51,365 nucleotides of DNA from Saccharicrinis sp. (GTDB lineage Bacteria > Bacteroidota > Bacteroidia > Bacteroidales > Marinilabiliaceae), in NCBI GenBank assembly GCA_024635555.1, contig JAGXIO010000235.1, positions 1-51,365 on the forward strand. The letters are read 5' to 3'. The position numbers and the translations under genes are program-made. Below, piece by piece: positions 1 to 51,365 of the stretch. The notes under the pieces are model-generated. The model had not been told where the DNA came from. It saw only the letters and a list, made by a program, of their open reading frames with translations, and did no database searches. Each line of letters begins with the position of its first letter. The stretch's first letter is position 1.

Positions 1-66
1 GGCAAAAAGTCTGGAACGGTTCTGATTTTCAAGGCGCTTATACAGAACCGTTCCAGACTTTTTGCC
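1..66. repeat. 24-bp perfect inverted repeat
   Basis: Positions 1-24 and 43-66 are exact reverse complements, separated by an 18-base loop. On RNA this would be a very stable stem. The left arm begins at the first base of the window, so the element may extend further left. No long T-run follows on either side within view, so a classical terminator is not shown; it may be a transposon end pair, a MITE or the terminator of an unseen gene. Confidence 0.8.
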
Positions 67-507
67 TTGGGATGGCTTCCCGCCTAATTAAATTTTTGGC
101 GGCGGGATGTCGCTTTGCTCCAGATGGCATGGGGCAGGGAGCTTGGGGCCGATTAAATAGATTAGAGGCTTGGGCTGTGGACTCCAAGCTGGTTAGCGTT
201 AGGGATTGAAGCGGATATCCTTTTTGTGAGGTACGAGCAAAAAGATTGTAGCGCAAAGCCCGACCCGATGCAACAGTCAACACCCAACGGAGAAATGCAG
301 CAGGGAGGGGAACGCCCATGGAAAAGCAGAATAGGATGGGATAATTACTGCCTAAAATAGCCTAAAATGTTAGATTGGGACTAAATTTGAAAGCTTATAA
401 TCCATTGGTAAGAGGTATAAGTAGGACCTCACGTTGATAATTTGTGCAAGAACTCGTATGATTAAACTAATATCCATCTGCAAAAATGTCAGTACTTTTA
501 TAGCGTA
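67..507. other. non-coding region with part of a dispersed repeat
   Basis: No credible gene was found here. A 93-codon open frame on the minus strand (38-319) has no recognisable domain and runs through the inverted repeat at 1-66 and the dispersed repeat at 81-150, so it is treated as repeat-derived. The right part (about 320-507) is AT-rich, with a short direct repeat of cctaaaat near 352-369 and nothing else I can name. Confidence 0.5.
81..150. repeat. dispersed intergenic repeat, copy 1
   Basis: This stretch shares an ordered set of words with 8978-9038: cgcctaattaaat, then a ggnggnggga motif, then catgg followed by gagcttgggg. Here CCCGCC (79-84) can pair with GGCGGG (101-106). The two copies differ in spacing, so they look like decayed members of a family rather than a recent duplication. 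Confidence 0.4.
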
Positions 508-667
508 TTTAACCTGAAAAATGCACGCATTTTTCACTTTCCGCTATTATAGGCGGAAAGCCGAAAAAGTTTAAGTAAACTTTTTCGAGGGTTAACCCTC
601 GATTCTGCTTAGGCAGAATCGGCCTTTGGTGCCCTATTCATAAAATTTATGAATAGGGCAGGTTAAA
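508..667. repeat. multi-hairpin element with terminal inverted repeats
   Basis: The block is bounded by tttaacctg (508-516) and its exact reverse complement caggttaaa (659-667). Between them are six perfect inverted repeats in a row: 515-536, 537-560, 562-587, 585-602, 601-620 and 630-660, with arms of 8 to 15 bases and loops of 0 to 8 bases. Neighbouring palindromes abut or share a few bases, so almost every base is in a stem. As RNA or single-stranded DNA it would form a closed multi-branch structure. It ends about 155 bases before the metallopeptidase start. A single related left end (18 of 19 bases) occurs at 47241-47259. No open frame lies in it. It may be a MITE-like element or a structured RNA. 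Confidence 0.75.
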
Positions 668-821
668 AAATATATTGGTGTTTTTAATTAATTAATGTTC
701 TGGCAAACTTTTTGAAATGAGTTTGGGCTGTGTTAATTTTGGACAAAAGGTGCGTTACCTATGTTTTTTGTTGACAGAATAACACAAAGAATTAAAATTT
801 TAAAATTATAACTATACAACT

Positions 822-1517
822 ATGGGCTTATTAATCATTATTGGTGTGTTTTTTTTGGTGAGCTGGGGAATAAGCTCAACATTGAAAAAGAAATTTAAGG
901 AATATTCCAAGGTACCTATGGCCTACGGAATGACAGGGAAAGATGTGGCAGAAAAAATGCTACGAGACAACGACATTCGCGATGTAAGGGTAGTATCGGT
1001 AGGTGGCCAGTTGACTGACCATTATAACCCGGCCAACAAAACGGTAAACCTAAGCCCCGAAGTATATTCTGGGAACGGCGTTTCATCGGCTGCGGTGGCT
1101 GCTCACGAATGTGGCCATGCCGTACAACACGCTCACGGGTATGCTGCGCTTGAATTGCGCTCGGCACTGGTGCCTATTCAGAATGTGAGCGCCAATGTTT
1201 TAAACGTGATTTTTATGGTGATGATATTTGGTGGTTTGTTACTTCCTGGACTTTTACCCTATAAGTTGGCATTGCAAATTATAATTGCTTGTTACGCTAT
1301 TTTTACCCTGTTTGCATTTATTACCTTACCTGTGGAAATTAATGCTTCGCACAGGGCACTGGTATGGCTAGACAGCAGCGGTGTGGCAACCGGAGCCATT
1401 CATTACAAAACCAAAGACGCACTAAAGTGGGCTGCGTACACTTATGTGGTAGCGGCACTATCTTCGCTGGTTATGCTTTTGTTTTATGTGCTCCGTTACA
1501 TAGGTTTGAACGACTAA
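822..1517 (+). CDS. neutral zinc metallopeptidase, YugP family
   Basis: A 231-residue membrane zinc peptidase of the YugP-like family (Pfam Zn_peptidase_2). The HECGH motif at residues 95-99 gives the two zinc-binding histidines and the catalytic glutamate, and the Glu in the later LPVEINAS stretch is the likely third ligand. Residues 1-18 form an N-terminal membrane segment, and three further hydrophobic segments cover roughly 120-148, 152-172 and 208-227. Length is normal for the family. The physiological substrate is not known for the family. The gene stands alone, with a strong terminator at 1539-1574, and its 5' side faces the hairpin element at 508-667. Confidence 0.92.
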   Translation: MGLLIIIGVFFLVSWGISSTLKKKFKEYSKVPMAYGMTGKDVAEKMLRDNDIRDVRVVSVGGQLTDHYNPANKTVNLSPEVYSGNGVSSAAVAAHECGHAVQHAHGYAALELRSALVPIQNVSANVLNVIFMVMIFGGLLLPGLLPYKLALQIIIACYAIFTLFAFITLPVEINASHRALVWLDSSGVATGAIHYKTKDALKWAAYTYVVAALSSLVMLLFYVLRYIGLND

Positions 1518-1538
1518 AATAATGCTATTAAAAATTGA

Positions 1539-1574
1539 GCCTCTTTCTCGTTTTCGGGAAAGAGGCTTTTTTTT
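1539..1574 (+). terminator. Rho-independent terminator of the metallopeptidase gene
   Basis: A perfect 9-bp stem, GCCTCTTTC (1539-1547) with GAAAGAGGC (1558-1566), is followed by eight T residues. It lies 22 bases after the stop codon. Confidence 0.9.
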
Positions 1575-1654
1575 ATAAAATATAAATATATGATAAAGCT
1601 TTTTTTTGCGTTATATTTGTTCTTTGTTTAACACAACACATAAATTTTACTCCA

Positions 1655-2263
1655 GTGAAAAAGTTATTTAAATCCACATTTTTTGTAGTAGTAGTTTTTT
1701 TTAGTCTGAACGTTTTAATGTACGCGCAGGAAGCTGAGACATCGGGTCTTGATGGTGGCAGCTTAGACAGCCAGTTTGATTATATCATCACAAAATCGAA
1801 TTCGTATGAGGCATTTCAGGTGGTAAAAAAAACCTGGCTATATAAGGTAAAAAGTAATTCCTTGGATTCGGTTAAAGGACTCAGGGATAATATTGTTACC
1901 TTAGAAAACAATGTGCAGGAACAGCAAAAGGAAATTAATGTATTAAAATCGAGCTTACAGGAAACAAATAGTAAGCTAGAAATAGCAAGTAGCGAAAAGG
2001 ACAGCTTTGCTTTTATCGGCATGCGCTTAACCAAGAGTACATATAGTGCGATGGTTTGGACCATCATATTTATATTGATTTTAGCCTTGCTGGTCATGCT
2101 ATTTCTTTTTAAACGTAGCAATACGGTAACCGTAAAAACAAAAGAATTATTACACGATAAGCAAGAGGAGTTTGATGCACACAGAAAATGGGCACTAGAA
2201 CGAGAACAAACTTTGGCGCGTGATTTAAATAAACTAAAACAAAAATATAAAGGGCTTGATTAG
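1655..2263 (+). CDS. signal-peptide-bearing coiled-coil membrane protein, unknown function
   Basis: A 202-residue protein with a signal peptide (residues 1-24, ending MYA before QEA), a heptad-like coiled coil around 70-115, one membrane segment at 131-152 and a charged helical cytoplasmic tail. The start is GTG at 1655; no ATG lies near. A -7 type box TATATTTG sits at 1612-1619, which fits this start. Proteins of this layout in Bacteroidota are, from memory, sometimes labelled tRNA (guanine-N1)-methyltransferase, but nothing here resembles TrmD: there is no SPOUT fold motif and the protein is exported. The next gene, a membrane histidine kinase, follows after about 100 bases, so it could be an accessory to that sensor; this is inference from position only. 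Confidence 0.8.
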   Translation: MKKLFKSTFFVVVVFFSLNVLMYAQEAETSGLDGGSLDSQFDYIITKSNSYEAFQVVKKTWLYKVKSNSLDSVKGLRDNIVTLENNVQEQQKEINVLKSSLQETNSKLEIASSEKDSFAFIGMRLTKSTYSAMVWTIIFILILALLVMLFLFKRSNTVTVKTKELLHDKQEEFDAHRKWALEREQTLARDLNKLKQKYKGLD

Positions 2264-2369
2264 AGCTCTTTATATCGATATCGCATCAACCAAATAATCG
2301 GATTATATTCTTGTATTTAAATCATTTTTATATCTTTACAGATATTCTGTGCCTAGATTTAATATACAA

Positions 2370-3374
2370 ATGGGTCATCTATTTAAAGGATTTATAGCGA
2401 TATCGCTGCTTTTTTTTTCAGCTAGCATCTATGCTCAAGAAGCATTGGGCACTCCTTTTTTAAAATTTTCAAGCCTTTTAAAAGAAAGCTCTCTTAACTA
2501 TTTTTTGGAATTGACCACCCTCATGGGCGATTCGCAAGCTGGCGGATGTTCTTTATATTTCTTCGGAATATCGTTCCTTCTTATACTTGTGGTGGTGTTT
2601 TTTGTTTTGTTTTGGCTTAGCATTAGGACGAACAAAAAATTGAAAAACAAATATCACGAAATGGAAAAATTAAATGCCACCAAGGATAAATTCTTTTCAA
2701 TTATTGCGCACGACTTAAAGAGCCCGTTTAATTCTTTAATGGGTTTTTCGGAGGTGCTTAGCCTTCAGGTAGAAAATAAAAGCCCTAAAGAAATTATGGC
2801 CTATAGTAGGTCAATATACAACTCCACCCGCAAGCTTTATTCATTGGTAGACACATTGCTGCAGTGGTCGCGCACACAATTGGGCACCACTGATTACAAT
2901 CCGGAGCGATTAGATGTAAAAGTTTTGACACTTAATGTTGTATCCATTCTTAAAATTAATGCCGAGGAAAAAGACATTATCATTTCAATTGATATTGACA
3001 ATAACCTTACGGCATGGGCCGACAAAGATTTGTTTAGTGCCGTGCTCCGCAACCTAGTGAGTAATGCTATTAAATTTTCGAGAGTTGGCAGTGTTATAAA
3101 GGTGTCGGCCATTAGAAAAACCAATTTTGTGGAAGTGTCTGTTAGCGATACTGGTGTTGGTATTAGTACTGATAATTTGCTCAAAATGTTTAGGGTAGAT
3201 GCCAATATTACAACCGTAGGAACTTTAAATGAAAAAGGTACCGGGCTAGGATTGGCCTTGTGCAAAGAATTTGCAGAAATTAACAAAGGTGCGATAAGTG
3301 TGGAAAGCAAACTCGAAAAAGGAAGTGTTTTTAAGTTTACTGTGCCCGTGAGCACCAACTATAGTTTAAATTAA
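2370..3374 (+). CDS. membrane sensor histidine kinase
   Basis: A 334-residue orphan histidine kinase. It has a signal peptide or first membrane segment (residues 1-23, ending IYAQEA), a short extracytoplasmic stretch, a second membrane segment near 60-84, a HisKA domain with the H-box HDLKSP (His114) and a HATPase domain with N-box LVSNAIKFS (Asn232), G1 box DTGVGIS and G2 box GTGLGLAL. The sensory domain is only about 35 residues long, so it probably senses through the membrane or a partner. The frame is open from a GTG at 2349, but the ATG at 2370 gives a proper signal peptide and leaves room for an upstream promoter. No response regulator is adjacent. xseB follows after 6 bases. Confidence 0.88.
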   Translation: MGHLFKGFIAISLLFFSASIYAQEALGTPFLKFSSLLKESSLNYFLELTTLMGDSQAGGCSLYFFGISFLLILVVVFFVLFWLSIRTNKKLKNKYHEMEKLNATKDKFFSIIAHDLKSPFNSLMGFSEVLSLQVENKSPKEIMAYSRSIYNSTRKLYSLVDTLLQWSRTQLGTTDYNPERLDVKVLTLNVVSILKINAEEKDIIISIDIDNNLTAWADKDLFSAVLRNLVSNAIKFSRVGSVIKVSAIRKTNFVEVSVSDTGVGISTDNLLKMFRVDANITTVGTLNEKGTGLGLALCKEFAEINKGAISVESKLEKGSVFKFTVPVSTNYSLN

Positions 3375-3380
3375 TACCGT

Positions 3381-3581
3381 ATGACGAAAAAAAAAATGGG
3401 CTATGTGGAGGCCATTACCGAAATAGAAGATATACTTGAAAAAATTGAGGATAATAAATTGGATGTAGACGAACTGGCTGAACAGGTAAAAAGAGTTTCT
3501 GTTTTACTAAAAATATGCAAAGAAAAGCTTCATAATACTGAAATAGAGGTAGATAATATCCTCAAGGAAATTGAAGATTAA
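3381..3581 (+). CDS. xseB: exodeoxyribonuclease VII small subunit
   Basis: A 66-residue helical protein of the XseB family. It forms the non-catalytic small subunit that binds XseA in exonuclease VII, which degrades single-stranded DNA. The family pattern is clear: YVEAITEIEDILEKIE, then LDVDELAEQVKR and a helix containing CKEKL. Length is typical (60-80 residues). xseA is not in the window; instead the gene sits 6 bases downstream of a histidine kinase, so the two are probably co-transcribed by chance of arrangement. Confidence 0.92.
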   Translation: MTKKKMGYVEAITEIEDILEKIEDNKLDVDELAEQVKRVSVLLKICKEKLHNTEIEVDNILKEIED

Positions 3582-3587
3582 AAAAAA

Positions 3588-3637
3588 TGCCCGATAGGTC
3601 TGCACATTAAATTAAGACAAGTGGTGCTGTACGGGCA
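3588..3637. terminator. possible hairpin between convergent xseB and pgl
   Basis: TGCCCG (3588-3593) pairs with CGGGCA (3632-3637), enclosing a smaller gcac/gtgc pairing. It lies between convergent genes with A-rich DNA to its left, so it could stop minus-strand transcripts. The loop is long and the call is weak. Confidence 0.35.
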
Positions 3638-3666
3638 ATGTTTATTTCTAAGGTTCTCAGTATAAC

Positions 3667-4368
3667 TTACAGTTTTTTAGCAACATCCTTATCTATAAGC
3701 CAAAATGGATTACTCACCAAAGCTGCTGGATACGCCTCGGAACCTGACTTTTGATTTATTATCTCATCCAACTTATCGGCTTTTTCCTCCCCTGTAACCA
3801 GAAAATATATTTCTTTGGCATGATTGATAACCTGTCCCGTTAACGACACTCTTTTTTGTCCTGATTGCGGATGTGTGGCCACCACGCAATTTCCGGGAGC
3901 ATTCCATAATTGTATTTCATGCGGAAAAATAGAGGCTGTATGCCCATCATCGCCCATTCCCAGCAGCATAATGTCAAACTGAGGGAGACCCTCTACCTTA
4001 GGCAATTTATCGTTGAGAAGTTGATTATATTTCTCACAGGCTTCCTTAGGACTTAACTCCCCTAGTACCCGATGCACATTTACTTCCGGAACATCCACTT
4101 TCGACAATAGATGATCCATCGTCATTTTATAATTGCTCTCTACATCCGTTGGAGGAACACAGCGCTCATCGCCCCAAAACAAATGCACCTTGCTCCAATT
4201 TATGGAGTCGGCATAACGATGTGCCAGCTCATCAAAAATAGCCTTGGGAGTACTACCGCCCGACAAAGCTACATTCACTTTATCACTTTGTGCAGTGCGC
4301 TCTTTTAATAGCTTACCAAAAAATTCAGCTAACTCTAGTTTTGAATCGAATATCTTTATGTTGCTCAT
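3667..4368 (-). CDS. pgl: 6-phosphogluconolactonase
   Basis: Hydrolyses 6-phosphogluconolactone to 6-phosphogluconate, the second step of the oxidative pentose phosphate pathway, in the cytosol. Family motifs are present: LSGGSTPK (sugar-phosphate binding), DERCVP followed by SNYKM, and GMGDDGHTASIFP with the catalytic histidine region. From the ATG at 4368 the protein has 233 residues, the normal length, and begins MSNIKIF. The frame stays open to an ATG at 4440, adding 24 residues (MKNLSMKDII...) that have no counterpart in the family; I treat that extension as unlikely. It lies directly downstream of zwf, so the two enzymes of the pathway entry are co-transcribed. Confidence 0.93.
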   Translation of the reverse strand: MSNIKIFDSKLELAEFFGKLLKERTAQSDKVNVALSGGSTPKAIFDELAHRYADSINWSKVHLFWGDERCVPPTDVESNYKMTMDHLLSKVDVPEVNVHRVLGELSPKEACEKYNQLLNDKLPKVEGLPQFDIMLLGMGDDGHTASIFPHEIQLWNAPGNCVVATHPQSGQKRVSLTGQVINHAKEIYFLVTGEEKADKLDEIINQKSGSEAYPAALVSNPFWLIDKDVAKKL

Positions 4369-4497
4369 TTTAGTTGATTTAAAGCCATTCTCTATTCTTG
4401 ATAATTTCTCAATTATATCTTTCATTGACAAATTTTTCATTAATCTCTCAAACTTCGCTCCTCTGCCCCATGCCCCTCGCTCGTTGTCCCCTGCCTT

Positions 4498-6033
4498 TTA
4501 AAGCTCGCAATAATTACCATCGTCGGACAGATTTTTACAAGGATACCTCCAGGTAAGATCAGAACCTTCAATTAAATCATCGGCCACATCGGGTCCCCAG
4601 CTGCCTGCTGGGTAACCGTGCACTTTACTACCTTTATTATTTTTCCAAGCATCTTGTATAGGTTTTACAAATTCCCAAGCGGCCTCAACGGCATCGCCCC
4701 TGGAATAAAGGGTGGAGTCGCCCAACATGCAATCGTGTAGCAAACGTTCGTATGCACTCGGTAGATATACATCGGCCAAATCGGAATAATGAAAATCCAT
4801 ATTCACGTTTTGCACATTAAATCCGGCACCAGGGACTTTCATTCCAAACTTAAGCAGTAAGCCCTCGTCGGGTTGGATACGGATAACCAATTGATTTTGC
4901 TGTTGGGCAATAGCAGCGTTACTCGAAAACAAGTGATGAGGGGTAGATTTAAAGTGAATTACTACCTCCGTAACTCTTGTGGGCAACATTTTACCGGTAC
5001 GTATATAAAACGGTACGCCGCCCCATCGCATATTGTCGATAAAAAATTTCATAGCCACATAAGTCTCTGTCCTCGATTCCGGATCTACGCCCTGCTCTTC
5101 GCGATATCCTTTTGCTTCTTCTCCTTTTACGGTTGAAGCGATATACTGACCGCGTATCACATATTTATCAACCTCTTCTTCCTTAATAGGCCTAAGCGAT
5201 TGCAGCACCTTTACAATTTCGTTACGAATACTATTGGAATCGATAAGGGATGGTGGCTCCATGGCGGTTAAACTGGCCAAAAGCAAAAGGTGGTTTTGAA
5301 CCATATCGCGTAATGCACCCGATCCTTCATAATACCCTCCCCTACTACCTACACCTATACTCTCGGCTGATGTTATCTCTACATGACTCACATAATTACG
5401 ATTCCAAAGGGGTTCGAAAATAGAATTGGAGAAACGGGTTACCAAAAGATTTTGTACCGTTTCTTTTCCCAAATAATGGTCGATACGATAAATTTGCTTT
5501 TCGCGGAAGTTCCTGAACAGACTATCGTTCAATTCTTTGGCTGTTTCTAAATCGTAACCGAAAGGCTTTTCCACAATGAGTCTGCTAAAACCCTCATCCT
5601 CGTTGTTTAAACCGTGCTTAGCCAAATGGCAGGGAATTATTGTGTACATGCTCGGTGGGGTAGCGAGGTAAAAGATAAAATTATTGTCGGTACCCAAGTC
5701 TTTATCCAAACCCAGCAATTTATCTTTAAATCCTGCGTACTCGTTTTCCTCTTTTGTGTTAAACGCGTAATAAAATAGCTTTTGCAAAAAAGCATCTATT
5801 TTTGATGTAAGAGAGCTATCTGTTTTGTTTAAGGCAAATTTTTCGATTCCCTCTTTCATTTTTTCGCGAAACTGGTTATCCGTCAATTCGGTTCTGCCCA
5901 AACCTAGGATGGCAAAATTATTTGGTAAAAATTTCTTATCGTACAAATCAAAAACTGCCGGAACAAGTTTGCGATAAGTAAGGTCGCCCGAAGCGCCAAA
6001 AATAACAAGTATATGGTTTTTAGGTGTTTTCAT
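4498..6033 (-). CDS. zwf: glucose-6-phosphate 1-dehydrogenase
   Basis: Oxidises glucose-6-phosphate to 6-phosphogluconolactone with NAD(P)+, opening the oxidative pentose phosphate pathway. The 511-residue protein has the N-terminal dinucleotide-binding motif GASGDLTYRK (about residues 13-22) and the substrate site RIDHYLGKE. The frame is open upstream to 6099, but those residues are hydrophobic and unlike the family; the ATG at 6033 (MKTPKNHILVIFGASGDL) is the natural start. pgl follows 129 bases downstream when its internal start is used. gnd, often third in such operons, is absent here. Confidence 0.97.
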   Translation of the reverse strand: MKTPKNHILVIFGASGDLTYRKLVPAVFDLYDKKFLPNNFAILGLGRTELTDNQFREKMKEGIEKFALNKTDSSLTSKIDAFLQKLFYYAFNTKEENEYAGFKDKLLGLDKDLGTDNNFIFYLATPPSMYTIIPCHLAKHGLNNEDEGFSRLIVEKPFGYDLETAKELNDSLFRNFREKQIYRIDHYLGKETVQNLLVTRFSNSIFEPLWNRNYVSHVEITSAESIGVGSRGGYYEGSGALRDMVQNHLLLLASLTAMEPPSLIDSNSIRNEIVKVLQSLRPIKEEEVDKYVIRGQYIASTVKGEEAKGYREEQGVDPESRTETYVAMKFFIDNMRWGGVPFYIRTGKMLPTRVTEVVIHFKSTPHHLFSSNAAIAQQQNQLVIRIQPDEGLLLKFGMKVPGAGFNVQNVNMDFHYSDLADVYLPSAYERLLHDCMLGDSTLYSRGDAVEAAWEFVKPIQDAWKNNKGSKVHGYPAGSWGPDVADDLIEGSDLTWRYPCKNLSDDGNYCEL

Positions 6034-6172
6034 ATATTTAAAAATACAACTATTAAAAAGATCAATGATAAAACAAATTAAGGTAAGGTAAAAGTACAAC
6101 CATTAACAAACAAAATTTCATTTGGTTGCAGGATGTATTCATAGGGATTCCCAAACCTGTATGTGTTTTTAT

Positions 6173-7426
6173 CTAATGGTTGATGGCCTCCACAGGATCC
6201 ATTTTACTGGCTTTGTTGGCCGGTATATAACCCGAAATGATGCCCAGAAAAATAGATATAAACAGCCCTCTGAAAATATTCCAAAATGTAAGTGGCACAG
6301 CTAAATCCATTAGGGAATTTGCAATGAGGATGAAAATGAAAATAAGTAGTAAACCCGCTGCACCGCCTAGAAGACTAAGAAAAATACTCTCGAACAAAAA
6401 TTGCCACAGTATAAATCTTCGCTTTGCACCCAACGCTTTTTGAATACCAATAATACGGGTACGCTCCTTAACGGATACAAACATAATATTGGCAATACCG
6501 AAGCCTCCCACCAAAATGGAAAAACCACCTATAAGCCATCCTGCTAAATTAATTATTACGAACAGACCATCGAACTGCTTTTGTATGATACTTATCCGGT
6601 TTAACGCAAAGGAATTGCCTTCTTTGGGTTTCAATTTTCGATCGACGCGCAAAATGCCTTCTAACTCACTCATTAAATCATCCACCTCTACGCCATCTTT
6701 GGCTTTAACGATAATCATGGGCTGTACGCTCCCACTGCGTATGTTAAATATGTTTTTTGCAAAATTTAATGGCATCACCGCATTATTATCGAGGCTATTA
6801 CCAAAAAGATCCTTGCCTTGTCGCAGTATCACCCCTACTACAGTAAGTTTTCGACCGGCTATTTTTACTCGCTTGCCAATAGGATCTTCATCCCTAAAGA
6901 GCTTATCGGCCACTTCGGCGCCTAGCACAACGATGTTAGTTCCTCGATTGGATTCAAAAGGCGAGAAATACCTCCCCTTGCTGATTTCAAAAGTCCAGTT
7001 TTTATCAAAGTTGTGGGTAACCCCTAAAATCTGCACGTTATCGAATGAGTTATCTTCGTAAATCACTTTTTTTTGCGAAGAAATTGAAAATGTGGCCGCC
7101 TGTGCAAGTTGCGATTTGCGTTCAATTACCCTAAGTTCATTTATGGTGGGCTGTGGACGATTCATATACCGCCACCAAGGATATTCTGTTTCGCCTTCAG
7201 GAGGTGTCCACGGCCATTTTTGCACATAAACCACTTTATCGCCCAAAGATTGAACACTGTCTCGAATTCGCTTTTCAAGATAGTCTATTAGTGTAAAAAC
7301 AGATATAATGGAAAATATACCAATAGTTACCCCACTTAACGTTAAGATTGTGCGTAGCTTATTGGAGATTAACGCGTTATACGCAAACAGAATACTCTCC
7401 TTAAAAAACTTAAATATGATTATCAT
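6173..7426 (-). CDS. MacB/FtsX-type ABC transporter permease
   Basis: A 417-residue permease of the MacB/LolC-like class. Residues about 17-47 hold the first membrane helix with the LRTILTLSGVTIGI motif typical of MacB permeases; roughly 50-280 form the periplasmic core domain; the C-terminal FtsX domain carries three helices with a VKERTRIIGIQKALGAKR coupling segment. Such proteins transmit force from a cytosolic ATPase to move substrates (peptides, lipoproteins, drugs) out of the periplasmic leaflet. No ATP-binding subunit lies beside it; lolD at 40504-41154 is far away, so its partner is unknown. A 139-base gap with no clear terminator separates it from zwf. Confidence 0.88.
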   Translation of the reverse strand: MIIIFKFFKESILFAYNALISNKLRTILTLSGVTIGIFSIISVFTLIDYLEKRIRDSVQSLGDKVVYVQKWPWTPPEGETEYPWWRYMNRPQPTINELRVIERKSQLAQAATFSISSQKKVIYEDNSFDNVQILGVTHNFDKNWTFEISKGRYFSPFESNRGTNIVVLGAEVADKLFRDEDPIGKRVKIAGRKLTVVGVILRQGKDLFGNSLDNNAVMPLNFAKNIFNIRSGSVQPMIIVKAKDGVEVDDLMSELEGILRVDRKLKPKEGNSFALNRISIIQKQFDGLFVIINLAGWLIGGFSILVGGFGIANIMFVSVKERTRIIGIQKALGAKRRFILWQFLFESIFLSLLGGAAGLLLIFIFILIANSLMDLAVPLTFWNIFRGLFISIFLGIISGYIPANKASKMDPVEAINH

Positions 7427-7636
7427 TTCACCGTGTTTTTGCTCGGGTAAGTTATAAAAAAATCGTGAAGTGCGTGTTTAAAGTCAGCTAGGAAGTGATG
7501 GGTTATGGTAAGTATTAGGTAAGGAGAAAAGTTTGAAATATATTATGATGCTAATTTAAGCAACAAATAATTTCCAAATTCTCCAACCACTAAGAATACA
7601 ATCGCATATGTGCGGTTTAATTTAGTAAATACATAG

Positions 7637-7665
7637 TTGAATATAAACCATTTTTTTTATTTTCG
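7637..7665 (+). promoter_or_regulatory. Bacteroidota-type promoter of the uracil permease
   Basis: A TTG at 7637-7639 and TATTTTCG at 7658-7665, 18 bases apart, resemble the Bacteroidota -33 TTTG / -7 TAnnTTTG promoter. Transcription would begin near 7672, just before the ATG at 7688. This argues that the TTG is a promoter element and not the start codon of the longer open frame. Confidence 0.5.
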
Positions 7666-7687
7666 CAGCGCATCCAAATTTATACTT

Positions 7688-8890
7688 ATGAATTCACAAA
7701 ACAAGTTGTCGCAGCCTAAACAAATAATATTGGGCGTTCAGTTTTTATTTGTTGCCTTTGGGGCAACCGTACTTGTGCCCTTACTGGTTGGAATTAATCC
7801 GTCCATCGCTTTGTTCTCGGCGGGCATTGGCACCTTGATTTTTCATCTAGTAACCAAAGGCATGGTGCCGGTTTTTTTGGGCAGTAGTTTTGCGTTTATC
7901 GCACCCATTACCGCAGCTACCGAAAAATTCGGATGGTCAGGAACACTCTCTGGCATAGTCGCAGTAGGTGTTGTGTATGCCCTAGTCTCTGGACTGGTAA
8001 AATGGCGTGGCGTGGGCTTTATCCGCAAGTTTTTTCCGGCGGTAGTAGTAGGGCCTGTTATCATGGTCATAGGTCTTTCGCTGGCATCGGTTGGGGTTGG
8101 TATGGCAAAAACAAATTGGATTATATCGGGCGTATCCTTATTATCGGCAATTGTTGCTGTAATTTATTTTAAAGGCATCATCAGGCTCATCCCTATTTTT
8201 ATAGGTATTGTGGTTGGTTATCTGTTGGCACTGGCCATGGGCAAGATCGATTTTACGCCCATAGCGGAAGCCGCATGGTTTCAGTTGCCTGAATTTACCC
8301 TTCCCACCTTTAGCTGGGAGGCTATTTTGTATATGATACCCGTGGCGATAGCCCCCTTGATAGAACATGTAGGCGATGTGTATGCGATAAGTGCCGTGGC
8401 TGAAAAAGATTTTGTAAAGAATCCTGGACTGCATAGAACCATGTTGGGCGATGGCTTGGCCACAGGAATAGCAGGTATGCTGGGAAGCGTGCCCAACACT
8501 ACCTATTCGGAGGTAACTGGAGCTATTGAATTAACCAAGGTAACTAATCCGAAAATTCTCCGCATATCCGCCATTACAGCAATTGTATTTTCGTTAGTAG
8601 GTAAAATAAGTGGCTTTTTAAAAAGCATACCCACCGAAGTTTTGGGCGGCATCATGTTACTGTTGTTCGGCATGATTGCCAGCGTAGGCATAAAAACACT
8701 GATAGAAACAAAGGCCGATTTTCATAAAACTAGGAATATGGTCATCGTATCCATAATATTAAGTGTAGGTATAGGCGGCGCATCCATCGACTTTGGGACT
8801 TTTTCGTTGGCCGGGATTGGACTAGCTTCGGTAGTGGGCGTTATACTCAATATAATTTTACCTGGTCAACCAAAACAAATGCGATTGTAA
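7688..8890 (+). CDS. uraA: uracil/xanthine permease (NCS2 family)
   Basis: A 400-residue polytopic inner-membrane symporter of the nucleobase-cation symporter 2 family, probably taking up uracil with protons. Evidence: many hydrophobic helices, the APLIEHVGDVYAIS segment with the conserved substrate-contacting Glu-His pair, and the family signature SVPNTTYSEVTGAI. UraA-type (uracil) is more likely than purine-type, from the IEHVGD motif and overall length, but specificity is inferred. The frame extends upstream to a TTG at 7637, but that overlaps the putative promoter and adds an atypical leader, so the ATG at 7688 is used. It is divergent from the MacB-like gene. Confidence 0.9.
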   Translation: MNSQNKLSQPKQIILGVQFLFVAFGATVLVPLLVGINPSIALFSAGIGTLIFHLVTKGMVPVFLGSSFAFIAPITAATEKFGWSGTLSGIVAVGVVYALVSGLVKWRGVGFIRKFFPAVVVGPVIMVIGLSLASVGVGMAKTNWIISGVSLLSAIVAVIYFKGIIRLIPIFIGIVVGYLLALAMGKIDFTPIAEAAWFQLPEFTLPTFSWEAILYMIPVAIAPLIEHVGDVYAISAVAEKDFVKNPGLHRTMLGDGLATGIAGMLGSVPNTTYSEVTGAIELTKVTNPKILRISAITAIVFSLVGKISGFLKSIPTEVLGGIMLLLFGMIASVGIKTLIETKADFHKTRNMVIVSIILSVGIGGASIDFGTFSLAGIGLASVVGVILNIILPGQPKQMRL

Positions 8891-9147
8891 TGAGGTAGAG
8901 TTTAGAGTTCTCTGTTTGTGACGACCTCCCGCAATCGAATAGGACAGGTCGTCTCGAACTCGTTTGGGGAGACAAGCCGCCTAATTAAATCGGGTGGTGG
9001 GATAACCCTTCGTCTCATTTAAACATGGAGCTTGGGGATTGTAGCTTGGAACAAACTGTGACTGCTAGCTGATTACAGCCAATTAATTTTTATCTAAAAA
9101 ATGCTTAACTTACCCCTCTATAATGTTGTTCTGTTTATTCGATACAA
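8891..9147. other. intergenic region between uraA and ald
   Basis: No gene. It contains an 8-bp perfect inverted repeat, gacgacct (8920-8927) with aggtcgtc (8946-8953), which may end uraA transcripts although no T-run follows, and then copy 2 of the dispersed repeat at 8978-9038. The last 90 bases before ald are AT-rich and probably carry its promoter, which I could not place. Confidence 0.5.
8978..9038. repeat. dispersed intergenic repeat, copy 2
   Basis: Same word order as 81-150: cgcctaattaaat, ggtggtggga, then catggagcttgggg. It lies between uraA and ald in non-coding DNA. Two partial copies 9 kb apart suggest a family of short dispersed sequences in this genome. Confidence 0.4.
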
Positions 9148-10368
9148 ATGGCTAGTATAAGTGATAAATCAAATTTCCCTCTGTTTAGCACGATTTTAAT
9201 GCCTCAGGAGGAGATGTTGGAGGTGAAAAAAACGGGTAAGAAATTGACCATTGGCATACCCAAAGAAAAGTCGAAGTTTGAAAACCGTATTGCCTTGACA
9301 CCCCAGGGTGTTGAATTGTTGGTGGAGAATGGGCATACCGTGCTGTTTGAATCAGGTGCGGGTGAGGCTTCAAATTTTTACGATCGGAATTTTTCGGAAT
9401 GTGGCGCTACTATAGTTAAAAACAACAGTGAAGTTTTCCGAGCCGAGGTAGTCTTAAAAATTTCTCCTTTTACTCACGAAGAGTTAGATCTGTTATCACC
9501 CGGTCAAACCATCATATCTCTGGTGCAACTTCATCACCAATCGCGCGAGTTGATACGTAAAATGATGGACAAAAAGGTGAACGCCATTGCCTTTGAATTG
9601 ATTAAAGATGCACACGACTCCTACCCTATCTCGAGGAGCATGAGTGAAATTGAAGGCATTGCTTCCATTATGATTGCCAGCGAATATCTGAGCAAAGCAC
9701 ACAACGGAAAGGGAGTTTTATTAGGCGGAATAACAGGCGTATCCCCTGCCGAAGTGATTATTTTGGGGGCCGGTACGGCGGGCGAGAGTGCTGCGCGTGC
9801 GGCACTGGGGTTAGGAGCAACTGTAAAGGTTTTCGACAACTCCCTAAAAAGTCTACGCGAACTAGAGCTCCACGTGGGACAAAAGGTCTATACCTCCGTG
9901 CTTTATCCAAAAGCAGTAACCAAAGCGCTCAAATCGGCCGATGCCGTTATAGCTAATCTACGTTATTTGCAATCGGGACTAAGCTATATGGTTACCGAAG
10001 AACAAGTTGCACAAATGAAAAAGGGCTCTATCCTTATCGATTTGAGTATGGGGCAGGGTGGTTGTTTCGAATCGTCTATCTGCACCGATTTTGCCCATCC
10101 TGTTTTTATAAAACACGGTGTGATACATTATTGTGTGCCCAATGTGGCATCGCATGTAGCCCGAACTGCAACTATTGCCCTTAGCAATATTTTTGCGCCC
10201 ATGCTTTTGCAAATTGCCAATGCCGGTAATATTAATACCTTAATAAAAGAAGACAATGGGTTTAGTCATGGTTTATATGTGTATAAAGGAATACTCACCA
10301 ATCATTATATTGGCGAAACCTTTTCGCTTCCATCAAAAGATATTGGTTTGCTGATGGCGGCGTTTTGA
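9148..10368 (+). CDS. ald: alanine dehydrogenase
   Basis: A 406-residue enzyme of the alanine dehydrogenase/transhydrogenase-alpha family, interconverting L-alanine and pyruvate plus ammonia with NAD. The N-terminal part has IGIPKEKSKFENRIALTP, the conserved substrate-binding block, and the Rossmann fold carries ILGAGTAGESAARAA. The leader FPLFSTILMPQEEMLEV before the catalytic domain is typical of the Bacteroidota branch, which supports the ATG at 9148. In many Bacteroidota relatives ald is found close to porX and tsaE; here it is some 26 kb away from them. It stands alone with large spacers on both sides. Confidence 0.9.
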   Translation: MASISDKSNFPLFSTILMPQEEMLEVKKTGKKLTIGIPKEKSKFENRIALTPQGVELLVENGHTVLFESGAGEASNFYDRNFSECGATIVKNNSEVFRAEVVLKISPFTHEELDLLSPGQTIISLVQLHHQSRELIRKMMDKKVNAIAFELIKDAHDSYPISRSMSEIEGIASIMIASEYLSKAHNGKGVLLGGITGVSPAEVIILGAGTAGESAARAALGLGATVKVFDNSLKSLRELELHVGQKVYTSVLYPKAVTKALKSADAVIANLRYLQSGLSYMVTEEQVAQMKKGSILIDLSMGQGGCFESSICTDFAHPVFIKHGVIHYCVPNVASHVARTATIALSNIFAPMLLQIANAGNINTLIKEDNGFSHGLYVYKGILTNHYIGETFSLPSKDIGLLMAAF

Positions 10369-10613
10369 GACCTATAATATTTTTTAGGATGCCAGTCTCA
10401 TCCACATCAAACGTGTCATTTATCAAAATAAAAACAAATAATCCTCGTTAATATAGCGTGTACCAACTTTTTTTAGGCGGGATGATATATTTATTGACAG
10501 CTCGATACGGAGATTCCGGACTCCAAGGGAGTGGAAGATGAATTAAAAAACACAAAATAAATCTAATAATTAACACATGCTGGTAAGCTATCTATCATCC
10601 ACCAAATTTTGCT

Positions 10614-11960
10614 TTACCCAGCCGGGATTGTGAATTTAAACAGGGCACCTTCCTGTTGATTGGGCTCGGCCCATATCTGACCTCCCATGCTTTCTACATA
10701 TTTTTTGGCTATGGATAAACCTACGCCATTACCACCAAAATCGCGGTTCATGCTATTGTTTAACTGCCGGAATAAATCAAAAATTATTTCCTCTTTGCCC
10801 GATGGTATGCCGATTCCGGAGTCTTTAACAAAAAACTCGAATACGCCTATTTGTGCAGTGTATCCAATATATATAAACCCTTTGTTTGTAAACTTAACGG
10901 CATTATCAATCAGCTGATCTAAAATTTTGTAGAGTGCCTCTTTGTGTGTTATTAGCGAATCCTTGCCAGTATGATTACCTAATATCAGCGCAAGTTTAAG
11001 GGGCTTTTGTATTACATTTATCTTGTGGGTATAAATTTTCTGCAAATCCATTATCATGTCGTTTACCGACACCCGTTCTTTTTCATTAAATCCTTGTTCT
11101 GTCTGTAATTTTGATACCTCAATTAAATCATCCATTACCCGCAAAAGCTGACCACCGTTTTGAAGCACAATATCCAGATATTCGTTTCTTTCCTCTTCGA
11201 CAATGCCATTTGATCTCAGCAGTTCGGTAAAACCCAATATGGCGTTCATGGGTGTTCGTATCTCGTGGCTCAGGTTAGCTAAAAACGAAGTCTTCAACTG
11301 TTGACTCTCCTTAGCTTTTATATTGGCAATTTTTAGTTGTTCGTTTATTTTATCCAACTGCTTTTTTGTACGCTCCAGCTCTTCCTTATAAATAAGCAAT
11401 TGGCTATTTTTAAGTTTATGTAATTTTTGCTCCGTGGCACACTCTAAATATTTTCCCGTAGAGCGCGAAAATATAAACATCAGCGCTTCTGTTTTTTTTA
11501 CATCCTTTATTTCATCACAAAACAGAGCTGTTAAAATGCCAATAGGCTTATCTTCCGAATCAAACAAAACAACACTGCTGTATGCTTCGATTTTTAAATC
11601 ACTTAAAATCTGGTTCGTTGGATAAATCTCACATACATTTTCCTTGACGGTGATAGTATTTTCCAATAAAATCCTCTCGCGTGAGGTGCTTAAATTATGA
11701 AAGAATGAAGGGGGTAAAAAATTGGTTCGATTACAACCACAAACCACTTCCATTACTTCCCTATTGGGAGTAAAGCGCTCAACGCAAACATAATCAGCAT
11801 CTAAATGCTTGTTAAAGGAAAGTAAGTTGGATTCAAAAAAATCCTTCCATGGTTTATCGTATTTAGCGTTTAAAATATCATAAACACACGATTCCCAAAT
11901 ACTGTCTGTGCTTAACGGATTCTTCAACATATCGTTATATTGCTTTGCCATCATGCTCAT
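10614..11960 (-). CDS. soluble GAF-domain sensor histidine kinase
   Basis: A 448-residue kinase with no membrane segment. Residues about 15-175 form a GAF-like sensory domain containing several cysteines (VCGC at 73-76, plus Cys110, Cys148 and Cys174), about 178-222 a coiled coil, then HisKA with the H-box FLANLSHEIRTPMNA (His232) and HATPase with N-box LIDNAVKFT, G1 DSGIGIPS and G2 GGNGVGLSIA. It is of the hybrid-kinase branch by its H-box but has no receiver domain. No response regulator is adjacent. The cysteines could bind a cofactor or sense redox state; this is only a possibility. Confidence 0.88.
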   Translation of the reverse strand: MSMMAKQYNDMLKNPLSTDSIWESCVYDILNAKYDKPWKDFFESNLLSFNKHLDADYVCVERFTPNREVMEVVCGCNRTNFLPPSFFHNLSTSRERILLENTITVKENVCEIYPTNQILSDLKIEAYSSVVLFDSEDKPIGILTALFCDEIKDVKKTEALMFIFSRSTGKYLECATEQKLHKLKNSQLLIYKEELERTKKQLDKINEQLKIANIKAKESQQLKTSFLANLSHEIRTPMNAILGFTELLRSNGIVEEERNEYLDIVLQNGGQLLRVMDDLIEVSKLQTEQGFNEKERVSVNDMIMDLQKIYTHKINVIQKPLKLALILGNHTGKDSLITHKEALYKILDQLIDNAVKFTNKGFIYIGYTAQIGVFEFFVKDSGIGIPSGKEEIIFDLFRQLNNSMNRDFGGNGVGLSIAKKYVESMGGQIWAEPNQQEGALFKFTIPAG

Positions 11961-12414
11961 AAATACTCGTTTACAGTGATGTTTGTTACGTCACCAGGGC
12001 TGTTATTATGCCAACACATCATAACTCTTGACTAATACGCTGTTTTGATACTATCAATATGCAATACGTATGTTGATGTATTTTTTGTACTTTTGAACCT
12101 CCGAATAATAAGATATGAATAATGAAACGAGCTCCCGAAGGTTCGGGGCAGGATATGAGAATAGTTCATACAAAGGGGCAGGATATTCTTGGCGAGTTAT
12201 CCCGAGTTGAGTTCGGGACAAGCATCGAATGCCATATAAGAACAAACATTTTTAATGAGATGAAACGAGCCCCCGAAGGTTCGGGGCAGGCTATGAGAGT
12301 GTCCTCACACAAAACCTGTCCCGCCTTAGCGGGAGGGGGAATGATTGTAATGGCGAGTTCCCCCGAATCATGTTCGGGGCAAGCTATGTGGCAAAAAAAA
12401 TAAATTATAAACAC
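11961..12414. other. intergenic region between the GAF kinase and cysS
   Basis: The first 160 bases are AT-rich and hold the divergent promoter area, with nothing I can fix. From 12122 to 12388 the sequence is a cluster of GC-rich hairpin repeats, described separately. The open frame 12122-12403 is made of these repeats and is not considered a gene. The last 25 bases before the cysS ATG are A-rich. Confidence 0.5.
12122..12388. repeat. cluster of GC-rich palindromic repeats
   Basis: Two 39-bp direct copies (12122-12160 and 12260-12298, 37 of 39 identical) each hold a CCCGAA/TTCGGG hairpin. A second word, gcgagtt followed by a CCCGA...TCGGG hairpin and caagc, occurs at about 12192-12223 and 12353-12384. 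A fifth hairpin, cccgc/gcggg, lies at 12319-12333. All share the pattern short GC stem then ggcagg or caagc. The cluster resembles REP-type extragenic palindromes and lies just upstream of cysS. Confidence 0.7.
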
Positions 12415-13887
12415 ATGAAAGATCAATTGTACATATATAATACCCTTTCGCGAAAGAAAGAACTTTTTAAACCGCTCATACCTGAAAGAGTAGGTTTGTA
12501 CGTATGTGGCCCCACAGTTTATGGCGATCCTCATTTGGGACATGCGCGCCCGGCTATAACCTTTGATTTGCTTACTCGTTTTTTGACGCACCTTGATTAC
12601 AAGGTACGCTATGTGCGCAACATTACCGATGTAGGGCATCTGGAAAACGATGCCGATGAGGGTGAGGATAAAATTGCAAAAAAAGCAAAATTGGAGGAGT
12701 TGGAACCCATGGAGGTGGCTCAATATTACACCAATAGATACCATCATTACATGGGAATGTTAAATGTAAAAGATCCCAGTATCGAGCCACATGCTTCGGG
12801 CCATGTAATAGAGCAACTAGAAGTTATAAAATCTATAGTTGATAAGGGATATGCCTATGAGAGTAACGGATCAGTCTATTTTGATGTAAAAAAATATGAC
12901 GAGAATTTTCCTTACGGGATTCTATCGGGACGTAAAGTAGAAGATCTTATCAGCAATACCCGCATCCTTGATGGACAAAGTGAAAAGCGCAGCGCACCTG
13001 ATTTTGCCTTATGGAAAAAAGCTGCACCGGAGCATATCATGCGCTGGCCATCGCAGTGGAGCGAAGGTTTCCCCGGTTGGCACCTGGAATGTTCGGCCAT
13101 GAGTAAAAAATACTTGGGCGATCAGTTTGATATACATGGAGGTGGTATGGACTTGCTGTTTCCACATCATGAATGTGAAATTGCCCAAAGCACTGTTGAC
13201 AACGGTAAAATACCCGCCCGCTATTGGATGCACAATAATATGATTACTGTGAATGGACAAAAAATGGGTAAGTCGCTGGGTAATTTTATTACTTTGGAAG
13301 AGTTTTTTACGGGCAACAACAAAAACTTGGAGCAGGCTTACGAGCCAATGACCATACGCTTTTTTATTTTACAGGCGCACTATCGTAGCACGCTCGACTT
13401 TAGCAACGCCGCTTTGCAGGCAGCCGAAAAAGGTTTTGACCGTTTGCGTCAAGCCATGGCCAATATAAGTAAGATAAACGCGTTGGATAAATCGAGCGTG
13501 GATATCGCTATTTTTGAACAAAACTGTTATGCTGCCTTAGCCGACGACCTGAACAGTCCTGTTCTTATTGCCCATCTTTTTGATGCGGTTAAAACCATCA
13601 ACAGTCTTATAGCAGGTACTCAAAGCATAACACAAACCGACCTAATGCAGTTGAACCGACTGATGAACTTGTTTGTAACTGATATACTGGGCTTGGATGT
13701 AAGTATCGACCAAAATAATGGCAACGACGACAAGTTGCACGAGGTAATGGATTTATTGTTGCAGGTGCGTAACGATTTAAAAGACAAAAAGGATTGGGCT
13801 ACAGCCGACAAAATACGTAACCAGCTGAATGATATAGGTTTTGAAATTAAAGATGGCACTACAAGCGCCACCTGGCAACTAAAATAA
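12415..13887 (+). CDS. cysS: cysteinyl-tRNA synthetase
   Basis: A 490-residue class I aminoacyl-tRNA synthetase charging tRNA-Cys. It has the HIGH-like motif GDPHLGHAR near residues 40-48, the KMSKS-like motif KMGKSLGN, and the zinc-site residues in [17 protein letters not shown] and HHECEIAQ that discriminate cysteine. The C-terminal DALR helical domain is present ([14 protein letters not shown] onward). The frame is open to 12370, but that segment is inside the repeat cluster; the ATG at 12415 gives [16 protein letters not shown], the family's usual beginning. Confidence 0.97.
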
Positions 13888-13965
13888 AGAAGTGAAATAG
13901 AAAGTGCAATTCAAACATCGAAAATATCATACTGAATTAAAATACTGAATTAATAAACCAAAACT

Positions 13966-14973
13966 ATGTTATCCATAAACATCATAAAACACATCGCTTT
14001 TATCGCCATTATTTCGTTGGCATCATGCAATTCGGCATCTAAAAAAAGCAGCTCAAACGAAAAAACGAACACTAAATCAGTAATCCAAACTCCTACTTTC
14101 AGTGAGGATTCGGCATACCTTTTTGTTCAAAAACAAGTTGATTTTGGACCTAGGGTTCCCAATACAGATGCCCATGCTAGGTGTGCCAACTACCTGAGTG
14201 CAAAGCTTCGTGAATTTGGTGCCGAGGTAATTGTGCAGGAAGCCGAAGTGGTGGCTTTTGACAATACCTTGCTACACGCTAAAAATATTATTGGCCAATA
14301 TAAACCCGAGTTAAAGGATCGCATATTACTTTTTGCACATTGGGACACCAGACCCTTTGCCGACCATTGTGAGGATGCAAGCCGAAGAAACGAACCTATT
14401 CTTGGCGCCAATGACGGCGGAAGTGGTGTGGCAGTTTTACTGGAAATTGCCCGACAGATCAATAAAAATGAGCTTGACTTTGGTATCGATATCATATTTT
14501 TTGATGCCGAAGATTATGGCACACCCGACCATATTGAAACGCAAAATTACACGGCCGACACTTGGTGCCTGGGTTCGCAATACTGGGGTAAAAACCCACA
14601 CGTGAAAAATTATTATGCCCGCTATGGTATTTTGTTGGATATGGTGGGTGGCAAAAATGCCACATTTCATCAGGAGCTCAACTCTAAGTACTTTGCACCT
14701 CGCATCGTAAAAAAAGTATGGAAAACTGCGGACAGAATTGGTTATGGCAATTATTTCCCGTTTAAGGACGGTGGTGCCATTACCGACGACCATGTTTATG
14801 TGAACAAGTATTTAAATATTCCCTGCATCGATATTATCCAATTCGATCCCAATTCCGAAACCAGTTTTGGATCTTTTTGGCACACCCATAACGATAATAT
14901 GGACATCATAGACCGCAACACACTTAAGGCTGTGGGCCAAACCGTGTTGGAATTTGTTTACAGCGGTCAGTAA
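13966..14973 (+). CDS. lipoprotein glutaminyl-peptide cyclotransferase, M28 fold
   Basis: A 335-residue lipoprotein (lipobox SLASC, Cys21) of the M28 zinc-peptidase fold. The metal and active-site pattern AHWDTRP (124-130), GANDGGSG (Asp150), FFDAEDYG (Glu182, Asp183) and WHTHNDNMD (His306/308) matches animal-type glutaminyl cyclases, which are known in Bacteroidota such as Porphyromonas gingivalis. Such enzymes convert N-terminal glutamine to pyroglutamate on exported proteins, which often begin with Gln after signal cleavage. The single-zinc arrangement argues against an aminopeptidase, though that remains the alternative. rnhB starts 3 bases after its stop, so they form an operon, with cysS just upstream. 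Confidence 0.82.
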   Translation: MLSINIIKHIAFIAIISLASCNSASKKSSSNEKTNTKSVIQTPTFSEDSAYLFVQKQVDFGPRVPNTDAHARCANYLSAKLREFGAEVIVQEAEVVAFDNTLLHAKNIIGQYKPELKDRILLFAHWDTRPFADHCEDASRRNEPILGANDGGSGVAVLLEIARQINKNELDFGIDIIFFDAEDYGTPDHIETQNYTADTWCLGSQYWGKNPHVKNYYARYGILLDMVGGKNATFHQELNSKYFAPRIVKKVWKTADRIGYGNYFPFKDGGAITDDHVYVNKYLNIPCIDIIQFDPNSETSFGSFWHTHNDNMDIIDRNTLKAVGQTVLEFVYSGQ

Positions 14974-14976
14974 CCA

Positions 14977-15585
14977 ATGAAGGCGCAATTGGAGTTTTTT
15001 ATGCACCCCGATAAGATAGAAGCCGGATGCGACGAGGCGGGGAGAGGATGCCTTGCGGGTCCGGTTGTGGCCGCAGCGGTTATATTGCCCCACACCTTTT
15101 TACACCCACTACTCAACGACTCCAAACAATTGAGCGAAAAACAACGAGATGCGCTACGTCCCATCATTGAACGGGAAGCACTTGCCTGGGCTGTGTCGGT
15201 TGTTGATAACAATGAGATAGACGAGATAAATATTCTCAACGCCTCTATCATTGCCATGCAAAGAGCCGTGGAGCAGTTGCCCATGGTTCCCGAGCATTTG
15301 TTGATAGATGGCAACCGCTTTAAACCCTACAAAAAAATACCACATACCTGTGTAGTTAAAGGCGACGGCAAATATATGTCCATTGCTGCCGCCAGTATTC
15401 TGGCAAAAACACACCGCGATGAGCTTATGCAGAATTTAAATAGGGAATATCCGGGTTATGGCTGGGATAAAAACAAAGGCTACCCTACAAAAATGCATCG
15501 TGCAGGTATCATAAAATTAGGTAATACACCATATCATCGCTTAACATTTAGGCTGCTCGATACGCAGTTGAAATTAGAGTTGTGA
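14977..15585 (+). CDS. rnhB: ribonuclease HII
   Basis: A 202-residue RNase HII, which nicks RNA embedded in DNA, including single ribonucleotides. The signature [14 protein letters not shown] (Asp19, Glu20 as metal ligands), the [13 protein letters not shown] segment, IDGN, and [22 protein letters not shown] are all present and complete. The start at 14977 is 3 bases after the cyclotransferase stop, implying translational coupling. A type 1-like RNase H with a viroplasmin domain lies 3 kb downstream at 18670, so the cell has both types. Confidence 0.96.
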
Positions 15586-15807
15586 TTGGGATAGAATTAA
15601 AGGGAATTCCATCGCTTTTTTCGTATTCAATTTCGCTTCCAAAAGCAATCAATGTTTTCCGACTTTTTCATAATCATTAATCCTGAGCCAAACTAATATC
15701 ATTGTTTTGGCCTTTGAATTATTATTATATTGTACGCCGCTAAAAAATGGCATAAATATAGATTGCATCAAACCTTATTGATTTAAAAATATATTAAAAC
15801 ATAACAG
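15586..15807. other. intergenic region before the S46 peptidase gene
   Basis: 222 bases, AT-rich, without an open frame or clear hairpin. It presumably carries the promoter of the peptidase gene, which I could not place with confidence. Confidence 0.4.
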
Positions 15808-17961
15808 ATGAAGAAATTATCGATTTTATTCCTCGCCTTTGTAATAGGTTTCGCCGGAACCGCTAAGGCTGATGAGGGAATGTGGCTTTTGCCCTTGATA
15901 TCGAAGCTGAACATGAACAAGATGGAGCAGATGGGCTTGAAGCTAACGGCCGAAGATATCTATAGCATTAACAACTCCAGTATGAAGGATGCTATTGTTA
16001 TTTTTGGTGGAGGTTGTACTGGCGAACTTATTTCGGATCAGGGACTATTATTGACAAACCACCACTGTGGATACGGAGATATTCAGGCATTAAGTTCCAC
16101 GGAGAACAATTATTTAAAAGATGGGTTTTGGGCTAAGTCGTTGGAAGAGGAATTACCTACCGAAGATTTATCTGTCACCTTTCTTAAAAGAATGGAAGAT
16201 GTTACCGAACGGGTCTTCGAAGGATTGGAAGATGTGGAAGATACAAACGAAAAAGATGAACTGATGAACAAAAATATCAGTATCATCACCGAAGAGGCAT
16301 CCGAAGATAATGAATACACCGTTCGCGTTCAAAGTTTTTTTGAAGGGAATCAGTATTTTTTAGTGGTTTATGAAAAATATACCGATATTCGCTTTGTTGG
16401 AGCACCTCCATCTTCCATCGGAAAATATGGACATGATACCGACAACTGGATGTGGCCTCGCCATACAGGCGATTTTAGCATGTTCAGGGTGTATGCTGAT
16501 AAAGATGGAAAACCAGCTGATTACTCCAAAGACAATGTGCCATTAAAACCGGCCTACCATCTGCCTATCTCCCTAAAAGGTGCAAATGATGGCGATTTTG
16601 CTATGACCTTGGGCTATCCTGGAAGCACCAGTAGATACCTTACCTCATGGGGTATTGAAGAGCGGATGAATGTGATCAACGATGCCCGTATTCTTCCGCG
16701 CGGTGTTAAGCAGGATCTTTGGCGCAAAGATATGATGGCCAGCGAAGAGGTGAATTTACAGTATGCCTCAAAATACAGCCGAAGCTCAAACTACTGGAAA
16801 AATAGCATTGGAATGAACCGTGGGTTGGAACAACTAAAAGTGGTTGCCGATAAACAAAAGTTAGAAAAAGAATTTGCCAACTGGGTAGAAGCATCCCCCG
16901 ATCGAACAAAGGAGTACAGCGAAGTTTTACCTAATTTGGAAAAGCTTTATGCCCAGAGGACCGATGAGCTAAAAGCACAAAACTATTTGGTAGAGTGCTT
17001 GTTGCGCGGAACCGAAATCATTACGTTGGGAACCAGGACTATTAAACTCGAAAAAGCACTTGAAGAAGGGGAACAAGAAAAAGCAGCAGCAATGGCTCAG
17101 GATATTTTGGAATCGCTGGATGCCTTTTACAAAGATTATAGCGTTTCTACCGACCGAAAAGTATTTTCGGTTATGCTAAAACTATACTATGACACGATGA
17201 GTAAAAAATATCATCCATCGTTTTTTAAGCAACTAGTAGAAAAAAAATACAAGGGCAATTTTGAAAAATATGCCGATATGGTTTTTCGTAAATCTATGTT
17301 TGTAGACAAAACCCAACTTGAATCATTTTTAGCAGCTCCAAAACTAAAAACACTTCGTAAGGATCCTGTATTCATAGCAGCAAAATCAACTAAGGACATC
17401 TATGATCGACTTTATGACAAGGTTAGCGAAACTAGGAACGCTGAAAGCGAAAACAACAAATTGTTTCTGAAAGGTTTAATGGAAATGAAACCCAACCAAG
17501 TGTTTTACCCAGACGCTAACTTCACCATGCGTTTAAGCTATGGCAAAGTGGGCAATTACAAGCCTAAGGATGCAGTTCTTTACGATTACTTTACTACGTT
17601 GTCCGGAGTAATAGAAAAGTATGTGCCAGGCGACTTTGAATTTGAAGTGCCCCAAAAATTGATTGAACTATACCAAAATATGGACTATGGACAATATGCG
17701 GATGCGGATGGTGTTATGCGCGTATGTTTTATCACCGACAATGACATCACTGGGGGTAATTCGGGTAGCCCAGTAATTAATGGCAACGGCGAACTATTTG
17801 GTCTAGCCTTCGACGGCAACTGGGAAGCCATGAGCGGCGACGTTGCCTTTGAAACAGAACTTCAAAGGTGTATAAACGTAGATATCCGTTACGTGCTTTT
17901 TATCATCGATAAATACGCAGGGGCTACCAATCTGATTGATGAGATGACTCTAGTAAAATAA
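15808..17961 (+). CDS. S46 family dipeptidyl-peptidase, DPP7-type
   Basis: A 717-residue periplasmic serine exopeptidase that removes dipeptides from peptide N-termini. Signal peptide at residues 1-21 (ending AKA before DEG). The chymotrypsin-like double barrel has the catalytic histidine in LTNHHCGYGD (85-86) and serine in TGGNSGSPV (Ser652). The S1-pocket position after FD is glycine (Gly670 in FDGNWEAMSGD); in characterised S46 enzymes Gly here marks DPP7 (hydrophobic P1) and Arg marks DPP11 (acidic P1), so DPP7 is predicted. Length matches the family. It supports growth on peptides, as in Porphyromonas. The gene appears monocistronic, with a terminator-like hairpin downstream at 18012. 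Confidence 0.94.
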   Translation: MKKLSILFLAFVIGFAGTAKADEGMWLLPLISKLNMNKMEQMGLKLTAEDIYSINNSSMKDAIVIFGGGCTGELISDQGLLLTNHHCGYGDIQALSSTENNYLKDGFWAKSLEEELPTEDLSVTFLKRMEDVTERVFEGLEDVEDTNEKDELMNKNISIITEEASEDNEYTVRVQSFFEGNQYFLVVYEKYTDIRFVGAPPSSIGKYGHDTDNWMWPRHTGDFSMFRVYADKDGKPADYSKDNVPLKPAYHLPISLKGANDGDFAMTLGYPGSTSRYLTSWGIEERMNVINDARILPRGVKQDLWRKDMMASEEVNLQYASKYSRSSNYWKNSIGMNRGLEQLKVVADKQKLEKEFANWVEASPDRTKEYSEVLPNLEKLYAQRTDELKAQNYLVECLLRGTEIITLGTRTIKLEKALEEGEQEKAAAMAQDILESLDAFYKDYSVSTDRKVFSVMLKLYYDTMSKKYHPSFFKQLVEKKYKGNFEKYADMVFRKSMFVDKTQLESFLAAPKLKTLRKDPVFIAAKSTKDIYDRLYDKVSETRNAESENNKLFLKGLMEMKPNQVFYPDANFTMRLSYGKVGNYKPKDAVLYDYFTTLSGVIEKYVPGDFEFEVPQKLIELYQNMDYGQYADADGVMRVCFITDNDITGGNSGSPVINGNGELFGLAFDGNWEAMSGDVAFETELQRCINVDIRYVLFIIDKYAGATNLIDEMTLVK

Positions 17962-18011
17962 ATATAAAACATGGCTGAGGCCGATTCTCAATTTGGAATG
18001 ACTATTTTGAG

Positions 18012-18036
18012 GGGGATGTCCTAACATCCCCTTTTT
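18012..18036 (+). terminator. terminator after the S46 peptidase gene
   Basis: GGGGATGT (18012-18019) pairs perfectly with ACATCCCC (18024-18031) around a 4-base loop and is followed by five T residues, 50 bases after the stop codon. Confidence 0.85.
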
Positions 18037-18067
18037 AATTCACTACTTTTGTTTAAACTTTAATGTT

Positions 18068-18667
18068 ATGAATATTGATTTTTTACAGATTCTTTCCGCT
18101 TTTATTGTGCTTTTTGCCGTAATCGACATATTGGGTTCTATACCGCTTATACTGAGTTTAAAAGAGCGAGGCGAAACTATAAAACCTTTTCAGGCGGCAT
18201 TTGTATCGTTATTAATACTTTTGGTATTTTTCTTTGTGGGCGAACCGTTATTGGGTTTGTTTGGCGTAGATATTTCTTCGTTTGCCATTGCCGGTGCTTT
18301 TGTTTTATTTGTGATGGCCTTTGAAATGATTTTTGGGATACATATTTTCAAACATGACTCCCCTGCGGGTGCAAGCATAGTGCCTATTGCCTTTCCTTTA
18401 ATCGCCGGAGCCGGAACCTTTACAACTTTATTAGCATTGCGAGCCGAGTTTGCTGTTATCAATATTATCATCGCTTTATTTTTGAATATCATATTTGTAT
18501 TTTTTGTACTTAAAAACACCGGTAAAGTAGAAAAGACAATTGGCAAGGGCGGTGTATATCTACTCCAAAAATTTTTCGGAATCATCCTTTTGGCCATGGC
18601 CATACGTTTGTTTCTATCCAATTTTGCCAACTTACTCCTTCAGTTTTTACCGGGGCTTAAAGGATAG
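18068..18667 (+). CDS. MarC family integral membrane protein
   Basis: A 199-residue protein with about six membrane helices, of the MarC/UPF0056 family. Recognisable parts are AVIDILGSIPLILSL near the N-terminus and the FAIAGAFVLFVMAFEMIFG segment; the loop with the HDSPAGASIVPIAFPLIAG block is the family core. The name comes from a locus next to the mar operon in E. coli, but a role in antibiotic resistance was not confirmed; function is unknown, perhaps small-molecule transport. The RNase H gene starts 2 bases after its stop. Confidence 0.9.
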   Translation: MNIDFLQILSAFIVLFAVIDILGSIPLILSLKERGETIKPFQAAFVSLLILLVFFFVGEPLLGLFGVDISSFAIAGAFVLFVMAFEMIFGIHIFKHDSPAGASIVPIAFPLIAGAGTFTTLLALRAEFAVINIIIALFLNIIFVFFVLKNTGKVEKTIGKGGVYLLQKFFGIILLAMAIRLFLSNFANLLLQFLPGLKG

Positions 18668-18669
18668 CT

Positions 18670-19299
18670 ATGGCAAAAAAAAATAAATACTATGTGGTAT
18701 GGAATGGTCACAGCCCTGGAATTTATACCAGTTGGGATGAGTGTCAAAAAAACAGTGCTGGGGTAAGCAATGTGCGTTTCAAGGGCTATAAAACTTTAAC
18801 TGAAGCCGAAGCAGCATTTGAGGACGACCCTAGCAAGCATTGGGGTAATAAAGATAAATCGAAAGCAGACTTCATTGCCACCGAAGAAAACCCCAACATA
18901 GTACAAAATAGTCTTTCGGTTGATGCGGCTTGTAGCGGCAATCCTGGTGTGATGGAGTATCAGGGCGTACATACCACTGCAGGCACCCTCGTTTTTTCCA
19001 AAAAGTTTATATTGGGCACCAATAATGTAGGTGAGTTTTTGGCTATTGTTCATGCTTTGGCTTATCAAAAACAACACAAACTTAACTTGCCTATTTATAC
19101 GGATTCTAAAATTGCCATGGTATGGGTAAAGGCTAAAAAATGCAGGACAAAACTCGAAGTAAATGCAAAAACAAAGGGTCTTTTTGAGGTGATAAAACGT
19201 GCCGAAGATTGGTTGGAAAATAACATCTATACCCAAACGATACTTAAATGGGATACCAAAAAATGGGGCGAAATACCTGCCGATTTTGGAAGAAAGTAA
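18670..19299 (+). CDS. ribonuclease H with N-terminal viroplasmin domain
   Basis: A 209-residue RNase H of the type found in Bacteroidota and eukaryotes: an N-terminal hybrid-binding (viroplasmin/caulimovirus VI) domain at residues 6-50 (YYVVWNGHSPGIYTSW...GYKT), a linker, and a catalytic domain from about residue 80. Acidic metal-binding residues are Asp85 in SVDAACSGNPG, Glu122 in NNVGEFLAI, Asp145 in YTDSK, and a C-terminal Asp. It removes RNA from RNA-DNA hybrids. It lies 2 bases after marC, so it is co-transcribed with it. Confidence 0.93.
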   Translation: MAKKNKYYVVWNGHSPGIYTSWDECQKNSAGVSNVRFKGYKTLTEAEAAFEDDPSKHWGNKDKSKADFIATEENPNIVQNSLSVDAACSGNPGVMEYQGVHTTAGTLVFSKKFILGTNNVGEFLAIVHALAYQKQHKLNLPIYTDSKIAMVWVKAKKCRTKLEVNAKTKGLFEVIKRAEDWLENNIYTQTILKWDTKKWGEIPADFGRK

Positions 19300-19348
19300 T
19301 TGATTTTTATCCTAAAATGTAAAAAATAGCCTTTTGTGTAATTACAGA

Positions 19349-21253
19349 TTAATTGCTCATTGTTTTGAGTGGTATGGTAAATTGCACTCGCGTGCCGCAT
19401 GTGCCATACTGGCTTCTATCGTGAACTTTCAAATCTATACTTGAGCCTGATTTTCCGAAGTTAATCAGCTTGAGTCTTTCGGCAGTTATTTTAAGTGCCA
19501 AAGATTTATGTTTTTTGGTTATCTCACTGTCTTCTTCCACTCCCTCATCTTTCCTCTTCTTTGATATTCCTATTCCGTTATCCTCGATGATATAAATCAA
19601 TTTATTGTCATTTTTTTCAAACCTAACGCTAATATGCCCATCATCCTTTTTACTTAACTCACCATGTTCAAACGAGTTTTCGATAAAGGGTTGTGCCAGC
19701 ATAGGCGGAATCATTATTTTGTTATCACTGAGTTCCTTGTCTATAATAATTTCATAGCTTACCTTGTCGCCAAACCGCTTGTTCTGTAATTTAATATAAT
19801 ACTCTAATATCTCGCGTTCTCGGTCTAAGGTAATAAACTCTTCTTGCGAATACTGAAGAACCAAGCGCATTAAGCCAGCGAAATCCGCTAAAAAATCAAC
19901 AGCATCCATCACTTTATTTTCTAAAATATAATACTGGATGGTGGATAAAGAGTTGAAAATAAAATGTGGGTTCATCTGCGTTCGCAATACTTTTTGTTCC
20001 AAACTGAGTACCCGATGATTCTCCTTCATGCGGCGGTCTCGCAGATATAACAACATAAAAACTCCTGTACATATCACCAGAAAAGCACCCAATAGGAAGA
20101 AAATTAAGTATAAGCGATTTCTAGCTTTCAACTCTGCCACTTCATTCTGGCTCTTTTGAAATTTAAATCGGTTCTCAAGTTCCAGTATTTTATCCAACTG
20201 GTTCATCGTATAAATACTATCCTTTATAAGGTTATATTCTTCATAAACTCGCAAGGCATTAATATTATCACCTATTTCTTTATATGCTGTGGATAAACTT
20301 AGTAAATTATCGCGCTGTATGTCCAAAAGACCCACCTCTTGGTTTATCGATTCACAAATTTGATACATCTCAACTGCTTGGTTACGCTGCCCCATTGCTG
20401 CATATAAATCGCCAAGACCAGTGTAGGCATTTATCAAACCACTCTTTTTGTCTAACGATTTAAAAATGGATATGGCTGAGTTAAAGAAATCAAAGGCCTT
20501 TTCGTAATTTTTTACTTTTGTATGGAAGTATCCGATATTGGTCTGTACAGATGCAATCCGGTTGCTATCGTTAAGTTCGCGATAGGTTTTTAAGGCCTCT
20601 TGGTAGTAGATCCAGCCCTGGTCGTAATCTTCCTGAAATACAAAGGCAACCCCCAGGTTCAGAGCTATATCGGCCACCGAGCGCTTGTCACTCATCTTCC
20701 GGTATATTTCCAATGCTCTTTTATAGTAGGATTGCTGCATTTCGAATTTTTTAGAATTGCCGAAAATTAAGCCCATGTTTTGAAGGGATTTGGCCATTCC
20801 TAGAGAATCATTTAATTGCGTCTCCAACGCAAAGCACTTTTCGTAAAACGATAGCGAAGTACTATAGTTGGCTTTGTAATAGTACATTAGAGCTATATTG
20901 CTGTAGTTACCTGATAAAATTGCACTATCGCTGCTTTGCTCCAAATACGATTGTGCTTGTATGTAGTGTTGCAGTGCTAGGTTGTAGTCTTCACGGTAAT
21001 ATTCTGCATCTCCCAGAATGTAATAAGCTATGCCTTTGTATTTTATCTGGTCATCGTTAGAAAGCGCTAGCATTTGATGGGCAATGCTATCTGCCCTGTC
21101 GGGATTCTCAGACACAATCTGCAAGCCAATCCGTTGCATTTCTTCAAGTTTTTGCTCACCTTCTGTTTTATCAAATGCTGGATTTATATTATTTTCAGCG
21201 ACAGCTGAAACTAGGTTCAGAAGACAAAATGCAAGGTATAGTCGATAAAACAT
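19349..21253 (-). CDS. TPR-containing LytS-type sensor histidine kinase
   Basis: A 634-residue exported sensor. Signal peptide at residues 1-19, then about six or seven tetratricopeptide repeats (about 75-345), a coiled coil, a membrane helix at 381-403 and a cytosolic His_kinase domain with LRTQMNPHFIFNSL (His430) and a HATPase domain with PPMLAQPFIENSFEHG and DNGIGI. This class normally signals to LytTR-type regulators, none of which is near, so it is an orphan here. The periplasmic TPR array suggests that it detects a protein or peptide in the envelope. Normal length for the type. Confidence 0.9.
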   Translation of the reverse strand: MFYRLYLAFCLLNLVSAVAENNINPAFDKTEGEQKLEEMQRIGLQIVSENPDRADSIAHQMLALSNDDQIKYKGIAYYILGDAEYYREDYNLALQHYIQAQSYLEQSSDSAILSGNYSNIALMYYYKANYSTSLSFYEKCFALETQLNDSLGMAKSLQNMGLIFGNSKKFEMQQSYYKRALEIYRKMSDKRSVADIALNLGVAFVFQEDYDQGWIYYQEALKTYRELNDSNRIASVQTNIGYFHTKVKNYEKAFDFFNSAISIFKSLDKKSGLINAYTGLGDLYAAMGQRNQAVEMYQICESINQEVGLLDIQRDNLLSLSTAYKEIGDNINALRVYEEYNLIKDSIYTMNQLDKILELENRFKFQKSQNEVAELKARNRLYLIFFLLGAFLVICTGVFMLLYLRDRRMKENHRVLSLEQKVLRTQMNPHFIFNSLSTIQYYILENKVMDAVDFLADFAGLMRLVLQYSQEEFITLDREREILEYYIKLQNKRFGDKVSYEIIIDKELSDNKIMIPPMLAQPFIENSFEHGELSKKDDGHISVRFEKNDNKLIYIIEDNGIGISKKRKDEGVEEDSEITKKHKSLALKITAERLKLINFGKSGSSIDLKVHDRSQYGTCGTRVQFTIPLKTMSN

Positions 21254-21300
21254 TGAGCAAGTTTTTATAACGGAATTAAAAGTAGAACAAAAATAGCATA

Positions 21301-21330
21301 AAAAAAAGCCGTTCGGTTTAACTGAACGGC
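21301..21330 (-). terminator. terminator of the small Lys/Cys-rich gene
   Basis: GCCGTTCGGTT (21308-21318) pairs with AACTGAACGGC (21320-21330) with one G-T wobble. Read on the minus strand it is followed by a run of seven T residues. It lies 26 bases after the stop of the 21356-21556 gene, whose transcript it would end. Confidence 0.85.
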
Positions 21331-21355
21331 TTTGTATAAAATTAAAATACTTGAT

Positions 21356-21556
21356 TTACTTCTTTTCTTGGCTACACTTTTTTTCGCATTCTGCCTTTTT
21401 CTCTTTAGTGCAATCTGCCTTTTTTTCTTTAGTGCACTCCTTTTTTTCAGCAGATTCCTTTTTTACTGGTTCCTGAACAGTATCCATGGCCATAACAGGT
21501 GATGCGATGGCAAGCATAAACATAAATAAAAATGTAATTGCAATTGACTTCTTCAT
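21356..21556 (-). CDS. small secreted Lys/Glu/Cys-rich protein
   Basis: A 66-residue protein with a clear signal peptide (about residues 1-23, ending VMA). The mature part is nearly all Lys, Glu and Cys, in loosely repeated units: KKECTKEKK, ADCTKEKK, AECEKKCSQEKK. Four cysteines are spaced 8, 8 and 4 residues apart. The function is not recognised; the cysteine spacing could bind metal or form disulfides. It has its own terminator, so it is a real expressed unit of small size. The long A/G-rich coding strand raises some doubt about translation, but the signal peptide is convincing. Confidence 0.7.
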   Translation of the reverse strand: MKKSIAITFLFMFMLAIASPVMAMDTVQEPVKKESAEKKECTKEKKADCTKEKKAECEKKCSQEKK

Positions 21557-21726
21557 AACGATTGATTTTGTATTGTTAATAATTAATGTTGCTTAAATAA
21601 CAAACTTGATATATTTGAGTTGCAATATATGATATTTAAAGCTTACTGGATGTTAACGACATGTTAATAGCAAATATTTTTTAATTATTAAACCATTTTT
21701 TTTAAAAATATCGACAAAATAATTGA

Positions 21727-22503
21727 CTAGTTACGGATAATAAATTTGGCTTTTTCGGGGAGGGCACGGTAAATGGCCTTGGCATCGGTATCGTTGAGCC
21801 ATAGATATAGCACTGGAGCGTATTTTTTTGCAAAAGGATTGTCAAAAGCATGTTTCAGTCGATACTTAAATATATCGCTGCTTTTTTTTATATTCATTGT
21901 GGAATCCGGCTCTAGTAATACACCGTTTATAACTATTAGTAGACCGCTGCTCGATTTAAACACCCAATTTATAGCCTCGGGTTTGGTCAAATCGGTTTTT
22001 ATCGTTTCCTTTTCCGTGCCAATCGGTGGAGCAATCACTTTTATCAAGGCTCTTTTTGGAATGTTAGAAACAGAAGAATCAATGCGAGCTGGTTTGCCAA
22101 ATATATTTAAATACAACTGCTTGTTAATATTACTGATATATCGTGCGGGTTTTTGAGCCAATATTTTTGCCTGAAACAACACGGTACCCTTCAGATGCAC
22201 CTGTACTAAACTATCGGATAGATTGATGCCTAAACTAAACGAATCGGATTTGGCCAACTGCAACTGCTGTTCTAGCCAAAGCTGCTGTTTTTGCAATGTT
22301 TTACTATCGGAGCTCTTCCAATTATCGTTTATTATTTTGGTACTATCTAATTGGGAATGTATTTCGGTTGAATATTTACCACTTTGTACCATCGCAAAGG
22401 TGAAATTTACAATAAATAACACCAATAAAACAGTCCAAAACAAAACAATTCCGCCAATCCAATATTTGTTTCTCAAAAGGAAATCTATCATGGTATTTTT
22501 CAT
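21727..22503 (-). CDS. membrane-anchored protein of unknown function in the L,D-transpeptidase operon
   Basis: A 258-residue protein with one membrane helix at residues 17-38 and an extracytoplasmic remainder. A Gln/Leu-rich helical stretch (about 67-85) is followed by a probably beta-rich region with no family I recognise. The C-terminal part contains KYAPVLYLWLNDTD and ends in FIIRN. Its start codon overlaps the stop of the upstream L,D-transpeptidase by one base (TAATG), so it is translationally coupled and is the last gene of the envelope operon. A role in cell-wall crosslinking or in holding the transpeptidases is inferred from position only. Confidence 0.82.
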   Translation of the reverse strand: MKNTMIDFLLRNKYWIGGIVLFWTVLLVLFIVNFTFAMVQSGKYSTEIHSQLDSTKIINDNWKSSDSKTLQKQQLWLEQQLQLAKSDSFSLGINLSDSLVQVHLKGTVLFQAKILAQKPARYISNINKQLYLNIFGKPARIDSSVSNIPKRALIKVIAPPIGTEKETIKTDLTKPEAINWVFKSSSGLLIVINGVLLEPDSTMNIKKSSDIFKYRLKHAFDNPFAKKYAPVLYLWLNDTDAKAIYRALPEKAKFIIRN

Positions 22504-23180
22504 TAGTAGATAAAAACTTTGGATCCAATTTGCAGATTTTTGTAAACCACTTCTAAATCTTCGTCGGCCAAACGGATGCAGCCATGTGTAACTGGCATTC
22601 CAAGTAAACGTTGATAGAGTGTGCCATGGATGAGGTAGCCGTCGCCAAGACTCAAGGCGTAATCACCCAATACGCCGCGCTCGAAACGCGAATCGTGATT
22701 GTGCGAAGGCACAGGCAGCCCTTCCTCAATAAATGCCCAATCGGGTTTGCGCCAAATGGGCTTCGTGATTTTGCCTTTCACCGACAGTGCACCTCTCGGA
22801 GTTTCGAAGGTATAGCTTTTTGTACTGTCAACTTCTAGTTGTATAAGGCTTCCGGTGGAGCAAAGCCCTTTCCGAACCAATTGATTGTTTTTAAATAATC
22901 GGTACGTATTTTCAGTGGTGTTGATGATGATGAACGCACCACCGGGCGTAAGGCGATCCAATTTTTGACCAAGGCGGTCAACTTGGTTTTGCAGCTGGGT
23001 TATTTCTTCAGGCTTGTCCGAAGTTTCGGGTAGTTTTGTTTCATCGTTTACCAACGACTTAAATCGAACATCCTGTATTTCGGGTATTAAAAAAGCATTT
23101 GCCGCAACAAAAAGCATCAAACCGGCTATAATCATTAAGCCGGTAAGCCCTGCTTTCAACAAAACAATTTTCCGATTCAT
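22503..23180 (-). CDS. L,D-transpeptidase (YkuD), membrane-anchored
   Basis: A 225-residue protein: one membrane helix (about 10-32), a short coiled segment (58-77) and a YkuD catalytic domain. The active-site motif is THGCIRL with Cys201, preceded by His199, and YLIHGT with His185. Such enzymes form 3-3 crosslinks between diaminopimelate residues or attach proteins to peptidoglycan in the periplasm. Its start overlaps the stop of the preceding transpeptidase gene by 4 bases (ATGA), and its stop overlaps the next start by one base. Two YkuD enzymes encoded back to back suggests different acceptors. Confidence 0.9.
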   Translation of the reverse strand: MNRKIVLLKAGLTGLMIIAGLMLFVAANAFLIPEIQDVRFKSLVNDETKLPETSDKPEEITQLQNQVDRLGQKLDRLTPGGAFIIINTTENTYRLFKNNQLVRKGLCSTGSLIQLEVDSTKSYTFETPRGALSVKGKITKPIWRKPDWAFIEEGLPVPSHNHDSRFERGVLGDYALSLGDGYLIHGTLYQRLLGMPVTHGCIRLADEDLEVVYKNLQIGSKVFIY

Positions 23181-24295
23181 TTTATTGTATTTAAATATTC
23201 TTTAAGCGTTTTGTCACTACCTACAATAAATACAAGTGTTCCAACTTTGCACAAGTCATAAATAACATCCATTTCATTATCCGTCAAAGCCACACATCCT
23301 TCTGTCCAATGCACTCCTTTACCTCCATGACCATGAATTTCTATTAAGCCCCCGATATGCGCACTTTTTGAAATGCTACCGGCTTTTTTCATTCGGTCAA
23401 AACGTGCAACATCCTCGTCGTTAGGGTAGTTTAGCAACATTGCTTTATAATATTTAGTGCTGGAACCCTTCTTTTTATTTGTTATCTTATATATTCCCTG
23501 TGGAGTTGCTCGGTCGCCTTTCATTATTTTGTCGCCCATCCAGTTGGGGCCAAACTCAGCATCAAAAACCTTTATCACTTTGCCGCCCTTTAATACAGCA
23601 CAAGTGGCTTCCATTTTATTCACTAAAACAATAGTTTGCTTTTTCGATAATAAAAAAGCTTGATTAATATTTTTTTCCCAATCGGGGAAATCTTCATAAA
23701 AACTATTTAGCTTAGTCTGTGTAGCTTTTTCGGCTTGGTCAAGCTTATCTGAGGCTTGTTCAATTAGCTTTAGTGCCTTTGGGTAATTTTTGTTGTTGAA
23801 TTCATGTAGCGCCTCTAAATACTGAATTTTTCCTTTGTTATATCGATCAAAATTTACACGGCCAAGGGGCAGGTTTTTGTAACAATTCTCAAATAGATGT
23901 ATCTGACTGGTTGTTTGTTCCAGTTTAAGCTCTAATTGTTTGGTGTATTTATCTTTTTGCGAATCGGCTTCGTTATGGGCATTGATGCTGATATTTAGCG
24001 AAGCTGTTGCCAAATCTTTTACGTGGGAGAAGTCGCGAAAGGCAAAAAAAATGTCATTTTGCAGTGTCCACTCGGCCATTGCCGCATTAAACAATTTCTC
24101 CGCTTCGTGCAATCTCTCGCTGGCATATCTGCTTGCATGAGCACTTTTTGCCCTTGCTATCGATTCACGCGCCTTATCTATTTCTGATGTTGGCGCTTTA
24201 ATGGTAAAATATTTATACGTAGCGTAGGCAATAAATAAGCAACTTAAAATAGCTACTGCAACTAATAAGCGGGGAATAATCCGTTTTGCCCTCAT
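23177..24295 (-). CDS. L,D-transpeptidase (YkuD) with helical N-terminal domain
   Basis: A 372-residue protein with a membrane anchor (about 9-28), a long helical domain (about 36-200) and a C-terminal YkuD domain with IEIHGHGG (His321) and HWTEGCVALTD (Cys334). The YkuD loop is of the HGHGG type, distinct from the second transpeptidase of the operon. Residues 36-75 align without gaps to residues 25-64 of the lipoprotein encoded upstream, sharing about 13 of 40 positions, so the two proteins carry a related helical (DUF4398-like) domain. The gene starts 18 bases after the hairpin at 24313-24333, which can act as an attenuator. Confidence 0.9.
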   Translation of the reverse strand: MRAKRIIPRLLVAVAILSCLFIAYATYKYFTIKAPTSEIDKARESIARAKSAHASRYASERLHEAEKLFNAAMAEWTLQNDIFFAFRDFSHVKDLATASLNISINAHNEADSQKDKYTKQLELKLEQTTSQIHLFENCYKNLPLGRVNFDRYNKGKIQYLEALHEFNNKNYPKALKLIEQASDKLDQAEKATQTKLNSFYEDFPDWEKNINQAFLLSKKQTIVLVNKMEATCAVLKGGKVIKVFDAEFGPNWMGDKIMKGDRATPQGIYKITNKKKGSSTKYYKAMLLNYPNDEDVARFDRMKKAGSISKSAHIGGLIEIHGHGGKGVHWTEGCVALTDNEMDVIYDLCKVGTLVFIVGSDKTLKEYLNTIK

Positions 24296-24304
24296 TTAAC
24301 CGAA

Positions 24305-24333
24305 ATTAAAAAGCCGGGGCTGATAGCCCCGGC
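24305..24333 (-). terminator. terminator/attenuator between lipoprotein and L,D-transpeptidase genes
   Basis: A perfect 8-bp GC-rich stem, GCCGGGGC (24313-24320) with GCCCCGGC (24326-24333), around a 5-base loop. On the minus strand it is followed by five T residues and more T-rich DNA. It lies 35 bases after the lipoprotein stop and 17 bases before the transpeptidase start codon, so read-through would give a much lower level of the transpeptidases than of the lipoprotein. Confidence 0.88.
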
Positions 24334-24368
24334 AAATCTTTGATGTCTAAACTTCGTGATACTGATTA

Positions 24369-24956
24369 TTAGCGCTTATATTTTTCAAGCACAGTTTTCA
24401 ACTCAGTATTGATTTCAGCTGCTTTTTGTTGCACTGCGTTGGCTTTAGTTTGGGCAGCCATTAAATCGTTGCTAGCCAATAAAGCTGGAATTTCGTCCAA
24501 AGATGCATTGATGGCGGCTAGGTCGCTTTTGATGGCTTCGATAGCTTCTTTGCCTTCTTTACCTTTGGGAGCCATTTCAACCATTTTTTGGTTTTCTTCC
24601 ATCATCGCAGCTACAGTAGCTTGAGCCATTGCAACTTCTTCTTTAACTTCTTCTTTCTTCACTTCGGTTTTGCCAACAAGCTCAGAACTTTGTGCAGTAA
24701 TAGCAGCTAGTTTTTCTTTAGCGCTGTCATAGTTTCCGAACATTTTTGAGTTTTGGGCTTCAATATCGGCTGTAACAGCGTTCATTGAATCCTGAAGAGC
24801 CATGAATTCAGCTTCCAAATAAACATCGGCCTGTGCGGCTTTTGCTTGTTCCATTGAAGCATTAGCAGCGTCTATTTCTGCTTGGGGTGCCTTAGCGCAA
24901 CTGCTAAATGCAAGTGTGGCGGTAATTACCGCGAAAAAAACAAAAAACTTCTTCAT
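24369..24956 (-). CDS. helical outer-membrane lipoprotein, Braun-like layout
   Basis: A 195-residue lipoprotein: signal peptide with lipobox AFSSC (Cys20), then an almost wholly helical Ala/Glu/Lys-rich body ending in LEKYKR. No Asp follows the cysteine at +2; the mature start CAKAP is compatible with outer-membrane sorting. The N-terminal helical part (25-64) resembles that of the adjacent L,D-transpeptidase and the DUF4398 type. E. coli Lpp is also a helical lipoprotein; it ends KYRK, and its C-terminal lysine is linked to peptidoglycan by YkuD enzymes. The similar ending here and the neighbouring YkuD genes suggest a tether, but the last residue is Arg, so attachment would need the penultimate Lys or trimming. 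Function is not established. Confidence 0.85.
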   Translation of the reverse strand: MKKFFVFFAVITATLAFSSCAKAPQAEIDAANASMEQAKAAQADVYLEAEFMALQDSMNAVTADIEAQNSKMFGNYDSAKEKLAAITAQSSELVGKTEVKKEEVKEEVAMAQATVAAMMEENQKMVEMAPKGKEGKEAIEAIKSDLAAINASLDEIPALLASNDLMAAQTKANAVQQKAAEINTELKTVLEKYKR

Positions 24957-25101
24957 AATTTTTACTTAATTTGTATTAATTCTCTAAATGGTTTTGATAA
25001 GAGCTTTTCTCATTCATGTATTTTGACGGATTTATTTGGCGAAGTAACACGAGCATCATAAAAAAAAAATATCTTTTTAAGATAAACACATTTATTAAAC
25101 T

Positions 25102-25671
25102 ATGAATAAGCTCATATTTAACACTTTAACTGACGAGGAAATTATTGATAAGATTACCCGTGAGAACAAAAATGAACTCTACGAGCTTATCTATGACCGC
25201 TATTTTGCAAAAGTTAGAGATAAATGTTACAGCTTTTTTAAAAATAAAACCCAAGCCGAAGAGTTTGCGAATGACATTTTGAGCAAGGTGTATGAAAAAC
25301 TGGATGGCTTCAAAAGTAAATCGTCCTTTTCATCATGGCTTTATTCAATATCATATAATGCAATAATCGATTTTCTTCGAAAAAAGAAACAACTGCACTA
25401 TCCTACTTGGAACCAGGAAAATGAATTACCCGAAATTATCGACGAAAGCGATGCCAATATTTCGGAACTCAGTTACGATAATTTGTTACTTATTTTGGAT
25501 CTTATCCACCCCGAAGAAAAAGCATTGCTGCTGATGAAATACCAGGATTCCCTTTCGTTAAAGGACATTGGAGCTAGTTTGGCCATCAGTGATGATGCGG
25601 TTAAAATGCGGCTTAAAAGAGCAAGATCGCGTGTGGTATATTTGTATTTTGAGAAATTCGGAAATGATTGA
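25102..25671 (+). CDS. ECF-type RNA polymerase sigma factor
   Basis: A 189-residue extracytoplasmic-function sigma factor with region 2 at about 22-92 (YELIYDRYFAKVRDKCYSFF..., FSSWLYSISYNAIIDFLRKK) and region 4 at about 128-185 (LIHPEEKALLLMKYQDSLSLKDIGASLAISDDAVKMRLKRAR). It redirects RNA polymerase to a small regulon. It is divergent from the lipoprotein/L,D-transpeptidase cluster across 145 bases, so that cluster is a candidate target. A -7-like TATTTTG lies at 25019-25025. No recognisable membrane anti-sigma gene follows; instead come a 22-codon overlapping frame and a PepSY-like gene. Confidence 0.9.
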   Translation: MNKLIFNTLTDEEIIDKITRENKNELYELIYDRYFAKVRDKCYSFFKNKTQAEEFANDILSKVYEKLDGFKSKSSFSSWLYSISYNAIIDFLRKKKQLHYPTWNQENELPEIIDESDANISELSYDNLLLILDLIHPEEKALLLMKYQDSLSLKDIGASLAISDDAVKMRLKRARSRVVYLYFEKFGND

Positions 25672-25732
25672 GAAAAGTCCGTTACTTATTCTATTGTATT
25701 CGTCAAAACCACGAGGCAGAGAAAATGAATAG
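25664..25732 (+). CDS. possible 22-residue coupling peptide between sigma factor and PepSY-like gene
   Basis: A short frame starts with an ATG inside the last codons of the sigma gene (8-base overlap) and ends with TAG just inside the start of the PepSY-like gene, whose ATG is at 25725. The peptide is MIEKSPLLILLYSSKPRGRE plus two residues. Such chained overlaps are typical of translational coupling. It could instead be the head of a longer protein now out of frame, or chance. Evidence is positional only. Confidence 0.25.
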   Translation: MIEKSPLLILLYSSKPRGRENE

Positions 25733-26174
25733 CTTTGATGGGTTAAAAATTGAATCGAAAACAATTAAGTCTGTGATGAATAAGTTACTAAAAAAAATAT
25801 TTCTGACACCGTTCAAACAAATTCCTGAAAAGGTAAAAGAAACGCTACTTGCGCAATTTCCCGAGGCGCTAAATGTTGAGTGGCATTCCAAAAAGGGGGT
25901 TTATGAAGCCGTTTTCTATGTGAATGAAATCGAATTTATCGCAAAAATTACTGAGGATCTCGGAATTATAGAATATAAGAAAAACTTGAGGCTCGATGAA
26001 CTTCCGTCGCATCTTATTGACGAATGTATTAAGTCAGGTGAAATAATGAATGCCATAGCCATTAACAAAGGAGCTGATGTTTTTTTTGAAGTTATTGTCC
26101 GCGACAAAAAAATGGAGCGCAGCGCCCTACTGCTTGACCAATCGGGTAAGCTTTTGCAAAAAAATCATCTATAA
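25725..26174 (+). CDS. PepSY-like protein without signal peptide
   Basis: A 149-residue protein resembling the PepSY-like (putative beta-lactamase-inhibitor-like) domain of Bacteroidota: ALLAQFPEALNVEWHSKKGVYEAVFYVNEIEFIAKI...GIIEYKKNLRLDELPSHLIDEC is the typical pattern of a Trp-containing first strand, an acidic middle and an LP turn. Family members are usually exported, but no signal peptide is present here, so it is probably cytosolic. It follows the ECF sigma gene after 53 bases and may modulate it, inferred from position only. The frame is open to a TTG at 25668; the ATG at 25725 is preferred because it lies at the end of the short overlapping frame. Confidence 0.75.
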   Translation: MNSFDGLKIESKTIKSVMNKLLKKIFLTPFKQIPEKVKETLLAQFPEALNVEWHSKKGVYEAVFYVNEIEFIAKITEDLGIIEYKKNLRLDELPSHLIDECIKSGEIMNAIAINKGADVFFEVIVRDKKMERSALLLDQSGKLLQKNHL

Positions 26175-26381
26175 AACACAATTAGCTTTAATATATAGAT
26201 TTTATCTCAACTTACATTTTTAATATCCTCGATTAATAATTTAAATCTAATTTTCTCTTCTTTCCTATTAAAATAGGTATCCGTTTTAAAACGCAAAGCG
26301 CAATTGTCGTGCATTTTGCCTATTTTTGTTGAAATAAAGCAATTTACTTTACATTAAACTTTTCTGCTTTAATAAAACCGA
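26175..26381. other. intergenic region before the cysteine-rich sensor gene
   Basis: 207 AT-rich bases. A -7 type box TATTTTTG lies at 26321-26328, about 54 bases before the sensor kinase start, without a well-placed -33 element. No hairpin or open frame stands out. Confidence 0.4.
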
Positions 26382-27620
26382 ATGAAGAATAGGATAGACA
26401 AACAAGCGTTACTTGCAACCATTACATTTTTATTGCTACTAGGCCTTATAGGTATTCAGTTTACATTTTTGATTAGGTCGGCCAAGTTGGAGCAAAAGCA
26501 TTTTAACCACCGTGTTGTGCTTGCCCTAAGCGAATCGCGGAACGAAATTGCCAGAGCGGCCAACGCTTGCACGTACATGCATAATTATGTGTGTGGCAAT
26601 CAGTGTACAAAGGATATGCAAAGGATTAATTCTCAAAAAGCCGACAGTATCATTCGTTCCAATTTGGCTATACATAAAATTGACCTAGATTATACTTTTG
26701 AGTTTGTAAATGTAGATAAAAACCATATTGAGCGAGCTGGTGTGGCTTGTTACGAACAATCGCTAAACGGCTTACTGGCCGAAAATGGCATTAAACTGTT
26801 GATACAATTTCCGGAGCAAAGCCAATTTATATTGGCACAAGCAGGCACCTTATTTTACATTTCTCTAGGGGCTATTATTTTTGTAATGATGTCATTTGTG
26901 TTTACCTCACGTCTTTTCCGAAATCAAAAGCGAATACTTACCAATACAAAAGATTTTATCGACAACATGGTTCACGAGTTTCAAACCCCGGTATCCAATA
27001 TTAAACTCGCATCAAACCTGATAAAAAAGAATATTGATGCCGGTTTTAATAGCGAAAAGATAAATAACTATGCAGGCCTTATCCAAAATGAGAATAGTAA
27101 AATAGAGGATCACATGGGTGATATATTAAGCGTTGCTGCCATGGTTGGAAACCGCTCAGAATACACCGAAGTGAACATGCATCAATTGCTAAATAAATGT
27201 GCAGATACCTACCGCAGTAGCATAGAAAAAGCGGGAGGTAATTTAACCATCGATTTACTGGCTAATCGTTTCATAGTAAAAGGCAAAAGGGAATATTTGT
27301 ACCATGCTCTTTGCAACTTGCTGGATAACGCCATAAAATATACCATAGCAGAACCGGAGATAAAAATATCAACTTATAATAAAAAAAATAAGTTTTATGT
27401 GGTTCTAAGCGACAACGGAATTGGTATCGATCCTAAGAACCATCAAAATATTTTTGAGAAATACTATCGCGTTACCAATGGAAACATCCACGATTTTAAA
27501 GGTTTTGGATTGGGCTTGGATTTTGTTAAATCGGTGGTGTTGCAGCACGGGGCAAGCATACACATAAACAGTCAATTGCATAAGGGAAGCACCTTTACGC
27601 TGGTTTTAAATATCGTATAG
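26382..27620 (+). CDS. membrane sensor histidine kinase with cysteine-rich periplasmic domain
   Basis: A 412-residue kinase with membrane helices at about 10-30 and 155-178 enclosing a 125-residue periplasmic domain, then HisKA with FIDNMVHEFQTPVSN (His198) and HATPase with LDNAIKYT, DNGIGIDP and FGLGLDF. The periplasmic domain contains four cysteines, Cys63, Cys71, Cys75 and Cys123, three of them in a tight cluster, which would suit a metal or redox signal. Its response regulator gene starts 6 bases downstream. The pair lies immediately after the sigma/PepSY pair. Confidence 0.9.
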   Translation: MKNRIDKQALLATITFLLLLGLIGIQFTFLIRSAKLEQKHFNHRVVLALSESRNEIARAANACTYMHNYVCGNQCTKDMQRINSQKADSIIRSNLAIHKIDLDYTFEFVNVDKNHIERAGVACYEQSLNGLLAENGIKLLIQFPEQSQFILAQAGTLFYISLGAIIFVMMSFVFTSRLFRNQKRILTNTKDFIDNMVHEFQTPVSNIKLASNLIKKNIDAGFNSEKINNYAGLIQNENSKIEDHMGDILSVAAMVGNRSEYTEVNMHQLLNKCADTYRSSIEKAGGNLTIDLLANRFIVKGKREYLYHALCNLLDNAIKYTIAEPEIKISTYNKKNKFYVVLSDNGIGIDPKNHQNIFEKYYRVTNGNIHDFKGFGLGLDFVKSVVLQHGASIHINSQLHKGSTFTLVLNIV

Positions 27621-27626
27621 AAATTA

Positions 27627-28313
27627 ATGAATTTAAAAACAAAAATACTTCTACTTGAAGATGATACGGCAATGGGCTTTTTGCTAGTCGATTTTTTGGA
27701 GTCGAATGGTTTTGACGTTAAGCTGTACGCAGATGGAAAACTAGGCATGAATGCTTTTTACCAATATAATTTCGACTTTTGTATTTTGGATGTTATGCTG
27801 CCCAGTCTTGATGGGTTCGCTATTGCACAGCGCATCCGAAAAAACAACAAAACCATTCCTATTATCTTTTTAACCGCCAAGGCACTTAAACACGACAAAA
27901 TAACCGGTTTTGGAATTGGAGTTGACGACTACATTGTTAAACCCTTTGACGAAGACGAGTTGCTGTGCCGCATAAATGCCATATTAAACAGATGCGCCAC
28001 AACTACCGGATCTATGCCCATAATCTCTATTGGGAAGTATAAATACGATGCAGATAACTTATTACTAACCTTTGAGAAGCTACCAAAACGACTGACGCAA
28101 AAAGAAAACGAAGTACTGAAAATGCTAGCATGTTCGAAAAATAACTTGGTAAAACGCGATGATATATTGCTTGCCTTATGGGGTAACAACGATTATTTTA
28201 ATAGTAGAAGTCTGGATGTTTTTATTGCTAAACTCCGAAAATATTTAAAAGCAGACATAGCCGTTCAAATAGAAAATGTTCCGGCGGTGGGTTATGTATT
28301 AAGAGATCAATAA
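27627..28313 (+). CDS. OmpR-family response regulator
   Basis: A 228-residue regulator with a receiver domain (acidic EDD at 11-13, phospho-acceptor Asp55 in FCILDVMLPSLDG, lysine in DDYIVKPF) and a C-terminal winged-helix DNA-binding domain (about 130-228, LTQKENEVLKMLACSKNNLVKRDDIL, then RSLDVFIAKLRKYL). It is the cognate partner of the sensor 6 bases upstream. Targets are unknown; it may control nearby envelope genes. Confidence 0.93.
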   Translation: MNLKTKILLLEDDTAMGFLLVDFLESNGFDVKLYADGKLGMNAFYQYNFDFCILDVMLPSLDGFAIAQRIRKNNKTIPIIFLTAKALKHDKITGFGIGVDDYIVKPFDEDELLCRINAILNRCATTTGSMPIISIGKYKYDADNLLLTFEKLPKRLTQKENEVLKMLACSKNNLVKRDDILLALWGNNDYFNSRSLDVFIAKLRKYLKADIAVQIENVPAVGYVLRDQ

Positions 28314-28566
28314 GAAAGAATTACCACCTTCTAATAACCATAAATAATACCAATAGTTTATTTTTTATGGAATTTTGTAATCCATTCACTCCCATTTAGT
28401 TAAAAAAATATTGCTTGTAGAAATAATTTAATATATTTGTTTGTGAAAATTTTTAAACAAATAAATTTCTAAACAAATTCGGGTGTTATCTGTAAGATAC
28501 TCACATTTTTATACATCATATAAATTTGCGTATTGTAGCATCAGTTAACCTTTTAAATCTTATCTA
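28314..28566. other. intergenic region upstream of the PorE-like gene
   Basis: 253 AT-rich bases with a well-formed promoter at 28411-28439 (listed separately) and a second -7-like box TAAATTTG at 28521-28528 closer to the gene. No hairpin terminator for the upstream two-component pair is evident. Confidence 0.45.
28411..28439 (+). promoter_or_regulatory. Bacteroidota-type promoter of the PorE-like gene
   Basis: TTG at 28411-28413 and TATATTTG at 28432-28439, 18 bases apart, fit the Bacteroidota vegetative promoter pattern. The transcript would have a 5' leader of about 120 bases before the ATG at 28567. Confidence 0.5.
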
Positions 28567-30690
28567 ATGACAAAGACATTGCCCCAATTACTTTTGTCTT
28601 TACTCTGCCTTTTAACCTACTGGCTTCCTGGTATACAAAGCACCGGACAATCCTCAAGCAATAAAAATTCAAAACTATTTAAAAATGCCATGCAATTGGC
28701 GGAGAAGTCAGATTACCGTGCGGCGATTGATATATTTAAGGTGATCGTAAAAGACGATCCCAAGGATTTGGATGCTCTTTTTAATATGGGTCTGTGTTAT
28801 CTGAACACCTCCAACGGAGCCGATACCGCGGTAGTTTGCTTTAATAAAGGGTTGGACATACTTACCGAAAGCGAAAAGGAAGGTTATTTGGGCCGTGAGC
28901 TAGGCTTATCATTGGGAAAAGCATATCAGGTTCTTTTAAAACCATTAAAAGCAGTTTCTATCTATGAGCATTTACTACAAAATACCCCCGACGATGAAAG
29001 CCTTTTCATAAAAGAGTTGGAACGTGAGATACAAATATGTCATAATGCCAATTTCTTTATTAACAACCCCATTGAGCTTAATGTGCAAAATATGGGCAGT
29101 GCTGTAAATTCGATGTACGATGATCATAGTCCATTAATTGCAGTGAGCGAAGAGCAACTCTTTTTTACTTCGCGCCGTAATTGGATAAAAATGAGTTTAC
29201 TCGCTGATGGACAATATGCCGAAAAAATTTATACGGTACCTTTGGCCGCCAAAAATTGGGAATCAGCACGCTTGTTAAAGGTGTTTTTTAAAAATAACGA
29301 ACACGAAGCTGCCGTATCTTTATCACCCGATGGAAACGATATGGTTCTGTTTAGAAATGATGAGCATGGTAAAAGCTTATATATGAGTCATTATTCAGGC
29401 CGAAGCTGGTCGGAACCTGAAAAACTACCTTTTCCTATCAATAGCTATGCAGAGGAAACGCATGGTTCTATCTCTGCCGACAAAAGTACCTTATTTTTTA
29501 CCAGCGATAGAGAAGGTGGGTTTGGTGCTTTAGATATTTATATGGTAAAAAAACAAGCAGATGGACAATGGGGTACGCCGCGGAATATGGGCTCCAACAT
29601 CAATACTCCATTTGATGAAGAAACACCCATGATACATTACGATGGACGAACATTATATTTTTCATCGGAAGGGCATAATACCATGGGGCGCTTGGATGTT
29701 TTTTATAGTCAGATGAATGCCGACTCAAGCTGGTCGGCTCCTGTAAACATGGGCTATCCAATTAACACCCCCGACGACGATTTCTTTTTTGTGCCTACCA
29801 TCGATAAAAGTCAGGCCTATTATGCATCATCAAAATTTGCCGATAATTATGGAGGCTCCGATATTTATCGGGTTCAATTTAAATCCGATTCTGATTCTAA
29901 CACGGAACTGGCCGTAGTTGAAGGGGTTGTGGATAGTAGATTGGGAAGCGAGTTTGAAAAAGTACGTGTGCTGGTAACCCGCACTAAAGATAATAAGTTG
30001 GTGGGTGACTACCGACCCAACTCAGGCAGTGGTACATACATGATGTTTTTGGAAAATGGTTACGAATACGAAGTTAAACAAACAAATACGCTAAATGAGG
30101 AAAAAATAGATTTTGTGAATGTAACCGAGGATATGATTTACACTAAAACCAAAGTGCCTATTGTTTTAAATGATGTGGCCATGAGCGCCCCAATGATTAA
30201 ATTGGCCTTGCCGGTAATAAAGGACAAAAAACTTGCGGTTGATGCCGGCAACAAAAAACCGGTTAGCCAACCAGTTACAAACAAACAGGTTTTAAATACT
30301 GTGGCCAACATTAAAGACAACACTAAAACATATGGCTTGGCTAAAGAAAAACAGATTACGTCAACAGAGACAGGCAAGAAAGATGCTTTAGGTCTGATTA
30401 AAAGCAAAAATTCCGGAGACATGAAGGGTGCGCAAACAAAAAGATATACGGTTCAGCTGCTAGCCTTGCGCAAAGAGCCGTTGCCCAACCTACTTTTTTT
30501 TAAAGAACGAAACATACACAATGTAACTATTTATAAATGCACGGATGGATTCACTCGTTATGCCACGGGTCAGTTTGATAGCTACAAGGCCTGCATGCAG
30601 TTGAAAAAAGAACTGGCAAAAACAACCGGACTTCAAGAAATTTGGATACGACCAACCAAAAGTATTGAAGAGCTGGAAATAAAAAAATAA
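28567..30690 (+). CDS. PorE-like TPR/PD40 protein with C-terminal SPOR domain
   Basis: A 707-residue exported protein. Signal peptide at about 1-26; TPR repeats at about 36-165; a PD40/WD40-like propeller at about 190-430, with repeats such as ETHGSISADKSTLFFTSDREGG, DETPMIHYDGRTLYFSSEG and YYASSKFADNYGG; a carboxypeptidase-regulatory-like domain at about 445-530; a low-complexity linker; and a terminal SPOR-type domain (RYTVQLLALRKEP...). PorE of the type IX secretion system has the same order but ends in an OmpA-type peptidoglycan-binding domain. SPOR domains bind denuded glycan strands, so peptidoglycan attachment is kept by a different module. A T9SS role is inferred, supported by porW and porX nearby. 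Confidence 0.82.
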   Translation: MTKTLPQLLLSLLCLLTYWLPGIQSTGQSSSNKNSKLFKNAMQLAEKSDYRAAIDIFKVIVKDDPKDLDALFNMGLCYLNTSNGADTAVVCFNKGLDILTESEKEGYLGRELGLSLGKAYQVLLKPLKAVSIYEHLLQNTPDDESLFIKELEREIQICHNANFFINNPIELNVQNMGSAVNSMYDDHSPLIAVSEEQLFFTSRRNWIKMSLLADGQYAEKIYTVPLAAKNWESARLLKVFFKNNEHEAAVSLSPDGNDMVLFRNDEHGKSLYMSHYSGRSWSEPEKLPFPINSYAEETHGSISADKSTLFFTSDREGGFGALDIYMVKKQADGQWGTPRNMGSNINTPFDEETPMIHYDGRTLYFSSEGHNTMGRLDVFYSQMNADSSWSAPVNMGYPINTPDDDFFFVPTIDKSQAYYASSKFADNYGGSDIYRVQFKSDSDSNTELAVVEGVVDSRLGSEFEKVRVLVTRTKDNKLVGDYRPNSGSGTYMMFLENGYEYEVKQTNTLNEEKIDFVNVTEDMIYTKTKVPIVLNDVAMSAPMIKLALPVIKDKKLAVDAGNKKPVSQPVTNKQVLNTVANIKDNTKTYGLAKEKQITSTETGKKDALGLIKSKNSGDMKGAQTKRYTVQLLALRKEPLPNLLFFKERNIHNVTIYKCTDGFTRYATGQFDSYKACMQLKKELAKTTGLQEIWIRPTKSIEELEIKK

Positions 30691-30736
30691 GGAGTTCTCA
30701 GTCAGCAATAATCAGTCAAAAGACAACAATTAGCTA

Positions 30737-32089
30737 TTAGTTCTCTGGCATGCCTCCCTTTTCACGCTTTATCAAATTATATATGGTCGATTTGCCAATA
30801 TCCAGCTTATCGGCCACTTTCAGCACGTTATTATTGTAATGACGCAAATAGTGACAAATAATTCTATCTGTATATTCCTTTAGTGTCATCTCCTCCGACA
30901 GAATATCCAGTTCGGTGTTGTCGGAGCTAAAAATGATATTGTCTTCATCAATAACTTGGTTGCCAGCCATTACGGCACTCAGTTCTATAATCGCTTTTAG
31001 CTCGCGCACATTACCCGGAAAGGCATAACCAAGCAGTTTTTTTTTGGCTTTGGAAGTTAATATCATGGGTTCCAGCTTATTTTCTTTACAAAAACTGCTT
31101 AAAAAAAACTGGCTCAAGGTTATAATATCGTTTTGCCTGTCCTTTAAAGGGGGCAAATGTATGGGCAAGCCGAGCAATCGATAATACAAATCTTGCCTGA
31201 AATTGCCTTTTTTTACTTCCCCCATTAAATCTCTGTTGGTAGCAGTAACAATCCGCGCATTAACTTTAATCACCGCGTTACCTCCAACTCGGGTTATTTC
31301 TCTTTCCTGCAGCACACGAAGCAATTTTACTTGCAAGTTACCATCCATCTCACCTATCTCATCTAAAAACACAGTGCCTCCTTCGGCTTCTTCGAACTTA
31401 CCCTTCTTGGTCATTATGGCACCTGTAAAAGCACCCTTTTCGTGACCAAAAAGCTCGCTTTCAATCAATTCGCGGGGTATAGCTGCCATATTAACCGCCA
31501 CAAAAGGCAACGATTTTCGAATGGAGTTATAATGGATAGTTTTAGCAACCAATTCTTTGCCGGTTCCAGTGTCGCCATAAATAGACACATTGATATTAGG
31601 CACTTTGGTTGCTTTTTCCAACAGAGCAAAAATTTCGTTCATTACAGGGCTTTCGCCGATAATGGCATTACCAAATTTATATTTATTCGAAATCTGACTT
31701 TTTAATTGGGATATTTCGTTCAGTAATTTTTTTTTGTTGCCAATGTTATTAATACTGTTTAAAAGTCGCTCTTTAATATTTTCGTCTTTGGCAATATAAT
31801 CGTAGGCTCCTTGCTTTAAAAGGTTAACCGCCGCAGTAATGCTATCCTGACCCGAAATAATAATGACTTCTATTTCGGGATTATATTTCTTTATTCTCTC
31901 CAAAATCTCTTCGCCAGTATGATCCGGAAGACCTAAATCAAGCGTAACCACATCAGGGCTGTCGGGCAAGTGCTTAAAAAAAGATGCGCCATCAAAAAAA
32001 GTACTTATCTCAAAATCGGGATTTAGAGCAAGCGAATGTTCTATTAGCTTATTAAAAACACGGTCGTCCTCTACTACATGAATTTTCAT
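30737..32089 (-). CDS. sigma-54-dependent response regulator (NtrC family)
   Basis: A 450-residue activator: receiver domain with Asp51 in VVTLDLGLPD, a central AAA+ domain with Walker A GDTGTGKE (172-179), intact GAFTGA loop (219-224), Walker B FLDEIGEM (241-248) and arginine-finger region FRQDLYYRL, and a C-terminal Fis-type helix-turn-helix (about 405-445). It should activate RpoN promoters on phosphorylation. No kinase is adjacent. It is convergent with the PorE-like gene and divergent from porW across 346 bases. It is the intact counterpart of the degenerate activator at 45866. Confidence 0.93.
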   Translation of the reverse strand: MKIHVVEDDRVFNKLIEHSLALNPDFEISTFFDGASFFKHLPDSPDVVTLDLGLPDHTGEEILERIKKYNPEIEVIIISGQDSITAAVNLLKQGAYDYIAKDENIKERLLNSINNIGNKKKLLNEISQLKSQISNKYKFGNAIIGESPVMNEIFALLEKATKVPNINVSIYGDTGTGKELVAKTIHYNSIRKSLPFVAVNMAAIPRELIESELFGHEKGAFTGAIMTKKGKFEEAEGGTVFLDEIGEMDGNLQVKLLRVLQEREITRVGGNAVIKVNARIVTATNRDLMGEVKKGNFRQDLYYRLLGLPIHLPPLKDRQNDIITLSQFFLSSFCKENKLEPMILTSKAKKKLLGYAFPGNVRELKAIIELSAVMAGNQVIDEDNIIFSSDNTELDILSEEMTLKEYTDRIICHYLRHYNNNVLKVADKLDIGKSTIYNLIKREKGGMPEN

Positions 32090-32435
32090 TAATTGCTCAC
32101 TTTTTGTGATAATTCAAATATATTTGTTTTTTTAACCATAACGTGCATAAAAACATGGTACAATATATAAAATTGTTTTGGGCGATAAGGGATTTTTAAA
32201 TTTTTGATGTAATAATTTTGGATAAAGTTAGTTTTAACTTTGTTAGGGGTAAGTCTAATCAGGATTAGCTGAGAAGAATAAAATATCAAACATTAAGGAT
32301 TCAACATTTTGCTAATTTCAAACAAAAAAACTCACGTATTACTTGGAGCTAACACACAATAGGATAGCTTTCCGTACTTTTACGAGGCAACCTGTACTTT
32401 AGGATTAAGGGAGGTTGATACTAATTAATAAACAA
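32090..32435. promoter_or_regulatory. divergent control region between the sigma-54 activator and porW
   Basis: 346 AT-rich bases with no credible gene. Two small perfect palindromes are seen: AAAGTTA/TAACTTT at 32224-32241 and CTAATC/GATTAG at 32255-32268. They could be operators or short hairpins. I could not identify a sigma-54 promoter (TGGC-N8-TTGC type) or a clear vegetative promoter. Confidence 0.3.
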
Positions 32436-35400
32436 ATGAAATTTAAAATAACATATACACTTCTCCTCCTTGTTTTTATGTGGGGCTGCTCAACCAAAAA
32501 AAACACCAGCTTGAGTCGTGGTTATCATAACCTCACGGCACACTACAATGTTTATTTTAATGGCAAACAAAGCTTTAAAGAAGGAGTGGAAGCTGTTGAA
32601 GAAGGGAATCAAGACGATTATACACAGGTGCTTTCGGTTTTTCCTGAATCCAAACCAGGAAGCGAATCTGTGGCTTCCAGCCAAATGGACAGAGCCATTG
32701 AAAAAGGCGCCAAGCTGATAAAGAAACATTCAATACGTAAAAAGCCCGAAAAAAAACGAGATGATCAATCGCTCAAATACAAAAAATTTTTAAGTCAGAA
32801 CGAATATAACAAATGGGTGGACAATGCCTACCTCTTAATTGGAAAATCACATTTTTATAAGCATGACTATTATTTGGCCCAACAAAGTTTTGCTTATATG
32901 TTCAGAGAATTTCAAACCGGGCCCGAATGGTACGAAGCCGAGATATGGAATGCACGCGCCGCCATTGAGCTGGACGATTTTGCACAAGCCAAAGTTTTAC
33001 TCGAAAACTACGATCTCGAAGGTAAGGCGCCCTCGAAATTATTTGGTTTATTTGCTGCCACCTACGCCGATTATTATATTCGTCAAAACATGTATAGCGA
33101 GGCTATACCCTTTTTAAATGAAGCAATAAACAGAGCCGATTCGAAATATTATTACCGTAGATACAACTTTATTTTGGCCCAATTACACCAAAAGCAAAAG
33201 CAGTATGCCAATGCAAGCAATGCATACTTGGCCGTTATCAAATCCAATCCTCCCTACGAAATGTCTTTTAACGCTAAGGTAAACCGTGCCGGCGTATTGT
33301 TTGAAGAAGGCGGATTGGAGGCCGTGAAGAAAGAAATAAAAAAGTTGCTTCGCGACAAGCGGAATATGGATTACGAAGATCAAATATATTATGCTTTGGC
33401 TCTAGCTTATAAAGCCGAAAATGAAGAGGCTTTAGCCACAGAAAACCTATTGCTGTCCATCGAAAAAAGCACGGATAACACACATCAAAAAGGTATGTCG
33501 TTTTATAAACTCTCCGAAATATATTATGAGCGCCCTCAATACAAACCGGCCTATTATTATTTAGATACTGCTGTGATTAACCTGAACGAAGATTTTCCGG
33601 GGCTGGATACCATCAAAACGCACCATGAAAATTTGGCTCGCTTGGTTGAAAATATCACTATAGTGGAGCGCGAAGATAGCCTGATAGCCATTATGGCCAT
33701 GCCCGAAGAACAACGGCTGGCTTTTATTGACAATTTGATAGAAAAAGAAAAAGAACGACAGGAAGCGATTAAGATAGCCGAGCAGACAACCCGGGACGGT
33801 GATATATTTTACGATCCGCTCTTAAGTCAATCACAAACCACGACTTCGCAGGGAGGTAAATGGTATTTTTACAACCAGGCATCCGTAGGTATGGGAAAAT
33901 TAGAGTTTGAGAAGCGTTGGGGACGCCGAAAATTGGAGGACAATTGGCGCAGATCTAACAAACAGGTTACGGTTGAAGAACCTAGCTTTGAAAGCATGAA
34001 CGATATATTTGCGGAGCCCAACCCCCTTGCAAAAGATAGCGTATTGGCTAATGAGCTACTCACGGAGAAGTTACCAAAACAACAGGCGAGTAATCCATTA
34101 AGCAGAGAATCATACCTACAGGATTTACCATCGACACCCGAAATGATGCTTGCAGCTCAAAATCGCATACAGGAAGGACTGTTGAATCAGGGCTTGATTT
34201 ACAAAGATGAAATAGATAATATTCCTTATGCCATAGATGCCTTTAACCAATTGATCACCAGGTTTCCGGACGGCCCCTATTTAGAGGATGCCCTAATGAA
34301 CCTTTATCTTGGGTATCAGTTGCAGAATAATACAGCGGGGATGGCCAATATAAAGACCAAACTGATGGAACAATTTCCTGAAGGTGAATTTACCGCCTTT
34401 ATAAATGATCCACAATACGCTGAAAAAAGAGAGGCGCGCAACAAAAAAATGGAGAAGCTTTATCAACAAAGCTATACAAGTTATTTATTCAATGACTTTA
34501 ATGCTCCTATAGCCAACCTTGATCAAGCTATGCAGATAGATAAAAAAAGTGATTTGATGCCCAAATTCAAGTTTTTAGCCGGCTTATCCTATGCCAAAAC
34601 CGGACAGCAGGTTCAGTTTGAGAAGGAACTAAAGGATATTACGAAAGAATATCCCAAAAACGAGATCGCACCCCTGGCTGATAAAATGCTGCGTTTATAT
34701 GCCGATGGCCGCACACCTGTTGCAGGCCCGGTGAGTAGTAATTTAATTACACAACGCACTAAGGGTTTTGCCCTCGAGCAACGAGAACTGGGCAACACAA
34801 ACATTAACGAGGAAGTAGTAAGCTCTTTTACCGTTGACCATAAAGCTAAACACGCCTTAATCGTTTTAGTAAACCCCAGTGCCGACCTAAACAGGCTTAG
34901 ATTTAACATGGCCGATTACAACTTCTCAAAGTTTTTGCTTAACGATTATGAAATAGGTGAAGCACAACTCCCCGATGGGACGCCCCTTTTAAGTGTTTCG
35001 GGTTTTAGCAATCGACTGGAAGCTTTGGATTATTTTTACTCGCTTCGTGAACGCACCGATATTTTTAAAGTCGATAATCTGGAATACAAACAGATGTACG
35101 TTATCACCAACAAAAATATGGAGTATTTGCTTTCATCGGGCGACAAGGACAGATACGATTCTTTTTTTGCGGACAATTATCTCGCCGCCGAAGCGTTTAA
35201 TAACCTAGAGGTAGAACGCAGGCGCGAACAAAAAGAGGCCGCGCAAACCAAAAAACAAGAGGCAGTAAAAGCACAAACTCAGGAAATAGAACAAGCTACC
35301 GAAACAAAAACAGTTTTTACGGAAACCCAAACAACAGTAGCAAAGGAGGTTATTAGTGCAGTTGCCGAAGATGTTTTGGAAAAAAAGGCCGAACTTAAAG

Positions 35401-35873
35401 CAGAAGTAGAAACGCCGGAGCAAGAAAACACAAATACACAAATAACCGAGGTAATCGAAACACCTACCGTTGCAGAGCCGATGTTTAAAACTCCTGTCAT
35501 TGAAAAGCCCGTTTCTGGGTTTACTGTTCAGGAGGGTAGACACAATGCTATTGTAGTGTTTAAAAAAGGAAGTATTGATACCAAGCGAATAGGAATGATA
35601 TTTACCAACTACACCAAAAGTAACTACGGAACTAAATATGAGACGGAACACAAGCCGTTGGAAGATGACTACTATTACGTGATGATTAAAGGTTTTGCAA
35701 ATGCGAACGACGCAGAAGAATATTTAAAGAAAGTGAAGCTGGATAGCTACATAATGCGTGAGGTATCCCGAACCGAAAATTATTTATGGCCTATCACAAA
35801 CGATAACTTTTTACAATTAAAGGGTAAAGATTCCTTTACCTTATATCAGGAATTTTATAAATCGAATTATTAG
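32436..35873 (+). CDS. porW: type IX secretion system TPR lipoprotein PorW/SprE
   Basis: A 1145-residue outer-membrane lipoprotein (lipobox MWGCS, Cys18) with many tetratricopeptide repeats. The mature start CSTKKNTSLSRGYHNLTAHY and the following YNVYFNGKQSFKEG block are characteristic of the PorW/SprE family, needed for T9SS export and, in Flavobacterium, gliding. The C-terminal third has an acidic/Gln-rich linker (about 925-1020) and two related segments beginning HALIVLVNPS and HNAIVVFKKG. The open frame reaches a TTG at 32415; the ATG at 32436 gives a proper lipoprotein signal. porX follows after 10 bases, giving a compact operon of secretion component and regulator. Confidence 0.88.
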   Translation: MKFKITYTLLLLVFMWGCSTKKNTSLSRGYHNLTAHYNVYFNGKQSFKEGVEAVEEGNQDDYTQVLSVFPESKPGSESVASSQMDRAIEKGAKLIKKHSIRKKPEKKRDDQSLKYKKFLSQNEYNKWVDNAYLLIGKSHFYKHDYYLAQQSFAYMFREFQTGPEWYEAEIWNARAAIELDDFAQAKVLLENYDLEGKAPSKLFGLFAATYADYYIRQNMYSEAIPFLNEAINRADSKYYYRRYNFILAQLHQKQKQYANASNAYLAVIKSNPPYEMSFNAKVNRAGVLFEEGGLEAVKKEIKKLLRDKRNMDYEDQIYYALALAYKAENEEALATENLLLSIEKSTDNTHQKGMSFYKLSEIYYERPQYKPAYYYLDTAVINLNEDFPGLDTIKTHHENLARLVENITIVEREDSLIAIMAMPEEQRLAFIDNLIEKEKERQEAIKIAEQTTRDGDIFYDPLLSQSQTTTSQGGKWYFYNQASVGMGKLEFEKRWGRRKLEDNWRRSNKQVTVEEPSFESMNDIFAEPNPLAKDSVLANELLTEKLPKQQASNPLSRESYLQDLPSTPEMMLAAQNRIQEGLLNQGLIYKDEIDNIPYAIDAFNQLITRFPDGPYLEDALMNLYLGYQLQNNTAGMANIKTKLMEQFPEGEFTAFINDPQYAEKREARNKKMEKLYQQSYTSYLFNDFNAPIANLDQAMQIDKKSDLMPKFKFLAGLSYAKTGQQVQFEKELKDITKEYPKNEIAPLADKMLRLYADGRTPVAGPVSSNLITQRTKGFALEQRELGNTNINEEVVSSFTVDHKAKHALIVLVNPSADLNRLRFNMADYNFSKFLLNDYEIGEAQLPDGTPLLSVSGFSNRLEALDYFYSLRERTDIFKVDNLEYKQMYVITNKNMEYLLSSGDKDRYDSFFADNYLAAEAFNNLEVERRREQKEAAQTKKQEAVKAQTQEIEQATETKTVFTETQTTVAKEVISAVAEDVLEKKAELKAEVETPEQENTNTQITEVIETPTVAEPMFKTPVIEKPVSGFTVQEGRHNAIVVFKKGSIDTKRIGMIFTNYTKSNYGTKYETEHKPLEDDYYYVMIKGFANANDAEEYLKKVKLDSYIMREVSRTENYLWPITNDNFLQLKGKDSFTLYQEFYKSNY

Positions 35874-35883
35874 AACAAAACAC

Positions 35884-37446
35884 ATGGCGGATACAAGAAA
35901 GATAAATATATTATGGGTAGATGACGAAATTGATTTGTTAAAAGCTCATATCCTATATTTACAGGAAAAAGGCTTTGAACTTAAAACCGCCAACAACGGA
36001 CAAGATGCACTACACATGGTTGAGATAGAGCATTTTGATTTGATTTTTTTAGATGAAAACATGCCCGGCCTCAGTGGTTTGGAGGTGCTGGCTAAACTAA
36101 AAAACCTGATGCCCGAAGTACCCGTTGTGATGATTACTAAAAGCGAAGAAGAAAATATAATGGATCAAGCCATAGGCAGCAAAATAGCCGACTACCTCAT
36201 TAAGCCTGTTAACCCAACACAAATATTGCTGACCATAAAAAAACATGTTGATCAACGTCGGTTGGTGGCCGAAAAGACAACCAGTAGCTACCAAACTGAA
36301 TTTGGCAAAATAGGGATCAAAATAAACAACTCGAATAGCTTTGCCGACTGGGCCGAAATATATAAGCAGCTGGTTTATTGGGAAATAGAACTTGAAGATA
36401 CCAAAGGTGAGATGGATGAAGTGCTGAAAATGCAAAAAACAGAAGCCAACCATGCCTTTGCAAAGTTTGTAAAACGCAATTACATCGATTGGATAAACAA
36501 TCCCGATGAATATGCCCCGCTCATGTCGCACCAGTTGATGAAAGAAATTATCTTGCCCATGCTGCAAGAGGGTGAAAAAGTGGTGATGCTGGTGATCGAC
36601 AATTTCAGGTTCGACCAATGGCTTATGATAAAGCAAGAAGTACTTAAAACATTTAGACTAGAAGAAGAAGAAATATACAGCAGTATATTGCCCACTGCCA
36701 CGCAGTATGCGCGCAACAGCCTATTTTCTGGGCTGATGCCCGCACAAATAAAAGAGATATATCCGCAATATTGGCTCGAAGAAACCGATGAGGGAAGTAA
36801 AAATCAGTTTGAAGGCGAGTTAACAGGCACCTTTTTTAAACGGTTTCGACATAAGGTAAACTACTCGTACCAAAAGGTGACCAATATGGAAAGTGGCAAA
36901 CAATTGATTGACAATTATGCCAACCTGCTCAACGATGATCTATCAGTAGTGGTTTTCAACTTTGTAGATATGCTGTCGCACGCTCGCACCGAGAGTAAGA
37001 TGATAAAAGAACTGGCTTATGACGAGTCAGCCTATCGTTCGCTTAGTAAATCGTGGTTTTTACATTCGGTTATGAAGGATCTGCTTGATCGCCTAGAAAA
37101 TGAAAAGGTGAAAGTAATCATCACCACCGACCATGGCACTATAAGAGTAAAAAATGCCGTAAAGGTAATTGGTGACAAAGAAACCTCTACCAATTTGCGC
37201 TACAAGCAAGGCCGTAACCTAAACTACAAATCGAAGGAAGTATTTGAAATAACCAAACCAGAAGAGATACAACTGCCCAAGGTAAATGTATCCACAAGTT
37301 ATATATTTGCTACCAATGAGGACTTTTTGGCCTATCCCAACAATTACAACCATTACGTAAGCTACTACAAAGATACCTTTCAGCATGGTGGTGTTTCCAT
37401 GGAGGAAATGTTGATTCCGTATGTGGTGCTATCACCGAAAAAATAA
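35884..37446 (+). CDS. porX: T9SS regulator PorX (receiver plus PglZ domain)
   Basis: A 520-residue protein with a receiver domain (Asp57 in LIFLDENMPGLSG, Lys107 in LIKPV), a helical linker and a C-terminal PglZ domain of the alkaline phosphatase superfamily. The metal and catalytic elements are VIDNFRFDQW, the nucleophile region LPTATQYARNSLFSG, LSHARTES and TTDHGT. Porphyromonas gingivalis PorX pairs with kinase PorY and sigma factor SigP and has phosphodiesterase activity on oligonucleotides. It lies 10 bases after porW and 53 bases before tsaE. No porY is in the window; the ECF sigma at 25102 could be a SigP equivalent, which is not shown. Confidence 0.93.
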   Translation: MADTRKINILWVDDEIDLLKAHILYLQEKGFELKTANNGQDALHMVEIEHFDLIFLDENMPGLSGLEVLAKLKNLMPEVPVVMITKSEEENIMDQAIGSKIADYLIKPVNPTQILLTIKKHVDQRRLVAEKTTSSYQTEFGKIGIKINNSNSFADWAEIYKQLVYWEIELEDTKGEMDEVLKMQKTEANHAFAKFVKRNYIDWINNPDEYAPLMSHQLMKEIILPMLQEGEKVVMLVIDNFRFDQWLMIKQEVLKTFRLEEEEIYSSILPTATQYARNSLFSGLMPAQIKEIYPQYWLEETDEGSKNQFEGELTGTFFKRFRHKVNYSYQKVTNMESGKQLIDNYANLLNDDLSVVVFNFVDMLSHARTESKMIKELAYDESAYRSLSKSWFLHSVMKDLLDRLENEKVKVIITTDHGTIRVKNAVKVIGDKETSTNLRYKQGRNLNYKSKEVFEITKPEEIQLPKVNVSTSYIFATNEDFLAYPNNYNHYVSYYKDTFQHGGVSMEEMLIPYVVLSPKK

Positions 37447-37499
37447 ATATATTTGACAAATAAAGGAAAACATACTGCAACAAGTTAATTACGTGTAAG

Positions 37500-37952
37500 T
37501 TGAAAAAGAAAGACCGCACCTTCCCAATACCTTCCCTCGATAAAATAGATCAGGTAGCCGCAGAATTTATGGCCACCTATAACGAGCCATCCGTATTTTG
37601 TTTTTATGGCAGCATGGGAGCAGGTAAAACAACTTTTATTCAAGCGCTATGCCGCCAACTCAATGTGGTGGATGTGGTTAACAGCCCTTCCTTTTCCATT
37701 GTAAACGAGTACGACACCGACAAGGGCAATAAGATTTACCACTTCGATTTTTATCGATTAAAAGAAGAAAACGAAGCCTTTGATTTGGGTTATGAAGATT
37801 ATTTTTACTCCGATAGCTATTGCTTTGTGGAGTGGCCTGAAAAAATTGCCTCCCTCCTCCCCCTTAAAAGATTCGACGTAAAAATTAGCGTTATGGATGA
37901 TAACAGTGCGAGAGAAATTGAAGTGACGGAGCAGTTAACAGTCGGGAGTTAA
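37500..37952 (+). CDS. tsaE: tRNA threonylcarbamoyladenosine ATPase TsaE
   Basis: A 150-residue ATPase needed with TsaB and TsaD for the t6A37 tRNA modification. It has Walker A FYGSMGAGKTTF, the SPSFSIVNEY segment, HFDFYRL and CFVEWPEKI, all standard. The start is a TTG at 37500 (MKKKDRTFPIPSLDKI when read as Met); the next ATG is 23 codons inside and would remove the first strand of the fold, so the TTG is preferred. It lies 53 bases after porX on the same strand, a neighbourhood often seen in Bacteroidota. Confidence 0.92.
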   Translation: MKKKDRTFPIPSLDKIDQVAAEFMATYNEPSVFCFYGSMGAGKTTFIQALCRQLNVVDVVNSPSFSIVNEYDTDKGNKIYHFDFYRLKEENEAFDLGYEDYFYSDSYCFVEWPEKIASLLPLKRFDVKISVMDDNSAREIEVTEQLTVGS

Positions 37953-37960
37953 TAGTCGGG

Positions 37961-37999
37961 AGCGTAAAGCGTAAAACGGAGAGAATAGCGTACAGCATA
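37961..37999. repeat. dispersed repeat, copy 1 (agcgtaaagcg type)
   Basis: This stretch after tsaE (agcgtaaagcg, then cggagag and agcgtacagca) closely resembles 48362-48388. Both are intergenic and distant from each other, which suggests a short dispersed repeat. Confidence 0.45.
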
Positions 38000-38099
38000 A
38001 AGAAGTGCCGAGTTTTGAAGTGTAACGATATTGGTATGAAAAGTTAATAGTTTAGTGCTTGGTACCAGAATCAGCCTAACTTAACACATCGTAAATGCC

Positions 38100-38146
38100 A
38101 TCCGCGAAACTCTGCGGAAAAGATCCGCGCGAATCTGCGTGAAAAA
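38100..38146. repeat. tandem pair of TCTGCG-type units
   Basis: Two imperfect 23-24-base units, 38100-38122 and 38123-38146, each of the form atccgcg-gaa-tctgcg-gaaaa. The same words occur in the inverted repeat at 49231-49334, so a genome-wide family of TCTGCG repeats is likely. Confidence 0.55.
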
Positions 38147-38196
38147 AATCAACCTATACGTTCTGCATCCTCTTCACGGGTGATGAACGTAAGCAG

Positions 38197-38709
38197 TTAC
38201 ACTCCTCCCATTGCATGTAAAATTTTAAACGCTACTACTTTAAGATGTTCGGTATGCCGTGTATTTTCCAGCAAAGGCATGATGGTTTCAAAGGGAAAAG
38301 TATCGGGTAGTTGATTGTCTTTATGTAGCCCATTAAAAATATGATGTGCACCTTCAACAGCAAATACCGATTCTGAATTATGTATCAATAAATTAAGCAA
38401 GGGTTTTATTGCTGTTTCGCCCTGATGAATAAGACCCTTGGCCGCAATCCATCTAATATCCTGTTCTTTGTCGGTTAACCTTTCAATAAACACTGGTAAT
38501 AGCGATTCATCCCTAATATCTTTAAGTGTCATCATAGCTTCCCATCGATAGATATATTGTGGATGATCCAACAAATCTACCAACGATGATACAGCCACCT
38601 TCCCTTTGCTAACCAATCTATCTCGTGCCTCTTCCCTATCTTTCCCACTTTCGGTACCAAAAACCTCAATAAGCTGCTCAATGCTCAAATCCTGCCAATT
38701 GTTTTTCAT
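38197..38709 (-). CDS. HEAT-repeat protein
   Basis: A 170-residue soluble helical protein built of HEAT-like repeats: DREEARDRLVSKGKVAVSSLVDLLDHP, YRWEAMMTLKDIRDESLLPVFIERLTD, DIRWIAAKGLIHQGETAIKPLLNLL, and a fourth repeat. These repeats usually form a scaffold for protein binding. No enzymatic motif is seen and function is unknown. The ATG at 38709 is chosen; the frame extends three codons further to a TTG. It stands alone with large spacers on both sides. Confidence 0.78.
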   Translation of the reverse strand: MKNNWQDLSIEQLIEVFGTESGKDREEARDRLVSKGKVAVSSLVDLLDHPQYIYRWEAMMTLKDIRDESLLPVFIERLTDKEQDIRWIAAKGLIHQGETAIKPLLNLLIHNSESVFAVEGAHHIFNGLHKDNQLPDTFPFETIMPLLENTRHTEHLKVVAFKILHAMGGV

Positions 38710-38718
38710 TTTATACAA

Positions 38719-38951
38719 ATTAAAATATAGCGTTAAAAGTAATTCGTTTTTTTATAATGATTGCATCAGCTTAGAATTAAATCATAGCTTTTTTTACTAA
38801 TAATATAGATTAATTTGATTAGCCAAGTACATTGTTGTTTGTAACTGGATACCAAACAACAACACAATTGAACATCTTGAAATTTGGTAAGCATTATCCT
38901 CCATATTTTAAACCTACCGAATTCTATAGGTTTAAAACATGGAGAGTGAAA
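38719..38951. other. intergenic region with a long hairpin
   Basis: 233 bases without a gene. It contains a 17-bp inverted repeat with a single mismatch, 38901-38917 with 38928-38944, directly after the trmN stop on the minus strand. This could end trmN transcripts even though no T-run follows. The remaining sequence is AT-rich. Confidence 0.55.
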
Positions 38952-39662
38952 TTAAAACGCTAGGTAAAAATCCTTGTTGAGTTGTTTGTAAGCTTCTGAA
39001 TATTGGTGTCGCCCAAATTCCTCTATAATTAATTCATGCTCTTCTACCAGTGTACTTAACAATGAAAATTCCATCACAGCTCGCTTGGGGGGCTTGCTTG
39101 GCGTAGGCTTTACACAAAGGGTTTTATTCAATTTCAAACCGTATTGGGCAGCAATCTCTTGAAAATTAAGTTTTTCGGCTGCTGGCAAAACCACGCAAAA
39201 ACGACCGGTATCCTGCAATAGTTTTGCGGCTCCTTTAATTAATTCGGTATAATCTAGCTTGTCAGTATGGCGGGCTAAGCTTTTTTTATCACAAGGATTT
39301 TTAAGCGAATGATTAAAATATGGTGGATTACTGACTATCAAATCGTATTTTAAAGCAGGATCATATGTTTTAAAATCAGCGTGAATAACATTTAAACGCT
39401 CAACCCACGGACTAGCAGTAAAGTTAAGCATTGCTTGTTGATAAGCGGCCTCATCCAACTCAATGGCGTGTATTTGGGCGTACTCCGTGCGCTGAGCCAA
39501 CATTAGCGCCACAAGACCGGTTCCCGTGCCAACATCCAAAGCAGACTGAGCCCCTTGCACCGATGCCCAAGCACCCAACAAAACCCCATCAGTTCCCACC
39601 TTCATGGCCGCCAAATCCTGACGGACGGAAAATTGCTTGAAATTAAAAATATCGTTGGCCAT
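38952..39662 (-). CDS. trmN: tRNA1(Val) (adenine37-N6)-methyltransferase
   Basis: A 236-residue SAM-dependent methyltransferase of the TrmN6/YfiC family, modifying A37 of tRNA-Val. The N-terminal block FNFKQFSVRQDLAAMKVGTDGVLLGAW is family-typical, the SAM site is ALDVGTGTGLVALMLAQR and the catalytic motif is VSNPPYF, characteristic of N6-adenine methylation. Length is normal. It lies 2 bases after the DUF2400 gene stop, forming a two-gene operon. Confidence 0.93.
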   Translation of the reverse strand: MANDIFNFKQFSVRQDLAAMKVGTDGVLLGAWASVQGAQSALDVGTGTGLVALMLAQRTEYAQIHAIELDEAAYQQAMLNFTASPWVERLNVIHADFKTYDPALKYDLIVSNPPYFNHSLKNPCDKKSLARHTDKLDYTELIKGAAKLLQDTGRFCVVLPAAEKLNFQEIAAQYGLKLNKTLCVKPTPSKPPKRAVMEFSLLSTLVEEHELIIEEFGRHQYSEAYKQLNKDFYLAF

Positions 39663-39664
39663 CG

Positions 39665-40426
39665 TTAAAACTTTTCAAAAATACCTAATCCAAAGAGGGC
39701 GTAATCGTATTTTATGGGATCTGCTGCATCAAATTCCCTGAGCCTTGCGGTAATTTCCTCTACAGCTTTCCAGTCGCTTTGCTTGCGGGTTAGTAGACCA
39801 AGCTTACGTGCCACATTGCCCGTATGTACATCCAAAGGCAACATCAGATTCGCGGCATCTATGCTTTTCCACAGGCCAAAATCCACCTTCATTTTATCCT
39901 CTCTTACCATCCATCGTAAATACATACAAATACGTTTTGCCGATGAGTTTTTAAGTACATTGGCTATATGCTTTCCAGAACGCTCAGGTGTTCGAAAGGA
40001 AATAAATACGCTACGAAAATGGGTAATAGATTCTTTGATGCTTTTATTGGGTAGGTATCCTGTAGTAAAGACCTTTTCGAGGCCGCCATAGGTGATGTAA
40101 ATATTTCGGAGAGCAAGGATGAAATAACGAAGATCCGTGCCATTAAAGGTACGGTAAACAGGGCCATCGGGTATAGCGCTCACATCGCCATTCATCACAA
40201 AATCGTAAGGTTGGTAATCCATCAGCCTAAGTATATTATGCCCGGCTTTAATAATGGATTGTCGCTGCCCCCACGAAATGGTTGCTGCCAAAAAGCCAGC
40301 AATCTCGATGTCACGTTTTTCAGAAAAAAGCCGAGGTAAGGATATGGGGTCAGTTTCTATGAAGGTAGGCGCATTGTAGGCAAGCACTTTTTCGTCGAGA
40401 AAGGTTTTCAGTTCTGTTGGATTCAT
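39665..40426 (-). CDS. TIGR02757/DUF2400 family protein
   Basis: A 253-residue protein of the TIGR02757 family of Bacteroidota and others, recognised by the IAGFLAATISWGQRQSIIKAG region, the AKRICMYLRWMVREDKMDFGLWK-like block with conserved Arg/Trp, and MLPLDVHTGNVARKLGLLTRKQSDWKAV, which has the flavour of a helix-hairpin-helix DNA repair fold. Function is unknown; DNA binding is only a possibility. It is upstream of trmN with 2 bases between, so they are co-transcribed. Confidence 0.88.
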   Translation of the reverse strand: MNPTELKTFLDEKVLAYNAPTFIETDPISLPRLFSEKRDIEIAGFLAATISWGQRQSIIKAGHNILRLMDYQPYDFVMNGDVSAIPDGPVYRTFNGTDLRYFILALRNIYITYGGLEKVFTTGYLPNKSIKESITHFRSVFISFRTPERSGKHIANVLKNSSAKRICMYLRWMVREDKMKVDFGLWKSIDAANLMLPLDVHTGNVARKLGLLTRKQSDWKAVEEITARLREFDAADPIKYDYALFGLGIFEKF

Positions 40427-40503
40427 TTAAAATCTTTCTAATATTACTGAGGGTGGAGATAAATAAATACCAACACATCCTTCACTTTAAAAACACTTAC
40501 AGT

Positions 40504-41154
40504 TTACTCCACATATCCGTCCTTCATTTTTATTTCGCGGTCACTCAGGTGGGCTAAGTGCAAATCGTGGGTTACAATCACAAAAGTTTGTTTAAACTCA
40601 TCTCTTAGTTTAAAAAAGAGTTTGTGCAGTTCTTCCTGGTTTTGGGAGTCGAGGCTTCCGGTAGGTTCATCGGCAAAAACCACAGCCGGATCATTTATCA
40701 ATGCCCGGGCAATAGCCACGCGTTGTTTTTCGCCGCCGCTTAGCTCAGCAGGCTTATGGGTTTCGCGGTCACGTAAATTTAAAAAAGCAAGCAGGCTTCG
40801 GGCTTTATCCTCACTTTTGGCTTTGTTTTTACCAGCAATAAGCGCAGGTAAAATGATATTTTCCACCGCATTAAACTCGGGCAGCAATTGGTGAAACTGA
40901 AAAACAAAACCGATATTGGTATTACGAAAGCGCGATAGCTCCTTTTCGCTTAACTTTGAGATGGATGTATTATTGATGATAACTTCGCCGGCATTGGGTT
41001 TATCCAGCGTTCCTAATATTTGCAGTAGGGTGGTTTTACCGGCACCGCTGGGTCCAACAATACTCACTACCTCGCCTTGGTGTATATCCAGGTCTATGCC
41101 CTTTAATACCTGCAAGTCGCCAAACTGCTTTGTAATACCCCGTGCTTTAATCAT
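40504..41154 (-). CDS. lolD: ABC transporter ATP-binding protein, LolD type
   Basis: A 216-residue ATPase of the LolD/MacB class with Walker [11 protein letters not shown]-loop [12 protein letters not shown], signature [16 protein letters not shown] and Walker [13 protein letters not shown]. It would power lipoprotein release from the inner membrane when joined to LolCE-type permeases. No permease gene is adjacent; the MacB-type permease at 6173 is distant. LolD is the closest match by length and motifs, but other MacB-type ATPases cannot be excluded. Confidence 0.85.
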
Positions 41155-41163
41155 CCTAAAACT

Positions 41164-42108
41164 TTAAATAATAAAGAGCGACACCATGTAAATTATATAA
41201 GTACACATTAAAACAGCGCCTTTCCATCTGTTTATAATGCTATTTTTAAAAGGCAACATGGCCAGCAATAGCAAGGCCGCCACCCCTATCATCCACCATA
41301 TATCTACCGATATTAACAAGTCCGACACACCAATGGGTTTAATAACAGAGGTGATTCCAAGAATTGCTAAGAGATTAAAGATATTTGAACCGATGATGTT
41401 TCCAATTGAGATGGCTGTTTCTTTTTTAACAGCTGCCATAATAGATGTTGCCAGTTCCGGAACGCTAGTGCCAAAGGCAACCACCGATACACCAATAACG
41501 CGCTCGCTTATATTTAAGCCCTCGGCTACAATTACGACACCATTAACCAATAAAGACGAACCATAATACAAACCCACGGCAGATAGAACAAGCAGTCCGA
41601 TGGCATATTTTATTTTCAACGTAGGTTTTTCCAAAATATCATCCAACTTATTTACCTGCTTACGCGATTTAATTACCGAATAGGTTAGATATATAACTAT
41701 AATAATCAGAAAGATCACACCCTCATAAAATTCTATTAAGTTATTTTGGGCAAAGATAAAAAACAAGAGCGAAGCGCCCATCATAACCACCCAGTCGAAC
41801 AAAACCGAACTACCCTTACTCACTCTTATGGGTAATATAATGGTCACTAAACCAAGCACCAGTGCAATATTGGCGATATTGGAACCGATAACGTTGCCTA
41901 CAGAAATATCGGGTACGCCGTCAAAAACAGCCTTTAAGCTAACAAGAAGTTCTGGTGCAGAGGTTCCAAAAGCTACCACCGTAAGACCCACTACCAAGGT
42001 AGATATCTTCAAGTAGCGAGCAATTTGAACGCTCGATTTAACCAGCCAGTCACCACTAAAAAAAAGCAGGACAAATCCTGCTAATATCATCAATATACCC
42101 ATCAACAT
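41164..42108 (-). CDS. calcium/sodium antiporter (CaCA family)
   Basis: A 314-residue inner-membrane antiporter with about ten helices. The two inverted alpha repeats are present: GLTVVAFGTSAPELLVS with GNVIGSNIANIALVLG in the N-half and GVSVVAFGTSVPELATS with GNIIGSNIFNLLAILG in the C-half. It exports Ca2+ (or takes up Na+ in exchange) in the YrbG/CaxA manner. The start is at 42108; an ATG two codons inside is equally possible. lolD follows after 9 bases, so they may share a transcript. Confidence 0.92.
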   Translation of the reverse strand: MLMGILMILAGFVLLFFSGDWLVKSSVQIARYLKISTLVVGLTVVAFGTSAPELLVSLKAVFDGVPDISVGNVIGSNIANIALVLGLVTIILPIRVSKGSSVLFDWVVMMGASLLFFIFAQNNLIEFYEGVIFLIIIVIYLTYSVIKSRKQVNKLDDILEKPTLKIKYAIGLLVLSAVGLYYGSSLLVNGVVIVAEGLNISERVIGVSVVAFGTSVPELATSIMAAVKKETAISIGNIIGSNIFNLLAILGITSVIKPIGVSDLLISVDIWWMIGVAALLLLAMLPFKNSIINRWKGAVLMCTYIIYMVSLFII

Positions 42109-42138
42109 TTATTAATCAGCTTTATTTATTCTTATCCA

Positions 42139-42522
42139 TTAATCAGTTTGCTTATCACGGGCCTGAGTCAAGCCTTCAGCATCTTTAGCCTCTTCAGGTA
42201 AGGTCTTGGGCTTTTTTGCTATTGCATCTTCCTTTTTGGCATTAGCATAGGGCTCGTAACTTTCAGTATCCGATATGGTTTCGTTTATTTCGCGAATATG
42301 ATTTTGAATATCATTTTTACTTTCTTCCATATCCTTTTTAAATTCATCGGCACCTTCCCTAAACTCACGTTTAAGATCGTCGGTAGCCCTACGGAACTCA
42401 TTCATACCTTTACCCAAGGTACGCGCCAACTCAGGTATTTTATTGGCACCAAATAGCACCAACACAGCTATTACTACGATGAATATCTCTCCACCTCCAA
42501 ATGAGAAAAAACCTAAATACAT
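42139..42522 (-). CDS. tatA: twin-arginine translocase subunit TatA/TatB
   Basis: A 127-residue protein with a short N-terminal membrane helix (about 11-26, IFIVVIAVLVLFGANKIPEL), the TatA/B hinge with Gly and Pro, an amphipathic helix (ARTLGKGMNEFRRATDDL) and a charged tail with a coiled-coil-like stretch. It builds the pore for export of folded proteins. TatA and TatB cannot be separated by sequence alone; no tatC is in the window. The open frame extends to 42579, but MYLGFFSFGGGE at 42522 matches the family start. Confidence 0.88.
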   Translation of the reverse strand: MYLGFFSFGGGEIFIVVIAVLVLFGANKIPELARTLGKGMNEFRRATDDLKREFREGADEFKKDMEESKNDIQNHIREINETISDTESYEPYANAKKEDAIAKKPKTLPEEAKDAEGLTQARDKQTD

Positions 42523-42555
42523 ACTATCGAGATAAATAATTTGTTCAAAGATAAT

Positions 42556-42595
42556 AAAAACAAAACACCCTTTAAACACAAAGGTTTAAAGGGTG
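42556..42595 (-). terminator. terminator after secDF
   Basis: A perfect 12-bp stem, CACCCTTTAAAC (42566-42577) with GTTTAAAGGGTG (42584-42595), around a 6-base loop. On the minus strand it is followed by TTTTGTTTTT. It lies about 30 bases past the secDF stop. Confidence 0.9.
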
Positions 42596-42626
42596 CAAGT
42601 ATTATGAAGTTTTTTTGGGCTACTTA

Positions 42627-45600
42627 TTATTTCTCGGTAACCTTCTTTTTCTCTTTTCTATCAATTACCGCAATAGCAACAGGTGTTGCGATAAAGAGTG
42701 ATGAGTAGGTACCTACAACAACACCCAGCATCAGTGCAAACACAAATCCTTGTATCACTTCGCCACCGAATAAAAAGATAACCAACAATACAATAAACGT
42801 AGTTAACGATGTATTAATGGTACGGCTGATGGTGGAGTTTAAGGCTGAGTCAACAACGCCAATTTTATCACGTCTTGGATATAACCCTAAAAACTCTCTG
42901 ATACGGTCGAAAACCACCACGGTATCGTTTATGGAGTAACCAATAACTGTAAGTATAGCTGCAATAAAGGCTTGATCTATTTCTAGACTAAAAGGAACAA
43001 TACTATAAAAAATAGAGAATACTCCTAGCACAATAATAACATCATGCAATAAAGCTACTACTGCACCTAATCCATACTCCCAGTTGCGGAAACGGATAAG
43101 GATGTACAAGAAAATTACGATGAGCGAAAAGATGATGGAATAATATGCTTTGGTTTTGATGTCCGTAGCAATAGTAGGTCCCACTTTTTGCGAGCTCATA
43201 CGGTAATTATTGATAAAATCGTCGAAAGTAACATCGGCGCCCAAGGTTGGAACTAAACCGTTGTATAGCTTTTTTTCAATGGTGTTATCCACTTCCGTAC
43301 CGTTTTCTTCAATCATATAGTTGGTGGCTATCCTCACTTGGTTATCACCTCCAAAAGTTTTAACCTCCACATTTGAGCCTTCAAATTCATCCGCCAGTGC
43401 CGATTGAATATCTGATGCCGAAACATTCTCCTCGAAACGCACCACATAGTTACGTCCACCCGAAAAGTCAATACCTAATTTTAACCCGTGCGTGGCCAGT
43501 GAGCCTACGCTAATTAGAATAGCAATACCTGATATAATGAAGAATAATTTTCTTTTTTCCAAAAATTTAATTTTGGTATTCTTCATAAAACCATGCGTAA
43601 GCTTAGTTCCAAATTTAATATCCACCTTTTTGGTCAATAACCATTCAAATATTAAACGGGTGATAAAAATAGCAGTAAAGAAAGAAGTTGCAATACCTAT
43701 CATTAAAGTAGTTGCAAATCCTTTGATTGGACCTGTACCGAACACAAATAAAATGATACCAGTAAGGAACGTAGTTACGTTGGAGTCAATAATTGCCGAG
43801 AAGGCGTTTTTATATCCATCAGATATAGCCAGACGAACACCTTTACCTGCAGCCATCTCTTCACGGATACGCTCATAAATAAGTACGTTGGCATCCACCG
43901 ACATACCTATGGTAAGGACGATACCCGCAATACCCGGCAAGGTAAGCACTGCACCAAACGATGCCAGCACCCCAAGTATAAAAAACATGTTGGCCAATAG
44001 CGCGATGTCGGAAACTGCACCCGCTTTAAAGCCATAAAAGAACATCATATAAACCAGTACTACTATAAATGCCAGCACAAACGAAGATAGTCCGGAGTCT
44101 ACAGCCTCCTGTCCAAGTGAAGGACCAACTACGGTATCTTCAACAATACGTGCAGGAGCAGGCAGTTTACCCGACTTTAATATGTTCGCAAGGTCTTTCG
44201 CTTCCTCAGTGGTAAAGTTACCGGTGATAGAGCTACGTCCTCCTTTAATCTCTGCATTTACCGTGGGGTAGCTATATACATAACTATCTAACACAATAGC
44301 AATACTTTTGCCAATGCTAGCTTTTGTTAAACGAGCCCACACGTTGGCACCCTCGGTGTTCATACCCATGCTAATTTCGTAATCGCCGCGCTGTCCGGTT
44401 TCGGCACGAGCGTTGGTAATTACATCGCCCTCAAGTGGTGGGCGACCATCGTGACTAGTTACTTTGATGGCAATAAGCTCAAAAATTTCGTCTTTGCTCA
44501 TCTTTCCGTCTATTTCGCGTGGTGGTAGTGGCTTTACAGTCCACATAAACCTTACGTTTTTAGGAAACAAGGCACGAACCTGTTCCATTTGCAAGTATCT
44601 GTTAACTTTGGAGGTGTCCTTGGCCAAAGAATATCCTACAAGTGGTCCTGTTTGACGTTGACTAGGATTTAAAACACTAAATAAAGAGTTTTGCGTTTGT
44701 GTGGCGGCTAAAGAATCTACTGCTGTTTCAGTCTCATCCAACTGGCTCAACAAGTCATCTGCCGTATCTTCGTCAGCTTTCACTTCAAGTGAGTCCACCG
44801 TTTCAACTTCTTCAACAGGCTTATCCGTTTTATTCAAAGCTGCTTTGGCATTTTCAATGCTAATTACCTTATTATTGGCAGCAATTAAGTTTTGCACCAA
44901 CTCGCTAAGTTCATAGGTTTCCCAAAACTCCAGACTGGCAGTACCTTGCAATAGCTTACGAACCCTTTGGGGATCCTTAACACCGGGAAGCTCAACCAAA
45001 ACACGTCCGGCTTTTTCTAAGCGTTGGATATTTGGCTGTGTCACTCCAAAACGGTCAATACGTGTGCGCAAAATATTAAAAGCATTGTCGATGGCACTCT
45101 TAGCCTCTTCGCGCACAACTTTTATTACCTCATCATTGGATGTGTTATAATCAATTCTTCCTTTAAGCTCAACCGTATTAAAGATGGCGGCCAAACGGGC
45201 TTCGCTATCCAACTCTTTAAAAGAATCGTAAAATAAGGAGATAAAATTTTCGGAAGATGTTTTCTCTTTTTCTTCGGCTAATTGTAATGCCTTGTTAAAT
45301 GTAGGATCCGAATTGTAATTGGAAAGGGCTTTGAGTATGTCGGCCACTCGAACTTCGAGGATAAGGTTCATACCCCCTTTAAGGTCAAGACCAAAGTTAA
45401 TTTCCTTTTCCTTACACTCCCTGTAAGTATATTTTTTTAATCCCAAGAAATTGTAAATCGGCTCATTGGCTACTGAATCCAAATAGTTAGTCTCTATTTG
45501 CTGATTACCCATTGCAATTTCCTTCGCCTTATTTTCTTCCTGTCTGGTTTGATAGGTAAACATCAACTGATATAAACTTACCAAGGCCAGAAGAATGGCA

Positions 45601-45629
45601 AAGACCCTGATCGCTCCTTTGTTTTGCAT
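42627..45629 (-). CDS. secDF: protein translocase subunit SecDF (fused)
   Basis: A 1000-residue fusion of SecD and SecF, the proton-driven accessory of the Sec translocon that pulls exported proteins across the inner membrane. SecD motifs: GLDLKGGMNLILEV near residue 81 and the RIDRFGV segment; SecF half: GIDFSGGRNYVVRF near residue 720. Twelve membrane helices are expected. Between the conserved parts of the SecD periplasmic region lies an acidic insertion (about 265-315, rich in Glu, Asp, Thr and Ser). Fusion of the two halves is the Bacteroidota norm. It is followed by a strong terminator. Confidence 0.96.
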   Translation of the reverse strand: MQNKGAIRVFAILLALVSLYQLMFTYQTRQEENKAKEIAMGNQQIETNYLDSVANEPIYNFLGLKKYTYRECKEKEINFGLDLKGGMNLILEVRVADILKALSNYNSDPTFNKALQLAEEKEKTSSENFISLFYDSFKELDSEARLAAIFNTVELKGRIDYNTSNDEVIKVVREEAKSAIDNAFNILRTRIDRFGVTQPNIQRLEKAGRVLVELPGVKDPQRVRKLLQGTASLEFWETYELSELVQNLIAANNKVISIENAKAALNKTDKPVEEVETVDSLEVKADEDTADDLLSQLDETETAVDSLAATQTQNSLFSVLNPSQRQTGPLVGYSLAKDTSKVNRYLQMEQVRALFPKNVRFMWTVKPLPPREIDGKMSKDEIFELIAIKVTSHDGRPPLEGDVITNARAETGQRGDYEISMGMNTEGANVWARLTKASIGKSIAIVLDSYVYSYPTVNAEIKGGRSSITGNFTTEEAKDLANILKSGKLPAPARIVEDTVVGPSLGQEAVDSGLSSFVLAFIVVLVYMMFFYGFKAGAVSDIALLANMFFILGVLASFGAVLTLPGIAGIVLTIGMSVDANVLIYERIREEMAAGKGVRLAISDGYKNAFSAIIDSNVTTFLTGIILFVFGTGPIKGFATTLMIGIATSFFTAIFITRLIFEWLLTKKVDIKFGTKLTHGFMKNTKIKFLEKRKLFFIISGIAILISVGSLATHGLKLGIDFSGGRNYVVRFEENVSASDIQSALADEFEGSNVEVKTFGGDNQVRIATNYMIEENGTEVDNTIEKKLYNGLVPTLGADVTFDDFINNYRMSSQKVGPTIATDIKTKAYYSIIFSLIVIFLYILIRFRNWEYGLGAVVALLHDVIIVLGVFSIFYSIVPFSLEIDQAFIAAILTVIGYSINDTVVVFDRIREFLGLYPRRDKIGVVDSALNSTISRTINTSLTTFIVLLVIFLFGGEVIQGFVFALMLGVVVGTYSSLFIATPVAIAVIDRKEKKKVTEK

Positions 45630-45865
45630 CTGTACTTAAGATTTTATTTTGTTGTAATTTAAATTTGATTCTTTTTTCTATAATTGCGCAAATATATTGT
45701 TTTTTTTTAGAAATACCTCCTTATATACAATAGTTGAAGCTTAGATGTATATTTACTTTAATTATAAATAACAGATGCAGAAGCTTGAGTTTTCAACATT
45801 TAATACACTAAAATACCTATATTTACTGTTGATGTTGTGTAACATTGCCATCAAATAATAAAATC
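45630..45865. other. divergent spacer between secDF and the degenerate activator
   Basis: 236 AT-rich bases with no gene. It must contain the secDF promoter and that of the plus-strand regulator, but no box could be placed with confidence. Confidence 0.4.
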
Positions 45866-47236
45866 ATGCACCAACAAAAAGGACATATCCTGGCCATTGA
45901 CCGCAACGAGGATGTTTTATTCGCCTTAAAGATTATACTTAAAGCACACGTAAAATTTTTTAAAACAGAAAGTAATCCGGCCAACATTGAAGCCCTATTG
46001 AATTCAGAATCTTTTAATGTGATTTTGTTGGACATAAATCTGTGTAGTGATTTAACAAAAGAGCCTGACAACTTCCTACATCTAAAAAAAATACTACATA
46101 TAGCCCCTACTGCAGTAGTGCTGGTAATTACACCTTACGGCGAAATACAAAAATCGATGCTGGCAATAGCGGATGGGGCTAGCGATTTTATACTAAAACC
46201 TTGGCAAAACGAAAAAGTATTGGCAACGGTTTTGTCGGCCGTAGAATTAAGCCGATTACATTACGAAGTGCGCGATTTGAAAGAAAAACAGCAAGTATTG
46301 TATAGAATAATAGACAAACCTTTTTCTGAATTGATAGGTGATTCCAAGCCTATGCAAGAAGTTATAAGCACCATAGACAATATCGCACCAACCGAAGACA
46401 ATACATTAATAGTGGGCGAAACAGGAACAGGAAAAGAGTTGATAGCCAGAGTGCTCCACAAAAAATCTGCACGAAAAAACGAAGCTTTTATCTGTATCAA
46501 TTTAAACACAATATTACCAGATGAAGTTGAAAACGAATTATTTGGCCAAGTAAAAGAAGCCTTTATTCCTGCCGATAACCATAAACCTGGACGCATAGAG
46601 CTGGCTCATAAAGGAACGCTGTTTATAGAAGAAATTAACAAACTCTCTTACCCCTTACAAGATAAATTACTAACTATTATACGCGGTGAGACGCTTGCCA
46701 TCTTAGGCAGAACCAAACCTAAATCCATTGATATCAGGTTAATGTGCACCTCCAGCATGCCTTTAAAGGATATTGCTGATACAGAACCTGCGACTAACAT
46801 AATTAAGCAATTAAATCTTACTGAGATAACAATACCACCATTGCGCCAAAGAATGGAAGATCTCCCTCTTTTAGCCGATCATTTTTTAAATATTTTTTCG
46901 AGAAAATATAAAAAAGTAGCCAAACTAAACAAGAATGCACTAAACAAACTACTACAATACGAATGGCCCGGGAATGTGCAAGAGTTGCGTTTGGTGCTAC
47001 AAAACGCTGTTATTTTGAGCGAAAATCAAATCCTGAGCGAAGCTCACTTTCGCTTATCTCCCTCCATTTCATCTGATGATAATTTTGAGATAAATACCAC
47101 TAACCTGGAAGATTTAGAAAGATTTATGATAGAAAAAGTATTGACCAAAAACCATGGAAACATTTCAAAAGCAGCTGTGCAATTGGGTCTTACGCGTACA
47201 TCATTATATCGTAGGATAGAGAAGTATGGGCTGTAA
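45866..47236 (+). CDS. NtrC-like response regulator with degenerate AAA+ domain
   Basis: A 456-residue protein with the layout of a sigma-54 activator: receiver (Asp56 in VILLDINLCSD, Lys111), AAA+ domain (about 155-390) and Fis-type helix-turn-helix (about 425-455, NISKAAVQLGLTRTSLYRRIEKYG). Walker A GETGTGKE (184-191) is intact. The GAFTGA loop is replaced by EAFIPA (231-236), Walker B reads LFIEEI rather than LFLDEI, and the arginine-finger region FRxDLYYRL reads TNIIKQLNLT, without arginine. Loss of GAFTGA means it should not open sigma-54 promoters, so it may act as a classical regulator at sigma-70 promoters, as TyrR does. The frame opens at a TTG at 45845; the ATG at 45866 is chosen. 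Confidence 0.88.
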   Translation: MHQQKGHILAIDRNEDVLFALKIILKAHVKFFKTESNPANIEALLNSESFNVILLDINLCSDLTKEPDNFLHLKKILHIAPTAVVLVITPYGEIQKSMLAIADGASDFILKPWQNEKVLATVLSAVELSRLHYEVRDLKEKQQVLYRIIDKPFSELIGDSKPMQEVISTIDNIAPTEDNTLIVGETGTGKELIARVLHKKSARKNEAFICINLNTILPDEVENELFGQVKEAFIPADNHKPGRIELAHKGTLFIEEINKLSYPLQDKLLTIIRGETLAILGRTKPKSIDIRLMCTSSMPLKDIADTEPATNIIKQLNLTEITIPPLRQRMEDLPLLADHFLNIFSRKYKKVAKLNKNALNKLLQYEWPGNVQELRLVLQNAVILSENQILSEAHFRLSPSISSDDNFEINTTNLEDLERFMIEKVLTKNHGNISKAAVQLGLTRTSLYRRIEKYGL

Positions 47237-47511
47237 GAGATTTAACCTGAAAAATTCACTTCGGGATTCGGAATAAATGGATGTAAAACTTTATATTTTA
47301 ATTAGTTAAAAACAAAAACAGCACTTTAGATTACTCCCAAAAATGAGTTATTAAGAAACGGTATTTTATAGAGAAAAAACTGAAGAAATAACTAGTGATG
47401 GCGCGGTGCCACTGCATGAAAAGTTAATGGGTTAATATAGCTTGTTTAACACTATACATTTGCCGAATAATCCATTAAATTGCTTTTCAATATTTATCCA
47501 CTACAAATTTT
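47237..47511. other. intergenic region with a relic of the hairpin element
   Basis: 275 AT-rich bases without a gene. At 47241-47259 the left end of the element at 508-667 recurs (18 of 19 bases), but the hairpins that follow in the first copy are missing. A -7-like TACATTTG lies at 47455-47462, about 50 bases before the outer-membrane protein start. Confidence 0.5.
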
Positions 47512-48174
47512 ATGAGTATGAGAAATCTTGTTATAATATCATTTTTGATACTTGGGAGTATCGTTTTTGGTCAGAGCAAGCTGATCGGTTTTAAAAGCGG
47601 ATTAAGTTTGAATAACGTTAATTCAGAAAACTTTTTGAACAAGACTAATAACAGGTATGGATTTTTGGGAGGGTTCACCTATGATTATCCCTTAAAAAAT
47701 AACTTTTATGTAGGCATTGAATTACTCTATGCCCAGAAAGGTTTTAAAGAGGATTTTATGATCACGGACAGCAGCGGGGAACCATTAAAAGAAGGAACAA
47801 CTGATTTTAATACCAGTTATTTATCCATCCCTATGAAATATGGATATTCTTTTGGAAATAGATTAAGGTTAAACGTAAACGTTGGGATAGTGCCTTCTAT
47901 ATTGATTTCGGCGAAAATCAAAACTTTATCTTTGGAGGAGATGAAGATGGTAACGTATCGTAATACAGACCTGCCAGATAGAATTGATCTTGCCGGTCTG
48001 GCCGAAATAGGCTGTAACTATAAACTGAACGAGCAATTTATTCTTTGCCCATCGATCGCCTATACACACAGTTTTACCAACTTAGCCAATAAAAATTATA
48101 TGGCCGGAAGCAATTTAAGGCATTGGGGAGTTGCCTTGTCGGTGGGGTTTAAATATTTTCTGCGAAATGAGTAA
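47512..48174 (+). CDS. outer-membrane beta-barrel protein, PorT/OMP_b-brl family
   Basis: A 220-residue exported protein with a signal peptide (about 1-20, ending VFG before QSK) and a predicted 8-stranded barrel. It opens with GFKSGLSLNNVNSENF, the family's usual first strand, and ends in aromatic GVALSVGFKYFLRNE. The repeated G-x-Y/F strands (YVGIELLYAQKGF, LSIPMKYGYSF, LNVNVGIVPS) support a porin-like family 2 barrel. This family includes PorT of the T9SS, but most members are unrelated in function, so no specific role is claimed. The ATG at 47512 and a second one two codons inside are equivalent. Confidence 0.82.
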   Translation: MSMRNLVIISFLILGSIVFGQSKLIGFKSGLSLNNVNSENFLNKTNNRYGFLGGFTYDYPLKNNFYVGIELLYAQKGFKEDFMITDSSGEPLKEGTTDFNTSYLSIPMKYGYSFGNRLRLNVNVGIVPSILISAKIKTLSLEEMKMVTYRNTDLPDRIDLAGLAEIGCNYKLNEQFILCPSIAYTHSFTNLANKNYMAGSNLRHWGVALSVGFKYFLRNE

Positions 48175-48413
48175 AATTATTTTTTTCTTTGATTAATTCT
48201 CTCCAAATAAAATTCCATATTTTGACTTTTATGTATAGATTTTTATTCAGAATCGAAAAATAAAATCTTTTTACATAGAATTGTTGAACGCTTTATGACA
48301 GTTGATCCTGAGATGAAAAATGCGGGTTAAGGGAGCATACAGAGGAGAATGTACAGCAGAAAGCGTAAAGCGGAGAGCGTACAGTATAGATTAAAGTATC
48401 GAATACAGTACTA
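48175..48413. other. intergenic region between the barrel gene and rex
   Basis: 239 bases between convergent genes. The right half holds a purine-rich stretch with copy 2 of the agcgtaaagcg repeat at 48362-48388. No terminator hairpin was found. Confidence 0.45.
48362..48388. repeat. dispersed repeat, copy 2 (agcgtaaagcg type)
   Basis: The words agcgtaaagcg, gagagcgtacag and tata are shared with 37961-37999. Copy 2 lacks about 10 bases in the middle that copy 1 has. It lies downstream of rex on the minus strand. Confidence 0.45.
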
Positions 48414-49067
48414 TTACTTTTTATCGCTCAAATTTTTCATGCGGTTAAACATCACTGCCAAATGCGCATAGAGCGACGTATCCTGAATCACCACATCATC
48501 GCTTAGGCTAATACGGATAGGCGTAAAGTTCCAGATGCCCTTAATACCGCCGTCGGCCATGGTTTGGGCTACTTCCTGTGCAAACTCTGCGGGAACGGTT
48601 AAAATGCCTACCGTTGCATCCTCTTCCTTCATTTTTTTAAACTCGTTGACATGGTAAATGGGGACACCTTGAATTTGGGTTCCTATTAATTTGGGATCCA
48701 CATCAAAAGCAGCCACTATGGTCAACCCGTACTGATCTAATTTATGATCGTGAAGTAAAGCATTACCCAAACCACCGGCACCAAATATATAGGCTTTATC
48801 CAACGTGCGAAACCCCAAAAAATCTTCGAGTACATCAATCAACGTATTCACCTCGTAGCCCACTCGGGTTTTACCCACAATGCTTGTGTAGGATAAATCC
48901 TTGGTTACCTGTGTAGGATCTACGCCCATATCGCGGGCAATTTGAGTTGAGGAAATAAATTCTTGGTGGTCTCTCCTGGCAAGTTTCAAATAAGTCAAAT
49001 AACAGGGCATCCGGCGCAAAGATGGCTCAGGTACCAGACTTTCTTTTTTCTTGATTTCGCTTGTCAT
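48414..49067 (-). CDS. rex: redox-sensing transcriptional repressor Rex
   Basis: A 217-residue repressor that senses the NADH/NAD+ ratio. The N-terminal winged helix (about 17-80, LRRMPCYLTYLKLARRDHQEFISSTQIARDMGVDPTQVTKDLSYT) binds DNA, and the Rossmann domain starts with YIFGAGGLGNALL. NADH binding releases the protein from operators of fermentative and respiratory genes. No obvious Rex operator was found upstream of genes in this window. The 20-residue Lys/Glu leader before the winged helix is usual for the family. Confidence 0.94.
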   Translation of the reverse strand: MTSEIKKKESLVPEPSLRRMPCYLTYLKLARRDHQEFISSTQIARDMGVDPTQVTKDLSYTSIVGKTRVGYEVNTLIDVLEDFLGFRTLDKAYIFGAGGLGNALLHDHKLDQYGLTIVAAFDVDPKLIGTQIQGVPIYHVNEFKKMKEEDATVGILTVPAEFAQEVAQTMADGGIKGIWNFTPIRISLSDDVVIQDTSLYAHLAVMFNRMKNLSDKK

Positions 49068-49230
49068 TGAATATTTTAAAACTTATGAATAAAAGTAAAG
49101 TCAATCTTAAGGTAACTTACAGATACGTTGAGCATGATGGCCAAAAGTAGATAAGTTTTATATTAAAGAAAAATTTCGATAATAATTATTTACCCATTTT
49201 GAAAGATGATGAAGAATTTAAAATGATTCT

Positions 49231-49334
49231 ATATAAAAAAATCTGCGAAGCGCTGCGAGAAAGTATGCTTTATAACACTTTCACGCAGATTTTCGCAGAT
49301 TAAATAGCGTAAATTCGCGCAGATTTTTTTATAT
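49231..49334. repeat. long nested inverted repeat of TCTGCG words between glmM and rex
   Basis: The outer arms, 49231-49249 and 49314-49334, are a near-perfect 19-bp inverted repeat, with two extra bases in the right arm, reading ATATAAAAAAATCTGCG on the left. Inside it, atctgcgaa (49241-49249) also pairs with ttcgcagat (49292-49300). T-rich arms on both sides make it a bidirectional terminator candidate; it lies 17 bases after the glmM stop (minus strand). The TCTGCG words match 38100-38146. Confidence 0.7.
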
Positions 49335-49350
49335 GAAACTATTGTTCTAC

Positions 49351-50742
49351 CTATAGTCCAGCTATCTCTTTGATGTCAGCAATAATTTTTTTCGCCAGCG
49401 CCTCGGCTTCTTTTATACTGGAAGCCTCAGAATAAATACGTATGATGGGCTCCGTGTTCGACTTACGCAGATGAACCCATTTATCCGGAAAATCAATTTT
49501 TACGCCGTCGATATCGTTGACTTGTTCGTGGCTGTATTTTCCTTTCATGCGAATTAAGATATCGTCCACATTCAAATCGAGTGTAAGCTCGATTTTATTT
49601 TTCGATATAAAATATGGAGGATAAGTAGCCCTTAGCTCCGAGCATTTTTTACCCGACTTAGCCAAATGCGTCAAAAACAAACCTATGCCCACCAAAGCAT
49701 CCCGGCCATAATGCGAAGCTGGATAAATTATCCCTCCGTTTCCTTCGCCACCGATGAGTGCATTGGTTTCTTTCATTTTACTAACAACATTTACTTCGCC
49801 CACAGCAGCCGCAGCATAGGTTCCGCCATGCTTTTCTGTCACATCGCGCAAAGCACGCGTGGATGATAGGTTGCTGACAGTATTGCCTTTTTGTTGGCTC
49901 AATACATAATCGGCAACGGCCACCAGGGTATATTCCTCGCCAAACATTGTTCCGTCTTCGTTAACTATGGCCAATCGATCCACATCAGGATCCACCACAA
50001 AACCTACGTCGGCTTTTTTAGCTTTGATGAGGGCGGATATTTCGGTGAGGTTTTCGGGCAGCGGTTCCGGGTTATGTGGAAAGTGCCCATTGGGTTCGCA
50101 ATAAAGCTCAATTACATTTTTTACGCCAAGTGCTTTTAACAAAGGCGGCAAAAAGATACCCCCGGTTGAGTTAACACAATCTATAGCCACGCTAAAATTA
50201 GCCTTACGGATAGCCTCTAAATCAACCAGCTCCAGCTGGCAAACATGGTCGATGTGCTTTTGAAGATAGGAATCCTCATTTTTAGTTGTACCTAACACAT
50301 CCACCTGAGCAAACGAAAATGCCTCTTCCTCGGCCAATTGCAGTATTTTTTCACCCTCCGCGGCATTTAAAAACTCTCCTTTGTTATTGAGCAATTTTAA
50401 GGCGTTCCACTGCTTTGGGTTGTGGCTGGCGGTGAGGATGATTCCCCCATCGGCCTTTTCCATGGTTACGGCCAGCTCGGTAGTGGGTGTGGTTGACAAG
50501 CCAAGGTTTATTACATTAACCCCGCAGCCCATCAGTGTACCTTCCACTATTTTATCAACCATGGGGCCGGATATTCTGGCATCACGGCCAACAACCACGG
50601 TGATTTTATCGTTTTTTACATTTTCTTTTACCCACATGGCATAGGATGCCGTGAATTTCACAAGATCCATTGGGCTCAAACCATCGCCCGGTTTGCCTCC
50701 AATAGTGCCTCGGATTCCTGAAATAGATTTAATTAAGGTCAT
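49351..50742 (-). CDS. glmM: phosphoglucosamine mutase
   Basis: A 463-residue alpha-D-phosphohexomutase converting glucosamine-6-phosphate to glucosamine-1-phosphate for peptidoglycan and lipopolysaccharide synthesis. Active-site serine loop ILTASHNPK (Ser106), metal loop DPDVDRLAI, sugar loop GGEGNGGI and phosphate-binding loop RKSNTEPIIR are all present. The family also includes phosphomannomutases; GlmM is the likely role because the enzyme is essential and no other copy is visible here. The start MTLIKSISGIRGT is normal. Confidence 0.9.
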   Translation of the reverse strand: MTLIKSISGIRGTIGGKPGDGLSPMDLVKFTASYAMWVKENVKNDKITVVVGRDARISGPMVDKIVEGTLMGCGVNVINLGLSTTPTTELAVTMEKADGGIILTASHNPKQWNALKLLNNKGEFLNAAEGEKILQLAEEEAFSFAQVDVLGTTKNEDSYLQKHIDHVCQLELVDLEAIRKANFSVAIDCVNSTGGIFLPPLLKALGVKNVIELYCEPNGHFPHNPEPLPENLTEISALIKAKKADVGFVVDPDVDRLAIVNEDGTMFGEEYTLVAVADYVLSQQKGNTVSNLSSTRALRDVTEKHGGTYAAAAVGEVNVVSKMKETNALIGGEGNGGIIYPASHYGRDALVGIGLFLTHLAKSGKKCSELRATYPPYFISKNKIELTLDLNVDDILIRMKGKYSHEQVNDIDGVKIDFPDKWVHLRKSNTEPIIRIYSEASSIKEAEALAKKIIADIKEIAGL

Positions 50743-50821
50743 ATATAAAAATTTTAACAGAATATATTATATTTGAGTTTGCTGATTAACTTTTATTTTT
50801 TTTAAAATACAAACAACATGT

Positions 50822-51365
50822 TTATTTCATGATACCTGCTTTTAAAAAGGTAATCTCCTTTGAAGTAAGAAAACGCCATTTGCCGCGGGGCACATCTTTT
50901 TTGGTAAGGCCCGAAAAGTAAACCCTATCGAGTTTTATTACCTCGTAACCCAAGTGGGCAAAAATACGGCGTACTATCCTATTTTTGCCCGAATGTATCT
51001 CAATGCCCACTTCCTTTGCATTACCTTGAACCAAGCTGATCTTATCTGACTTAATAAAACCATCTTCCAGTTCAAAACCAGTGGCTATGCTATCCAGATG
51101 TTCCGGCGTTATTTCCTTATCCAAAAATGCATGATATATTTTACGGTGTTCGTGGCTGGGGTGTGTCAGTTGTTTGGCTAAGTCGCCATCGTTGGTAAGT
51201 AACAGGATACCTGTTGTCATTTTGTCCAATCGACCCACGGGGTATATCCGCTCTTCGCAAGCATGTTTTACCAAATCCATAACGGTATGGGTGGCATGAG
51301 GATCACTTAGCGTAGTTACAAAACCTTTGGGCTTATTCAAAAGTACATAAACCAACTTCTCGGCA
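50822..51365 (-). CDS. pseudouridine synthase, RsuA/RluB/RluE/RluF family (partial)
   Basis: The C-terminal 180 or so residues of a pseudouridine synthase of the RsuA family, which modifies uridine in rRNA. Motifs: KLVYVLLNKPKGFVTT, the catalytic YPVGRLDKMTTGILLLTNDG with the aspartate in GRLD, and GKNRIVRRIFAHLGYEV. The N-terminal S4 domain lies beyond the window end: the frame continues without a stop to base 51365, and the TTG at 51355 is an internal Leu codon, not a start. It lies 80 bases upstream of glmM on the same strand. Confidence 0.93.
   Translation of the reverse strand, partial: AEKLVYVLLNKPKGFVTTLSDPHATHTVMDLVKHACEERIYPVGRLDKMTTGILLLTNDGDLAKQLTHPSHEHRKIYHAFLDKEITPEHLDSIATGFELEDGFIKSDKISLVQGNAKEVGIEIHSGKNRIVRRIFAHLGYEVIKLDRVYFSGLTKKDVPRGKWRFLTSKEITFLKAGIMK

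Follow-up and report, generated by a model that had tools for sequence, protein, structure and literature searches.

The question raised by this locus is whether four neighbouring genes in the window, the 51,365-nucleotide stretch of Saccharicrinis DNA analysed here, encode a link between the outer membrane and the cell wall. A first-pass annotation had described a lipoprotein ending LEKYKR, two L,D-transpeptidases and a fourth protein with overlapping starts, and had proposed that they form a Braun-type tether. The open reading frames were all found as described, on the minus strand: the lipoprotein gene (24369 to 24956; 195 amino acids), ldtA (23177 to 24295; 372 amino acids), ldtB (22503 to 23180; 225 amino acids), and orfC (21727 to 22503; 258 amino acids). 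The starts do overlap for LdtA/LdtB (4 nucleotides) and LdtB/OrfC (1 nucleotide), the only overlaps among the four genes, but the lipoprotein and LdtA genes are separated by a gap of 73 nucleotides. OrfC has a fold that was not recognised, and its N terminus, like that of LdtB, is hydrophobic as judged by eye. LdtA and LdtB are the sole YkuD matches in the genome at an E-value of 0.001 or below (Pfam PF03734; 6.9e-15 and 2.6e-20, respectively).

The two YkuD proteins differ at the active site. LdtB, with a YkuD L,D-transpeptidase domain, contains the sequence H199-G-C201-I-R203, including the arginine two residues after the cysteine, and HGC[IV]R is present in all 51 readable copies, with 3 more cut by contig ends. 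Its profile detected Escherichia coli LdtB, one of the enzymes that attach Lpp, with an E-value of 2.4e-14, whereas that for DpaA was only 5.4. The cassette LdtB thus carries the L,D-transpeptidase signature and is predicted to have this activity. LdtA consists of an N-terminal hydrophobic helix, a helical rod, and a YkuD domain of the YafK/DpaA type, in which the catalytic residue is C334, K256 corresponds to K83 of DpaA, and A336 replaces the arginine. Among 56 LdtA sequences, the cysteine is conserved in 55, alanine at Cys+2 in 56, Lys83 in 56, and Tyr109 in 54, and the motif GC[VIL]A is found in 55. Alanine at Cys+2 is described for DpaA-like proteins in the part of PMC8263019 covered, and the LdtA profile gave E-values of 4.8e-12 for DpaA and 6.2e-6 for E. 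coli LdtB. LdtA shares with the YafK family, Csd6, and Pgp2 a YkuD fold without arginine after the catalytic cysteine and with a lysine in the mDAP pocket, features given for YafK-family proteins and LD-carboxypeptidases in the sections of PMC10653827 drawn on here. The cleft residues that the same sections treat as specific to DpaA occur at lower frequency (Gln86, 10/56; Arg108, 9/56) or are mostly replaced by Gly and Leu (Lys130 and Tyr131), and LdtA scored 30 bits against the NCBIfam YafK model, whose cut-off is 365. Because it combines GC[VIL]A with the DpaA pocket lysine, LdtA is by its active-site signature of the hydrolase type, either a DpaA-like amidase or an LD-carboxypeptidase. The earlier assignment of two transpeptidases therefore fits LdtB and is rejected for LdtA, which has alanine in place of arginine at Cys+2 in 56 of 56 sequences. 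LdtA is set apart from the YafK family, Csd6, and Pgp2 by its additional anchored rod and by a gene that adjoins that of its presumed substrate. Profile comparison of the lipoprotein with the LdtA rod (hhalign; probability 99, E-value 4.3e-18, 182 columns) identifies the rod, or spacer, as a paralogue of the lipoprotein. The AlphaFold2 model of LdtA was poor, with a pLDDT of 60 and its least confident part in the catalytic domain, and was left out of fold searches.

The lipoprotein is predicted from its lipobox to be lipidated at Cys20, a residue present in all 57 aligned orthologues, which leaves a mature protein of about 176 residues. Bacteroidota surface-export signals take the form of an acidic cluster after the lipoprotein cysteine, and no cluster resembling them was seen at that position. 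An AlphaFold2 model built from an alignment of 2 sequences was helical, as had been claimed, with a pLDDT of 83 (residues 1 to 20 below 50). The lipoprotein had no match to Pfam LPP (PF04728) up to an E-value of 1, and a sequence search of the PDB found no relative at a credible E-value (best, 0.19). The top Foldseek match to the model was the helical N-terminal domain of Borrelia BB0323 (PDB 6rjx and 9q9v; probability 0.99), which is treated as a lead only because of its E-values of 0.2 to 0.26 and TM-scores of 0.42 to 0.53. At the C terminus, the basic tail K192-Y-K-R195 (24372 to 24383, minus strand) ends in a residue that is not conserved. The first-pass annotation had pointed to the final arginine in the window, which is confirmed, as its main weakness and had looked to a conserved lysine near the C terminus as a test; for the family as a whole this test fails, because the sequence ends in lysine in 26 of 48 orthologues from the window's own class and in 0 of 10 from the second class. 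A lysine lies among the final five residues in 46 of the 48, so a lysine-rich tail is usual in the own class and may there provide a C-terminal attachment site, whereas the 10 second-class orthologues have no lysine in this stretch. Lacking both an LPP match and a conserved C-terminal lysine, the protein is rejected as a member of the Lpp family; of the Braun-type description, the lipobox and helical rod survive, but the family match, the length, and the C-terminal lysine do not.

A second candidate for attachment or docking is the motif A129-P-K-G-K133-E-G135 (24552 to 24572, minus strand). P-x-G-K is kept in 54 of the 57 aligned orthologues, and K133 is the sole lysine common to all 54. The motif is broken in genomes G551, G547, and G896, in which a whole-genome search found no LdtB; LdtB went undetected in four genomes altogether, and P-x-G-K is thus broken in three of these four. 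The fourth, G942, keeps the motif, and its contig ends 73 bases after LdtA. In G551, alanine replaces the catalytic cysteine of LdtA, and no full-length LdtA was found in G547 or G896 (genome completeness, 77% and 82%). Locus L176 keeps a lysine in the K133 column. The lipoproteins of G551, G547, and G896 are divergent, and the loss spans a block of residues 125 to 142 together with K192 and K22, which makes the pattern too weak to establish K133 as the site. As the attachment lysine, K133 is somewhat favoured, with the Lys-rich C terminus second. If the helices packed in an up-down-up arrangement, the K133 loop would lie near the lipid end and the C terminus near the wall; a mutual-information test of helix packing with 57 sequences gave no clear peak.

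The best explanation, to which we give a probability of roughly 0.55, is that the cluster encodes a covalent and reversible tether between the outer membrane and peptidoglycan that would work like Lpp with LdtABC and DpaA, using a lipoprotein outside the Lpp family. LdtB would join the side chain of a lipoprotein lysine to the meso-diaminopimelate of a stem peptide, and LdtA would cut the bond between lipoprotein and peptidoglycan while held near the wall by its inner-membrane-anchored rod; a dedicated ECF-type sigma factor would switch the cluster. The features computed for this model are the order and co-occurrence of the genes, the signatures of the catalytic sites, the paralogy of lipoprotein and rod, linkage to the sigma gene, the pattern of promoter sites, and the terminator-like hairpin, and from them we infer the location of the proteins, the covalent bond, the direction of each enzyme, and the lysine used. 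The tether proposed at first pass is supported by genes that strictly occur together in a fixed order, by indications that the lipoprotein is expressed in excess, and by one predicted attaching and one predicted hydrolytic enzyme, whereas its Braun-type detail is weakened. A narrower version, in which a sigma-switched tether of a Bacteroidota type is linked by LdtB through the internal K133 (AP[KR]GK[DE]G) and LdtA sits on an inner-membrane rod sharing an ancestor with its substrate, is tentative and on balance doubtful. The paralogous rods may also pair, in which case tether and cutter may jointly set the width of the periplasm.

The Lpp system of E. coli (Lpp with LdtA/B/C and DpaA) likewise comprises a lipoprotein, transpeptidases of the attaching family, and a hydrolase of the YafK/DpaA type. 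The cassette differs in its lipoprotein, which is about three times longer, without an LPP match, and without a conserved C-terminal lysine, in the adjacency of its genes, which a sigma gene often accompanies, and in a hydrolase that, unlike DpaA, has a rod that is a paralogue of the lipoprotein. A precedent for an internal-lysine tether, likened here by description only, is LimB of Coxiella burnetii, a lipoprotein linked to peptidoglycan via an internal lysine according to the parts of PMC12274547 and PMC8263019 covered. Its attaching enzyme is given as unknown in the covered part of PMC11841132, and no operon like the cassette is described in the covered parts of PMC11841132 and PMC12274547.

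Divergent from the operon is a gene for an ECF-type sigma factor (25102 to 25671, plus strand), with homologues in 25 other loci, so that such a gene lies upstream in 26 of the 47 own-class loci. The protein has sigma-70 regions 2 and 4 (Pfam PF04542, 4.1e-12, and PF08281, 5.2e-8, both over their cut-offs; PF07638 was under its cut-off). A predicted ECF-type promoter, GTTAC-N15-CGTC with A as the next base (25025 to 25048, minus strand), reads towards the lipoprotein operon, and a second GTTAC-N15-CGTC site (25681 to 25704, plus strand) precedes a small open reading frame 3' of the sigma gene (25725 to 26174, plus strand). The small protein has no Pfam match up to an E-value of 0.01, and homologues of it accompany the sigma gene at 24 of the 26 sigma-linked loci. 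The pattern, which we take to resemble ECF promoters, occurs with a spacer of 14 to 16 in 22 of the 26 sigma-linked loci; the longer form GTTAC-N15-CGTCT occurs in 14 of 25 sigma-linked versus 2 of 21 unlinked own-class upstream regions. The gap between the lipoprotein gene and ldtA contains a terminator-like hairpin (24308 to 24333, minus strand). Such a hairpin is present at 34 of the 47 own-class loci, where shuffled sequence would be expected to give 0.5. The lipoprotein gene has the highest per-codon bias among 39 window genes picked from the list of open reading frames (z, 3.2); this is a background-corrected score, used in place of a codon-adaptation index because the ribosomal protein L2 family had no match in the assembly. 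Hairpin and codon bias together suggest that the lipoprotein is made in excess. Such an excess would be unlike a stoichiometric activator and argues against the reading that makes the lipoprotein an Lpo-like scaffold on the outer membrane rather than a substrate, with a rod that docks LdtB, LdtA, or both and places 3-3 cross-linking and LD-trimming near that membrane. That reading, though unlikely, accounts for the C-terminal lysine not being conserved, finds in the paralogy of lipoprotein and LdtA rod a sign of direct contact, and fits the loss of residues 125 to 142 along with LdtB, which would be expected of a docking site no less than of a substrate site.

The distribution of the genes bears on the remaining alternatives. 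Across 58 lipoprotein orthologues (48 own-class and 10 second-class), the lipoprotein, LdtA, and LdtB occur together in the same order and on one strand at 54 loci, and all four genes are present at 51; OrfC was scored by profile matches of at least 25 bits, which in the second class reached only 30 to 80 bits. Three separate searches of a phylum sample of 395 genomes returned the identical 9 genomes: one for the lipoprotein and one for LdtA, both at full length, and one for LdtB at E-values below 1e-80 (next LdtB match, 2.1e-6). Among 61 genomes of relatives, the lipoprotein and LdtA likewise occur in an identical 9; a lipoprotein of this kind was not found in the other 52 genomes searched, and within the genus 7 of the 8 further members lack it, a scarcity that counts against the tether reading. 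This company of lipoprotein and LdtB, and the presence of K133 wherever LdtB is present, would be left unexplained if the cluster served stress-induced wall remodelling, with LdtB forming 3-3 cross-links, LdtA trimming tetrapeptides as a Csd6/Pgp2-like LD-carboxypeptidase, and the lipoprotein acting non-covalently in structure or sensing. The remodelling reading is a shade less probable than the scaffold and draws on the adjoining ECF-type sigma gene, which suits a stress module, on the resemblance of LdtB to LdtE, a presumed cross-linker, and on the best PDB sequence matches of LdtA, which are 4xzz, presumably Csd6, and Pgp2, both ranking above DpaA (8ikr) in phmmer. Genes for lipoproteins and for YkuD proteins are widespread among bacteria, but a chance neighbourhood of unrelated envelope genes is refuted by these co-occurrence counts and by an order and strand never broken across 58 loci from two classes of Bacteroidota. 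The four genes are real, correctly placed, and more than a chance cluster.

In the portion of the literature covered, Proteobacteria are the only group for which L,D-transpeptidases are named as makers of protein-peptidoglycan tethers. If the tether reading is true, some Bacteroidota would own such a tether, with the enzymes that attach and detach it encoded beside it, often together with a sigma factor. DpaA-like proteins also occur in bacteria without Lpp, where the covered part of PMC8263019 leaves their substrate open, and the cassette would offer a concrete guess at that substrate. It would also provide a compact system for testing what the tying and untying of the outer membrane is for, and a way of approaching the stiffness of the envelope and the release of vesicles in Bacteroidota.

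The cluster comprises four genes on the minus strand, transcribed in the order lipoprotein (24369-24956; 195 residues), LdtA (23177-24295), LdtB (22503-23180), and orfC (21727-22503); the orfC product has a hydrophobic N terminus and was assigned to no known family or fold. Rederiving the open reading frames confirmed the coordinates of the first-pass annotation; the overlapping starts that it described hold for LdtA/LdtB (4 nt) and LdtB/orfC (1 nt) but not for the lipoprotein, which lies 73 nt from LdtA. At E <= 0.001, the genome has no YkuD match other than LdtA, which is 83% identical to that of a Saccharicrinis MAG, and LdtB. A large YkuD protein (frames of ~420 to 625 aa) found in many relatives (genomes G001, G004, G007, G009, G013, G015, and others) is absent from this genome. 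On the 3' side of the operon, positions 21356-21556 (minus) encode a 66-residue Lys/Glu/Cys-rich protein with a signal-like N terminus and a homologue in only one of the loci scanned (L028). A kinase-regulator pair (26382-28313, plus) and a TPR histidine kinase (19349-21253, minus) flank the cluster and are mostly absent from the relatives' stretches.

The cassette is a real, conserved system. In a 61-genome search, the lipoprotein and full-length LdtA were found in an identical set of nine genomes; any LdtA match was seen in 12 genomes, in 3 of which it was weak and confined to the catalytic domain. Three separate searches of a 395-genome sample of the phylum, with weaker partial matches excluded, placed full-length lipoprotein, full-length LdtA, and LdtB (E < 1e-80) in the same nine genomes, the next LdtB match being at 2.1e-6; any match, partial ones and the nine included, was found in 105 genomes for LdtA, 19 for the lipoprotein, and 39 for LdtB. 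The lipoprotein occurs in 42 of 393 genomes of the same order, and in a second, high-GC class, which we take to be Rhodothermia, 22 of 244 genomes have some match (full-length or nearly so in 10); because many genomes are related, these counts are not independent events. The locus set (57 relatives plus the window, from 58 genomes, with genes called by profile scan) is defined by the lipoprotein, which is therefore in all 58 loci (its copy in L177 is cut at the start). LdtA is present in 56, LdtB in 54, and orfC in 51, with no breach of order or strand among the genes present. The scan did not find LdtA in loci L139 and L176 or LdtB in L138, L139, L176, and L158, where the contig ends 73 bases past LdtA. 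Matches to orfC in the second class are weak (30 to 80 bits), seven loci having one at the same position. Frames of 125 to 206 aa in L081 to L086, L100, and L101 (the class of genome G063) align, at E 7e-8 to 3e-6, with roughly the N-terminal 60% of the lipoprotein profile; six genomes of this group fall within the 395-genome sample, all without an LdtA or LdtB match.

The first-pass annotation had counted two L,D-transpeptidases. LdtB fits this assignment by sequence: HGC[IV]R is present in 51 of the 51 copies reaching that region (in three more the contig stops short of it), and the LdtB profile matches E. coli LdtB (E 2.4e-14). LdtA instead carries GC[VIL]A, without Arg at Cys+2, in 55 of 56 copies. 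At Cys+2, the Arg of transpeptidases is replaced by Ala or Asn in most DpaA-like proteins (available part of PMC8263019). Equivalents of the DpaA pocket lysine K83 and of Y109 are found in 56 and 54 of the 56 copies, respectively, whereas four cleft residues named as DpaA specific (PMC10653827, available part) are not conserved. With LdtA as the phmmer query against solved structures, 4xzz and Pgp2 ranked above 8ikr. The 4xzz entry, listed only as a secreted protein, is presumably Csd6. Since 8ikr is DpaA (PMC13400389, available part), this ranking counts against a firm DpaA label. From the motif, the K83 and Y109 equivalents, and the ranking, LdtA is predicted to be of the hydrolase type, either a detaching amidase or a carboxypeptidase. 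The exception to the motif is L138, in genome G551 (97% complete), where the catalytic Cys is Ala and both LdtB and K133, the lysine of the lipoprotein P-x-G-K motif, are missing; part of the system may have been lost naturally in this genome.

The LdtA spacer is, by profile comparison, a relative of the lipoprotein: in hhalign, the alignment of lipoproteins matched residues 3-194 of LdtA over 182 columns (probability 99, E 4.3e-18). In 24 of the 42 genomes of the same order, the lipoprotein profile also matches an adjacent second frame (370 to 438 aa) agreeing with LdtA in position and size. Predicted helices of the two proteins correspond in order, the LdtA model being weak.

Conservation of a C-terminal Lys across orthologues, proposed earlier as a check, was not borne out: of 48 lipoproteins of the window's class, 26 end in Lys, 12 in Arg, and 10 in another residue, and 0 of 10 from the second class end in Lys. 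A Lys within the last five residues is conserved in the former (46/48) but not in the latter (0/10). The closest relative (93% identity) ends in YKRK and the window protein in YKR. In the alignment of 57 lipoproteins (without L177), K133 is present within P-x-G-K in 54 and is the sole lysine common to all 54; the motif is missing in L138, L139, and L176. Whole-genome searches of eight genomes did not find LdtB in those of the same three loci; a fourth genome without it, G942, has a cut contig and keeps the motif. Of 18 well-conserved columns in residues 1-107, these three lipoproteins all keep 15, two columns are kept in two, and K22, near the lipobox Cys20, is kept in none, as is K192 in the C-terminal tail; of seven such columns in residues 125-142, six are kept in one of the three and one in two. 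Degradation of this block in genomes without a detected LdtB ties it, at the sequence level, to LdtB as a putative substrate or docking site, a link weakened by the divergence of these sequences, the incompleteness of two of the genomes, and the Lys that L176 still has in the K133 column. Depending on rod topology, K133 may lie near the membrane.

An ECF-type sigma gene (25102-25671, plus; Pfam sigma-70 regions 2 and 4) is divergent from the operon. With L177 left out, 26 of 47 loci of the window's class, this one included, have a divergent gene of this type upstream, against 0 of 10 second-class loci at the same threshold. The gap to the operon reaches ~1 kb in L151 and ~450 nt in L166; L072 has a weak sigma homologue (3.4e-8). 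With near-identical loci removed, GTTAC-N15-CGTCT precedes the lipoprotein in 14 of 25 sigma-linked versus 2 of 21 unlinked loci of this class; the best such motif pair in 20 shuffles reached 4. The looser pattern GTTAC-N14-16-CGTC predicts sites at 25025-25048, toward the lipoprotein operon (next base A, not T), and at 25681-25704 (plus), toward the open reading frame after the sigma gene; the pattern also matches at 44217, probably fortuitously (0.46 matches expected in the window). Among the 26 sigma-linked loci, 15 have two or more matches, 7 have one, and 4 have none. The small protein at 25725-26174 (plus), which follows the 25681-25704 site and has a homologue in 24 of the 26, may be a partner of the sigma factor or a further output of it.

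In 34 of 47 loci of the window's class, the gap between the lipoprotein and LdtA contains a GC-rich hairpin with a T-run (0.5 expected from mononucleotide shuffles); across all loci scanned, the count is 35 of 56. Among 39 window genes, the lipoprotein gene ranks first in per-codon bias (excess 0.074, z 3.2); a larger z (4.8) is reached by one gene that is much longer. Both features are suggestive signs of excess lipoprotein.

A covalent tether between the outer membrane and the wall is the best single explanation, with a probability of roughly 55%. An Lpo-like scaffold role for the lipoprotein is a less likely alternative, and a module for cross-linking and trimming a slightly less likely one still. 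The Braun-type tether proposed in the first-pass annotation survives in outline, the conserved cassette fitting a tether with a step that would tie and another that would untie it, but without a C-terminal Lys conserved across the family and with one transpeptidase-like enzyme instead of two. In the open-licence literature, at the level of titles and abstract openings, searches found no paper describing either this cluster or covalent tethering in Bacteroidota. DpaA-like genes occur in diderm bacteria without Lpp, Bacteroidetes included, with the substrate left open (PMC8263019, available part), and Lpp, LimB, OutB, and outer membrane barrels are precedents for tether chemistry (available parts of PMC12274547, PMC12729407, and PMC11841132).
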